Shown here: positions 1 to 44,473 of the stretch, one piece after another
How positions within the stretch are numbered: position 1 is the stretch's first letter
Layout: each line of letters starts with the position of its first letter
From: Synergistaceae bacterium
Lineage (GTDB): Bacteria; Synergistota; Synergistia; Synergistales; Aminobacteriaceae
Direction: 5' to 3'
Length of the DNA stretch: 44,473 nt
Assembly (NCBI GenBank): GCA_017448795.1
Contig: JAFSKV010000007.1
Location: 1-44,473, forward strand
Notes under the pieces: model-generated
What the model was told of the DNA's origin: nothing
Seen by the model: the letters and a program-made list of their open reading frames with translations, nothing else
Databases searched by the model: none
Program-made: the position numbers and the translations under genes

Positions 1-516
1 CCTGTACCAGTCGCAGGGGGAATCAGGCTCTTCCTCGTAGGGGAGATCTGTCTTCTTCCTGTCGCCGACGTAGAACAGGTAGCTGAGGAACTGCACGCGC
101 TCACGCTGGATTCCGTCGCCCATGAGTGCCGCGGCGGGAACGTCAAGGAATTTCCCCATGAGGTCAAGCAGGGGAGCTTCAACCGCCGTAACAACATGTA
201 CTCCCGTCCTCAAGTCGAACGTCTGCAAGCCCCTCACGTCATCCTTGATGTTCTCATCGAGCCACTTGCGTACGTTGTTGAGGGTGGCCTTGTAGTCCGC
301 GAGCCTCGTCCCTACAACAAGGTGCTTGATGTCCTCAAGAGCCTTTGTGATTTTCTGCCCGCCGGGGACTTCTCCGCATCCGAGATTGCCCGCCGAGTCC
401 TCCAGCACCACAATGTTCCGCGTGAAGAACGGCCCGTGCGCTCCCGACAAGTTCAGCTCCATGCAGTCATGGCCGGCTACGGGGTAAACGTCCATCTTCT
501 TGATTGTTGGTATCAT
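1..516 (-). CDS. gudD: Glucarate dehydratase, N-terminal part (cut by window edge)
   Basis: Dehydrates D-glucarate to 5-keto-4-deoxyglucarate in the cytoplasm; enolase superfamily. Only the first 172 codons are in the window. The translation contains VAGHDCMELNLSGAHGPFFT, then FTRNIVVLEDSAGN, GCGEVPGG, RGLQTFDLRTGVHVVTAVEA and PCDWYR at the edge, which follow E. coli GudD closely from memory. These belong to the N-terminal capping domain; the catalytic barrel lies outside. The ATG at 516 has AAGGAGG about 10 nt upstream. It is the last visible gene of tctC-tctB-tctA-gudD, 90 nt after tctA. A G/C-rich hairpin (about 548-581) sits in that gap without a T run. The context suggests the transporter imports glucarate or a related aldarate. 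A galactarate-acting relative is the main alternative. Confidence 0.9.
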   Translation of the reverse strand, partial: MIPTIKKMDVYPVAGHDCMELNLSGAHGPFFTRNIVVLEDSAGNLGCGEVPGGQKITKALEDIKHLVVGTRLADYKATLNNVRKWLDENIKDDVRGLQTFDLRTGVHVVTAVEAPLLDLMGKFLDVPAAALMGDGIQRERVQFLSYLFYVGDRKKTDLPYEEEPDSPCDWYR

Positions 517-606
517 TCGTGTGTATCCTCCTTAGTCTTCTGGGTTAACGCCCCCGCCCTTGTTTTTGGCTGACGGGGGATTAGTCTCATTCGCTGACGT
601 GGGGAA

Positions 607-2094
607 TCAGTCTTTGACTCCCATTTTCTCCAGTGCTCCGCCCTTCATGTTGTCGTAGATTGAGTAGCCCAGGAATATCGCTATCAGTGCCCATATCACC
701 AGCGCGATCGGCCTCTGGAAGAACACCATCAGGTCATAGTTGCTCCCCTTCACGGCCTCGATGAAGTACTTTTCCAGGTCGCCGCCGAGTATGAACCCGA
801 TAAGGAAAGGCGCGGTCGGCAGGCCTATCTTGTTCATGACGAAGCCCACAATCCCGAAGAACAGCAGGCACCACACGTCGAACATGACCCCTGAGCGCGT
901 GGCGTAAGCCCCGACAATGCACATGAGCAGTATCACGGGGTACATTCTCGCGCTCCTGACCTTTACAACCTGTGAGATGAGCTTTATCGGGAAGAACATG
1001 ATGATGAACATCAGGACGTTGCAGACGACGAGGGCAAGCAGTATCTGATTCCAGATGTCTTCGTGCTGGCCAATGAAGAGCGGCCCTACCTGTATTCCCT
1101 GTAACAGGAACGCCCCGATAAGCACCGCCGTTGTAGCGTCGCCAGGAATGCCCAGTGAGAGCAACGGCACTAACGCCCCGCCTGTGAGTCCGTTGTTGGA
1201 CGACTCGGAGGCGATGAGTCCTTCAGGCGCGCCCTTGCCCATCATTTCGGGGTGCTTGGAGAAGCTCTTTGTCTGGCTGTACGCTATGAGTGACGCCGCG
1301 CTTCCGCCCACGCCGGGAAGAATCCCCATGAACGTGCCGAGCAATGACGAGCGGAGGACGTTGACCCACTGTCCTTTGAAGTCAGCGAACGAGAACTTCT
1401 GCGCTCCCTCAACCGTAACGCCTTCCTCAAGGTTGTTGCTTTGCATCCCCTTTTCGGCCTCCTGGAACATCTGGGCAATCGCGAACAGCCCTATCAGCAG
1501 TGGCAGAAGCTGGAATCCGCTCCGAAGCTCGTTCTTGAGGAAATCGGGCACCATTCTCATGCGGTTGTTCATTGAGAGTTCACCGACGAGACTCAGCAGT
1601 ACTCCCAAGAAGCCCGCGAAGACTCCCTTTGTCATTGAGCCTTTCGACAGCGCGGCAATAACCGTCATCGCAAACAGAATGATGAGGAATTTCTCGATTG
1701 CTGAAAACTTGATTGCCATTTTCGCGAGGGGTGGTGTGAGGAACGCAAGCACTATCAGCGAGATCATCCCGCCGAAGAATGACGCGGTTATGCCGATTTT
1801 GAGGGCGCGCTCCGACTCTCCCCTTCTGGCCATCGGATAGCCGTCAAAGCCTGTGCAGACGCTCGACGGAGTTCCGGGCACGTTGATGAGGATTGCGGGG
1901 ATGAGTCCGCCTGAGATTCCGCCGACATACAGTCCCAGCAACAAATACAGCGCAGGAACGAGCGAGAATGCATACGTCATCGGGAGGAAGACTGCGACGG
2001 CCATTGTAGCGGTCATTCCCGGGATTGCCCCGAAGATTATTCCTACTGCCGTTCCGAGAAACGCGAGACCTATATTCAGTAACATGAACTTCAC
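607..2094 (-). CDS. tctA: Tripartite tricarboxylate transporter, large membrane subunit TctA
   Basis: The 495-aa, very hydrophobic protein is the large channel subunit of a TTT-family secondary importer, which uses an ion gradient and a periplasmic binding protein. Family hallmarks are visible: GAIPGMTATMAVAVFLPMTY near residues 22-41, LINVPGTPSSVCTGFDGYPM near 69-88, and a second internal-repeat motif LGTFMGILPGVGGSAASLIA near 253-272. About a dozen membrane segments are apparent and the length is typical (about 500 aa). The ATG at 2094 follows GGGGTG and lies 4 nt after tctB. Downstream is gudD, so a sugar diacid is a more likely substrate than citrate. That is inference from context only. 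Confidence 0.95.
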   Translation of the reverse strand: MKFMLLNIGLAFLGTAVGIIFGAIPGMTATMAVAVFLPMTYAFSLVPALYLLLGLYVGGISGGLIPAILINVPGTPSSVCTGFDGYPMARRGESERALKIGITASFFGGMISLIVLAFLTPPLAKMAIKFSAIEKFLIILFAMTVIAALSKGSMTKGVFAGFLGVLLSLVGELSMNNRMRMVPDFLKNELRSGFQLLPLLIGLFAIAQMFQEAEKGMQSNNLEEGVTVEGAQKFSFADFKGQWVNVLRSSLLGTFMGILPGVGGSAASLIAYSQTKSFSKHPEMMGKGAPEGLIASESSNNGLTGGALVPLLSLGIPGDATTAVLIGAFLLQGIQVGPLFIGQHEDIWNQILLALVVCNVLMFIIMFFPIKLISQVVKVRSARMYPVILLMCIVGAYATRSGVMFDVWCLLFFGIVGFVMNKIGLPTAPFLIGFILGGDLEKYFIEAVKGSNYDLMVFFQRPIALVIWALIAIFLGYSIYDNMKGGALEKMGVKD

Positions 2095-2098
2095 CCCT

Positions 2099-2521
2099 TT
2101 ACGGAAGCGTTATGTTGAAGATCTGGTAGAACAAGTACCAGACTCCCCACGAGCCCGCGAACGCGATTACCGCCGAGATCAGCACGCTCTTCACCTCGAA
2201 GAGTTTTCCCGGCTTCATCTCGAACAGGACGTTGAACAGGAAGATGAACACCACGCTTGCCCACGCGAAATGCAGAATCGGCAGGCAAACCACGTAAAGC
2301 ACGAACAGTATCACCGAACCCCAGAGCTTCACTTTGTCGTAGCCTTCCTTGAAGAAGTGATAGCCCTTGAAGTTGATGAACGGAGTCCCGTCTTTCCTGC
2401 ACTTCAGCGCGCGCTGAATGATGATTATTGCCAGCAGAATCAGGCATATTGCGCCGATGAGGTACGGGAAGAACAAGTGCATGTTTCGTATCTTGAGCCA
2501 TTCCCTTAGCATTTTCTGCAA
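2099..2521 (-). CDS. tctB: Tripartite tricarboxylate transporter, small membrane subunit TctB
   Basis: This 140-aa protein has four predicted membrane segments (roughly residues 16-36, 68-86, 88-104 and 114-133), as expected of the small TTT subunit. TctB sequences diverge strongly, so the call rests on size, topology and position between tctC and tctA. The TTG at 2521 is preferred because AAGGAGG lies 9 nt upstream. The in-frame ATG at 2512 would leave that site about 18 nt away. A terminator-like hairpin sits just upstream, between this gene and tctC. Confidence 0.85.
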   Translation of the reverse strand: MQKMLREWLKIRNMHLFFPYLIGAICLILLAIIIIQRALKCRKDGTPFINFKGYHFFKEGYDKVKLWGSVILFVLYVVCLPILHFAWASVVFIFLFNVLFEMKPGKLFEVKSVLISAVIAFAGSWGVWYLFYQIFNITLP

Positions 2522-2545
2522 CTTGATACACCTCCTTGGAATGTG

Positions 2546-2580
2546 AGAAAAGAAGCCTCCCCCGTCAGAAGAGGAAGGCT
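2546..2580 (-). terminator. Hairpin between tctC and tctB (partial terminator / attenuator candidate)
   Basis: On the minus strand AGCCTTCCTC pairs with GGGGGAGGCT across an 8-nt loop, and TCTTTTCTC follows. It lies after the tctC stop and before the tctB ribosome site. Such a hairpin would let the periplasmic binding protein be made in excess over the membrane subunits, by partial termination or by protecting the tctC message. This is inferred from the sequence alone. Confidence 0.55.
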
Positions 2581-2596
2581 GTGAATTTGCTGTGTG

Positions 2597-3613
2597 TTAC
2601 TCTAAGTCTTCGATGTTGGGAGCTTCGGAAAGGACGTGCTTGATTGCGTCGCGCTTGGCGTAAATGAACTCTTTGGCTTCCTTGCTGGGAAGTGTCTTGC
2701 CCGCGTAGGTCATCTTGGCCATGTCTTCCTGGAACTGGGGATCTGCCTGCATCTTCGCTACTGCCTCGTCAAGCTCCGCCACAACTTCATCCGGCGTTCC
2801 CTTCGGAAGGTAGATGAGGAAGTCCTTGGAGAAGTACAGCGGCTTGCCCTCCATCGTTATCCCCATGTCGCCGTAAACAGGAAGGTCATCACGTCCCGGA
2901 ATCTTGTCGAGGATTCCAACGTACTTAAGCGCGAGCTGGTCATCAACGCCTTCTGCTGTGTACTGGAGGAATGAGCTGTAATCGCCGAAAATCACGTCCG
3001 CGTTGTTGTCCCAGAGCTGCTGTAACTTGGTGTCAGTTGAGCCGCCGAGAACAAAGCGCATCTGGTTTGCGACATCCTCGCCGTATGTGTCCTTGAGCCA
3101 GACGTAATAGATGACGAAGCCGAGGTTGCTGACGCTTCCGAGCTCGACCGAGAGCCTTACGGTGCGTGAGGGGTCAGCCTTGAGCCATTCCGCCATCTCC
3201 TTCATGTCCTTGTAGGGCGCGCTCTTCTTTGCGGCGAAGCAGGAGCCGGGGTTCTGTCCTACGCGCGGGCCGATGACCATGTTCTCAAGGTCGTACTCCT
3301 CGCCGTAGCTCCCGAAAAGGACACCGAGATATGTCATGTCGTGGAAGATCATGAACGTCATACCGTCGGGGGCTGCTGTGCGGATTGTGGCAAAGGCCTC
3401 GTTCGCTCCGATTGGGTCAACCTTTGAGCTGCACTTAAGGTATTTCTGCAAGTAGCGGTTGACGATGTCCGCGACCATGTAGCTGTCGCCTGAGACCGCC
3501 GTTGAGCCGATGACGATGCGAACCCGCTGGCCCTCGTAGACCGAAGCCATAGCCATTGGGGCAAAGCAGAGCACGAGGACGAGAACTGACGCGACAAATT
3601 TCTTGTTCAGCAA
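2597..3613 (-). CDS. tctC: TTT-family periplasmic substrate-binding protein TctC
   Basis: Extracytoplasmic solute receptor of the TTT importer, delivering substrate to TctA/TctB. With the TTG start at 3613 it is 338 aa and begins with a clean signal peptide: KK, then a hydrophobic core FVASVLVLVLCFAPMAMA. The mature part starts near VYEGQRVRIVIGSTAVSGDS, matching the Bug/TctC fold start, and YLPKGTPDEVVAEL near the C-terminus is also family-like. The open frame extends up to a TTG at 3649, but AAGGAG lies 9 nt before the TTG at 3613. It is first in the operon, with a candidate -10 TACAAT about 60 nt upstream. No Cys lipobox is seen, so the protein is probably soluble in the periplasm. Confidence 0.92.
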   Translation of the reverse strand: MLNKKFVASVLVLVLCFAPMAMASVYEGQRVRIVIGSTAVSGDSYMVADIVNRYLQKYLKCSSKVDPIGANEAFATIRTAAPDGMTFMIFHDMTYLGVLFGSYGEEYDLENMVIGPRVGQNPGSCFAAKKSAPYKDMKEMAEWLKADPSRTVRLSVELGSVSNLGFVIYYVWLKDTYGEDVANQMRFVLGGSTDTKLQQLWDNNADVIFGDYSSFLQYTAEGVDDQLALKYVGILDKIPGRDDLPVYGDMGITMEGKPLYFSKDFLIYLPKGTPDEVVAELDEAVAKMQADPQFQEDMAKMTYAGKTLPSKEAKEFIYAKRDAIKHVLSEAPNIEDLE

Positions 3614-3677
3614 AACGAATCTCTCCTTGCTTGAATATATTGTGTGCAAAAATTTGGGTAGTGTGATTGTAGCACGG

Positions 3678-3721
3678 GCAAAAAAAAACAGCCTCCGTAT
3701 GATTTACGAAAGCTGCTGTTA
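3678..3721 (-). terminator. Rho-independent terminator after the acidic-repeat gene
   Basis: On the minus strand AACAGC and GCTGTT close a stem over a loop that contains a second imperfect pairing (TTCGT with ACGGA). A run of about ten T follows. It separates the 3744-5150 gene from the tctC promoter region. Confidence 0.65.
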
Positions 3722-3743
3722 TGTCTTAGCCATGTCATGCCCT

Positions 3744-5150
3744 CTAGCCGTCCCCGAACATTCCGAGAATGTCAGACAGGTCAACATCATCATTCTGCTC
3801 CTCGACCCGTGATTTGATGGCGGTGGTTTCGTCCTCAAGTTTCTTGCGTGCCTGGAGGATGCTTACTGCCTGCTTAAGCTGTTTGATTGCCGCGTCCTTG
3901 TAGCCTTTATCGTATAACAGCATGGCCGCGTTGGTGATGTAACCGCCTAAGAAGGCCTCGAACTTTCTTGCTTCTGCTACTGACGAGTCGCCCTCGCTGA
4001 ATTTCCCGGCGTAACTTTTCGCGAACTTCTCAGCTTCCCACGACAATAAATCTTTGCTGATTGCCGCCAGCTCGTCAAGCATTTTGTCGAAATCTGTCTT
4101 GGTTGATACTTTGTCTACGTAGCGTTCCCCTGACGTGAAGTCGTAATCGAGCTGTGATCCGCTGTAGTCTTTGTGAGAGGCTGGGGCGGACTCTGGTTCT
4201 GGCGATTCTTCCGGGACGGGGTCGGGTTCTTGTTCGGCGAGGGCTTCTGCGATTTCTGGCGGCAAATTCGGCGCGGGGGAATCTTCCGGCTCTGTCTCGG
4301 TGATTTCCTCAGTGAGGGACTCGGCTTCCGGCTGTGCGTTGTCCTCCGTAACAATCTCAGCTTCGGGCTGTGGTTCTTCTGTAACTGTGTCAGGCTCAAG
4401 GAGGGCTTCTGTTTCAGCCTCTGCTGTTTCCCATGCGACAGACTCGGCCGGTATTGCCGCTTCCTGCCCTAAGTCTTCTTCCTGCTGAGTTTCTCCCGGA
4501 GCATCCCCGCCAGTCTCATCACTCCCTGCCTGCGTGTCAGATGATTCCGTTTCCTGAACCTCCAGAACATCAGCATTCCCGCCAGCATCTTCAGGAGCAT
4601 GAACAATCTCATCAGTAACCGTAAATTCTTCAGCATCATTCTTCGGCTCTTCTTCCTGCTGGGACTCAGGCTCTGTTTCTTCCGGCGCGTATTCAGCTTC
4701 AGGGCTTGGCACGGTTTCCGGCTCTTGGGACTCAGGCTCAAGTTCTGACTCTGGCGTGGCTTCCTCTGTTTGCGTCTCAGGCTCCGGGATAATTTCCGGC
4801 TGTGCTTCTTCCGGCGCGTACTCGGCTTCAGGGGCTGGCACGGTTTCCGGCTCTTGTTGCGGTTCTTGCGTCTCAGTCTCAATCTCTGCCTCTTCCGGCT
4901 GGGACTCCTCGTGAGCTTCCTGCGCTATTATCTCCGTTACAGTCTCAACCTCAACGACAAGGACAGACTCCGGGGCTTCCTCCGTCTTAGCGTCAATAAG
5001 CCTGTGAAGATCCTCAATCTGCGTCGGCGTGAACTCTTCCGGCTCCTGCGACTCTGTCTGCTCCTCAACAACTGGAGTCAGAATCACGACTGGCCGCTCT
5101 GTTTCAGCCTGTAACTTCTTCTTGAGGAGCGCGGCGCGAAGGAACGGCAT
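3744..5150 (-). CDS. Acidic Glu/Pro-rich repeat protein with conserved-looking C-terminal domain, function unknown
   Basis: A 468-aa protein I do not recognise. Residues 1-25 are basic (MPFLRAALLKKKLQAETERP). Residues about 30-320 are a low-complexity acidic tract rich in E, P, Q, T and A, with irregular copies of motifs such as EAEYAPEE and EPESQEPETVP. Residues about 330-468 look folded and helical (YVDKVSTKTDFDKMLDELAA, then ITNAAMLLYDKGYKDAAIKQ, a TPR-like pair of helices). There is no signal peptide or membrane segment. The ATG is 3 nt after the htpG stop, with no strong ribosome site, so translational coupling to htpG is likely. An acidic spacer next to a chaperone gene hints at a scaffold or adaptor, but nothing shows that directly. 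Confidence 0.75.
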   Translation of the reverse strand: MPFLRAALLKKKLQAETERPVVILTPVVEEQTESQEPEEFTPTQIEDLHRLIDAKTEEAPESVLVVEVETVTEIIAQEAHEESQPEEAEIETETQEPQQEPETVPAPEAEYAPEEAQPEIIPEPETQTEEATPESELEPESQEPETVPSPEAEYAPEETEPESQQEEEPKNDAEEFTVTDEIVHAPEDAGGNADVLEVQETESSDTQAGSDETGGDAPGETQQEEDLGQEAAIPAESVAWETAEAETEALLEPDTVTEEPQPEAEIVTEDNAQPEAESLTEEITETEPEDSPAPNLPPEIAEALAEQEPDPVPEESPEPESAPASHKDYSGSQLDYDFTSGERYVDKVSTKTDFDKMLDELAAISKDLLSWEAEKFAKSYAGKFSEGDSSVAEARKFEAFLGGYITNAAMLLYDKGYKDAAIKQLKQAVSILQARKKLEDETTAIKSRVEEQNDDVDLSDILGMFGDG

Positions 5151-5153
5151 CTC

Positions 5154-7022
5154 TTACTCGTCCCCCAGCGCGAGCGTCATAAGGCCGTCAACACGCTTCA
5201 CGAAACCCGCCGGGTCGTCAGGCATCTCGCCTTCAAGCAGCACTGACTGGTCATAAAGCACCCTCAGAATATCCCCGGCCTTGTCCCTGTCAGTCCCGGC
5301 AAGAACAGCAAGTTTCCTGACCGCCGGGTGGTTCGCGCTGATTTCGAGGACTCTCTTCTGCGGCGGAACAACACGCCCCGCCGAGCGCATCAGCCTCTCC
5401 ATCTGGAGCGAGATTCCCCCCGGTCCGTCCCTGAGACACGCGGGCGAGTCCGTCAGTGTGAGAGACAGCTTCACACTCTCCAGCTTGTCCTGGAAAATCT
5501 CAAGCGCAAGTTTCCTCAGCGGCTCAAATTCCGCCTCAAGCTCACTGAGTTTCTCGTCATTGGCTTTCTTCTCGTCGTCAGAATACGGAATCACATCATC
5601 CCGCGCGACATTCAGCCAGTCCTTAGCGTCTTCCGGGAGAATGAAGCTAGCCTGCGACAATATGAATTCGTCAACCGGGTCTGTCATCAGCAGGACTTCA
5701 TAGCCCCTCGACGTGAACGGCTCAAGTTTTGGCGAGGCTCTGAGGGCTGAAATGTTGTCGTTCCCGGCCAAGCAGTATATCCCCTTCTGGTCAGGCTTCA
5801 TGCGGGACTCGTATTCGGCCAGGGTCGTCCATCCGTCATCATGGGTCGTCCTGTATATTGCGAGGCCGAGAATTGTCTTCACGTTCTCTTGGTCCTGCGC
5901 GATTCCTTCCTTGAACATCCTACCGAACGCCGTCCAGAATTTCGCGTACTTCTCCCGGTCATCCTCAAGCATCTTGCGGAGTTCGCCGAAGACTTTGCGC
6001 TGTGTGCTTCGTCTGATGATTCGGATTATCGGGTCATCCTGCAAGATTTCGCGGGAAATGTTCAGCGGCAAGTCCTCAGAATCAATCACGCCCCGTACGA
6101 ACTTCATGTATTGCGGGATTAAGTCCTTGCAGTCGTTCATGATGAAGACTCTGTTGATGTAGAGTGAAATTCCGCCGGAGTCGGGGTTCATGAAGAAGTC
6201 AAACGGTGCTTCTGACGGGATGAACAATAAGCCCTTGAAGTTGGTCGTGCCTTCAGCGTTGATCTTTATGCGCGTGAGGGGCTCGCGGTAATCGTGCGTC
6301 AGGTGCTTGTAGAACTCTGTGTATTCCTCATCTGTTACTTCACTTTCTGGACGCTGCCAGATTGCTTTTCGGGAATTGATGATTTTGTCCTTGAAGTAAA
6401 TCGGCCATGATATGAAGTCAGAGTACTTGCCGACTATGTCCCGTAACGTCCATTCGCTGAGGTAATCCTTTGCGCCCTCGTCAGAATTTCCGCGCATGAA
6501 GAGTGTTACTGTTGTCCCGCATTCACTGCGCTGTGGTGCGTCCTCGACCGTGAAAGAGCCGCCGCCGTCTGACGTGAATTTGAACGTCTCAGAGCCTCCG
6601 AGCCTGCGTGTTACGACCTCGACTTTTTCCGCAACCATGAATACCGAGTAGAACCCAACGCCGAACTGCCCTATGAGTTCCTGCTGAGTGTCAGAATCTT
6701 TTGCGGCACGGAGAAATTCCTTTGTCCCGGATTTCGCTATAGTCCCAAGATACTGGATTATCTCATCACGCGTCATTCCGATTCCGTTGTCGCTGACTGA
6801 GAGAGCCTTTGCGTCAGAATCTATCTCTATCCTGATTTCGGGATTCTCGTTTTCGGCAAGCTCAGAGTCCTTGAGGCATTCTATCCTTCGTTTGTCGAGC
6901 GCGTCCGATGCGTTGGAGATTAATTCCCGCAGGAATATATCCTTGTTCGAGTACACGGAGCTTATCATCATGTGGAGAAGCTCTGCGGCCTCTGTCTGGT
7001 AATAAAATTTTTCCTCGCTCAT
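5154..7022 (-). CDS. htpG: Molecular chaperone HtpG (bacterial Hsp90)
   Basis: Cytosolic ATP-dependent Hsp90 chaperone of 622 aa, the usual bacterial length. The GHKL ATPase domain shows its motifs in order: LRELISNASDALDKRR near residues 31-46, DNGIGMTRDEI near 78-88, and GQFGVGFYSVFMVAEKVEVV near 118-137. The middle domain follows (GLLFIPSEAPFD, LYINRVFIMNDC, LPLNISREILQ). The C-terminal dimerisation region lacks the eukaryotic MEEVD tail, as expected. The ATG at 7022 has AAAGGATT just upstream. It lies about 75 nt after rpmF in the same direction and is followed directly by the acidic-repeat gene. Confidence 0.98.
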   Translation of the reverse strand: MSEEKFYYQTEAAELLHMMISSVYSNKDIFLRELISNASDALDKRRIECLKDSELAENENPEIRIEIDSDAKALSVSDNGIGMTRDEIIQYLGTIAKSGTKEFLRAAKDSDTQQELIGQFGVGFYSVFMVAEKVEVVTRRLGGSETFKFTSDGGGSFTVEDAPQRSECGTTVTLFMRGNSDEGAKDYLSEWTLRDIVGKYSDFISWPIYFKDKIINSRKAIWQRPESEVTDEEYTEFYKHLTHDYREPLTRIKINAEGTTNFKGLLFIPSEAPFDFFMNPDSGGISLYINRVFIMNDCKDLIPQYMKFVRGVIDSEDLPLNISREILQDDPIIRIIRRSTQRKVFGELRKMLEDDREKYAKFWTAFGRMFKEGIAQDQENVKTILGLAIYRTTHDDGWTTLAEYESRMKPDQKGIYCLAGNDNISALRASPKLEPFTSRGYEVLLMTDPVDEFILSQASFILPEDAKDWLNVARDDVIPYSDDEKKANDEKLSELEAEFEPLRKLALEIFQDKLESVKLSLTLTDSPACLRDGPGGISLQMERLMRSAGRVVPPQKRVLEISANHPAVRKLAVLAGTDRDKAGDILRVLYDQSVLLEGEMPDDPAGFVKRVDGLMTLALGDE

Positions 7023-7033
7023 AATCCTTTACC

Positions 7034-7068
7034 ACAAAGCCGGAGGCACATTCATTCATACCCCCGGC
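7034..7068 (-). terminator. Weak hairpin between rpmF and htpG
   Basis: On the minus strand AGCCGG pairs with CCGGCT over a loop of about 17 nt, followed by only TTTG. It could be a weak terminator or a processing stem ahead of htpG. Evidence is limited to the pairing. Confidence 0.35.
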
Positions 7069-7095
7069 TCCGTCATTCTCTCATTCCCCGCTGTG

Positions 7096-7296
7096 TCAGC
7101 CGGCTGCTTCTTCCGTCTTCATCTTCACTACCTGGCGGCCGCGGTAATACCCGCATGACGGGCAGGCGTGGTGCGCTAGGGTTACTTCTCCGCATTTCGG
7201 GCAAGTCATCGTTACTGGTGCGCTGAGTGCTCCGAGCCAGTTGGCTTTGCGCTGTGATGTGCGGGCATGAGATACTTTCCTCTTCGGTGTTGCCAT
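7096..7296 (-). CDS. rpmF: Large ribosomal subunit protein bL32
   Basis: Small 66-aa 50S ribosomal protein. It begins MATPKRKVSHARTSQRKAN, a textbook bL32 start, followed by a zinc ribbon CPKCGEVTLAHHACPSCGYY with four cysteines (C+ form), and ends GRQVVKMKTEE. The ATG at 7296 is chosen over the longer open frame to 7350 because AGGGGGA precedes it and the family starts here. It is downstream of the YceD/DUF177 gene, its common neighbour in many bacteria. Confidence 0.97.
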   Translation of the reverse strand: MATPKRKVSHARTSQRKANWLGALSAPVTMTCPKCGEVTLAHHACPSCGYYRGRQVVKMKTEEAAG

Positions 7297-7318
7297 GATT
7301 TGAATCCCCCTGTGATTA

Positions 7319-7867
7319 TTATTCGCTGGTGAAATTTCGCAGTGCCTCAAGCCTCGGATCTATGTCATCTTCCGCGCAGGAGCATTCCCCTTCGTTGAGG
7401 TTCTTTCCGCAGGACGGACACAATCCCTTGCAGTCTTCCCGGCACAAAACCTTCGTGGGAATCAGCGTGTAGACAGTCTCCCGAATCTGCGGCATAACGT
7501 CGACAACCTTCCCGGAAAACTCAGTCTCAACGGGCATATAGTCATCGAGTCCTTCAGGCTCTTCGACACCGCGCGAACAGTAAAGATACCCCAATTCCCC
7601 CGATATTTCAAGGCTCACAGGCTCAAGACACCTCGCGCATTCCGCCTGAATTTCAGCCTCAGCCGTGATATTCACCACCAGCAAACCTTCCTCAAGCCAG
7701 CGTGATGATGCCTCAGCGTGAAGGCTGTCCGGGAAAACGAACTCCTGCCCGTCAAAATTCAGGAGGCCTCCGGGAAAATCCCATGACGCGAACGTCTCAG
7801 CCTCCGTGTCATTCTTTGGCGGGAGGGGAAGAACTGCTTTCTGCGAATCGTGGAACAGGCTATGCAA
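7319..7867 (-). CDS. YceD/DUF177 family protein (23S rRNA accumulation protein family)
   Basis: 182-aa cytosolic protein. The core has VNITAEAEIQAECARCLEPV near residues 65-84, the typical CxxC of DUF177, and a second cysteine cluster LCREDCKGLCPSCGKNL near 140-156, together probably binding zinc. The family (YceD in E. coli) is linked to 23S rRNA accumulation and nearly always precedes rpmF, as here. The start is a TTG at 7867 that overlaps the ackA stop by 8 nt, so coupling to ackA is likely. An alternative internal start cannot be excluded, because the first 40 residues are poorly conserved in the family. Confidence 0.9.
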   Translation of the reverse strand: MHSLFHDSQKAVLPLPPKNDTEAETFASWDFPGGLLNFDGQEFVFPDSLHAEASSRWLEEGLLVVNITAEAEIQAECARCLEPVSLEISGELGYLYCSRGVEEPEGLDDYMPVETEFSGKVVDVMPQIRETVYTLIPTKVLCREDCKGLCPSCGKNLNEGECSCAEDDIDPRLEALRNFTSE

Positions 7868-9056
7868 ATGCTATTCTCTTTGTCTCGCGGGCAATCATGA
7901 GCTCCTCGTTTGTCGGGACTACCATTACCCTGACTTTCGAGTCGTCCGCGCTAACCGTCGCTTCTTTTCCGCGAATGTTGTTCTTTGCCGGGTCAATCTT
8001 CACGCCCATAAATTCGAGCTTCTTGCAGACTCCCTCACGTGTTGACGCGCTGTTTTCGCCGATTCCTGCCGTGAACACAATGACATCAAGCCCGCCCATT
8101 GCGACAGTGTAAGCCCCGATGTACTTTGCGATTCCGTACTCCAGCATGTCGATTGCGAGCCTCGCCCGGTCGTTGCCCTTCTCTGCGGCGGCCTCAACAT
8201 CACGGAGATCACTGCTAACTCCCGAAATTCCGAGCAGTCCGCTCTTCTTGTTCATGAAGTTGTTCATCTCGTCGGCGGTGTACTTGGTGATGTTCTGGAC
8301 GAAAGGCACACACGCGGGATCCATGTCGCCTGTCCTTGTTCCCATGAGGACACCAGCAAGCGGCGTGAGTCCCATTGATGTATCTATGCACTTGCCGTTC
8401 TTGACCGCTGAGATTGAGCTTCCGTTGCCGAGGTGGCAGGTTATCATCTTGAGGCCTTCAAGGGGCTTGCCGAGAATCTCCGCTGTCCTGAGCGCAACAA
8501 AATGATGGCTCGTCCCGTGCGCACCGTAACGGCGGACTCTGTGCTTCTCGTAGAACTCCCAAGGAAGTCCGTACATGTACGCATAATCCGGCATTGTCTG
8601 GTGGAACGCCGTATCAAACACGACAACGTTCGGGAGCTTGGGCAGGGCGTGCTGTATTGCCTCGATTCCCATGATGTGGCCGGGATTGTGGAGAGGAGCA
8701 AGCGGGATGCAGATGCGCAGGCCTTCCATGACTTTGTCGTCAACAAGCACTGACTCCTTGTACAGGTCGCCTCCTGAGACTATGCGGTGTCCGGCGGCTG
8801 AGATTTCGTCAAGCGACTTCAGAACGCCATGATTCGCGTCAAGCAGTGCCTCAAGAACGAGCTTCATCGCGACCTTGTGATCCTTTATGGGAGTCTCGAC
8901 CTTGAAGGGGTCTGCGCCTGTCTTCCTGTGAACGAGGTTAGAGCCGTCAATGCCTATCCTGTCTACGAGGCCTTTTGCTGACACTGACTCGTCTTCCATG
9001 TCGAAAAGCTGATACTTGAGGGAGGAACTTCCGCAGTTGATTACGAGAATCTTCAT
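7860..9056 (-). CDS. ackA: Acetate kinase
   Basis: Converts acetyl phosphate and ADP to acetate and ATP, the final ATP-yielding step of acetate fermentation. The 398-aa length is standard. Motifs: LVINCGSSSLKYQLFD at the N-terminus, VFDTAFHQTMPDYAYMYGLP, RRYGAHGTSHHFVALR, HLGNGSSISAVKNGKCIDTS, GLTPLAGVLMGTRTGDMDP and FTAGIGENSASTREGVC. No pta gene is in the window. The ribosome site before the ATG at 9056 is weak. tRNA-Ser(CGA) ends 36 nt upstream on the same strand and I see no terminator between them, so ackA may be co-transcribed from the tRNA promoter. Confidence 0.98.
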   Translation of the reverse strand: MKILVINCGSSSLKYQLFDMEDESVSAKGLVDRIGIDGSNLVHRKTGADPFKVETPIKDHKVAMKLVLEALLDANHGVLKSLDEISAAGHRIVSGGDLYKESVLVDDKVMEGLRICIPLAPLHNPGHIMGIEAIQHALPKLPNVVVFDTAFHQTMPDYAYMYGLPWEFYEKHRVRRYGAHGTSHHFVALRTAEILGKPLEGLKMITCHLGNGSSISAVKNGKCIDTSMGLTPLAGVLMGTRTGDMDPACVPFVQNITKYTADEMNNFMNKKSGLLGISGVSSDLRDVEAAAEKGNDRARLAIDMLEYGIAKYIGAYTVAMGGLDVIVFTAGIGENSASTREGVCKKLEFMGVKIDPAKNNIRGKEATVSADDSKVRVMVVPTNEELMIARETKRIAFA

Positions 9057-9091
9057 GACGTTATGTGAATACCTGCCTTTGCATATATGAA

Positions 9092-9181
9092 TGGCGGAGA
9101 CGTAGAGATTCGAACTCTAGGAACGGCAAGCCGCTCAGTTGATTTCGAGTCAACCGCCTTCGACCACTCGGCCACGTCTCC
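9092..9181 (-). tRNA. tRNA-Ser (anticodon CGA)
   Basis: Read on the minus strand: acceptor stem GGAGACG pairs with CGTCTCC, followed by discriminator G and encoded CCA. The anticodon stem-loop GTTGA-CTCGAAA-TCAAC gives anticodon CGA (reads UCG). There is a long variable arm, as in class II serine tRNAs, and a T arm with GTTCGAATC. Length is 90 nt. Confidence 0.97.
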
Positions 9182-9224
9182 ACACAAAGTTTTGTGATGT
9201 GTATATGGATTTGATTGACGGGTT

Positions 9225-9254
9225 ATTATAACCGCGAATTTGCCGGTCTGTCAA
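9225..9254 (-). promoter_or_regulatory. Sigma-70-type promoter of tRNA-Ser(CGA)
   Basis: The minus strand has perfect consensus boxes, TTGACA (9254-9249) and TATAAT (9230-9225), with an 18-nt spacer, about 45 nt upstream of the mature tRNA 5' end. The -35 box starts just after the chemoreceptor stop codon. Confidence 0.85.
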
Positions 9255-9263
9255 TTTTTTCAC

Positions 9264-10931
9264 TCACTGGCTGAAACTCGCTACTGCCTCCGACAGGTCA
9301 TCAGCAAGCCCGTTCATCACCCCTGTATCATCAGCAACCTTCTTCACGTTCTCCGCAATATTCTCGATTGAGGCCGCAACTTCCTCATTCGTGGCAGAAG
9401 TCTCCTCTGAAGTTTCCGCAAGGCTGTTTATCGCCTCAAGTATTGTGTCCTTTATGGCACTGAGCTTTGTTGTTACTTCTGAGACCGAAGCGATCTCCTC
9501 AAGTGATGCCTTGATTTCCTCCTCAAGCTCCCGGAATTTCTCCTGCGCTGAGATGAGCTGCCTGTGTTCATTGTCGATTGTGCGCTTCATGTCAGCCGCC
9601 GCGTTGACGCACTCGTCAGAGAGAGCCTCGACTTCCGCCACAATGTCGCGTATCTGTTCCGCTGATTCGTCCGAGCGTTCGGCAAGTTTCTTGATTTCCC
9701 CCGCGACAACCCCGAAGCCTTTTCCCGCGTCTCCTGCTTTTGCCGCCTCAATGCTCGCGTTCAGTGAAAGAAGATTCGTCTGTGATGCTATGTCTGAGAT
9801 TATGTTCACAGCGTCGCTTATCTTCTCGATTGACGCGTCAGTCTCATGAATCTTTGCGGCTATCGTGCTGATTGACTCCGATGCTTTTACGGATGACTGC
9901 GCGGCCTCGTCTATGCTTTCACGCGCTGAGTTGTTGGCGGCGTTCATTGAGCGTGAATTTGCACCCAGCTTCTCGATATTCTGGACGGCCTGGACTGTAA
10001 CGGTGTCCATCTCCTCGATGTTGCGGCTGATTCCGTGAACGCTTCCGGCGATTGACACTGTGGACTCCGCGAGGGACTTCATGGCCTCGGCGATCTGTGA
10101 TGCAGATATTGAGGCTTCCCCGGCCATGCCTGCGGTTGACTTGACGGTGCTGGCAAGGGAGGTGGCGGAGTCGCGGACTTTCCCCACTGTCTCGTTGAGT
10201 ACCTCGCTGATTTTCTTGGCGGCTATGATGAGCTGTGATGTCTCGTATATCCCGCTGTCTGACTGTATGCTGACGCTGAGATTCACGTTGAGGAGGGTCT
10301 CTATTCTTCCGGCTACTTCTCTGAGCGGGTCGGCGACTTTCTTTGCGGCAATCATGGAGACCAGCGCGAAGAACAGCACCAATCCTCCGCCTATCGTGGC
10401 AATCATTAGGTAGATGCTTCTTTGCGCCGCCTGAATCTGTGTCGCCGGCTTGCCTGAAAACGCCATGCCGTAAATTTTCGTGGCGTACTGGATTGGCATG
10501 TAGTAGACGTGATAATCTATGCCGTTGATTTTGACGCTGTCGGAATAGTAATCGTTGCCCGCGCTGACTGCCCGCCACACCGCGTCGGAGGCCGGAGTCC
10601 CCTCAATCCTCTTGCCGTTAGCGTCCTTTATCGTGGTCATGAAGCGTATGTTGCCCTTGAAGAGAGTCAGGTCAACCCCTGTTGTCTTCATGGAGTCGAT
10701 ATAGTTCGTGTCATAGCGGATGAAGCCGTCGACAAGGTCATTGTTGTTGAGGATGTCGTACTCGTAGTATTCTTTGAGGGCTTTTGCGGCTACGATGAGT
10801 TCCTCCTTTGTGTTCTGCTTTAGGCTGCGTATCATGAGGCCTGATGCTGACACCGAGATTACCACGACGGCCAGAGTCAGCGGTATCAGCGCAAGCAGTA
10901 TCAGCATTGTCTTGAGGCTTACTTTCTTCAT
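9264..10931 (-). CDS. Methyl-accepting chemotaxis protein with periplasmic Cache-type sensor
   Basis: 555-aa transmembrane chemoreceptor. Order: membrane segment at about residues 9-30 ([20 protein letters not shown]), a periplasmic sensor of about 150 aa that looks like a single Cache domain ([29 protein letters not shown]), membrane segment at about 176-197 ([20 protein letters not shown]), HAMP ([18 protein letters not shown]), then the cytoplasmic coiled coil. The highly conserved hairpin tip is [20 protein letters not shown] near 388-407, followed by [20 protein letters not shown]. There is no C-terminal CheR-binding pentapeptide. The ligand is unknown. The ATG has AAGGAG 8-9 nt upstream. 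It follows metA by about 40 nt and may be read from the same transcript. Confidence 0.96.
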
Positions 10932-10972
10932 GTTCTCACACTCCTTGTAGTATATCGAGCCTGCTTAAGCCT

Positions 10973-11908
10973 TCATTTCCGCAGGTCAAGCTCAGAAATC
11001 TTCCGGGCATCGTACGGTGTCTGCTGGTACACAAAGTAATTCAGCCAGTTCGAATAAAGCAGGTTCGCGCTAGAACGCCACGTGCAGACAGGGGGCTTCG
11101 TGTCGTCGTCATTCGGGAAATAGTTGTAGGGGACGTGAATAGCCAGCCCCGCCCGCTTGTCCCGCCAGTATTCCAGCGCGAGAGTCTCCGGGTCATACTC
11201 GGAATGCCCGGTGATGAAGAGCTGCCTTCCCTCGTTGGTCGAAATCGCGTATACCCCCGCCTCGTAGCTCTCGGAAAGAATCTTCAGGGCCGGGATTCTC
11301 TTCACGTCTGAGCGCATGATAGTTGTGTGCCTTGAGTGGGGGACCATGAACGTGTCATCAGACCCACGGAACAGTATCGAGCCTTTGTGCGTGACACGGT
11401 GGCGGAATACCCCGAAGAGCTTGCGGGGAAGGTGAATCTTGGGGATGCCGTAATGATAGTACAGCCCCGCCTGAGCCCCCCAGCAGATATGGAAGGTGCT
11501 GTGAACGTGGGACTTGCTCCACTCCATTATGTCGCACAGTTCCGGCCAGTAGTCTACCTTCTCGAACGGAAGATGCTCGACAGGCGCGCCAGTTATGATC
11601 ATCCCGTCAAAATATTCATCCCTGTAGCTGTCGAAGTTCCTGTAGAACGCAAGCATATGCTCCTTGGGAGTGTTCCTGTGTTCCCGCCCGCTCATGGCCA
11701 TTAAGTCAACCTCAACCTGGAGCGGAGTGTTGCCGAGAAGCCGGGCTAGCTGGGTCTCAGTAACAATTTTCGTGGGCATGAGATTCAGGATGAGAATACG
11801 CAGGGGGCGTATGTCCTGTGTCATGGCGCGGCGCTGGGTCATGACGAAAATGTTTTCCCGCTCAAGTATTCCGGCGGCGGGAAGGTCTCCGGGTATCGTT
11901 ATGGGCAT
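10973..11908 (-). CDS. metA: Homoserine O-acyltransferase MetA (predicted acetyl-CoA specific)
   Basis: First committed step of methionine synthesis: acylates L-homoserine. The 311-aa length matches MetA. Catalytic residues fall at the standard numbers: Cys142 in [16 protein letters not shown], and His235 and Glu237 in [10 protein letters not shown]. Residue 111 is Glu ([16 protein letters not shown]). Published work on Bacillus MetA found Glu111 gives acetyl-CoA preference and Gly111 gives succinyl-CoA, so this one should be an O-acetyltransferase despite its usual name. It is the last gene of a four-gene run, starting 5 nt after the 469-aa unknown. No SAM riboswitch or other Met control element is visible directly upstream. 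Confidence 0.96.
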
Positions 11909-11913
11909 GCCGC

Positions 11914-13323
11914 TTACTCGTCAGCTTTAGGCCGGAACATGTTGACGAAAACGTTGTGAGTCTCGCGCGGAAGTATCCTGTAGCCCCGCTTCTCTTTCGT
12001 CATCCACAGTGAATAGTCCTTGTAGAACGAGGCCGCCAGCGCAAGGAGTGATTTCTTCCTGTTCTCCTTGATTTGCTGCTCGTAGGGAGTCTTTATCTTC
12101 CTGTCCTCGTCAGAGTCCCACCTGAACGTTCCTAGTGCGTAACTGACAGACTTATCATTTCCGCCGACAGGGAAAGCCGGAATCAGTATCGTGTGATCCG
12201 ACCAGTCATAAGTTCCGAGTCCCTGACCGGGTACGAAAATCACGCGTGGGATTCCGTACATTCTGACTCTTGGTACGCTGAACATTTCGACATCCATCCC
12301 GGTAAACTCGCGGACAATGTCATAATCTTTCGCGTAATCGATGGGGGTTGCTCCGGGCTGTGCGAGGAGTGATGTATCACAGCGGGCATTCTTTGCCGGG
12401 ACTGTGAGATATTCGCGTTTCTTCACGAGGATGCTTCGGAGTTCTGCGCGCTTCATTGAGTCGGTCATCTGTGCGCAGGTGTCGGTGATTTTCTTGTTAC
12501 GGCGGGCAATTTTGACCTCGTCAATCTGTGAGTAGAGTATCTCCTTTGCGATAACCTTTGTCGCCTCGTGCATGGCCGTGAACTTTTCGGCGAGCGGAAT
12601 CGGCAGGGGTGAGGCTTCGTTCTTCTGTGCTGACGACACGAAAAGGAGTATTGCCTTCTCTGCGTCAATGTAGGCTTTGCGCTGCCGTGCGAGATTCTGG
12701 CGGGCAGCCTCGTCTCCCTCGCGGTATTCCGGGACTCTCATGTTTACCTTCATGGCCGGGATAAGAGCCTCGTCCATTGCCTGGAGTGCCTGCGGGATAT
12801 TCAGGTTAGAGGGGTACTTGGGGGCTATTGCGCGGATGAATGAGTCTCGTTTAGTCTGTGCTGACGTGAGGGCATCAGTGAGGGCGTTCAGGCGGTCAGC
12901 GAGGGACATTCCGATATTCGGGACGGGTGCTTCATTTCCGGTAACAGCCGCCCAAGTCTCAGCGATGTAATCCGAAAACGTCATGACCGGGAAAATGTCG
13001 CCTGCGCATTTCGTTGCCAGCCAAGATTTCACGTCAAAGTCCGGGTTAAGGTCAATGATTCCCGGAAGGCATCCCAGATCGATGAAGAGTCTTTCTTCCG
13101 TGTCGAACGTGAGAGCCGCGGGCATGGCCTGTGTCTGAGCGTCAACGATGGCGAAAAGAATCTCCCAGTATGACGAGGACATTTCCGCCCAGAGTTTTTG
13201 TGCCTGTATTTTGCTGTCTGTTGTGTTTTCCGCGAGAAGCTCAGAGTATTTCCGGGCTGACTCTGTGAGTTTTGCGACCGCGTCCTGGACTTCCGGGACG
13301 TTCTGCCGGCGTTTGAATGACAT
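11914..13323 (-). CDS. Unknown 469-aa cytosolic protein in the sirtuin-Sel1-metA operon
   Basis: I do not recognise this protein. There is no signal peptide or membrane segment. Residues 1-45 are helical and charged, the middle (about 150-300) is predicted alpha-helical, and the C-terminal 170 residues hold the most distinctive stretch: [20 protein letters not shown], then [20 protein letters not shown] near 355-395, followed by [21 protein letters not shown]. That part resembles a small alpha/beta or peptidase-like fold, but no HExxH or other catalytic signature is visible. The start has AGGAGG 10 nt upstream of the ATG. It lies 31 nt after the Sel1-repeat gene and 5 nt before metA. Its physical link to a membrane Sel1 scaffold and a sirtuin is the best clue to function. 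Confidence 0.8.
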
Positions 13324-13354
13324 TGTGATTTATTCCTCCTTAATTATGATGCGG

Positions 13355-15613
13355 TTACCATGTTTCGCCGAGTGCTTCAAGTGATTCCTGAGCGTCAGTG
13401 TTCCCCTGCCTCGCCGCGAGCTGGTAGAGCCTCACTGCCTCGTCTGTGTCCTGCTCCACGCCTTCGCCGTAAAGGTACATGTCTCCGAGCTTGTTCTGAG
13501 CCCTGGCGTGTCCCTGGTCAGCGGCTTTGCGGAACCATCTGGCCGCCTCCTCGTCATCCTGGCCTGTTCCCTTTCCGTCCTTGTACATAACCCCAAGGTT
13601 GTACTGGCCGTTAGAGTCTCCCTGCTCCGCTGAGAGACGGTACAGCCTCAAAGCCTCTGTGTAGTCTTGGGGGACACCCTGCCCGTTGTCATACATGATG
13701 CCCAGGTTGCACTGTCCTCTGTCGTATCCCTGCTCCGCGGATTTCTTGTACCAGTAGACAGCCTGCCCGTAATCCTGAGTGACTCCCCAGCCGTAGTAGT
13801 ACATAGTCCCCAGGTTGTTCTGTCCTCTCGCGTATTCCTGTTCAGCGGATTTCCTGTACCAGTACGCGGCCTCTGTGTAATCCTTCCGGGTTCCCTTGCC
13901 GCTTTCGTACATGTATCCCAGGTTGCACTGCCCTCTTGCAAGCCCCTGATCCGCCGATTTCCTGTACCAATAAACAGCCTGCGTGTAATCCTGGGTGACC
14001 CCGCGCCCGAACTCGTACATGAAGCCAAGGTTGCACTGCGCCGCGGCATGGCCCTGTTCCGCCGCTTTGCCATACCACTTGACGGCCTCCGTGTCATCCT
14101 GCGGGACCCCCTCTCCGTTTGAGTACATGTAACCCAGGCTGAATTGCGCCTCAGCATGTCCGTTTTCCGCCGCTCTTGTCAGCCACTTCACGGCAGCCTC
14201 ATAGTCCTGTTCCCTGTCTGTGCCGTAACGGTATTCGTTACCCAGCTTGTATTGAGACTCAGAGTCCCCGTTTTCAGCGCGGGTAAGAAGAGAGTCGTTT
14301 GTTGAAGGCGGAATTTGCGGAGCGTCTTCTTTCGGAGAATTGTGGATTACGGCAAGCAATGCAAGAATTGTGATGACGGTAACAGCGAGGAAGAACAGAA
14401 ATTTTCCCCCCCTGCCTTCTTTGTCGTCCGGGTAGTCGTCTTCTTCCTCGTCGTCGGGGTCGTCGTCCTCCGTCAAATCCTGCGTGTTTGTCTTTGGGGG
14501 CGTGTCGGCTTTTGGGGGAGTCTCAGGCAAAGGGGGCTTCTTGTCCGCGGGCAGAGCGTCTTTTCCCGGCTCGGCAACCGGCAAGGGCTGTGTGTCAACT
14601 GCGAACATCAAGGTGTTGTCTTCCTCGAAATGCGCAAGAAGCCTCCCGCTTATCTCAGTCTCAAACCCGAAATCTATGTTGCACATCACGCAGTCCTCGG
14701 CCTTTTCCCTCTGCCCTAGCGTGAAATACGCCATGGCCATGTAGATGTTGTTGGCCCAGTCGTCAATCTCTGAGTTCTCCCTTATCTCGGCGAGGCAGCC
14801 AAGTATCTCGCCCGCGCTTCCGGCCTTTATCCCTTCCCTGACGAGCGCGCCTATGCGGTACTTCAACGCTTCGGCCTTGTACGGGTCTTTCCTGAGAACA
14901 GGCCGCCACACCTCGCCGAATGTCCCGAAATATTCCGCCGCCCTGCTGTCATTCCCGGCATCATAGGCCGATCTCGCACGGTAGAACCAATAAGGCGCAT
15001 ACATCGCAAAATCTCCCTCAAGATATTTCATCATCCTATGACGCTTTGAGGGGTCTTGCTCGTTCATGGCCGCAGAAAATTTCACAAGGGCATTCTGAGT
15101 CAGCATGTATTTCCCGGGAACGTGGTACTGCCGGAGAAGAGTCCAAGATGAGCCGAGAAGTTTGCGCTGGAGAGAGTCATATTCGCCGAGTTCCTCACGC
15201 TTCAACGTCAGGCTGTCTTCACCGCTCTGAGGCCTGATCTGTTCGCTGAAATATTCCGACGCTGACGACACTGCAAGCTCCATCAGCCACCTCAATGGAT
15301 TCGCGCTGAAACTCTTAAGCACGTTGCCCCTGATGATTTCACGTATGCTTCTCTGCTTCCTGACGGAATACCCGCTCTCAACCTCAGCCCTTATTTCATC
15401 CCTCAGCCTTCCGCTCTGAATCACCCTCATAATCTCCTGATAAAGCTCCGTAAGTTCCGGGTCCGCGTTGATTTCGCTCATTCTAAGATTGTTGATGATG
15501 CTGTCATATTCGCGGTCAAGAATGAGCCTGTCGCCCGATGATGTTATACGGTGAAGAGAGACAACGGCCATGTTGAGGGCGGAAATTGTGAGCAGAGGGT
15601 CATAGTCAGGCAT
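13355..15613 (-). CDS. Membrane-anchored Sel1-repeat protein with large N-terminal domain
   Basis: About 752 aa. Residues 1-345 form an alpha-helical region of unknown family. Residues about 350-408 are a Pro/Asp/Glu-rich linker (PPKADTPPKTNTQ, DDDPDDEEEDDYPDDKEG). A single membrane segment follows (KFLFFLAVTVITILALLAVI), then eight Sel1-like repeats of 36 aa, recognisable by NLGxMYxxGxGVxQDYxxAVxWYRKSAEQG. Sel1 repeats are protein-binding solenoids. With a charged N-terminal side, the repeats are probably periplasmic and the N-terminal domain cytosolic, but topology is inferred. The ATG at 15613 is preferred over that at 15619 because GAGGGAG gives better spacing. The start overlaps the sirtuin stop, so the two are coupled. 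The repeats are similar at DNA level and could vary in number between strains. Confidence 0.9.
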   Translation of the reverse strand: MPDYDPLLTISALNMAVVSLHRITSSGDRLILDREYDSIINNLRMSEINADPELTELYQEIMRVIQSGRLRDEIRAEVESGYSVRKQRSIREIIRGNVLKSFSANPLRWLMELAVSSASEYFSEQIRPQSGEDSLTLKREELGEYDSLQRKLLGSSWTLLRQYHVPGKYMLTQNALVKFSAAMNEQDPSKRHRMMKYLEGDFAMYAPYWFYRARSAYDAGNDSRAAEYFGTFGEVWRPVLRKDPYKAEALKYRIGALVREGIKAGSAGEILGCLAEIRENSEIDDWANNIYMAMAYFTLGQREKAEDCVMCNIDFGFETEISGRLLAHFEEDNTLMFAVDTQPLPVAEPGKDALPADKKPPLPETPPKADTPPKTNTQDLTEDDDPDDEEEDDYPDDKEGRGGKFLFFLAVTVITILALLAVIHNSPKEDAPQIPPSTNDSLLTRAENGDSESQYKLGNEYRYGTDREQDYEAAVKWLTRAAENGHAEAQFSLGYMYSNGEGVPQDDTEAVKWYGKAAEQGHAAAQCNLGFMYEFGRGVTQDYTQAVYWYRKSADQGLARGQCNLGYMYESGKGTRKDYTEAAYWYRKSAEQEYARGQNNLGTMYYYGWGVTQDYGQAVYWYKKSAEQGYDRGQCNLGIMYDNGQGVPQDYTEALRLYRLSAEQGDSNGQYNLGVMYKDGKGTGQDDEEAARWFRKAADQGHARAQNKLGDMYLYGEGVEQDTDEAVRLYQLAARQGNTDAQESLEALGETW
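13390..14280 (-). repeat. 108-bp Sel1 coding repeats
   Basis: Eight successive 36-codon units (36 aa, 108 nt) in the Sel1-repeat gene. Several central copies keep long DNA stretches in common (for example around YWYRKSAEQ and CNLGxMY). They are likely to recombine. Confidence 0.75.
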
Positions 15614-16319
15614 TTGCATACTCCCTCAGAAGCTCATCCCTCATCTTCGCGACACCGGTAGAAGCAGGCTCACGTATCACCCTGAAATTCAGCCAGCCCG
15701 GAACATCAACCTCCGCCGGGTCAATCAGGTATGACTTAGTCCCGCCCCTCAAGTCATGAATGAGTCCTGCCGCAGGGTAAACCACAAGCGACGACCCAAT
15801 GACCGCGAAAATATCCGCGCTTCTGACGAGCCTAGCCGCCTCAGTGATAGCCGGGACCGCCTCGCCGAACCACACTATATGAGGCCTCATAGTCTCACCG
15901 TCAGCATTCTTCTCGCCGTACTCCATCGCCCTGTAGCCAATATCTACTATCTTAGACTCCCTGTCGTCGTTCACCGGGCGCGCCTTAGTGAGTTCCCCGT
16001 GAAGGTGGAGGATGTTATGACTTCCGGCTTTCTCGTGAAGGTTGTCGACATTCTGGGTGATTATTCTCACGTCAAAATATTCCTCAAGCTCGGCTAATAC
16101 CTTGTGGCCTTCATTGGGCTGTGCGTGTTCGAGCTGTCTGCGTAGGTCGTTGTAGAAGTCAGTCATGAGCTTGGGATTCCTGTACCAACCCTGAATGCTG
16201 GCGACATCCTCAACGCTGTACTGCTCCCATAATCCGCCGGAGTCCCGGAAAGTCCTGAAGCCGCTTTCTGCGCTTATGCCTGCTCCTGTGAGCGCGACAA
16301 GAATTTTTCTGCCTGACAT
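15606..16319 (-). CDS. cobB: SIR2-family NAD-dependent protein deacylase, zinc-less type
   Basis: 237-aa sirtuin using NAD+ to remove acyl groups from lysines. Motifs: ALTGAGISAESGFRTFRDSG near residues 9-28 (NAD site), TQNVDNLHEKAG near 88-99, the catalytic-His segment LHLHGEL, RPHIVWFGEAVP, and VIGSSLVVYPAAGL. The zinc module is absent: between HGEL and RPHIVWFGE there are no cysteines, where E. coli CobB has four. Zinc-less relatives are known to me from Bacteroidetes-type sequences. The Tyr-x-x-Arg acyl pocket pair of CobB/SIRT5 reads Y56-N-D-L59, with Arg shifted to 60, so desuccinylase activity is doubtful. It is the first gene of the sirtuin-Sel1-unknown-metA run. Confidence 0.93.
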   Translation of the reverse strand: MSGRKILVALTGAGISAESGFRTFRDSGGLWEQYSVEDVASIQGWYRNPKLMTDFYNDLRRQLEHAQPNEGHKVLAELEEYFDVRIITQNVDNLHEKAGSHNILHLHGELTKARPVNDDRESKIVDIGYRAMEYGEKNADGETMRPHIVWFGEAVPAITEAARLVRSADIFAVIGSSLVVYPAAGLIHDLRGGTKSYLIDPAEVDVPGWLNFRVIREPASTGVAKMRDELLREYANA

Positions 16320-16384
16320 GAAGTTTCTTCCCCCTGTATAATTATGTGGATTTCAGAATAATAGCACATACGGAGGAATTAACA

Positions 16385-16948
16385 TTGCGCATCAAGGAAA
16401 GTATGACGTTCCTGAAACGTTTTGCGTCTTCGCCCCGGAGAATAGGAAGTGTTGCGCCAAGCTCAAAGTTTCTGACTAGGGCGATGCTTGACCGTGTTGA
16501 CTGGGAGAATGCCCGGTACATTGCCGAACTTGGGGCGGGAACGGGGGTATTCACACGGGAAATTGTGAGACGTGCGCGGCCTGACGCGAAGATTCTTGTG
16601 TTCGAGATTGACCCGGCATTACAGAAGATGATACGTGATGAACACCCGGAGCATGAGGGGCTGACGCTTCACAGTGATGCGCAGGAGCTGTACAGGTACA
16701 TGAATGACAACGGGATAGAGCAGCTTGACTTTGTGATTTCGAGCCTGCCTTTCACGGTCTTGCCGCCGAAAGTTACGGTGAGGATATTGAATGCTGTGCT
16801 AAAGTGCCTGAAGCCTGACGGTCATTTTGTGGCCTACCAGTATTCCTCGCTGATGAAGCATGTCCTGAAGAAGAAATTTTCGCACATGAAGACTCGTTTT
16901 GTGGTGTTCAACGTGCCGCCTGCGTTTGTGTATGACTGCTGGAGGTAG
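16385..16948 (+). CDS. SAM-dependent methyltransferase, phospholipid N-methyltransferase-like (COG3963 type)
   Basis: 188-aa class I methyltransferase. The SAM-binding motif ELGAGTGVFTREIV lies near residues 47-60, followed by the acidic end of strand 2 (ILVFEIDPALQKM) and a motif IV-like FVISSLPFTVLPP. FLKRFASSPRRIGSVAPSSKFL before motif I is typical of small phospholipid/ornithine-lipid N-methyltransferases and their relatives. Substrate is uncertain; an rRNA adenine methylase-like role is the alternative. The TTG at 16385 is chosen because GGAGG lies 8 nt upstream. The open frame to an ATG at 16346 lacks a site. It is an isolated plus-strand gene divergent from the sirtuin operon, with tRNA-Ser(GGA) convergent 21 nt downstream. 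Confidence 0.85.
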   Translation: MRIKESMTFLKRFASSPRRIGSVAPSSKFLTRAMLDRVDWENARYIAELGAGTGVFTREIVRRARPDAKILVFEIDPALQKMIRDEHPEHEGLTLHSDAQELYRYMNDNGIEQLDFVISSLPFTVLPPKVTVRILNAVLKCLKPDGHFVAYQYSSLMKHVLKKKFSHMKTRFVVFNVPPAFVYDCWR

Positions 16949-16969
16949 GTTAGGTAAGGGGTAAAAAAA

Positions 16970-17057
16970 TGGCGGAAACGCAGAGATTCGAACTCTGGGA
17001 GGATTTCTCCTCTTACGCTCTCCAAGCGCACGCCTTCGACCGCTCGGCCACGTTTCC
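16970..17057 (-). tRNA. tRNA-Ser (anticodon GGA)
   Basis: Minus strand: acceptor GGAAACG pairs with CGTTTCC, discriminator G, encoded CCA. The anticodon loop TTGGAGA between TGCGC and GCGTA gives anticodon GGA. The long variable arm GAGGAGAAATCCTC is typical of serine tRNA. A -10 like TATAAT lies at 17072-17067, 10 nt upstream of the 5' end; the -35 is poor. Confidence 0.97.
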
Positions 17058-17066
17058 ACGCGGGAG

Positions 17067-17072
17067 ATTATA
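17067..17072 (-). promoter_or_regulatory. -10 box of tRNA-Ser(GGA)
   Basis: The minus strand reads TATAAT ten nt upstream of the mature tRNA. Upstream sequence has no convincing -35, so only the -10 is supported. Confidence 0.5.
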
Positions 17073-17148
17073 GCACAAAACCTTCCTCAAATCACAGGCA
17101 ATAACGGAGCTCAATCACAGCCGACAAAGACTAACCATCGTCATCCGC

Positions 17149-17184
17149 AAAAAAAAACTCCCCTAGCACACGGCCGGGGGAGTC
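17149..17184 (-). terminator. Rho-independent terminator of the binding-protein gene
   Basis: Minus strand: GACTCCCC and GGGGAGT pair across a 14-nt C/G-rich loop, followed by nine T. It lies 19 nt after the stop of the 17203-17979 gene. It is one of several related ACTCCCC...GGGGGAGT hairpins in the window. Confidence 0.85.
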
Positions 17185-17202
17185 TGTTATCTCTTGGGGA
17201 TT

Positions 17203-17979
17203 CTATTTCCCGTCAGCAAGCACTAACACAACTTCCTGATTTGCGTCGTAAGGCTTCGTGAAATCCATCGTGGCGACTCTGTCTTCCGTAACAGTCAACG
17301 CCGAACATATCATGTCAATTTTCCCGGTCTCCAGAGCTTCAGGCAGTGCATCAAACCTGTAATCCGCAATCACAAGCTCCCTGTCCATTCTTCTGGCGAT
17401 CTCAGCGCAAAGCTCAATGTCAATCCCGGCGAATCCTGAAGGTGTCCTCAGCTCATAAGGAGGGAAAGAGGCCGCGCAGCCTACCCAGAGTTTCCCGCCC
17501 TTCGCGCCGACGTTCATATCGATTGACGAGGGGTCAGGGTCATCCTTAAGGTACTTGTCCATGATTGCCGCAAGTGTCTTGTCAGCAACAACAGCATCAA
17601 GTATCTTGTCTACTTCATCGCGCAGGGGATTCCCCTTCCTGAATGCTATTGCGTAATACTCAATGTCAACAGGCTCTGCGAGGATGCGGAACTCTGTGCC
17701 TGTTTCAGCGAAGTAACGCGCCGGTGTTTCGTCCATGACTGCTGCGTCAACGTCCCTGCTTCTGAGGGCGGCAATGATTTCGCCTATTGTCCCGAAAGAA
17801 ATCACCTGTCCTGAATCACCGCTGACTAATGCCTGTGCTAGGTATTCCGAGACTGAGCCGGACATTACGCCCACTTTTGCTGACTTGAGGGAATTAACGG
17901 AAGAGACTCCTGCGAATGACGCGCCCGACAAGAGCATGATGATGCATAATGCCGCGGAAAGTTTTACTGCTGACTTCAT
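17203..17979 (-). CDS. Amino-acid-type (family 3) extracellular solute-binding protein with swapped half-domains
   Basis: 258-aa secreted binding protein. Residues 1-23 are a signal peptide (MKSAVKLSAALCIIMLLSGA, then SFA) without a lipobox Cys. In the usual family order the first half starts with VGxxxxFPPYEF and carries GFDxDL, then the hinge leads to KVGVQxGT and YYGIAxRKG. Here the halves are reversed. Residues about 30-145 contain SLKSAKVGVMSGSVSEYLAQ, ALRSRDVDAAVMDETPARYF, IEYYAIAFRKGNPLRDEVDK and AAIMDKYL, the normal second half. Residues about 160-258 contain LWVGCAASFPPYELRTPSGF, AGIDIELCAEIARRMDREL, ETGKIDMICSALTVTEDRVA and MDFTKPYDANQEVVLVL, the normal first half. The gene is complete, with AAGGAGG before its ATG. 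No permease or ATPase genes are adjacent, so it may serve a system encoded elsewhere. Confidence 0.9.
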   Translation of the reverse strand: MKSAVKLSAALCIIMLLSGASFAGVSSVNSLKSAKVGVMSGSVSEYLAQALVSGDSGQVISFGTIGEIIAALRSRDVDAAVMDETPARYFAETGTEFRILAEPVDIEYYAIAFRKGNPLRDEVDKILDAVVADKTLAAIMDKYLKDDPDPSSIDMNVGAKGGKLWVGCAASFPPYELRTPSGFAGIDIELCAEIARRMDRELVIADYRFDALPEALETGKIDMICSALTVTEDRVATMDFTKPYDANQEVVLVLADGK

Positions 17980-18000
17980 GATTCATTCCTCCTTTGTATG

Positions 18001-18444
18001 TTATCTGAAGACCTCGCGGAAAAAGTCCCTTAATGCTTCCTGCTCGCGTCTTTTTTTCTCGCGGCGTTCGTATTCGAGCCTCTCCCGTTCGTAGCGATCC
18101 CGGTCATACTGCCTGCGTTCGTATTCGATTCTTTCGCGTTCGAGCTGACGGAGTTCCCTGCGGTCTCGTTCACGCTGTTCAAATTCGCGGCGTTCACGTT
18201 CTCTTTGCTCACGTTCCCGGCGTTCCCTGTCCCAGCGTATCTGATCCTGCCTCTGCATTTCCCTGCGCTCAATGTTGCGGCGTGCCTCTTGGAACCTTGG
18301 GCGTTCGTCGCGGCGCATCGCGGGGGGCGGCGGAGGAGGGGGCGGCAAACGTCTTGCAGGAGCGGCGGAGATTTCAGCGGTGAAGACTCCTAACGTTCCC
18401 AGAAGCACGGATGCTGACAAGGCTGTAGCTTTCCTGATGTTCAC
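18001..18444 (-). CDS. Secreted Arg/Glu-rich charged-helix protein, unknown
   Basis: 147 aa starting with GTG at 18444 (GGGAGA 9 nt upstream). Residues 1-28 are a signal peptide (RKATALSASVLLGTLGVFTA, then EISAA). A run of eight prolines follows near 34-41, then about 100 residues almost entirely R, E, Q, D, Y and K in short alternations (RERREREQRERERREFEQRE). Such sequences often form a single stable ER/K alpha helix. The tail is LRDFFREVFR. I do not recognise a family, and database hits would be dominated by composition. It lies 21 nt upstream of the binding-protein gene on the same strand, so the two may be co-transcribed. Confidence 0.75.
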   Translation of the reverse strand: MNIRKATALSASVLLGTLGVFTAEISAAPARRLPPPPPPPPAMRRDERPRFQEARRNIERREMQRQDQIRWDRERREREQRERERREFEQRERDRRELRQLERERIEYERRQYDRDRYERERLEYERREKKRREQEALRDFFREVFR

Positions 18445-18584
18445 TCTTAAGGTCTCCCTTCTGTTTGCGGATGGCGTGATTCTATCACATGGGATGAAGG
18501 GTTACGGCCGTGCTGTTCCTTTCTTGATGTGGCAGGGGATGCTGTGTTCTGCGCAGAATTTCTCCGTTTCACGGGCTTTGTCGT

Positions 18585-19274
18585 CTAAAACTCCTTATGC
18601 TTCCTGTAAGATGATACCCGCCTGCTGTAGTTTGTCCTCCCGAAAATAATCCTGTCAGTGAACGACACAGCATCAAGTATTCCCCCCAAGTCCTGCCGGA
18701 TGATATTAGGTGTCGGGTAAGGCTCAACACTGACCCACGTCCGGCAACCCAGCTCATGAAGGCTACGTAGGGCATCAATCCTTTCTTTGTATGGCGCGGA
18801 AAACGGCTCAATCTCCTTCCTGAATCCCTCATCAAGAGATACAAGGGTGATTCCGTATTCGTTCTTTGGCGACAATTCAGACAGCCCGGCGGGTAGGACT
18901 CCTTTTGTGAGGACAGTGCATCTTATTCCGGCAGCGTTGAGCTTGCGTATTGCGGCCATGCTCATTGCGGCTATCTCGTCATACTCGTACATGAATGGAT
19001 CTGTAGTGAAGCAAAGGTGAACGGACTCTATTTTGTCCCGGAGGCGCGGTATCTCCTTGTCGAGAAGCTCAAGTGTGTTGGAGACAAGGTAAGGCCTGAG
19101 CCATTCCTCATAGGATTTCACCTGCCCGAAGCGTTTCTTCATCATGAACGCATAGCAGGGGTAAAGGCATCCGTGAGCGCATCCCTGTACGTGGTTCATC
19201 GTGTAATTTCCGTACTCAACGCCTGTAACATATAGCATTGATTTCCGTGTGATGTAGCCTGCTACGTGCTTCAT
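18585..19274 (-). CDS. Radical SAM-like protein, CxxxCxxxC type, C-terminus lost by frameshift
   Basis: 229 aa as encoded. The N-terminal part has VQGCAHGCLYPCYAFMMKKR with Cys32, Cys36 and Cys40. The spacing is C-x3-C-x3-C, one residue longer than the radical SAM C-x3-C-x2-C. Later parts fit a spore-photolyase-like or 'mobile pair' radical SAM barrel: VHLCFTTDPFMYEYDEIAAM, CTVLTKGVLPAGL, GITLVSLDEGFRKEIEPFSA. After the stop, another frame continues with coding-like sequence (DDKARETEKFCAEHSIPCHI, then KKGTARP) to a stop at 18502. A missing T in the run at 18587-18590 would restore a 257-aa protein. Its start overlaps the upstream partner gene by 4 nt (ATGA). It is probably a recent pseudogene. 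Function is unknown; repair or nucleic-acid modification is possible. Confidence 0.75.
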   Translation of the reverse strand: MKHVAGYITRKSMLYVTGVEYGNYTMNHVQGCAHGCLYPCYAFMMKKRFGQVKSYEEWLRPYLVSNTLELLDKEIPRLRDKIESVHLCFTTDPFMYEYDEIAAMSMAAIRKLNAAGIRCTVLTKGVLPAGLSELSPKNEYGITLVSLDEGFRKEIEPFSAPYKERIDALRSLHELGCRTWVSVEPYPTPNIIRQDLGGILDAVSFTDRIIFGRTNYSRRVSSYRKHKEF

Positions 19275-19570
19275 TCCCGCGCCTCGTCATCAGTGAAGCT
19301 CACTGCCACGCGTGATAAGCTGTCGCCGTAAATCTCCCTGAGCCTGCCTTTGAGGTTCTTCATGAATCCTTCTGACGGGAAAACCGGGTGAAGGTCAAGC
19401 AAGCCCGATATTTCAGCTACCCGGACATTCTTCCTGCCTCTGAATTTTCCGTGAACATAGTGCGCGATGTCATCAACAGTGTAGCAATATTCATCAGCGG
19501 AATCATTGTCATCCGGGAAAATAAACACTCTCTGCCCGGCCTCACCTTTCAGCGCAGTGAATGATGTCAT
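19271..19570 (-). pseudogene. TcmP-like gene, C-terminal fragment (or small separate gene)
   Basis: 99-aa frame containing VFIFPDDNDSADEYCYTVDD and a winged-helix-like DIAHYVHGKFRGRKNVRVAE. Its ATG at 19570 lies inside the previous frame and lacks a ribosome site. The stop overlaps the start of the radical SAM-like gene (ATGA). The simplest reading is the tail of the TcmP-like protein after a second frameshift. A separate small gene is possible. Confidence 0.55.
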
Positions 19571-19844
19571 ATAGAAGCGCGTTGTTCACGTTGAAGAACG
19601 GGAATGAGGCGATGAAGTAATCCCGGTCATTCTTCACCCGGCGCGAGCGTATAATTCCCTCAATACAAGCCTCGTACTTTTTTCTGTCGCTTCCCCATTC
19701 AGCCAGCTCTACAATTTCTTTGCCGTAAGTGGACTCGTATTTTGCCACAGCTTCGGGAGATTTTGCCGCTCCTGCCGCCCTTATCGAATCTGAGAGCATG
19801 TGATTAATGATGACTTCCCCCCAGTGATTCAGGAAAGGCATCAA
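19542..19844 (-). pseudogene. TcmP-like gene, middle fragment
   Basis: Second open piece, from an ATG at 19844 (MMPFLNHWGEVIINHMLSDS) to a stop at 19542. Family-like sequence continues upstream of that ATG to about 19885 in this frame (FYDPYEATIDWDAL), so the ATG is internal. It has no ribosome site. Confidence 0.6.
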
Positions 19845-20302
19845 AGCATCCCAGTCAATAGTTGCCTCGTAAGGATCGTAGAATGTTTGCCTCTGACTCC
19901 GCAGACTTCATGACTCAATCTGCGCAGAAGAACATTGCAGTCCTCATTAAGGAAGCTGACGTGATAGTTCCCGCTGCCTTCCGGGATAAGGGCCTTGAGG
20001 TGGGCGATTTTCCAGGCTGATTTGTCGTTGAATATGACGCTGACGTTCTTTCTTGGGTATCTTGAGGCGGCTTCCCTAAGCAGTCTGTTTATGCGGACAG
20101 GAGTCCCGTATACTGTTTCACCCGTTTCACGATGCTTGTATTCCCCGCTGTTGCTCATGCAGTCTATGAAGATTAACTCCCCGCATGAAGAGTTGTTGAG
20201 CATGATTTCCTTCCAGTCCCTCACATAGCCTTCCACAAGCTCAAATTTCTTCACGGTATGAGGGCTTACTTCGTCGATAATTCCGTCTGTTTCGCGGCTC
20301 AT
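19841..20302 (-). pseudogene. TcmP-like gene, N-terminal fragment
   Basis: First open piece of the broken gene. It starts MSRETDGIIDEVSPHTVKKF with a strong ribosome site. It reads family-like sequence up to about 19885, then runs about 15 unrelated residues to a stop at 19841. If translated, it would give a 153-aa truncated product. Confidence 0.65.
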
Positions 20303-20380
20303 TCTTGCCCCTCCTTGTAATGGGATGAATTGAGATTCTAGCACAACGGTATTCCGTCATACGCGGCGGGCTTTGCGGCA

Positions 20381-20417
20381 AAACAAAACTCCCCTCAGCA
20401 CATGGCCGGGGGGAGTC
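20381..20417 (-). terminator. Rho-independent terminator after leuB
   Basis: Minus strand: GACTCCCCC and GGGGAGT form a stem over a 12-14-nt loop, then TTTTGTTTTG. It lies 23 nt after the leuB stop. Confidence 0.85.
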
Positions 20418-20439
20418 TCATTCCTGCATTCTTGTTCTG

Positions 20440-21501
20440 CTACAGCCTAGCGATTATCTCATCCTTCATCCTTGAGCCGCCGATTAGCGTTGTGCCTTCT
20501 GTGAAAATATCTCCCGTCCTCAGTCCTGCCTTAAGCACCTCGTCAACAGCCCGCTCTATCCTGTCAGCCTCATCATTCATCCCGAACGACCACCGGAGCA
20601 TCATAGCCCCGCAGAGTATCGTCCCGATTGGATTGGCCTTGTCCTGCCCGGCAATGTCAGGCGCTGACCCGTGAATAGGCTCGTACAGCCCGCGGTTGTT
20701 GTCGCCCAAGCTCGCGCTGGGTATCATTCCGATTGAGCCGACTATCTGGCTTGCCTCGTCCGACAGAATATCGCCGAACGTGTTTTCCGTAACGATCACG
20801 TCGAACTCATGAGGAACGCGGATGAGCTGCATTGATGCGTTGTCGACGTAGAGATGATTCAGGCTGACTTCCGGGTATTCTTTTGCCACGTCCTCGACGA
20901 CCTCGCGCCATAATCTGGAAACAGTGAGAATGTTTGCCTTGTCGATTGACGTTACTATCTTGCGGCGGTTCATGGCCATCTTGAAGGCAACGTGAGCGAT
21001 GCGGCGTATCTCGTGGTCTGTGTACTCCATGACATCACGGGCTGCCTTTTCGCCGTCTGGTGTGGTGAATGCCTCGTGCTTGCCGAAATATATTCCTCCC
21101 GTAAGCTCCCTCACAATGATGAAGTCGATTCCCTTGTCGGCAATGTCTTTGCGTAGGGGACATGCTGAGGCGAGGGGGGCGAAGATTTTTGCGGGGCGGA
21201 TGTTGGCGAAGACCTTTAGCCCTTTCCTGACACCGAGAAGCCCGCGTTCCGGGCGCAAATCGGGGGGCATGTTGTCCCACTTAGGGCCGCCGACTGCTCC
21301 GAGAAGTGTTGCGTCAGCTTCCTGGCAGATCTTGAGGCTTTCTGCGGGCATTGGTTCGCCGTATTTGTCGATTGCGTTTCCGCCCATTGAGACCTCGCGG
21401 AACTCGAACTGTCCGGGTGCTACCTTCTTGAGGACTTCGAGGGTCGCGCCAATGACTTCCGGGCATATTCCGTCGCCGGGAATTACTGCTACTTTCTTCA
21501 T
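20440..21501 (-). CDS. leuB: 3-Isopropylmalate dehydrogenase
   Basis: Third enzyme of leucine synthesis: NAD-dependent oxidation and decarboxylation of 3-isopropylmalate. 353 aa from the ATG at 21501, where the family starts (MKKVAVIPGDGICPEVIGAT) and AGGAGG lies 9 nt upstream. The longer frame to 21543 is not needed. Motifs: LLGAVGGPKWDNMPPDLRPE, the substrate-binding ANIRPAKIFAPLAS, RELTGGIYFG, IDKANILTVSRLWREVVEDV, NTFGDILSDEASQIVGSIGM and GSAPDIAGQDKANPIGTILC. It lies 5.7 kb downstream of leuD on the same strand, separated by unrelated genes. A weak -10 (TAATAT) lies about 45 nt upstream. Its expression is therefore probably uncoupled from the leuACD attenuator. Confidence 0.97.
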   Translation of the reverse strand: MKKVAVIPGDGICPEVIGATLEVLKKVAPGQFEFREVSMGGNAIDKYGEPMPAESLKICQEADATLLGAVGGPKWDNMPPDLRPERGLLGVRKGLKVFANIRPAKIFAPLASACPLRKDIADKGIDFIIVRELTGGIYFGKHEAFTTPDGEKAARDVMEYTDHEIRRIAHVAFKMAMNRRKIVTSIDKANILTVSRLWREVVEDVAKEYPEVSLNHLYVDNASMQLIRVPHEFDVIVTENTFGDILSDEASQIVGSIGMIPSASLGDNNRGLYEPIHGSAPDIAGQDKANPIGTILCGAMMLRWSFGMNDEADRIERAVDEVLKAGLRTGDIFTEGTTLIGGSRMKDEIIARL

Positions 21502-21631
21502 GTGATGATTCCTCCTTTGTGTGAACGTAATATTAGCACACACTGTGAGGGGGATTTAGTGAAGTATTATACGTAGATTGACTGATGACAGTTCATTTTT
21601 TTTTACACTAATCACGGAGGTGATAGGGGCA

Positions 21632-21952
21632 ATGAGTCTCAGGGAAAAAATTAATATATTATTCGATGCTGCTGGATCACGCAATACTACGCCAGCAAAG
21701 ATGAAGAGCGTGATTGACGGTCTGAAGTCTGAGCCGGAATTTGTTGGCACTGGTGCTTTGCGGACGGCACTGCAGGGAGCGTTACACATTGCCTTGATGC
21801 CGGGCAATGACGATGACTCGGAGCGCAGGTTAGGGGTAATAAGGGTGATTGCTGGTGCTGTTGCTGAGGATTGCGGAAGGGATTACGTGCGAGATGTGCT
21901 TGAAACACGCGGAAATCCCGAAAGCATCATAGGAAAAATTCTTGGTGAGTGA
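21632..21952 (+). CDS. Hypothetical 106-aa helical protein
   Basis: Small soluble protein beginning MSLREKINILFDAAGSRNTT at the ATG preceded by GGAGG about 11 nt upstream. The remainder (LKSEPEFVGTGALRTALQGA, ERRLGVIRVIAGAVAEDCGR, DVLETRGNPESIIGKILGE) is predicted mostly helical. There is no signal peptide, no membrane segment and no recognised family. It lies about 20 nt before the ankyrin-repeat gene on the same strand, so the two probably form an operon. It begins the accessory block between leuB and leuD. The local sequence looks more A/T-rich than the flanking leu genes, consistent with horizontal origin. Confidence 0.65.
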   Translation: MSLREKINILFDAAGSRNTTPAKMKSVIDGLKSEPEFVGTGALRTALQGALHIALMPGNDDDSERRLGVIRVIAGAVAEDCGRDYVRDVLETRGNPESIIGKILGE

Positions 21953-22035
21953 AGAAAGTAAGGTGATAATTCATAAGTGCAACGGATGATCTGTTCAGAG
22001 CCGCCAGCACAAAAGGTACATCAGCAAAAGAAATA

Positions 22036-22614
22036 ATGTACCTGATAAGGCAGGGCGCAAATGTAAAGGCTAGAACTCCCGAAGGTATTACGGTACTTAT
22101 GGGAGCTGCTGCTTGTCTGAATTGCGAATGTGTACAGCTTCTTATTGACGCTGGAGCAGAAATCAACGCCAGAACTACTGCGGGCTTTACTGCTCTGATG
22201 ATGGCGGCAAGGTACAACAATGATGTTGCTGTTACCCACGCACTTATTTATGCCGGAGCTGACGTAAATATCACCAACAAAGACGGGTTGACTGCGTTAA
22301 TGTATGCTGCAAATCGTAACCCAAATCCTAATGTAATCATATATCTTGTGAGGGCTGGAGCAGCTATAAATCATCGCGACAATGAATACGAGAAAACTGC
22401 ATTGATGATGGCTGCATGGAGTAATCCAAATCCTGCAATTGTGAGGCTTCTCATTGAGCTTGGTGCAGATGTTCACGCAAAGAACGCTGAGGGTACAACA
22501 GCCCTAGGTTATGCTGATTACGATGATACGACCCCGCAACGAAACAGCGAAGTTAAGTCTATCATCTGGGAAGCTATTTTTACGGAGGCAATACAACGTA
22601 AACTGAAGCAGTAA
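22036..22614 (+). CDS. Ankyrin-repeat protein
   Basis: From the first conventional start this gives 192 aa with about five ankyrin repeats, for example GITVLMGAAACLNCECVQLL, IDAGAEINARTTAGFTALMM, AGADVNITNKDGLTALMYAA and ELGADVHAKNAEGTTALGYA. Ankyrin repeats mediate protein-protein binding. No catalytic domain is present. The first repeat clearly begins further upstream: the frame is open back to a stop at 21967 and reads ATDDLFRAASTKGTSAKEIM before the ATG at 22036. In that extension the only start-like codon near the ribosome site (AAGGTGA, 21960-21966) is ATA at 21973. The real protein is therefore probably 213 aa with an ATA start, or an ATG was lost by mutation. The ATG at 22036 has no ribosome site. 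It probably forms an operon with the upstream 106-aa gene and ends at a plus-strand terminator. Confidence 0.85.
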   Translation: MYLIRQGANVKARTPEGITVLMGAAACLNCECVQLLIDAGAEINARTTAGFTALMMAARYNNDVAVTHALIYAGADVNITNKDGLTALMYAANRNPNPNVIIYLVRAGAAINHRDNEYEKTALMMAAWSNPNPAIVRLLIELGADVHAKNAEGTTALGYADYDDTTPQRNSEVKSIIWEAIFTEAIQRKLKQ

Positions 22615-22640
22615 TCGCAGAATGGATTAGGGCGAAAAAT

Positions 22641-22674
22641 TACTCCCCTGAAGATTTCTCCGGGGGAGTTTTTG
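22641..22674 (+). terminator. Rho-independent terminator after the ankyrin gene
   Basis: Plus strand ACTCCCC pairs with GGGGAGT over a loop of 13-14 nt and is followed by TTTTTG. It is 27 nt after the ankyrin stop. Confidence 0.8.
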
Positions 22675-22744
22675 TGTCTATAATCGTATCCCCTCTTCTT
22701 ACTTGCATGTGCTATGATACCCGCTCAAAAAGGAGCGTGATTTC

Positions 22745-23614
22745 TTGAAGTACAGCGCAATCATTTTGTCCCTGCTGTTCTGCCTGATGACTTGTAGTCT
22801 AGCTAGTGCTGAGACTCAAAGCATCGGCCTTAAGACTGTCGGCAATGCCCGCGAGCTTGGAGGCTACACTGTTTCCGACGGAAGGAAAATCAAGCATGGT
22901 GTTCTTTTGCGGACGGCGGCACTTTACGGAATCTCAAGCGATGACGTAACACGCCTCACGGAGGATTACAGGCTCTCAGTTATCGCTGACCTGAGAATGA
23001 GCTTTGAGGTTGCCCCCAAGCCCGACCCGGTTATTGACGGCGTGAAGTATGTCAGTCTCCGCGTCATCAACGAGGAACTTTTCACGAAGGAAGTCGAGAA
23101 GAAATTATCCGTTGAAGGCGGCGTTGTAGAGCGGCTGAAATTTCTTGTCGACAGCGGGATTGTGTCCTACGATATGTACGTCGGCTTCCTCGCGAGTGAC
23201 TCAGGCAAGAAGGCTTACCGTGAATTTTTCCGGGAACTCGTTGACCTTCCTGCCGGGCGTTCGCTTCTCTTTCACTGCACGCAGGGCAAAGACCGTACAG
23301 GATGCGCTGCCATGCTGGTACTTTCGGCACTGGGTGCAAGCGAGGATACCATCATGAAGGATTACCTGCTAACCAACGTATTCAACGCGGAAAGGATTGA
23401 CGGCCAGCGCAAGATGCTACACTCCCACGGCGTGAAAGAGTCAGACATTGAGATATACATGATGATTCTCGACGAGGTCAGCCCCAAGATGATGAATACC
23501 CTTCTTGCGTGGCTCAAGAAAAATTACGGCTCACCAGTCGGCTACATAACTGACGCGCTCGGAGTCAGCCCGGACGAAATCGAACACTTGAAGGCAAAAT
23601 TTCTTGAGGAGTGA
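22745..23614 (+). CDS. Secreted tyrosine-specific / lipid protein phosphatase (PF13350-like)
   Basis: 289 aa. Residues 1-22 are a signal peptide (MKYSAIILSLLFCLMTCSLA, then SA), so it acts in the periplasm or outside. Near the mature N-terminus, VGNARELGGYTVSDGRKIKH, then GVLLRTAAL, matches the start of the MptpB-like phosphatase family. IADLRMSFEVAPKPDP follows, and the active-site P-loop is FHCTQGKDRTGCAAMLVLSA near residues 177-196, with catalytic Cys in HCTQGKDRTG. The C-terminal helices are typical. The TTG at 22745 is supported by AAAGGAG 9-10 nt upstream and by the signal peptide. Its stop overlaps or abuts the start of the STAS-kinase gene, so the two are coupled. Relatives act on phosphotyrosine or phosphoinositides; the substrate here is unknown. 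Confidence 0.9.
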   Translation: MKYSAIILSLLFCLMTCSLASAETQSIGLKTVGNARELGGYTVSDGRKIKHGVLLRTAALYGISSDDVTRLTEDYRLSVIADLRMSFEVAPKPDPVIDGVKYVSLRVINEELFTKEVEKKLSVEGGVVERLKFLVDSGIVSYDMYVGFLASDSGKKAYREFFRELVDLPAGRSLLFHCTQGKDRTGCAAMLVLSALGASEDTIMKDYLLTNVFNAERIDGQRKMLHSHGVKESDIEIYMMILDEVSPKMMNTLLAWLKKNYGSPVGYITDALGVSPDEIEHLKAKFLEE

Positions 23615-23619
23615 TGACA

Positions 23620-24855
23620 ATGAAGACAATTCTTGAGGATGACACATTGACGATATATCTTGAGGGGCGCATCGACTCCAACAATTCCGCCGAGACAGAA
23701 GCCCGGCTCATGGCCGCAATCTCCGGGAATCAGTCGGCAAAAAAAATCCAGATTGACGCGGACAAACTCACCTACATATCCTCAGCAGGACTCCGCGTTC
23801 TGCTGAAGGCCCGCAAGAAGACAGGTAAGCCCCTTGCAGTCCTGAACGTTTCCGGCGAAGTTTACGACATATTCAGCGTAACAGGCTTCACGGAATTGCT
23901 TGACGTTCACAGGAAGATGCGCAAAATCTCCGTTGAGGGCTGTGAAGTCATAGGCGAGGGAGCAAACGGGAAAGTTTACCGTCTCACTAAGGACGAAATG
24001 ATAAAAGTCTTCAAGCACAATATCCCCCTTGAGGCCGTTGAAGCAGAGCGTGAAGCCAGCCGCAAAGCCTTCCTGCTGGGAGTGCCGTGCGCGATTGCTT
24101 TTGACACGGTGAAATGCGGGGACAGCTACGGGACAATATACGAGATGTTCAACGCCGGAACAGTCGCAGAAAGAATCACTGCTGACCCTGCCAGACTGCC
24201 GGAACTCGCGAAATCGTCAGCTCTCCTTCTGAGACAACTTCACGGAATCGATGTGCCAGAAGGACAAATGCCGAGAGCCTCAGCCCTCCTTCACGCCACA
24301 ATCGACAAGATAGCCGGGTACTTCACGCCCGACGAAACCGCGATGATGCACGCACTCTATGACACAATCCCGGAAGGAAACCGATTCGTACACAACGACT
24401 ACCACGCAAAGAACATAATGGAGTCCAACGGTGAATTGATGCTCATTGACCTTGGGGACGCTGGGGCGGGCAACCCTGCAATCGACCTCATTCACTGCTA
24501 CATGGTGTACAAGACGATAGCCGATGAGATGAGCCGCAAATCCGACACGATGAATCGTAACGCCAACGCTAAGGCCGGAAATCCTGACGATGAGACTAAC
24601 GCATTCTTCGGGATCACCTTCCGGCAAATGCGCGAGTTCTGGGCAATCTTCATTGATACTTACTGCGGGGGCGACAAGGTGAAGACAGCGGGTCTTGAGG
24701 AGAGATTAGCACCTTACGCGAACTTCATGCACCTGACGCTGGCAATGTCTCACCCGTTACTGCCGGAGGAATACCGCAAGCCATACGCCGACAGGTTACG
24801 CGGTGAAGTTCTGACGCGATATGATGAGCTTGTAAGTTACAGCTGGGAGATATGA
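23620..24855 (+). CDS. STAS domain fused to an aminoglycoside-phosphotransferase-like kinase
   Basis: 411 aa from the ATG at 23620 (GAGGAG 8 nt upstream); upstream in-frame GTG and ATG at 23611 and 23614 are less well placed. Residues about 1-98 are a STAS (anti-sigma antagonist) domain: TLTIYLEGRIDSNNSAETEA and the phospho-acceptor loop LTYISSAGLRVLLKARKKTG. Residues about 105-411 are an APH/choline-kinase fold: GEGANGKVYRLTKDEMIKVF (nucleotide loop and Lys), RFVHNDYHAKNIMESNGELM (catalytic HND...N) and LIDLGDAGAGNPAIDLIHCY (metal DxD-like). I recall a Fibrobacter-type paralogous kinase family (TIGR02172) resembling the second half. The kinase substrate is unknown; an antibiotic-resistance role is not supported. 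It is coupled to the upstream phosphatase, but that one is exported and this one cytosolic, so they need not share a substrate. Confidence 0.85.
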   Translation: MKTILEDDTLTIYLEGRIDSNNSAETEARLMAAISGNQSAKKIQIDADKLTYISSAGLRVLLKARKKTGKPLAVLNVSGEVYDIFSVTGFTELLDVHRKMRKISVEGCEVIGEGANGKVYRLTKDEMIKVFKHNIPLEAVEAEREASRKAFLLGVPCAIAFDTVKCGDSYGTIYEMFNAGTVAERITADPARLPELAKSSALLLRQLHGIDVPEGQMPRASALLHATIDKIAGYFTPDETAMMHALYDTIPEGNRFVHNDYHAKNIMESNGELMLIDLGDAGAGNPAIDLIHCYMVYKTIADEMSRKSDTMNRNANAKAGNPDDETNAFFGITFRQMREFWAIFIDTYCGGDKVKTAGLEERLAPYANFMHLTLAMSHPLLPEEYRKPYADRLRGEVLTRYDELVSYSWEI

Positions 24856-24860
24856 GGCAA

Positions 24861-24899
24861 GGACTCCCCTGATGACTTGCACCGGGGGAGTCTTTATTT
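24861..24899 (+). terminator. Terminator between convergent STAS-kinase and MACPF-like genes
   Basis: Plus strand GGACTCCCC and GGGGGAGTC form a stem over a 12-nt loop, followed by TTTATTTG. It lies between convergent genes and may work in both directions. Confidence 0.8.
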
Positions 24900-24908
24900 G
24901 TTCGTCAA

Positions 24909-25274
24909 TTAACGCTCAAGTCCGAAGAACGGGTATTTTTCCCTCGTGAACTGCATCGTCTGATACTTCACAGTCCATGTTGCCCACCGCGAATAACCAG
25001 ACTTGAAATCAAAATCAAGGCCGCTCTTTCCCGCAACAGGGTAATTCGAGAACCTTCTGTGGCAGTTGCTCTTGTTCTCGGCTGTAACGCTCACATAGCA
25101 GAAAGCAGCGTCAGACCCTCCCGCTGAAGTGTAGGCGGTGTAGGACGGGTTCACATTGGCCATGTTGTGGTCTGAAGTTCCCCAGTAACGCCTGCCTGCA
25201 TCCTGGTAGCTCTGTACACCGTTGAGAGTCTCGCTCTTCCCTGCCTGGATGTCCTCAGTAACAGCAGTGCTCAC
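24909..25274 (-). pseudogene. MACPF-like gene, C-terminal fragment
   Basis: Open piece overlapping the previous one by 20 nt, reading STAVTEDIQAGKSETLNGVQ, RRYWGTSDHNMANVNPSYTA and SRWATWTVKYQTMQFTREKY. It is the C-terminal domain of the same protein, reached by a one-base shift near 25284. It has no start signal of its own. Confidence 0.65.
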
Positions 25275-26442
25275 GTAGAACTCCCTGTAACCTGTAGAAG
25301 TTCGGATCTGATGTGATCGTTGCGATTATGTTCTGGTAACGGTCATCATAACTGTTGCGCACTGACGCGTCCATCTTCGTGTTGTCCAGTCCGGCTATGA
25401 CCTGATTATATGCTCCCAGCGTTATCAGCGACCTGTTGAAACTCTGAATCAGAACTGTAGTGTCCTGCGCAAGCGGTATAGTCCCGTCATCGCCGTCCGT
25501 GTTCATTTTTGCCAGAACAGGAGCTAAGAGGCTGTAACGCTTCAGTACCACACTGACAGTAGCAAACTGTGCGGGAGACTGTTCCGACAACGCAGAACGG
25601 AATCTCATAAGCTCAGCTATCACATCACCCACCGCCTCAACGCTGTTCTTGCCTTTCGTGGGAGTTATTGACTTCGGTTTGGGGTCGGAAGCACTTGAAC
25701 CGCTGGTTCTGATCTCAATTGACACTGAGGCCTTATACTTGTTGAGAATTTCTTTCGTCTCATTCGCCAACTGTGCAGCTGCCTGCGCTCCCTGTTCGTC
25801 AAGAGACTGATACTTTGCACCCAGCTTGGACTTGACCTCTTGAAGCTGCTCTGTCGTCTCTGTCGTGATTGAGATGTAAGCGTCGTAAGTCCCGCCGTAA
25901 ACATAGCCTGCCACAAAGTAATCACCGTAGGAATTTCGGAAGTTCGTCAACCCCCTGGCGAGCTGTTCATCTGCGCTCGCTGTGAGACTGTAGTCCGACA
26001 TGTTGAGAAGTCTGGGCGTTGTCTCCTGTTCATCGTAGTGAATTACGAGAGTTGTCGAGGTCAGGCCGTACTTGTAGCTGCTCATTGATGAGAGGCTGGC
26101 ATTCAGTCCGAAACCGCCCTTCGCGAATGAGCCGCCTACTGTGGTCTTTGAGAACTTCTCCTGTTCCTGCTGGGACGAAATGAAATCTGCCTTGTAGTTG
26201 GAGGAAACACTTTTTGTCTCAGGAACTGAAAGCCTGAAATCCTGCATTGCGTGGCCTAGTGCCTGATAGCCCGTTACACCGAAGAATCCGCTGCCCAAAG
26301 TGTAGGTGTTGTCATACTGGACTCCCTCCAAGGTTGAAGGTATTAGCGATCTGGTACTGTTGAGGTCATTTGTCGCCGCTGATGACACTTCTACATCTGC
26401 ACCGTCGCCTATAAGGTCATAGAGTCCTTTGTGTTCCTGCAT
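25255..26442 (-). pseudogene. MACPF-like core fragment (largest open piece)
   Basis: 395-aa open piece carrying the putative pore-forming domain. FSKTTVGGSFAKGGFGLNAS, then SSYKYGLTSTTLVIHYDEQE, fits the strand before the MACPF signature, and LTNFRNSYGDYFVAGYVYGG (near residues 165-184) stands at the signature position. A long amphipathic region follows, then MDASVRNSYDDRYQNIIATI. The last seven or so residues are out of frame because of an extra G; the true continuation is in the next piece (EFYVSTAVTEDIQAG). An automatic annotator would call this a complete gene, but it lacks its own signal peptide and ribosome site. Confidence 0.7.
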
Positions 26443-26556
26443 CAGGTGATATCACACAAGGAGTTCCTGAAGCTCCTCATCTGTGAGCTGATCCAGAGTG
26501 CCGTTAAGATAGTCAGACACAAGCTCAAGGTAAAGCCTGCGAATCTCTATAACGTC

Positions 26557-26772
26557 CTAAATGTCCACCGTGCCGGTAACGTTGCCGTAATCGTCCGCAA
26601 ACTTGAAGCGGGTGTAATATCCCGGCTCGCCTCTCTCGTTCCTGAGCTCCTTGTAGATGAGAAGAACGCATGACTTGTCCGCTGACTCTGCAGACGGTGA
26701 TTCAGGAGAGCCATTCCCGTAAATACTGTCGAGAGTGTCGGCCTCATTCTGCCCGATTGCGTTGACTATCAT
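26557..26772 (-). pseudogene. MACPF-like gene, N-terminal-region fragment
   Basis: Open piece with SMIVNAIGQNEADTLDSIYG and CVLLIYKELRNERGEPGYYT, then DI and an in-frame TAG. After the TAG the same frame continues DVIEIRRLYLELVSDYLNGT, LDQLTDEELQELLV, then TGA at 26452-26454, and joins the next piece in the same frame. The preceding 290 nt code in another frame (GDTILGRDVPDTDGDNKLDF and onward). Confidence 0.65.
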
Positions 26773-27231
26773 GCTGTAGAAACGGGCAATAATGATTCTA
26801 TGGGGTCGGTGAAGTTCCGCGAGAACTCAACCGTGTATTCAGTGCCGGCCTGAAGATTTACTGCGACAGTGTCCGGGCTTTCAGCATACGAATCTTTGAG
26901 CTTCTCGAAGAATATTACGGCTGGGACTTGGGCATCAACTGATGAAAGGGATGATGAGGCTTGAACGTACTTGGCAGAAAATCCGTCAAGGTCAAGGAAA
27001 TCTAGCTTGTTGTCGCCGTCAGTGTCGGGGACGTCTCTCCCAAGAATGGTGTCGCCCCCCGATGACTATGCTACTGCCCCCCCGCTGGATGGGTGAGTAC
27101 TTGAGCTTCCTCCGCAGCCCTGTGACGTAATGACGGCAAACACAAGGAGCATGAAGAACATGAGACTACAGAAATTTTTTCGTTGCATAGATGATGTTGT
27201 AGCACTTCCTTTCTTGGCGAGATTGTATCAC

Positions 27232-27271
27232 AAAAAAAGAATCCCCTGATGACACGCATCGGGGGAGTCTT
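27232..27271 (-). terminator. Rho-independent terminator after leuD
   Basis: Minus strand GACTCCCC and GGGGATTC pair over a 14-nt loop, followed by TTTTTTTG. It is 11 nt after the leuD stop, so leuACD messages should end here and not reach leuB. Confidence 0.85.
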
Positions 27272-27281
27272 TGCGTGTGTG

Positions 27282-27764
27282 TTACTTCTGTGCTTTCTTC
27301 AGCGAGGCCATGAGTCCCCCGTCAGCAATCATCTGCTTGATGAACTCAGGGAACGGCTCGGCCTTGTAGGTCTTGTGCTTTGTGGCGTTGGTGATTACTC
27401 CGGTGTCAAAGTCTACGCTCACGTCGTCTCCGTCAGAAATGTCCTCGGCGGCTTCCGGGCATTCGAGGATTGCGAGGCCGATATTGATTGCGTTGCGGTA
27501 GAAGATTCTGGCGAAGCTCTTGGCGATTACGCACGAGATTCCCGATGCCTTGATTGCGACCGGGGCATGTTCCCTTGATGAGCCGCAGCCGAAATTAAGC
27601 CCCGCAACCATGATGTCCCCCGCCTTGACCTTCTTCGTGAATCCCGCATCAATATCCTCCATGCAGTGGGAGGCAAGCTCCTTCTCGTCCTGGCTGGCAA
27701 GGTAGCGCGCCGGGATTATTACGTCAGTGTCCACGTGGTCGCCGTATTTGTGTGCTGTTGACAT
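27282..27764 (-). CDS. leuD: 3-Isopropylmalate dehydratase, small subunit
   Basis: Swivel-domain subunit of isopropylmalate isomerase, partner of LeuC. The 160-aa length fits the short LeuD class common in anaerobes and archaea. Motifs: [15 protein letters not shown] near the start, [20 protein letters not shown] (substrate-binding [10 protein letters not shown]) and [20 protein letters not shown]. Its ATG immediately follows the leuC stop, with a site (GGAGG) inside the leuC end, so translation is coupled. Confidence 0.97.
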
Positions 27765-29027
27765 CTACATTACCTCCTCTGGGTGCGAAATGTGGCCAGT
27801 TATCCCGGATGCCGCCGCTACTGCCGGGGATGCAAGGTAGACTTCGCTCTTCACGTGCCCCATTCTGCCGACAAAGTTGCGGTTGGTTGTCGACACACAG
27901 CGTTCACCCTCCGCAAGAATGCCCATGTAACCGCCCAAGCACGGCCCGCACGTAGGAGTCGACACAACGCACCCCGCATCAAGGAATATGTCAGTGTAAC
28001 CCCGCTTCATGCACTCGCGGTAAACCGTCATAGTGGCAGGAATGATTATCCCCCTCACTCCGTCAGCAATGTGATGACCCTTGAGGATGTTCGCGGCGGC
28101 CTCCATGTCCTCAATTTTTCCGTTGGTGCATGAGCCGATCACTATCTGGTCAATCTTCACATCATGGCCTTCACGCGCTGGCTTTGCGTTCTCCGGGAGA
28201 TGAGGGTATGAGACTGTGCAGTCGATTTCGTAAAGATTCATCTCAACTACTGACTCATATTCCGCGTCATCGTCAGGGTAGTAGGCCGTCCACTCGCGGG
28301 AGACTCGTCCTTTGAGGTAGTCGCGTGTGATGTCGTCAACCGGGAAGATTCCGTTTTTCCCGCCTGCCTCGATGGCCATGTTCGATATTGTGAGACGGTC
28401 AGCCATAGTAAGCTCACTCAGTCCGTCCCCAGAAAACTCAAGCGACTTGTACAGCGCACCATCAACGCCAATCTTCCCGATGAGAGTCAGTATCACGTCT
28501 TTTCCTGAGACGTAAGGCCGTTTCTTCCCCGTAACGTTCACACGTATAGCCGCCGGGACCTTGAACCACGTATAGCCCGCCGACATTGCCGCGCCCATGT
28601 CCGTTGAGCCGACTCCAGTCGAGAAAGCTCCGAGTGCTCCGTAAGTGCAGGTGTGAGAGTCAGCCCCTATCACCGCCTCGCCCGGAGCAACGAGTCCCTG
28701 CTCAGGCAACAGCGCGTGTTCGATTCCCATTGTCCCGACATCGTAATAGTGAGTGATTCCGAATTTCCTTGCGAACGTCCGGCACTGCTTGCACTGAGTC
28801 GCTGACTTGATGTCTTTGTTTGGAACGAAGTGATCCATCACCATGACGATTTTGTCGGTGTCGAACACCTTGCTGAACCCGGCGGACTCGAACTCGTTTA
28901 TTGCTACTGGAGTCGTTATGTCGTTGCCTAGAACGAGGTCTAATTTTGCCTGGATGAGCTGGCCTGCGTGGACTTCTGGAAGCCCGGCGTGTCTGGCCAG
29001 AATCTTCTGCGTCATTGTCATTCCCAT
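27765..29027 (-). CDS. leuC: 3-Isopropylmalate dehydratase, large subunit
   Basis: Aconitase-type catalytic subunit carrying the 4Fe-4S cluster; isomerises 2- to 3-isopropylmalate. 420 aa, the short LeuC class, in line with the short LeuD. Motifs: [40 protein letters not shown] and [20 protein letters not shown], which include the three cluster Cys. It starts [15 protein letters not shown]; the second Met ([11 protein letters not shown]) is where many homologues begin. It lies 50 nt after leuA. Confidence 0.97.
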
Positions 29028-29077
29028 TTGTTGAGTATTCCCCCTCGTGTTGAGTTTTGCTAGATTCTACAACAGAC

Positions 29078-30610
29078 TTATTCCCCGGCCTCAAACATCT
29101 TGTTCACGCCGTTGATATACGCCTGCAATGACGCTTCAACAATGTCCGTGCTTATCCCTGAGCCAGTGTAGACTTCCCCGCTTGCCGAGCTCGAAATCTT
29201 CACGACAGCCTCGCCGATTGAGTCCTCGCCTTCAGTTACCGCCCTCACGCTGAAATCCTCAAGCCTCGCATCAACACCAAGCATCTTGTTCACGGCCTTG
29301 AACGCGGCATCAAGAGGCCCAGCACCGTATTCCACGCCCTCAAGGACTCTGTCATCCCGTGAAATTTTCACGTAGGAGATCTTGGGTATGTCGCTGCCTG
29401 ACGTTATGGAGTGGCTGATGAGCCGGCAGACTGGCGCGCTGCTTTCTTCCGGGCGGGCAATCTTGGAGCGGTGAAGGGTGAGCGCCTCAAGGTCTGAGCT
29501 TGTGATTGTCTTCTTCTCGTCAGCAAGTTTCTTGAAGCGCGTGAAGATGTCCTCAAGTTCCTCGTCAGGGATGTCATAGCCCATAGCTTCGAGCCTCTCA
29601 CGTATCGCGTGCTTGCCTGAGTGCTTGCCGAGCACCAATGCCCTGTGAGGGACTCCGATTTCGTCCGGGTTCATGATTTCGTAGGTCTGAGCGTTCGTTA
29701 TCATTCCGTGCTGGTGAATGCCTGCCTCGTGTGCGAAAGCGTTTGCGCCGACAATGGGCTTCGTTGGGGAGATTGGGACACCGATTATGTTGCTCAGGAG
29801 ACGGCTTGACCTGTAAATCTCGTGAGTGTTGATTCCCGTCTCAGCATCGTAGAAATCCCGGCGCGTCCGAATTGCCATCACGATTTCCTCAAGGCTTGCG
29901 TTGCCTGCGCGTTCACCGATCCCGTTCACAGTGCATTCAACCTGAGTCGCCCCTGCCTTCACACAGGCAAGAGAGTTCGCGACTCCCATCCCCAAATCGT
30001 TGTGGCAGTGCGTGGAGATGTCGACTCCTTCGACTCCTGCGACATGCTCACGGAGATACGCTATCAGGCCGCCCATTTCCTGCGGTGTGGAGTAGCCTAC
30101 GGTGTCGGGTACGTTGATGGTCTTTGCTCCGGCGGCTATTGCGTTCGAGAATGCCTGCGCGAGAAATTCACGGTCTGACCTTGAAGCGTCCTCGGCGGAA
30201 AACTCTATGTCCTCGCATTTTGCCTTCGCGTAACTCACCATTTCCGTTATCGTTGAGAGTACCTGCTCACGTGTCATCCTGAGCTTGTACTGCATGTGAA
30301 CGTCGCTTGTCGCTATGAAAACGTGGATGCGGGGCTTCTTCGCGTCCTTCACGGCCTCCCAAGCCGTGTCGATGTCGCGTGTGTTGCAGCGGGCGAGACT
30401 GGCGATTGTGCAGTTGGGGGCAGCGGAAGCGATTGCCTGAATGCTCTTGAAGTCCATCGGGCTGGCAATTGCGAACCCGGCTTCTATGATGTCGACTCCG
30501 AGTTTTTCGAGCTGGCGGGCCATGACGATTTTCTCGCTGAGGTTCATGCTGCAGCCTGGGGACTGTTCGCCGTCGCGTAATGTTGTGTCGAAAATTTTTA
30601 CCCTGTTCAT
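29078..30610 (-). CDS. leuA: 2-Isopropylmalate synthase
   Basis: First committed and feedback-controlled enzyme of leucine synthesis: acetyl-CoA plus 2-ketoisovalerate. 510 aa. The TIM-barrel catalytic domain starts MNRVKIFDTTLRDGEQSPGC and has the metal HxH in STHCHNDLGMGVANSLACVK. NGIGERAGNASLEEIVMAIR and NAFAHEAGIHQHGM follow. Residues about 385-510 form the LeuA regulatory (leucine-binding) domain (YKISRDDRV-like to VYTGSGISTDIVEASLQAYI). The ATG has AGGAGG upstream. The first gene of leuACD, it is preceded by a leader peptide and terminator. Confidence 0.98.
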   Translation of the reverse strand: MNRVKIFDTTLRDGEQSPGCSMNLSEKIVMARQLEKLGVDIIEAGFAIASPMDFKSIQAIASAAPNCTIASLARCNTRDIDTAWEAVKDAKKPRIHVFIATSDVHMQYKLRMTREQVLSTITEMVSYAKAKCEDIEFSAEDASRSDREFLAQAFSNAIAAGAKTINVPDTVGYSTPQEMGGLIAYLREHVAGVEGVDISTHCHNDLGMGVANSLACVKAGATQVECTVNGIGERAGNASLEEIVMAIRTRRDFYDAETGINTHEIYRSSRLLSNIIGVPISPTKPIVGANAFAHEAGIHQHGMITNAQTYEIMNPDEIGVPHRALVLGKHSGKHAIRERLEAMGYDIPDEELEDIFTRFKKLADEKKTITSSDLEALTLHRSKIARPEESSAPVCRLISHSITSGSDIPKISYVKISRDDRVLEGVEYGAGPLDAAFKAVNKMLGVDARLEDFSVRAVTEGEDSIGEAVVKISSSASGEVYTGSGISTDIVEASLQAYINGVNKMFEAGE

Positions 30611-30626
30611 GATTTTCCTCCTGTCA

Positions 30627-30673
30627 ACAAAAAACGGGGACTCCGAAACTTTTTGTGTCTCAGAATCCCCGTG
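30627..30673 (-). terminator. leu operon attenuator (terminator hairpin before leuA)
   Basis: Minus strand: ACGGGGATTCTGAGAC pairs with GTTTCGGAGTCCCCGT over ACAAAAA, followed by TTTTTT. It lies between the leader peptide stop and the leuA ribosome site. A strong terminator ahead of the first structural gene, right after a Leu-containing leader peptide, is the arrangement of ribosome-mediated attenuation. Confidence 0.85.
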
Positions 30674-30695
30674 ATTGTCCGTGATTTAGTGTGCG

Positions 30696-30767
30696 CTAAA
30701 ATTTTGCATCCCGGAGATTCCCAGAATGCCCAAGTAGTGCGAGGGTTGATGTGAAAGCGTAAATCAT
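30696..30767 (-). CDS. leuL: leu leader peptide
   Basis: A 23-aa reading frame starting MIYAFTSTLALLGHSG and ending RDAKF. The ATG has AAAGGAGG about 10 nt upstream, a much better site than chance frames have. It contains four Leu, three of them within four codons (CTC GCA CTA CTT). It lies 23 nt upstream of the terminator hairpin. Ribosome stalling at the Leu codons when Leu-tRNA is short would let leuACD be transcribed. The mechanism is known for enteric leu operons; the assignment here is from layout and sequence. Confidence 0.8.
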   Translation of the reverse strand: MIYAFTSTLALLGHSGNLRDAKF

Positions 30768-30794
30768 TCCTGAGAGCCTCCTTTGTTGGTTGGG

Positions 30795-30822
30795 ATATTA
30801 GCGGGTGATATTGTACAGTCAA
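30795..30822 (-). promoter_or_regulatory. Promoter of the leuACD operon
   Basis: Minus strand TTGACT (30822-30817) and TAATAT (30800-30795) with a 16-nt spacer, about 28 nt upstream of the leader peptide start. Confidence 0.75.
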
Positions 30823-30856
30823 AGAATGTCTGTGTCAAAATCTGCGTGAGGGCATC

Positions 30857-30938
30857 AAAAAAGACAAGGCTTTGTGCTATAACAATCATTGTCGAAAGAA
30901 ATATGCACATGGCCGATTAGTCGGTCTCCTTGTCTTTT
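30857..30938 (-). ncRNA. Candidate structured small RNA with own promoter and terminator
   Basis: On the minus strand an 11-bp perfect stem AAAAGACAAGG/CCTTGTCTTTT closes a 58-nt interior. Inside are a hairpin CCGA-CTAA-TCGG and a second arm TGTGC...GCACA containing ACAAT/ATTGT, so a three-way junction is possible. The 3' strand of the closing stem runs into TTTTTT, making it a terminator. The expected start site (7 nt after the -10) falls at the beginning of the closing stem. No open frame of note is inside. I do not recognise an RNA family. It could instead be a cis leader element, but the leu promoter lies downstream of its end. Confidence 0.5.
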
Positions 30939-30943
30939 GATTC

Positions 30944-30949
30944 ATTATA
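30944..30949 (-). promoter_or_regulatory. -10 box for the small-RNA candidate
   Basis: Minus strand TATAAT, 6 nt before the closing stem. A weak -35 (TTAACG) is about 18 nt further upstream, across a G/C-rich spacer. Confidence 0.5.
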
Positions 30950-31111
30950 TCACAAGACGGGGCGGGGCGTTAAATGGTTGTGTGCAAAAATTTCCCTCAT
31001 TTCCCGGAAAAATTCATCGCTGAAGGTGTGCAGTAACCAGTCTGCATGAGGATTCATCTGTCGCGGGACGGCGGATGAAATGAGCAAAATTACGTAGGAG
31101 GAAAGATTCAC

Positions 31112-31639
31112 ATGAAGAGAACGCGCAAAGGTTTCACTCTCGTGGAGATGCTGGTCGTTGTTGCGATTCTGGCGACGCTGGCAACCTCGCTGACAATCTC
31201 GTTCGGGAGCAGTTCGGCATCAGCAAAGGCAGCGTCGATTGCGGCGAACATAGACACCTGCATGACGGCGGCGAAGCTGTATCTTGCGGACAACATCAAC
31301 ACGGTAACGGCTACTTCAAAGGCGGCAGACTTCCTTGAACCTACAGGCACTGCAACTGTATACGTCCCTAACTGGGAAAAGATGAAGGGTACTGGCGGTA
31401 CTATAGTCTATGCGGCAGGAACAGGAACAGGCATAACATCCAAGACATATGATACAACTAAAGGCTGGGATATGACAGTAACAATTACTGCGGCGGACAA
31501 GAAGGACATTATCACAGCTCTGAAGAAAGTCAAAGGCTACGAAGGACTCGATGATGCCAACGACGATGCTACTAAGGCTTATACCATCACAATAAAACTT
31601 TTGGATGGTACAGCTACAGGCAAGCAGGCAACAGAATAG
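31112..31639 (+). CDS. Type IV pilin / pseudopilin-like protein (orphan)
   Basis: 175 aa with a class III signal: MKRTRKG followed by FTLVEMLVVVAILATLATSL, the prepilin peptidase site G/F and Glu5 of the mature protein, then the N-terminal hydrophobic helix. The rest is a small soluble head rich in T, A, G and K (TAAKLYLADNINTVTATSKA, GTGTGITSKTYDTTKGWDMT). No pilus assembly genes are nearby, so it must use machinery encoded elsewhere, for a type IV pilus, a type II secretion or a competence pseudopilus. The ATG has AGGAGG 10 nt upstream. The gene is alone between two terminator or leader regions. Confidence 0.88.
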   Translation: MKRTRKGFTLVEMLVVVAILATLATSLTISFGSSSASAKAASIAANIDTCMTAAKLYLADNINTVTATSKAADFLEPTGTATVYVPNWEKMKGTGGTIVYAAGTGTGITSKTYDTTKGWDMTVTITAADKKDIITALKKVKGYEGLDDANDDATKAYTITIKLLDGTATGKQATE

Positions 31640-31659
31640 CACGATAAATCCCAGCGCAC

Positions 31660-31699
31660 ACAAAAAGAGTCTCCCACAACTCACGGGAGGCTCTCTTCA
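31660..31699. terminator. Bidirectional terminator between pilin gene and mutS2
   Basis: AAAAAGAG-CTCCC and GGGAG-CTCTCTT pair around a 9-nt loop. A/T runs flank both sides, so it can stop the plus-strand pilin transcript and the minus-strand mutS2 transcript. Confidence 0.7.
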
Positions 31700-31705
31700 T
31701 CTCCA

Positions 31706-34060
31706 TCACTTGAACTCCACAACCGTAACCCCGTATCCCCCCTCGCCCTCAGCTCCAAGCCTGTAGCTCTTCACGTACTTCAACCGCGAACATAAAGCGT
31801 GGACTTCCCTCCGCAAAATTCCTTCCCCACGTCCATGTATCACCGTAACAACCGAATGATTCGACCGGTAAGCCCTGTCCAGGTAGCTCGCAACCAGAGG
31901 TATCGCCTCGGCTACCAGCATCCCCCGCACCATGATTGATGAGGGGACTGTGTCAGGCCTTGGGAGCTTCGTTGTGTCCTGCGGGGGAGTCGCAACTTGG
32001 GCTTTCTTGTCGGTGGCAATGAGCTGGCTGACAGGAACATCAACACTCATAGGCCCGGCCGTCATGTAGGCGCGTCCGCTGCGAATCTCGTTGATGACCC
32101 CGACAATCCCGGAACCCGCTATCATGGCCGTAACTCCCGGAGCCGGCTCAAAAGGTTTGGGGCTGTTCTCGATTTCACGCTCTGTGCGTTTCTTGTGTCG
32201 TTTGTCGATGATCCCCCGCAACGTATGAAGCTCACGCTGTTTCACTGTGTAACCTCTCCTTGCTATGTCTCTTGCTGACTCCTCAACACTGCGGATTATC
32301 TCCTTTGACGTTTCTTCTGCCTGAGCAATGAACTTCTCGGCTCTTCGGTCTGCGGCCTGCATGATTTTGTCGCGCTGTGTGTCGATTTCCTTCACGCGGG
32401 ACTGATACGCCCTCCGCAAGTCTTCAGCCTCCTTCATGGCCGTGTGTAATTCACGTTCTGCGGTGTCTAGGGCGGCTCTGCGTTCGTTCAGCTCGCTCAT
32501 TATGTCCTCAGCGGTAACTTCACGAGAGTCTAATTCCCCCTGCGCAAGCTGTAACACACTCTCAGGCATCCCGTAACGCCGGGCAATCAATAGCGCGCTG
32601 CTCCGTCCGGGAATCCCCATCAAGAGTCGGTACGTAGGCTGTAACTTCTGTATGTCGAACTCCATACTTGCAGTCTCAACACCGGGTGTAGTTAGCGCGT
32701 ACTGTTTGACCGGGTTGTGATGAGTCGTCGCCAGAGTAACACAGCCCATCTCCCGGAGCGTCTGCAATATCGCCACACCCAACGCCGCCCCCTCGTGAGG
32801 GTCTGTGCCTGCCCCCAATTCGTCCAGCAGCACAAGAGATGAGTCCGTAGCGTGTTTCAGGATGTGAATGATTTTCTGCAAGTGTGCGCTGAAGGTCGAG
32901 AGATTCTGCTCTATGCTCTGTTCGTCGCCTATGTCCTCATATATCGCGTCAAACGTCCCTATCACTGTTCCGTCTCTCGCTGGCAAAGGGAGGCCTAACC
33001 ACGCAATAGCAGTGAGCAGCCCGGCGGTCTTGAGGGTTGCTGTTTTGCCGCCGGTGTTTGAGCCTGTTATGACGAGTGTCGAGAAATTTTCCCCGCATGA
33101 GACTGACACGGGGACTGCCTTATCTTTCAGCAGGGGATGACGGGCATCAATGAGACGGAAGAATTTTTTTGCCGACAATTCAGGAATTACCCAGTGCTTG
33201 TTGCGTATCAGGTCATCACACACACAAAGAAGGTCTAGAGTCCCTATGATGCGCTCGGCGTTTGCGATTGCGTTTTCGCGGGACAAAATATTTCGTGTCA
33301 GGCTGAGGAGTATCAATCGTTCCTCGTCCTGCTCGTCTTTGGTCTTGATGATGAGATTGTTGTTGACGTGGGACAAGGCTTTCGGCTCCATGTACACGGA
33401 ATTTCCAGAGGCTGAACGTTCAACGGCGAGTCCGGGAAACCTGTTGATGTATTCCTGCCGCACGAGCATGAGGAATCTTCCTTCACGCCAAGAAAGCGAA
33501 CGCTCCTGCAGCATGTTTGTGATGTCGGAGTCCTCAAAGAGTTTCTGCGCGATTCTGCGTCCGTTGCGTTTCAGGGACTCGATTTCCTCACGTATCACTG
33601 AGAGATTCCCGGAGGCATTATCGGCCAGTCTCCCGGAATCCTCAACCACATTCAGCGCATCAATCTCCGGGGTGAAATCCCTAATCCCCCGCCTGAGAGA
33701 CTCAATGCTCCCGTAACCCTCAGTGAGTCCCGCAAGACCTTCGCGTATCCTCCGTGCGCACTGCAAGACCGCCCTGACCTTCAGCAATTCTTCACCCGAC
33801 AGGATGCCGCTCCTCTTCGCGCCGGGAAACATCGGGGTAACAGCCTCAAGTGATGCGCTGAAGACAAATTCGCCGTTGCGGTCGGTGAGGTCAAGCCATT
33901 CCTGCAACAATTTCACGCGTTCACGGAGAGAGTCGAAATCCTCCGCGGGCCTGAGTGATGACAAAATTAACTCCCCTAATCCGCCTCGCAGTCTCTCACG
34001 GAAGGGGAGCAAACTTTTTCCCAGCTCTAATATTCCTGCTGTGCTGTCTGATATTCTCAT
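31706..34060 (-). CDS. mutS2: MutS2 (MutS-family ATPase with Smr nuclease domain)
   Basis: 784 aa. Order: helical clamp/core domain (1-300), MutS-type ATPase with Walker A LVITGSNTGGKTATLKTAGL near 329-348, the DELGAGTDPHEGAALGVAIL Walker B/signature, and TLATTHHNPVKQYALTTPGV. A long coiled coil follows (about 520-620), a small beta domain (VTAMIAGSGIVGVINEIRSG), and the C-terminal Smr nuclease domain with VRGMLVAEAIPLVASYLDRA, VVTVIHGRGEGILRREVHAL and GEGGYGVTVVEFK. MutS2 is linked to suppression of recombination and to ribosome-collision rescue. It has no mismatch-recognition domain. It starts directly after cvpA in a tight operon. Confidence 0.96.
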   Translation of the reverse strand: MRISDSTAGILELGKSLLPFRERLRGGLGELILSSLRPAEDFDSLRERVKLLQEWLDLTDRNGEFVFSASLEAVTPMFPGAKRSGILSGEELLKVRAVLQCARRIREGLAGLTEGYGSIESLRRGIRDFTPEIDALNVVEDSGRLADNASGNLSVIREEIESLKRNGRRIAQKLFEDSDITNMLQERSLSWREGRFLMLVRQEYINRFPGLAVERSASGNSVYMEPKALSHVNNNLIIKTKDEQDEERLILLSLTRNILSRENAIANAERIIGTLDLLCVCDDLIRNKHWVIPELSAKKFFRLIDARHPLLKDKAVPVSVSCGENFSTLVITGSNTGGKTATLKTAGLLTAIAWLGLPLPARDGTVIGTFDAIYEDIGDEQSIEQNLSTFSAHLQKIIHILKHATDSSLVLLDELGAGTDPHEGAALGVAILQTLREMGCVTLATTHHNPVKQYALTTPGVETASMEFDIQKLQPTYRLLMGIPGRSSALLIARRYGMPESVLQLAQGELDSREVTAEDIMSELNERRAALDTAERELHTAMKEAEDLRRAYQSRVKEIDTQRDKIMQAADRRAEKFIAQAEETSKEIIRSVEESARDIARRGYTVKQRELHTLRGIIDKRHKKRTEREIENSPKPFEPAPGVTAMIAGSGIVGVINEIRSGRAYMTAGPMSVDVPVSQLIATDKKAQVATPPQDTTKLPRPDTVPSSIMVRGMLVAEAIPLVASYLDRAYRSNHSVVTVIHGRGEGILRREVHALCSRLKYVKSYRLGAEGEGGYGVTVVEFK

Positions 34061-34588
34061 CTACATTGCGCCCGTCAACGCACGGAAATCAACAAGCCCG
34101 TGTTCCTGTAGGAAGTCCCGTATCATCGGCCACACGTAAGAAGCTCCCTTCATGAACCAGCTTTCATTCATCCATTCGGTTGGTATCATCTTCGGGAATG
34201 ACGACAAGAGAGCGTACACAATCACCGTGATGAATGAGGCCTTGAGGAATCCCACGAGCATACCGAACACGTGATCCGTAACCGAAAGCTGAGTAACCTT
34301 CACCATCCATGACAGGATGAAGCCGACAACAGCAAAGATAATCTGCACGGTGAAGAATATCACGAGCGCGCAGGCCAGCGACAATATATTACGGTCAAAA
34401 GCAGGGTCTGAAATGTAGCGGGAAGCAAGCTCTACGGCAGGCTCATTGAACTTCCACGCGCAGAAAGTGCTGACGAAGAAGCCGACAAGCCCGATGACCT
34501 CGCCGGAAAATCCGTTCACGAGTCCGCGGTAAAGGAAGAATATCAGGATGATTCCCAGCACAATATCAACAATCAATGCAGCATTCAT
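34061..34588 (-). CDS. cvpA: CvpA-family membrane protein
   Basis: 175 aa with four hydrophobic segments (about 5-22, 28-44, 66-92, 104-124). The start NAALIVDIVLGIILIFFLYR, followed by GLVNGFSGEVIGLVGFFVST, is the classical CvpA pattern. The family is named for colicin V production in E. coli, and its role is broader and unclear. In many bacteria it sits directly before mutS2, as here (1 nt apart). Confidence 0.93.
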   Translation of the reverse strand: MNAALIVDIVLGIILIFFLYRGLVNGFSGEVIGLVGFFVSTFCAWKFNEPAVELASRYISDPAFDRNILSLACALVIFFTVQIIFAVVGFILSWMVKVTQLSVTDHVFGMLVGFLKASFITVIVYALLSSFPKMIPTEWMNESWFMKGASYVWPMIRDFLQEHGLVDFRALTGAM

Positions 34589-34594
34589 GTTTGT

Positions 34595-35224
34595 TCACCT
34601 TCCTGTTTGGTTCACGCCTTGGGGGGCGCGGTAATAATTGATTCTGAGATTGGAGGGGGCAGCGGCCATGTTCACATTCACGCGGGCGATCTCACACAGC
34701 GACAAGACATCGGGCTTCACCGTGAGGATTTCGGCGGCAAGGGCTGTGCGTTCCGGGTCATCGGATATTGTTACAGCGTCAGGATTTTTCCCCAGCCAGT
34801 CCAGTATCTCAGCATGTGAGTATTCCCCGGCCATGAGCGAGCCTTCACACGAGGCGTAAACGTACCCATGCCCGGCGTAAATGACAGAGAGAATCTTGCT
34901 GACATTCCGGGACTTCCTGAACGTGAACGGCAGAAGGTCAAGGGTTGATACCGGGATGATTTTTGCCCCGCATGCATAAGCAAGCCCCGACGCATAGGCC
35001 GCACCCACGCGAATCCCCGTGAAGTAACCGGGCCCGTTCGTGAGCGCGATATAGTCCAGTTCCTGCCACGACAGCCCCGCCGACTCCATCAGCCCCGCGC
35101 ATATTTCGGGAAGCTCTGAGGTCTGCTTACGCCCTAAATCCTCCTGAACATGGCCGAGTATTTCCCCGTCAGCACACAAAGCCGCCCCCGTCAGCCTGAG
35201 ACAGCAGTCAACCGCAAGCATCTT
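34595..35224 (-). CDS. tsaB: tRNA threonylcarbamoyladenosine biosynthesis protein TsaB
   Basis: 209-210 aa, ASKHA-fold partner of TsaD and TsaE in making t6A37 on ANN-decoding tRNAs. KMLAVDCCLRLTGAALCADG at the N-terminus and ALTNGPGYFTGIRVGAAYAS near 61-80 are characteristic. The C-terminal half is divergent. The start overlaps the tsaE stop (ATGA at 35227). TsaD is not in the window. Confidence 0.95.
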   Translation of the reverse strand, partial: KMLAVDCCLRLTGAALCADGEILGHVQEDLGRKQTSELPEICAGLMESAGLSWQELDYIALTNGPGYFTGIRVGAAYASGLAYACGAKIIPVSTLDLLPFTFRKSRNVSKILSVIYAGHGYVYASCEGSLMAGEYSHAEILDWLGKNPDAVTISDDPERTALAAEILTVKPDVLSLCEIARVNVNMAAAPSNLRINYYRAPQGVNQTGR

Positions 35225-35649
35225 CATGACTCATCCCTCCCGATTACAATTCGCCGCTCAGATTCATTCATGGCCGCAAAATGTACCCTCACAGCATCAC
35301 CGGGAGGATTGCGCCAGCGTTCCGGCCATTCCACGAACACAACAGCATCATCACTCCCGGCGTATTCGTCGAGCCCTGTTGCCGGGACTCCGTCAGGGTC
35401 AAGCCTGTAAAGGTCAGCATGAACTATGAGCAAGCCTGACGGGGACTCGTATTCGTTGATGAGTGTGAACGAGGGACTCCTAACGCCGGAAATCCCGAAA
35501 GCCTCACAAGCTCCCCTGACGAAAACGGTTTTTCCCGCCCCCAAGTCCCCGAACAAAAGCACAACATCTCCGGGCCTGAGAGTCCGGGCAAACTTTTCCC
35601 CGATCCTGCGTGTGTCAGACTCTGAGTGTGAGATATATTCAGGCGGCAT
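35224..35649 (-). CDS. tsaE: tRNA threonylcarbamoyladenosine biosynthesis ATPase TsaE
   Basis: Small P-loop ATPase acting with TsaB/TsaD in t6A synthesis. Walker A LFGDLGAGKTVFVRGACEAF, then SPSFTLINEYESPSGLLIVH, DLYRL and VVFVEWPERW are all typical. The frame is open to a GTG at 35673 (149 aa), but the family normally starts near PPEYISHSESDTRRIGE. The ATG at 35649 (141 aa) is therefore chosen, with a weak GCGGA site. The upstream gene's stop lies inside the N-terminal region, so they are coupled. Confidence 0.95.
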   Translation of the reverse strand: MPPEYISHSESDTRRIGEKFARTLRPGDVVLLFGDLGAGKTVFVRGACEAFGISGVRSPSFTLINEYESPSGLLIVHADLYRLDPDGVPATGLDEYAGSDDAVVFVEWPERWRNPPGDAVRVHFAAMNESERRIVIGRDES

Positions 35650-35908
35650 TGTTACGTTTCCGCTTTTCGGCACGGTGCTTCATGATTACCCGGAGTATCA
35701 CGCACGAGACGCAGAATATCACCGCGAACAGCACGGTCTTGGGAATCTCAATGTCAGCCCCGGTACTCCTGCTCATCCCGAATATGAACGCTGCAGCCAT
35801 CCCGAAGCTAAGTATGCTCATGAGGAGGCCGCGCCTGCGGATGTTCTCTGTCTTGCGGATTTCCGCGTCCCAGTCAACACGCTTTCTCTGAGACCTGTAC
35901 ACCGTCAT
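35639..35908 (-). CDS. Small two-pass membrane protein, unknown
   Basis: 89 aa. A basic N-terminus (YRSQRKRVDWDAEIRKTENI, RRR) precedes two membrane segments at about 29-47 (LLMSILSFGMAAAFIFGMS) and 58-75 (TVLFAVIFCVSCVILRVI), with a basic tail (KHRAEKRKRNNAA). Both ends are therefore predicted cytosolic. No family recognised. It overlaps nnrD upstream (ATGA) and tsaE downstream, so it is a genuine member of the operon. Confidence 0.8.
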   Translation of the reverse strand: MTVYRSQRKRVDWDAEIRKTENIRRRGLLMSILSFGMAAAFIFGMSRSTGADIEIPKTVLFAVIFCVSCVILRVIMKHRAEKRKRNNAA

Positions 35909-36741
35909 TTTCCCGACCTCAAGCCGTGAATGACCCTGCGCAGTGTGTCGGCAATCTCTGAGGCTAGCACCCCGTCGACACCTTCACGCGCAAGAATCTC
36001 ACCCGCTAGGCCATGAACTGACGCTCCCAGTACAGCCGCGTCGAAAGCGTCAAGCCCCCCCGCGAGGAACGCCCCTATGCACCCGGACAAGACATCGCCA
36101 GACCCAGGCACTGACAATTCAGGGCCTCCGTAGGGGATCTCAGCGAACTTCTCACCCTGAGCCACCAGCGTGTGATGACCCTTCAGGACGACACAGCCCC
36201 AGCGTTGCGACAATTCACGCACTGCCCCCGGCCTGTCAGCATGAACTTGCGTGAAAGATATTCCTAGTAACCGCCCTGCTTCGCCCTCATGAGGAGTCAG
36301 AACAGCATCATCACGGGGCTTCAAGTCATCGCGTGAGGAGGCAAGAGCGTTTAACCCGTCCCCGTCAACAAGAATCTTTGACGGCCATTCGCGCCACATC
36401 CGGGAAGTGAATATCTCGGCGGCTACACTCTTATCGAGTCCCGGCCCTATCACAAGAGCGTCAATATTCTTCTGGGCTAAAGCAAGCTCCTTCCAGCGGA
36501 ATGTGTCATCATCAAAGCAGTAAATGACTTCCGGCAGACGGGACGCACACAGCCCGCATACCCCCTGCAATGACAGCATAGTTACGACACCTGACCCCGA
36601 ACGCAAAGCACCCAATGCGCTCAAAGCAGGAGCACCCGGGTATCTCACCGAGCCTCCCGCGATAAGCAGCCTTCCCCGTTTTCCCTTGTGCATGTCCTCC
36701 GGGCGGGGCGGCAATAATCTTCTCAGTTCGTCAGCAGTCAT
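35905..36741 (-). CDS. nnrD: ADP-dependent NAD(P)H-hydrate dehydratase
   Basis: 278 aa, a ribokinase-like enzyme that repairs hydrated NAD(P)H. KGKRGRLLIAGGSVRYPGAP at about 19-38, DALVIGPGLDKS, ILVDGDGLNAL, AVLTPHEGEAGRLLG, WGCVVLKGHHTLVA and the catalytic VPGSGDVLSGCIGAFLAGG are all present. Only the dehydratase domain is encoded. The NnrE epimerase domain fused to it in many bacteria is absent and not found nearby. Confidence 0.95.
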   Translation of the reverse strand: MTADELRRLLPPRPEDMHKGKRGRLLIAGGSVRYPGAPALSALGALRSGSGVVTMLSLQGVCGLCASRLPEVIYCFDDDTFRWKELALAQKNIDALVIGPGLDKSVAAEIFTSRMWREWPSKILVDGDGLNALASSRDDLKPRDDAVLTPHEGEAGRLLGISFTQVHADRPGAVRELSQRWGCVVLKGHHTLVAQGEKFAEIPYGGPELSVPGSGDVLSGCIGAFLAGGLDAFDAAVLGASVHGLAGEILAREGVDGVLASEIADTLRRVIHGLRSGK

Positions 36742-37701
36742 TTACTCTCTCACCATCTGGGGCGGCTCTTTCCCGGCGAAAACGGCCTCGATGTTCCGTA
36801 TCACCATGAAGCCCATCTCCTTGCGCGTCCCGAATGTTGCAGTCCCAATGTGTGGGAGTAACACGACATTCTGGAGCGTCTTCAAGGTCGGCTCAACTTC
36901 CGGCTCGTTCTCGTAAACGTCAAGGCCAGCCCCCGCGATTACCCGGCGTGCCAGAGCGTCAGCAAGTGCCTTCTCGTCGATTACCGGGCCGCGTGATGTG
37001 TTGATGAGTATTGCGTCAGGCTTCATTTTCGCCAGCTCCTTAGCTCCTATCATGTGGCGGGTTGCGTCCGTCAAAGGAAGGTGGATGCTCACGAAATCAG
37101 AGCGTTCAAGGAGTTCCTCAAGCCCGACTCTCTGCGCTCCGACTGACTCAAGGTGAAGGGAATTGCGCCTGCTGTAGTACAGTACCTTCATGTTGAAGCC
37201 CCGCGCCGCCTTGATGCCGAAATTTGCGCCGATTCTTCCAGCTCCGATTATGCCGACTGTCTTACCGGTGATGTCGTAGCCGAGCATGTATTTCGGTGCC
37301 CACATGAACGAGCCTGTGCGTACGATATGGTCGGCCTCGATGACTCTTCTTGCCGCCGCGAACATGAGGGTGAACGCTGTATCAGCCGTAGCGTCCGTGA
37401 GAACGTCGGGGGTGTTGGTGACGTAGATACCTTTTGCCCTCGCCGCCGCAACGTCAATGTTGTTGTAGCCCACGCCGTAATTCGCTATGAGCTTGAGGTC
37501 CGGCCCGGCCTGTGCGATTAATTCCGCGTCTATCGGGTCATTCAGCATCGTGATCACAGCCGCGTAATTCTTGAAGGCGTTGACGAGCTCCTCACGTGTC
37601 GCAAGGCGTTCCTCGTTGTTCACGTCATACTCGCAGATGTTGCCGAGTGCCCTCATGACTGAGTTGTGGAGCGTGCGTGTTACGTATACTTTCCTGTTCA
37701 T
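36742..37701 (-). CDS. D-isomer-specific 2-hydroxyacid dehydrogenase (glyoxylate/hydroxypyruvate reductase type)
   Basis: 319 aa NAD(P)-dependent oxidoreductase. Substrate region LIANYGVGYNNIDVAAARAK; Rossmann motif GKTVGIIGAGRIGANFGIKA; catalytic Arg in INTSRGPVIDEKAL, Glu in GAGLDVYENEPEVEP and His in VLLPHIGTATFGTRKEMGFM. This arrangement best fits glyoxylate/hydroxypyruvate/2-ketogluconate reductases rather than SerA, since there is no ACT domain. The exact substrate cannot be told. It starts 6 nt after ppiA and ends adjacent to nnrD, so it is in the same operon. Confidence 0.93.
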   Translation of the reverse strand: MNRKVYVTRTLHNSVMRALGNICEYDVNNEERLATREELVNAFKNYAAVITMLNDPIDAELIAQAGPDLKLIANYGVGYNNIDVAAARAKGIYVTNTPDVLTDATADTAFTLMFAAARRVIEADHIVRTGSFMWAPKYMLGYDITGKTVGIIGAGRIGANFGIKAARGFNMKVLYYSRRNSLHLESVGAQRVGLEELLERSDFVSIHLPLTDATRHMIGAKELAKMKPDAILINTSRGPVIDEKALADALARRVIAGAGLDVYENEPEVEPTLKTLQNVVLLPHIGTATFGTRKEMGFMVIRNIEAVFAGKEPPQMVRE

Positions 37702-37707
37702 GTGTGA

Positions 37708-38244
37708 TTACTCCTCGATTGTGATTGTCTTGATTACTACGTCTTCTATCGGCCTGTCCTGCCTGCCTGTCTTTGTGTGTCCGATTGCCTCAACGACGCT
37801 CATACCTTCCACGACATGGCCGAAAATTGCGTGATGACCGTCAAGCCACGGGGTAGGAACGAGGGTGATGAAGAACTGTGAGCCTCCTGTGTTAGGGCCT
37901 GCGTTTGCCATTGAGAGGATGCCCGGCGCGTCATGCCTGAGTCCTTCGCCGAACTCGTCAGGGATTGCGTAGCCCGGTCCGCCGCGTCCTGTTCCGGTTG
38001 GGTCGCCTCCCTGTATCATGAAGTTGTCGATTACCCTGTGGAAGATTACGCCGTCGTAGAAATTCTTCTTGGCGAGGGTTACGAAGTTGGTTACGGTGTT
38101 GGGGGCGAGGTCGGAATAAAGCTCGATGGTGAAGTCGCCCATTGATGTCTGGAATTTCGCGAGGGGGCGCTTGGGGGTCTCGTCGGCAAAAGCAGGTGAG
38201 CATACGAGAGCGAGCGTGAGAATCTTGCAGAGCAGCTTGTACAT
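37708..38244 (-). CDS. ppiA: Peptidyl-prolyl cis-trans isomerase, cyclophilin type, exported
   Basis: 178 aa. A signal peptide (MYKLLCKILTLALVCSPAFA) directs it to the periplasm. The cyclophilin domain follows: FTIELYSDLAPNTVTNFVTL, DGVIFHRVIDNFMIQGGDPT, GRGGPGYAIPDEFGEGLRHD, SMANAGPNTGGSQFFITLVP and the Trp of TPWLDGHHAIFGHVVEGMSV. It catalyses proline isomerisation during folding of exported proteins. First gene of the long operon down to mutS2, with AAGGAGG before the ATG. Confidence 0.96.
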   Translation of the reverse strand: MYKLLCKILTLALVCSPAFADETPKRPLAKFQTSMGDFTIELYSDLAPNTVTNFVTLAKKNFYDGVIFHRVIDNFMIQGGDPTGTGRGGPGYAIPDEFGEGLRHDAPGILSMANAGPNTGGSQFFITLVPTPWLDGHHAIFGHVVEGMSVVEAIGHTKTGRQDRPIEDVVIKTITIEE

Positions 38245-38300
38245 GTTGGTGGTGATTCCTCCTTATTGGTTGTGGATTGTCTGCATATAATATCACTACA

Positions 38301-38316
38301 CACAAATGAATTTGTG
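38301..38316. promoter_or_regulatory. Palindromic operator-like site between ppiA and the methylase gene
   Basis: CACAAAT-GA-ATTTGTG is a perfect inverted repeat with 7-nt arms, in the divergent intergenic space. Two GATC sites (38318 and 38353) lie just beside it, upstream of the predicted GATC methylase, so methylation could affect expression. No bound protein can be named. Confidence 0.4.
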
Positions 38317-38393
38317 CGATCGGCTTATGGACTTTGCGAAATCAGTTGCTAAGATCATTCACGAAAATTTTTCTCGGAGACTCGTGATGATGC

Positions 38394-39263
38394 ATGTTAT
38401 GTTTTGACACATTGCAGCCTTTCTTTACCGACGGAGATTCGGCTCTCTTCTTGTCTGACGCATTCGATGCCCTGGCTGACATGCGCCCGGGGTGTGTTGA
38501 CGTGATTTTTGCTGACCCTCCTTATTTCCTGTCTAACGGCGGATTTTCTTGTAGCGGGGGTAAAAGAGTCTCAGTAAACAAAGGCGACTGGGACAAGCTC
38601 GAATCCCTTGAACAAAAGCATGACTTCAACCGCAGATGGCTTCGCTTATGCCGCAAAGTCCTCAAACCTGACGGCACAATATGGGTAACAGGGACTCTCC
38701 ACAACATATATTCTGTCGGTATGGCACTGGAGCAGGAAGGCTTCAAGATACTCAACAATATAACGTGGCAGAAGACCAATCCGCCACCTAACCTTTCGTG
38801 CAGGTACTTCACTCACAGCACAGAAACTATTTTGTGGGCGCGGAAAAACACAAAGACCGCCCGGCATTACTTCAACTATGAGCTGATGAAGGAACTCAAC
38901 GGAGACCGACAAATGAAGGACGTATGGTCAGGGACATTAACGCCCGCCCGCGAGAAGACACACGGCAAGCACCCGGCGCAGAAGCCCCTGTACATTCTTG
39001 AGCGGATAATTCTTGCCTCAACTCGTGAGGGGGAATTAGTGCTTGATCCTTTCTGCGGCTCATCGACAACGGGAGTTGCCTGCAAGAAGTTGGGACGGAG
39101 ATATATCGGTATCGACAATAACGCGGAGTATATCAACCTGTCCATGAGGAGGCTGAAAAATTCATGCGCGGAAGAAACTTTGAGGAATGGTTCTCTACCT
39201 TTAGGGAGTCAATTAACGGCTACGATTATTACGTGGATTTCATCAAGGCACGCAGGAATGTAA
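38394..39263 (+). CDS. DNA adenine-N6 methyltransferase, DpnA type (GATC)
   Basis: 289 aa, beta-class N6A methylase: catalytic VIFADPPYFLSNGGFSCSGG near 37-56 precedes the SAM motif LDPFCGSSTTGVACKKLGRR near 218-237. From memory it is close to M.DpnA of the pneumococcal DpnII system throughout (GDWDKLESLEQKHDFNRRWL, LHNIYSVGMALEQEGFKILN, TWQKTNPPPNLSCRYFTHST, ETILWARKN). It should methylate GATC; DpnA is known for acting on single-stranded DNA too. The C-terminal 33 residues overlap the restriction gene by 100 nt and look unlike the family, perhaps after a late frameshift. The start is uncertain; GGAGA lies 13 nt before the ATG. Confidence 0.95.
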   Translation: MLCFDTLQPFFTDGDSALFLSDAFDALADMRPGCVDVIFADPPYFLSNGGFSCSGGKRVSVNKGDWDKLESLEQKHDFNRRWLRLCRKVLKPDGTIWVTGTLHNIYSVGMALEQEGFKILNNITWQKTNPPPNLSCRYFTHSTETILWARKNTKTARHYFNYELMKELNGDRQMKDVWSGTLTPAREKTHGKHPAQKPLYILERIILASTREGELVLDPFCGSSTTGVACKKLGRRYIGIDNNAEYINLSMRRLKNSCAEETLRNGSLPLGSQLTATIITWISSRHAGM

Positions 39264-40012
39264 GCAAGGTGCAAGACGAGCTACACATCCTGAATATGCT
39301 GGTCAACACGAAGAACGACATCGAGGCAGAATTTGTGCGCATCATCAGAAAATACCCCGAATGCCTGAAAGCCGTACCTATCCTGCTCGCCATAAGGAGC
39401 TACGAAATCTACTGCCAGGATGAGAACACCGCGCTGACATACCGTTTCGACAAGGCAGTTCAGACACCCGAACAGTACGTGTACTTCATGCGAGAGACTG
39501 GAATGTTCGATATGCTTCGTGAGGGGATATATCATGATTTGCGCGACTATGTTTCAGGTGTTGAGGTAGGGCTTGACTCCAACGGACGCAAAAACAGGGG
39601 CGGCCACCAGATGGAACGCTTCGTAGAATCCTTCCTCAAGGAGTCCGGCGCGACATATTCTCGCGAAATCACGACACGCAAGCTCTCCAAGCAATACGGC
39701 CTCGCGTTCCCGCCAGACTTCGCCCCAAATAAACGCTGGGACTTCGCCGTCAAAACTCCCGGCCATGTCTGCGCAATAGAGACTAACTTCTACACGGACG
39801 GAGGCTCTAAGCTCAACGAAACCGCCCGCAGTTACCGCCTTATAGCCGAGCAATCACGCGACATTCCCGGCTTCACGTTCATCTGGATCACTGACGGCAA
39901 AGGCTGGCTCTCCGCAAAGACCGACCTTCACGAAACCTTCAGCGTCCTCGATGACCTCTACAACATCGCAGACCTAGAAGCAGGCCTCTTCACCCGCATA
40001 TTCCCCCGGTAA
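39164..40012 (+). CDS. Type II restriction endonuclease, DpnII/MboI family (GATC)
   Basis: 282 aa that align by eye with R.DpnII along its length: RNFEEWFSTFRESINGYDYY, ARRNVSKVQDELHILNMLVN, DYVSGVEVGLDSNGRKNRGG, FAVKTPGHVCAIETNFYTDG and SKLNETARSYRLIAEQSRDI, then FIWITDGKGWLSAKTDLHET. The WDF...AIETNFY stretch is the nuclease site of this family. It should cut unmethylated GATC. The ATG has GAGG upstream inside the methylase gene, so the two are coupled. No second (DpnM-type) methylase is present. Confidence 0.95.
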   Translation: MRGRNFEEWFSTFRESINGYDYYVDFIKARRNVSKVQDELHILNMLVNTKNDIEAEFVRIIRKYPECLKAVPILLAIRSYEIYCQDENTALTYRFDKAVQTPEQYVYFMRETGMFDMLREGIYHDLRDYVSGVEVGLDSNGRKNRGGHQMERFVESFLKESGATYSREITTRKLSKQYGLAFPPDFAPNKRWDFAVKTPGHVCAIETNFYTDGGSKLNETARSYRLIAEQSRDIPGFTFIWITDGKGWLSAKTDLHETFSVLDDLYNIADLEAGLFTRIFPR

Positions 40013-40013
40013 A

Positions 40014-40046
40014 GCAAAATCCTCCCCCGCACCCAGGGAAGGATTC
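40014..40046 (-). terminator. Terminator between ymdB and the restriction gene
   Basis: Minus strand AATCCTTCCC pairs with GGGGAGGATT, followed by TTGCTTT. It ends the rny-ymdB message and may also act on the convergent restriction gene. Confidence 0.65.
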
Positions 40047-40077
40047 CTCTTCTGCCTCCGTGCACCCCGTCAGCCTT

Positions 40078-40878
40078 CTACGTCATTTTCCCTGTCTCAG
40101 CCTTCACCCGCTCAATTCCAACAGCAAGCCCCGTGTCATCATCAACGTCAACAATCACACCGTTGAACGCCGCCCCCGACTCGCTGGCCTCGAATCTTGT
40201 CGGCAAACCATCGAGGAATTTCGGCATCACTGACGCGTAGCTCACTCCTAGTATTCCGTCATGGCCGCCCGTCATTCCCACGTCAGAGATATACGCCGTC
40301 CCGTGAGGCATGATTCTTTCATCCGCCGTCTGCACATGAGTGTGAGTCCCGACAACCGCGCAGACTCGCCCGTCGAGATAGTACCCCATGGCCTGCTTCT
40401 CACTCGTTGCCTCAGCGTGGAAGTCGACAAATATCGGCAACTTCTCCCCGCCCCCGCGCCTCAGCTCATCAATCAGCCTGTCAGCACAAAGAAACGGCGA
40501 GTCTATCGGCGGCATGAATGCTTGTCCCTCAAGGTTCAGGATACCGAGCCTCTTTCCCTTGCGCTCAATGATGCCATGACCGCGCCCAGGACATGAAGGG
40601 GGGTAATTCGCCGGGCGGAATATCCTCGTCTCAGCGTCAAGAACAGTGAAGAATGCGGGCTTGTCCCAGATGTGATTGCCGGATGTCATCGCGTCCACAC
40701 CAAGCGCGAGAAACTCACCAAATATTTTGTCGGTCATCCCCTTACCGTGGGCGGCATTCTCGCAGTTTATGATGACGAAATCGAACGGGCCGCGCTCGCG
40801 CCGTATCACAGGGAGTGCCTCAGCAAGAGCCTTCCTCCCGGTACTCCACGCCACATCGCCGGAAAATAATAGCCTCAT
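40078..40878 (-). CDS. ymdB: YmdB/TIGR00282-family metallophosphoesterase
   Basis: 266 aa two-metal phosphodiesterase; Bacillus YmdB cleaves 2',3'-cyclic nucleotides and affects RNase Y-related mRNA turnover. Metal motifs: LLFSGDVAWSTGRKAL, INCENAAHGKGMTDK, MTSGNHIWDK, VDFHAEATSEKQAMGYYLDG and VVGTHTHVQTADERIMPHGT. Its start overlaps the rny stop (ATGA), a conserved pair in many bacteria. Confidence 0.95.
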   Translation of the reverse strand: MRLLFSGDVAWSTGRKALAEALPVIRRERGPFDFVIINCENAAHGKGMTDKIFGEFLALGVDAMTSGNHIWDKPAFFTVLDAETRIFRPANYPPSCPGRGHGIIERKGKRLGILNLEGQAFMPPIDSPFLCADRLIDELRRGGGEKLPIFVDFHAEATSEKQAMGYYLDGRVCAVVGTHTHVQTADERIMPHGTAYISDVGMTGGHDGILGVSYASVMPKFLDGLPTRFEASESGAAFNGVIVDVDDDTGLAVGIERVKAETGKMT

Positions 40879-42404
40879 TTCGCAAACTCCGCCGCTTTGG
40901 TCTCACGTGTAACGCTGACCTTGATTTGACCGGGATATTTCAGCTCGGCTTCAATCTTGCGGGCTATGTCAAACGCTAACTTGTAGACAGCTCCGTCATC
41001 CGTCTTCCCGGCGTTGAGGACTACACGGACTTCACGGCCTGCCTGCATAGCGTAAGCCTTCGTTACTCCGTCAAACTCCTGCGCAATTTCCTCCAGCTTC
41101 TCCAGTCTCTTGATGTAAGCGTCAAGGCTCTCACGTCTTGCGCCAGGTCTTGCAGCTGAAATCGAGTCTGCCACTGACACAATCACTTCGTACACGGAGC
41201 TGACTTCTAGGCTGTCATGATGGCAGGCGATACAGCTGACGATTTCGGGACGTTCTCCGAGCCTGCGTGCCAAGTCCGCGCCGATTTCCGCGTGAGGGCC
41301 CTCGGTCTGGCGGTCAATGGCCTTCCCTATGTCGTGAAGGAGCCCTCCTCTCCGGGCAATTTCCTCGTCAACACCAAGCTCTGCCGCTATTATCCCGGCT
41401 ATCTGCGCTACCTCCACGCTGTGGGCAAGAACATTCTGCCCGTAACTGAAGCGGAACTTAAGCTGCCCGATTGTCCGCACAAGCTCGTTGTTCATGTTCT
41501 TGATACCAAGCTCAAGGATGACATTCTCGCCCTCTGTTATCATTTCCTCGTCAATGTCGCGGGCTGCCTTCTCGATAAGCTCCTCGATGCGGGCGGGGTG
41601 AATGCGTCCGTCAACAACAAGACGCTCCATAGCACGGCGGGCAATTTCGCGGCGTATAGGGTCAAAGCCGGAAAGTGTTACTGCTTCTGGTGTGTCATCA
41701 ATGATGAGGTCTACTCCTGTGAGGCTCTCAAACGTGCGGATGTTTCGTCCTTCTCGGCCTATTATGCGTCCCTTCATCTCTTCTGAAGGAAGAGGGACAA
41801 CGCTTATGCTTGACTCTCCGGCGGCTTCTGTCGCGACTCTCTGCATCGCTTCTATGATGATGTCGCGGGATTTCCTGTCTGCTTCTCTCTGGAACTGCTC
41901 CTCAATCTCCTTGAGCCTGAGTCCCAAGAAGTGCCGTGCGTCTTCTTCTGTCTTGCGGATGAGGATTTCCTGGGCTTCCTCTTTGGTCATGGCGGCGACT
42001 TCCTGCAATTTCGCCTCCTGCTGCTGAATGGCGGCCTCAAGGTCAGCGCGTCGTTTTTCGAGGTCTTCCTGCCGGGATTTCAGCTCGTCCTCTTTTTTTG
42101 CGGCCCGGTCAAGTTTCTTGTCTAGGTTGTCCTCTTTCTGCTCTAGCTTGCGTTCTGTCCGCTGGATTTCAAGGCGGCGCTCCTTGATGTCCTTCTGTGC
42201 TTCTTGTCGGAGGCGGGTTACTTCTTCGCGGGTTTCGGAGATTTTCGCCTGCTTTGTCCGCTCGGAGGCTTCTTCTGCTTCCTTGAGCATATTGGAGATT
42301 TGGTTCTTTACGCCGTTGACCCTGGAATTGTCCCACGCCCTTAACACTGCATAGGCCAAACCAGAGCCGGCAATGAATGCTAATAATGCCAACGCGTACT
42401 GCAT
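40875..42404 (-). CDS. rny: Ribonuclease Y
   Basis: 509-aa membrane-anchored endoribonuclease that starts mRNA decay. Order: N-terminal membrane anchor (ALALLAFIAGSGLAYAVLRA), long charged coiled coil (about 30-190), KH domain with GRIIGREGRNIRTFESLTGV near 211-230, HD domain with ARRGGLLHDIGKAIDRQTEG, and a C-terminal region (QAGREVRVVLNAGKTDDGAV). Length and order are typical. A promoter with TTGTTA and TAGAAT lies about 100 nt upstream. Confidence 0.97.
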   Translation of the reverse strand: MQYALALLAFIAGSGLAYAVLRAWDNSRVNGVKNQISNMLKEAEEASERTKQAKISETREEVTRLRQEAQKDIKERRLEIQRTERKLEQKEDNLDKKLDRAAKKEDELKSRQEDLEKRRADLEAAIQQQEAKLQEVAAMTKEEAQEILIRKTEEDARHFLGLRLKEIEEQFQREADRKSRDIIIEAMQRVATEAAGESSISVVPLPSEEMKGRIIGREGRNIRTFESLTGVDLIIDDTPEAVTLSGFDPIRREIARRAMERLVVDGRIHPARIEELIEKAARDIDEEMITEGENVILELGIKNMNNELVRTIGQLKFRFSYGQNVLAHSVEVAQIAGIIAAELGVDEEIARRGGLLHDIGKAIDRQTEGPHAEIGADLARRLGERPEIVSCIACHHDSLEVSSVYEVIVSVADSISAARPGARRESLDAYIKRLEKLEEIAQEFDGVTKAYAMQAGREVRVVLNAGKTDDGAVYKLAFDIARKIEAELKYPGQIKVSVTRETKAAEFAK

Positions 42405-42501
42405 AATGAATAATTATCCTTTCTGTATGTCATGAATCTATATTCCCAAAAAAAGAAGGGGTGCTGAGTGAATCATTCTCGTAATTGGGCAGATAGGATA
42501 A

Positions 42502-42530
42502 ATTCTACATTTTCACATGGCGTTTAACAA
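42502..42530 (-). promoter_or_regulatory. Promoter of rny-ymdB
   Basis: Minus strand TTGTTA (42530-42525) and TAGAAT (42507-42502) with a 17-nt spacer, just after the stop of the polysaccharide deacetylase gene. It gives an untranslated leader of about 90 nt. Confidence 0.55.
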
Positions 42531-42539
42531 GCAAAAGTT

Positions 42540-43481
42540 TCACTGTCTCCCGGTGAAGCGAGTCCGCCTTCCTGTACCGTCAGCACCAAATTTCTTGTCC
42601 AGCGCGTAATTATCACCCGGCCGCGAAAAGTAACCATCCCTCACAGTCTCAGCATCGCCCATCGCAAGAAGCTCGCTCACCTTCACGAACTCGTAGCCCT
42701 CAGCGTCAAGAATGTCCACAACCTCACGCAGTAAGTTCACTGTTCCTTTCGGGACTAGGTTGGCGTGAAACAGGAGGATGCTTCCCGGTCTGGTCATGGC
42801 CGCGACGGTTTTTGCTGACCTTCTGGCGCGCTTGATGCTGGAATTGTCGCCCGCTTCCGCCGCAACGTCCCACTGAACAACGCGGAGACCAAGCCCGGCA
42901 ATGACCCTTAATGCCCGCTCGTTGTTCCTCCCGTAAGGCAGCCTGAAAAGCGCGGGAACGCCGAGAATTTCCGTGATGCCAGCCTCCTCAAGTAACAGCT
43001 CATACTCTGACTGTGTCCACAAGATTTGTGCCTTGAGCCCTTCTTCTGACAATAACGCGCAGTTGCCGTGGCTCCAGTTGTGATTTCCGATCTCGAAGAG
43101 GCCGCCTTCATGCATGATTTCTTTGACACGGTTGGCGTGAGTCCTCATCCATTTTCCGCCCATGAAGAGAGTTGCAGGGATTCCGCGCTCACGCAGGAGG
43201 CTCAACACGGCCATGTCGCAGCCTGTAGTTGCAGTGTCAAGCTCGCACATGTCGAACGTAAGAGCAACGGCCTTCACTCCTTCAGGGAGCTTAACGCGGC
43301 GGATCACTCCCTCGTCATCGCTAAGGGGAGGAAGATTGCTGACAGGGGTGAGTCTTTCAGGGGGTGCGGAATTGTTGGGGACTGCACGGCGTAAATCGAG
43401 GCTGGTTACATTCCAGGTGTCATTTGCTAACGCTGAGGCTGCGGCGAGGAACAGCAGGGTGAATATTGCGGCTTTGTTCAC
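42540..43481 (-). CDS. Exported polysaccharide deacetylase family protein (NodB-like)
   Basis: 313 aa from GTG at 43481 (AAGGAGA upstream). Residues 1-19 are a signal peptide (AAIFTLLFLAAASALA). The NodB-homology domain: motif 1 KAVALTFDMCELD near 90-102, motif 2 IGNHNWSHGN near 141-150 (HxxxH), RLPYGRNNERALRVIAGLGL, VVQWDVAAEAGDNSS and SILLFHANLVPKGTVNLLRE. Motif 1 normally reads TFDD. Here the second Asp, a metal ligand in classical enzymes, is Met, followed closely by Cys-Glu-Leu-Asp. This TFDMCE form seems to be shared by a subgroup rather than being a mutation. It probably deacetylates peptidoglycan or an envelope glycan; activity is uncertain. Confidence 0.9.
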   Translation of the reverse strand: MNKAAIFTLLFLAAASALANDTWNVTSLDLRRAVPNNSAPPERLTPVSNLPPLSDDEGVIRRVKLPEGVKAVALTFDMCELDTATTGCDMAVLSLLRERGIPATLFMGGKWMRTHANRVKEIMHEGGLFEIGNHNWSHGNCALLSEEGLKAQILWTQSEYELLLEEAGITEILGVPALFRLPYGRNNERALRVIAGLGLRVVQWDVAAEAGDNSSIKRARRSAKTVAAMTRPGSILLFHANLVPKGTVNLLREVVDILDAEGYEFVKVSELLAMGDAETVRDGYFSRPGDNYALDKKFGADGTGRRTRFTGRQ

Positions 43482-43543
43482 GGTGATGATGTCTCCTTTG
43501 TGTTATGAGGGATGAGACTATTATAGCCCGGTCAAGAATTTAA

Positions 43544-43571
43544 TTGCCCGCCCTGAAATATGAAGTATAAT
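43544..43571 (+). promoter_or_regulatory. Promoter of the Mrr-N/acidic-repeat gene
   Basis: TTGCCC (43544-43549) and TATAAT (43566-43571) with a 16-nt spacer, about 45 nt upstream of the ATG. Confidence 0.65.
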
Positions 43572-43616
43572 CATGAACAATCACAATCCACAATCAATTT
43601 ACGAGGTGAAGACATT

Positions 43617-44473
43617 ATGCCAATGCCCGGCACTGAGGAGATACGGAAGCCATTGCTTGAGGCATTCAGGGGTGAGGCTCCCCACAGTTTCGTTATCGCA
43701 GAAATGCTGGGACTCGTGGCTGAATATTACGGAATAAATCTCAATGATCTGTCATCGGGTGAAAAGAATATCCTCAAGAGCAATATTAACGAGGCTAAGT
43801 CAGCTCTGAAGAAGCACGGGTTAATCTATAATCCTTCGGGCAGCACATACATGATAACGAATGCCGGGACTGAGATTCTGGAAGACGGCCAGGAAATTAT
43901 CACTGATGAATATCTTAAGGCGCGGAAGAAGAAGCCTCTTATTATTGCGGAGACGTTTGGGGTTGGGAAGCCGGAAATCCAAGACACAACCCCAGAATCT
44001 GACACGCTCACTGACGACTCGCAGGATATTTCCCTTGATGATGAGCCAGCACTTGAGCCGGAAATCCAAGACACAACCCCAGAATCTGACACGTTGCCGG
44101 GAGATTCACAGGATATTTCGCCGGATGATGACAAGGAGCTTGAGCCGGAAATCCAAGACACAACCCCAGAACCTGACACGCTAACGGATGACTCGCAGGA
44201 TATTTCCCTTGATGATGAGCCAGCACTTGAGCCGGAAATCCAAGACACAACCCCAGAACCTGACACGCTCACGGATGACTCGCAGGATATTTCGCTTGAC
44301 GATGACAAGGAGCTTGAGCCGGAAATCACGGACTTAACACCAGAACCTGACACGCTCACGGATGACTCGCAGGATATTTCGCCGGACGATGAGCCGGAGC
44401 TTAAGCCGGAAATCCAAGAAGACACCCCAGAATCTGACACGTTGCCGGGAGATTCACAGGATATTTCGCCGGA
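43617..44473 (+). CDS. Mrr-N-like winged-helix protein with acidic tandem repeats (cut by window edge)
   Basis: At least 285 aa; the end is outside. The ATG has GAGGTG 8 nt upstream. Residues about 1-100 (TEEIRKPLLEAFRGEAPHSF, VIAEMLGLVAEYYGINLNDL, NILKSNINEAKSALKKHGLI, YNPSGSTYMITNAGTEILED) look like the N-terminal winged-helix domain of Mrr-type restriction proteins. From about residue 119 the protein is a perfect-period repeat of 29 aa, about EPEIQDTTPESDTLTDDSQD plus ISLDDEPAL. It is strongly acidic and probably unstructured. No Mrr nuclease domain is seen before the edge. Function is unknown; DNA binding with an acidic tail or linker is the most I can say. Confidence 0.8.
   Translation, partial: MPMPGTEEIRKPLLEAFRGEAPHSFVIAEMLGLVAEYYGINLNDLSSGEKNILKSNINEAKSALKKHGLIYNPSGSTYMITNAGTEILEDGQEIITDEYLKARKKKPLIIAETFGVGKPEIQDTTPESDTLTDDSQDISLDDEPALEPEIQDTTPESDTLPGDSQDISPDDDKELEPEIQDTTPEPDTLTDDSQDISLDDEPALEPEIQDTTPEPDTLTDDSQDISLDDDKELEPEITDLTPEPDTLTDDSQDISPDDEPELKPEIQEDTPESDTLPGDSQDISP
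43971..44473 (+). repeat. 87-bp tandem repeat inside the Mrr-N-like gene
   Basis: The marker CCGGAAATC occurs at 43971, 44058, 44145, 44232, 44319 and 44406, exactly 87 nt apart. The copies are nearly identical (variants TDD/PGD, SLDDEPAL/SPDDDKEL) and run off the window. 87 is a multiple of 3, so copy-number change keeps the frame. Confidence 0.95.

Follow-up and report, generated by a model that had tools for sequence, protein, structure and literature searches.

The window, by which we mean the whole 44,473-nucleotide stretch of Synergistaceae DNA that was analysed, encodes on its reverse strand a member of solute-binding protein (SBP) family 3 whose two halves, D1 and D2, are read in the order D2-D1 (Table 1). 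The open reading frame at 17203-17979 is complete, with an ATG start, 258 encoded residues, and a stop at 17203. Its ribosome-binding site, AAAGGAGG, sits inside the 21-nt gap that separates the gene from its upstream neighbor, which encodes a secreted, arginine- and glutamate-rich protein. The cleavage site of the signal peptide was placed by eye, at a position where the AlphaFold model has low pLDDT. Directly behind the stop codon, the segment 17140-17205 folds at -27 kcal/mol (z -4.46) with a T run behind it; a consensus terminator scan did not list the terminator at 17149..17183 on the minus strand. Among close orthologues, dN/dS was 0.05-0.14 for the gene as a whole and was low in each half, with looser constraint on linker residues 147-159 than on the D2 and D1 halves.

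Table 1. Features of the window and of the related loci discussed in the text
Feature	Position	Strand	Basis or source
Permuted family 3 solute-binding protein gene, 258 aa	17203..17979	-	ORF and translation; Pfam; separate D1/D2 profiles
Signal peptide, residues 1-23 (MKSAVKLSAALCIIMLLSGASFA), without lipobox cysteine	17911..17979	-	Sequence reading
Ribosome-binding site of the SBP gene	17988..17995	-	Sequence reading
Intrinsic terminator directly 3' of the SBP stop codon	17149..17183	-	RNA fold, then T run
D2 half, residues 27-146: lobe 2 and C-terminal segment of lobe 1	17542..17901	-	phmmer, profiles, model, rotation
Linker, residues 147-159, old C-terminus to old N-terminus	17503..17541	-	Profiles; selection analysis
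D1 half, residues 160-256: N-terminal segment of lobe 1	17212..17502	-	Pfam, phmmer, profiles, rotation
Partner gene upstream of the SBP gene (21-nt gap), for a secreted 147-aa Arg/Glu-rich protein with 52% RKED	18001..18444	-
Arg/Glu-rich gene upstream of class A/B genes	L018, L022, L030, L036, L038, L039, L042, L044, L095, L100, L101, L117-L119, L121-L123
Array protein, 3249 aa, about 12 D2-D1 pairs	L107 3857-13606
Array protein, 2252 aa	L108 5167-11925
Array protein, 2015 aa	L109 2799-8846
Array protein, 1787 aa	L110 5569-10932
Array protein, 1842 aa	L111 4511-10039
Array protein, 1804 aa	L112 1257-6671
Array protein, 1001 aa, three D2-D1 pairs	L124 1383-4388
Array protein, runs off contig	L021 5382-9829		The window's own genome (C83)
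Lipoprotein-like permuted SBP of class X, sharing an operon with a permease and an ATPase	L127 2770-5453		Selenomonas ruminantium plasmid pSRC1

A truncated-tandem or frameshift origin of the gene was considered and ruled out by the upstream gene's own stop, by purifying selection, and by the family-wide inheritance of the architecture. Likewise, it is scarcely credible that the gene is a decayed fragment or an assembly artefact of a tandem SBP protein: tandem (D2-D1)n proteins are indeed present in the same genome and genus, but the signal peptide is intact, a ribosome site and a terminator belong to the gene itself, and the same selection and inheritance apply. The earlier note on this DNA had described a complete, single-length gene with its own signal peptide that was no piece of a tandem, without transporter genes beside it. 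All of this holds for the window gene, and the boundaries given there (residues 30-145 and 160-258) were correct within a few residues.

Order of the halves and predicted fold

Canonical members of SBP family 3 (PF00497; GlnH/GlnBP, HisJ, AncQR, and T. maritima ArgBP) have a sequence family, predicted lobe folds, secretion, and the conserved amino-acid-binding Arg and Asp in common with the window protein, at ~25-39% identity once the latter is reordered. They run D1-D2, however, whereas in the window protein D2 (27-146) precedes D1 (160-256), with new ends at the hinge and a linker joining the old ones, which makes it a permuted variant rather than a canonical PF00497 member. Separate D1 and D2 profiles read the halves in this order, and Pfam SBP_bac_3 matched in two separate stretches (99.7 bits, cut-off 26.4), the best of which placed residues 166-256 on positions 3-93 of the 132 in the profile. 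In a phmmer comparison with AncQR (4zv1), query residues 162-252 corresponded to residues 10-102 of the chain, and query residues 25-144 to residues 109-231.

As a control, the mature protein was aligned to 18 normal-order SBPs, both in its native order and with its halves in the usual order. As it stands, the protein aligned one half at a time. When the halves were rotated back, the local alignment score rose in 18/18 cases, from a mean of 155 to 217 (shuffles, 32-37), and most of the 18 alignments spanned the protein, at 25-39% identity. A gain in every comparison, far above the shuffles, means that the half order is swapped, far beyond chance. The results support the conclusion that the window gene's product is a family 3 (type II, amino-acid) SBP that has undergone natural circular permutation, a type of protein for which order-dependent annotation yields half-matches only.

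Given a 42-sequence alignment of the lineage and no templates, AlphaFold2 predicted a single compact protein (mean pLDDT 89.5, pTM 0.82), which in this predicted model has the two-lobed type II binding fold of the family. The Foldseek and VIA-align match lists for the model were filled with SBPs. Sequential structure aligners are unable to show a permutation directly; the top VIA match of the whole-chain model was B. subtilis OpuAC (2b4l; Z 14.2, 208 residues, 4.0 Å), and ordinary family 3 SBPs came next (Z 11-12), at an identity of ~10-16% because such aligners must put lobe 2 of the model onto lobe 1. Taken alone, lobe 1 of the model was 41% identical to domain 1 of TmArgBP. In the model, the chain starts at the hinge, forms lobe 2 and then the C-terminal part of lobe 1, crosses the linker of ~13 residues, and ends with the N-terminal segment of lobe 1.

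We consider this permuted fold very probable. A decidedly unlikely alternative is that the halves give no single monomeric site, and that D1 of one chain and D2 of another come together with the ordinary connection in a domain-swapped dimer. The linker is short, and TmArgBP, a relative, is reported to form swapped dimers; yet the model is a single compact chain, and the D2-D1-permease fusions described below carry one unit per chain, although both would still be compatible with a dimer.

Natural permutation as such is already known among SBPs. The authors of CPSARST listed OpuAC in one circular-permutation family with E. coli ProX (1r9l) (PMC2395249). As in the window protein, the permutation of these glycine-betaine-binding proteins lies inside the type II SBP fold, but they belong to another sequence family and ligand class, and the OpuAC family was absent from the Pfam matches to the window protein up to E 1. 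TpMglB-2 (Tp0684) of Treponema pallidum, termed 'Type Ic', is a natural permuted SBP that binds its ligand and closes (PMC4990184). This protein, which has relatives in gut Gram-positives, has a type I sugar-binding fold in which part of one lobe has moved and the hinge is crossed a fourth time, whereas the window protein is cut at the lobe-lobe hinge. The type I (Peripla_BP) family did not match the window protein, its Pfam matches being SBP_bac_3 and relatives only. Among open-licence papers, no natural family 3 permutant was found.

Distribution, paralogues, and proposed function

A survey of 188 Synergistota genomes (63 genera) returned D2-D1 matches at E 1e-20 or better in 50, all within the family of the window and nearly all covering both halves in that order. 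The carriers comprised the 43 sampled genomes of the window's genus together with four other genera, and their record titles describe rumen and gut Synergistaceae MAGs. By the separate D1 and D2 profiles, stand-alone members in the carrier genomes (classes A-D) were D2-D1, and SBPs sampled from other Synergistota families were D1-D2. Plasmid matches in Treponema, Fusobacterium, and Enterococcus that covered both halves had the normal D1-D2 order. A single scan of genome contigs for the permuted order returned Synergistota only, and a search of plasmid records added one case from the Bacillota, in Selenomonas ruminantium.

Class A, to which the window gene belongs, and class B (C64) were found in the window's genus only; a cognate permease was absent at their 22 loci, many of which have flanks of only ~1.5 kb. 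Class C (C56 in the window's genome) directly adjoined a gene for a HisM/GlnP-type permease at 19/19 loci from four genera, followed by a GlnQ/HisP-type ATPase that was out of view in one short locus of the 19. Class D (C34) occurred in three genera, and none of its 12 loci had a cognate transporter gene nearby; in the window's genome, the class D gene stands directly after a run of cobalamin (cbi)-like biosynthesis genes (L024 661-7431). Classes A and B look as if they arose by duplication, in this genus only, of a permuted SBP linked to an importer. A more distant permuted SBP, class X, is present in several copies in the window's genome (C48, C56, and C65) and also on plasmid pSRC1 of S. 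ruminantium, with a permease and an ATPase. One class X ORF of 221 aa (L023 8120-8785), beside a class C operon, stops early inside the D1 half and is a copy in decay or the product of a sequence error.

The earlier note had read the halves of the window protein as swapped, and had named a structure prediction and a search for homologues in the same order as checks. The phmmer and rotation results, the compact two-lobed model (a prediction only), and the inheritance of the order in 50 genomes of one family bear this reading out. Its mention of similar proteins in gut Firmicutes was right at least once, in the single distant case from S. ruminantium.

In the predicted pocket, Asp83, Phe172, and Arg234 were invariant in 42/42 class A-D sequences, and Thr229 was present in 32/42. 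Asp83, Thr229, and Arg234 align with the Asp157, Thr70, and Arg75 positions of GlnBP, as expected of an amino-acid pocket; by this alignment, we take Asp83 to be the amino-group-binding position and Thr229 and Arg234 to be the carboxylate-binding positions. The position of GlnBP Asp10 is occupied by Ala169 in the window protein, is variable in class A/B, and is Glu in nearly all of class C/D, so that specificity has probably shifted. Judging from the alignment, the alanine may mean that the ligand has changed or that binding is weak.

From the pocket residues and the importer-linked paralogues, we infer that the protein has an amino acid as its ligand and supplies an ABC importer. It would be exported to the periplasm and close in the manner of a Venus flytrap on an amino acid, with the carboxylate held by Arg234/Thr229 and the amino group by Asp83. 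The amino acid would then be passed to a HisM/HisP-type importer whose genes lie elsewhere, the most plausible candidates being the permease and ATPase that adjoin the related class C permuted SBPs. By analogy with LAO and HisJ, which use one common permease, we propose that the window SBP arose by duplication and serves a shared importer as an accessory receptor, a role to which we give about an even chance. Leaving aside the role of the partner, the explanation as a whole, i.e., a permuted SBP that serves as accessory receptor for a shared importer, appears moderately probable. The permease at every class C locus, nearly always with the ATPase in view, counts for an importer role, while the score of 0/34 loci of classes A, B, and D with a transporter gene beside them, many with flanks of ~1.5 kb only, counts against it. 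Synergistota ferment amino acids (PMC12366334), and an enlarged set of amino-acid receptors would be in keeping with this.

The Arg/Glu-rich gene preceded 19/21 class A/B genes, lying 1-53 nt upstream on the same strand and encoding proteins of 111-204 aa as called. Neither Pfam nor NCBIfam gave a match to the window copy; many copies have a common C-terminal motif like EAEIIGDILTEIIR or EALDDFFRDLFR. The SBP gene and this gene stay together while the surrounding genes vary, and one genome carries a duplicate of the complete pair. The Arg/Glu-rich protein probably works with the SBP in the periplasm, for example as a rod or tether, which is the weakest step of the proposed mechanism.

This pairing, in which the other neighbors vary, is also what the main rival explanation builds on, namely that the permuted SBP feeds no transporter and acts with its partner as a soluble sensor or scavenger, for instance by offering ligand to a chemoreceptor or kinase or to the cell envelope. 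The lack of an adjacent transporter gene at class A/B loci and the altered pocket residue Ala169 point the same way. However, the key amino-acid-binding residues Asp83 and Arg234 are still invariant, close paralogues are linked to an importer, and neither a receptor gene nor a kinase gene adjoins the window SBP; we regard the sensor or scavenger role as possible but rather unlikely.

Receptor arrays and the origin of the permutation

The lineage also encodes (D2-D1)n proteins in which a C-terminal permease domain follows the receptor units and whose genes lie next to one for an ATPase (Table 1). Each array protein carries 3 to about 12 permuted SBP units, the exact repeat numbers being provisional because most of these proteins come from draft assemblies. 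The permease domain was identified by Pfam in L113 and L124, and by similarity to a permease query in L107-L112 and L114. Two of these proteins, L114 (520 aa, from the window's genus) and L113 (513 aa, from another family of the order), are minimal fusions of one D2, one D1, and one permease. Since they have a single D2-D1 pair per chain, the unit must be permuted, unless swapping occurs between chains. The model of L113 had a pLDDT of 74.6 and a pTM of 0.50 overall, with the SBP part mostly confident. The ATPase beside this fusion (L113 5020-6339) is extended at its C-terminus by ~130 residues whose sequence resembles an anti-sigma-type HATPase domain, to which Pfam gave no name.

Fusions of two receptors with a permease are already known from GlnPQ, in which tandem family 3 receptors are fused to the permease and the ATPase is separate (PMC8025302). 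The interior D2-linker-D1 of GlnPQ corresponds to the permuted unit. GlnPQ has two units in normal order, however, whereas the arrays of this lineage have up to about 12 in the order D2-D1, and the window gene is unfused, its 258-aa chain having no Pfam match to the permease domain BPD_transp_1. No description of long permuted arrays on a permease was found within open-licence papers.

A tandem origin of the permuted unit is likely. Most likely, SBP genes would have been fused in tandem, after which the outer halves were lost; although the window gene is no fragment, the permuted tandem arrays in the same genus keep such an origin likely. The profile of the permuted family matched most PDB chains in two separate stretches. 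The exception was 6h30, the GlnPQ SBD1-SBD2 tandem, where a single stretch ran from D2 of SBD1 across the linker to D1 of SBD2, which is the appearance expected of an excised tandem interior. In a tree of same-order halves, the fusion units, class X, and class A-D each formed a supported group. With three order changes needed in the best tree and a single clade not rejected (p-AU 0.28), one to three permutation events are possible. The class A-D clade was not nested within the fusion units, so that the tree falls short of demonstrating a tandem origin.

Because a permuted unit would begin and end on the hinge side, D2-D1 units could be strung serially. We tentatively suggest, while thinking it doubtful, that the permutation is a selected design in this lineage, with units that can be strung up to about 12 per permease chain into a multi-receptor amino-acid importer of an undescribed kind, and with the stand-alone receptors and their Arg/Glu-rich partner as its mobile members. 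If this is true, a transporter dimer would have ~24 receptors. SBPs are textbook receptors and biosensor scaffolds, of which circular permutants have been made deliberately in the laboratory. Here, nature's permutant of an amino-acid SBP has been kept family-wide, multiplied, and linked to importers with one to about twelve receptors per chain. As normal and permuted importers occur within one genome, the effect of chain order on closure, permease docking, and receptor stringing is directly testable.

Elsewhere in the window, a 395-aa ORF at 25255-26442 has a weak above-threshold match to MACPF (perforin-like; 23.6 bits against 21.5). At 18585-20344, a radical SAM gene lies behind three short ORFs that overlap and differ in frame, the first of which resembles an intact 213-aa protein in L095, suggesting that a gene in this region may be frameshifted in the window.
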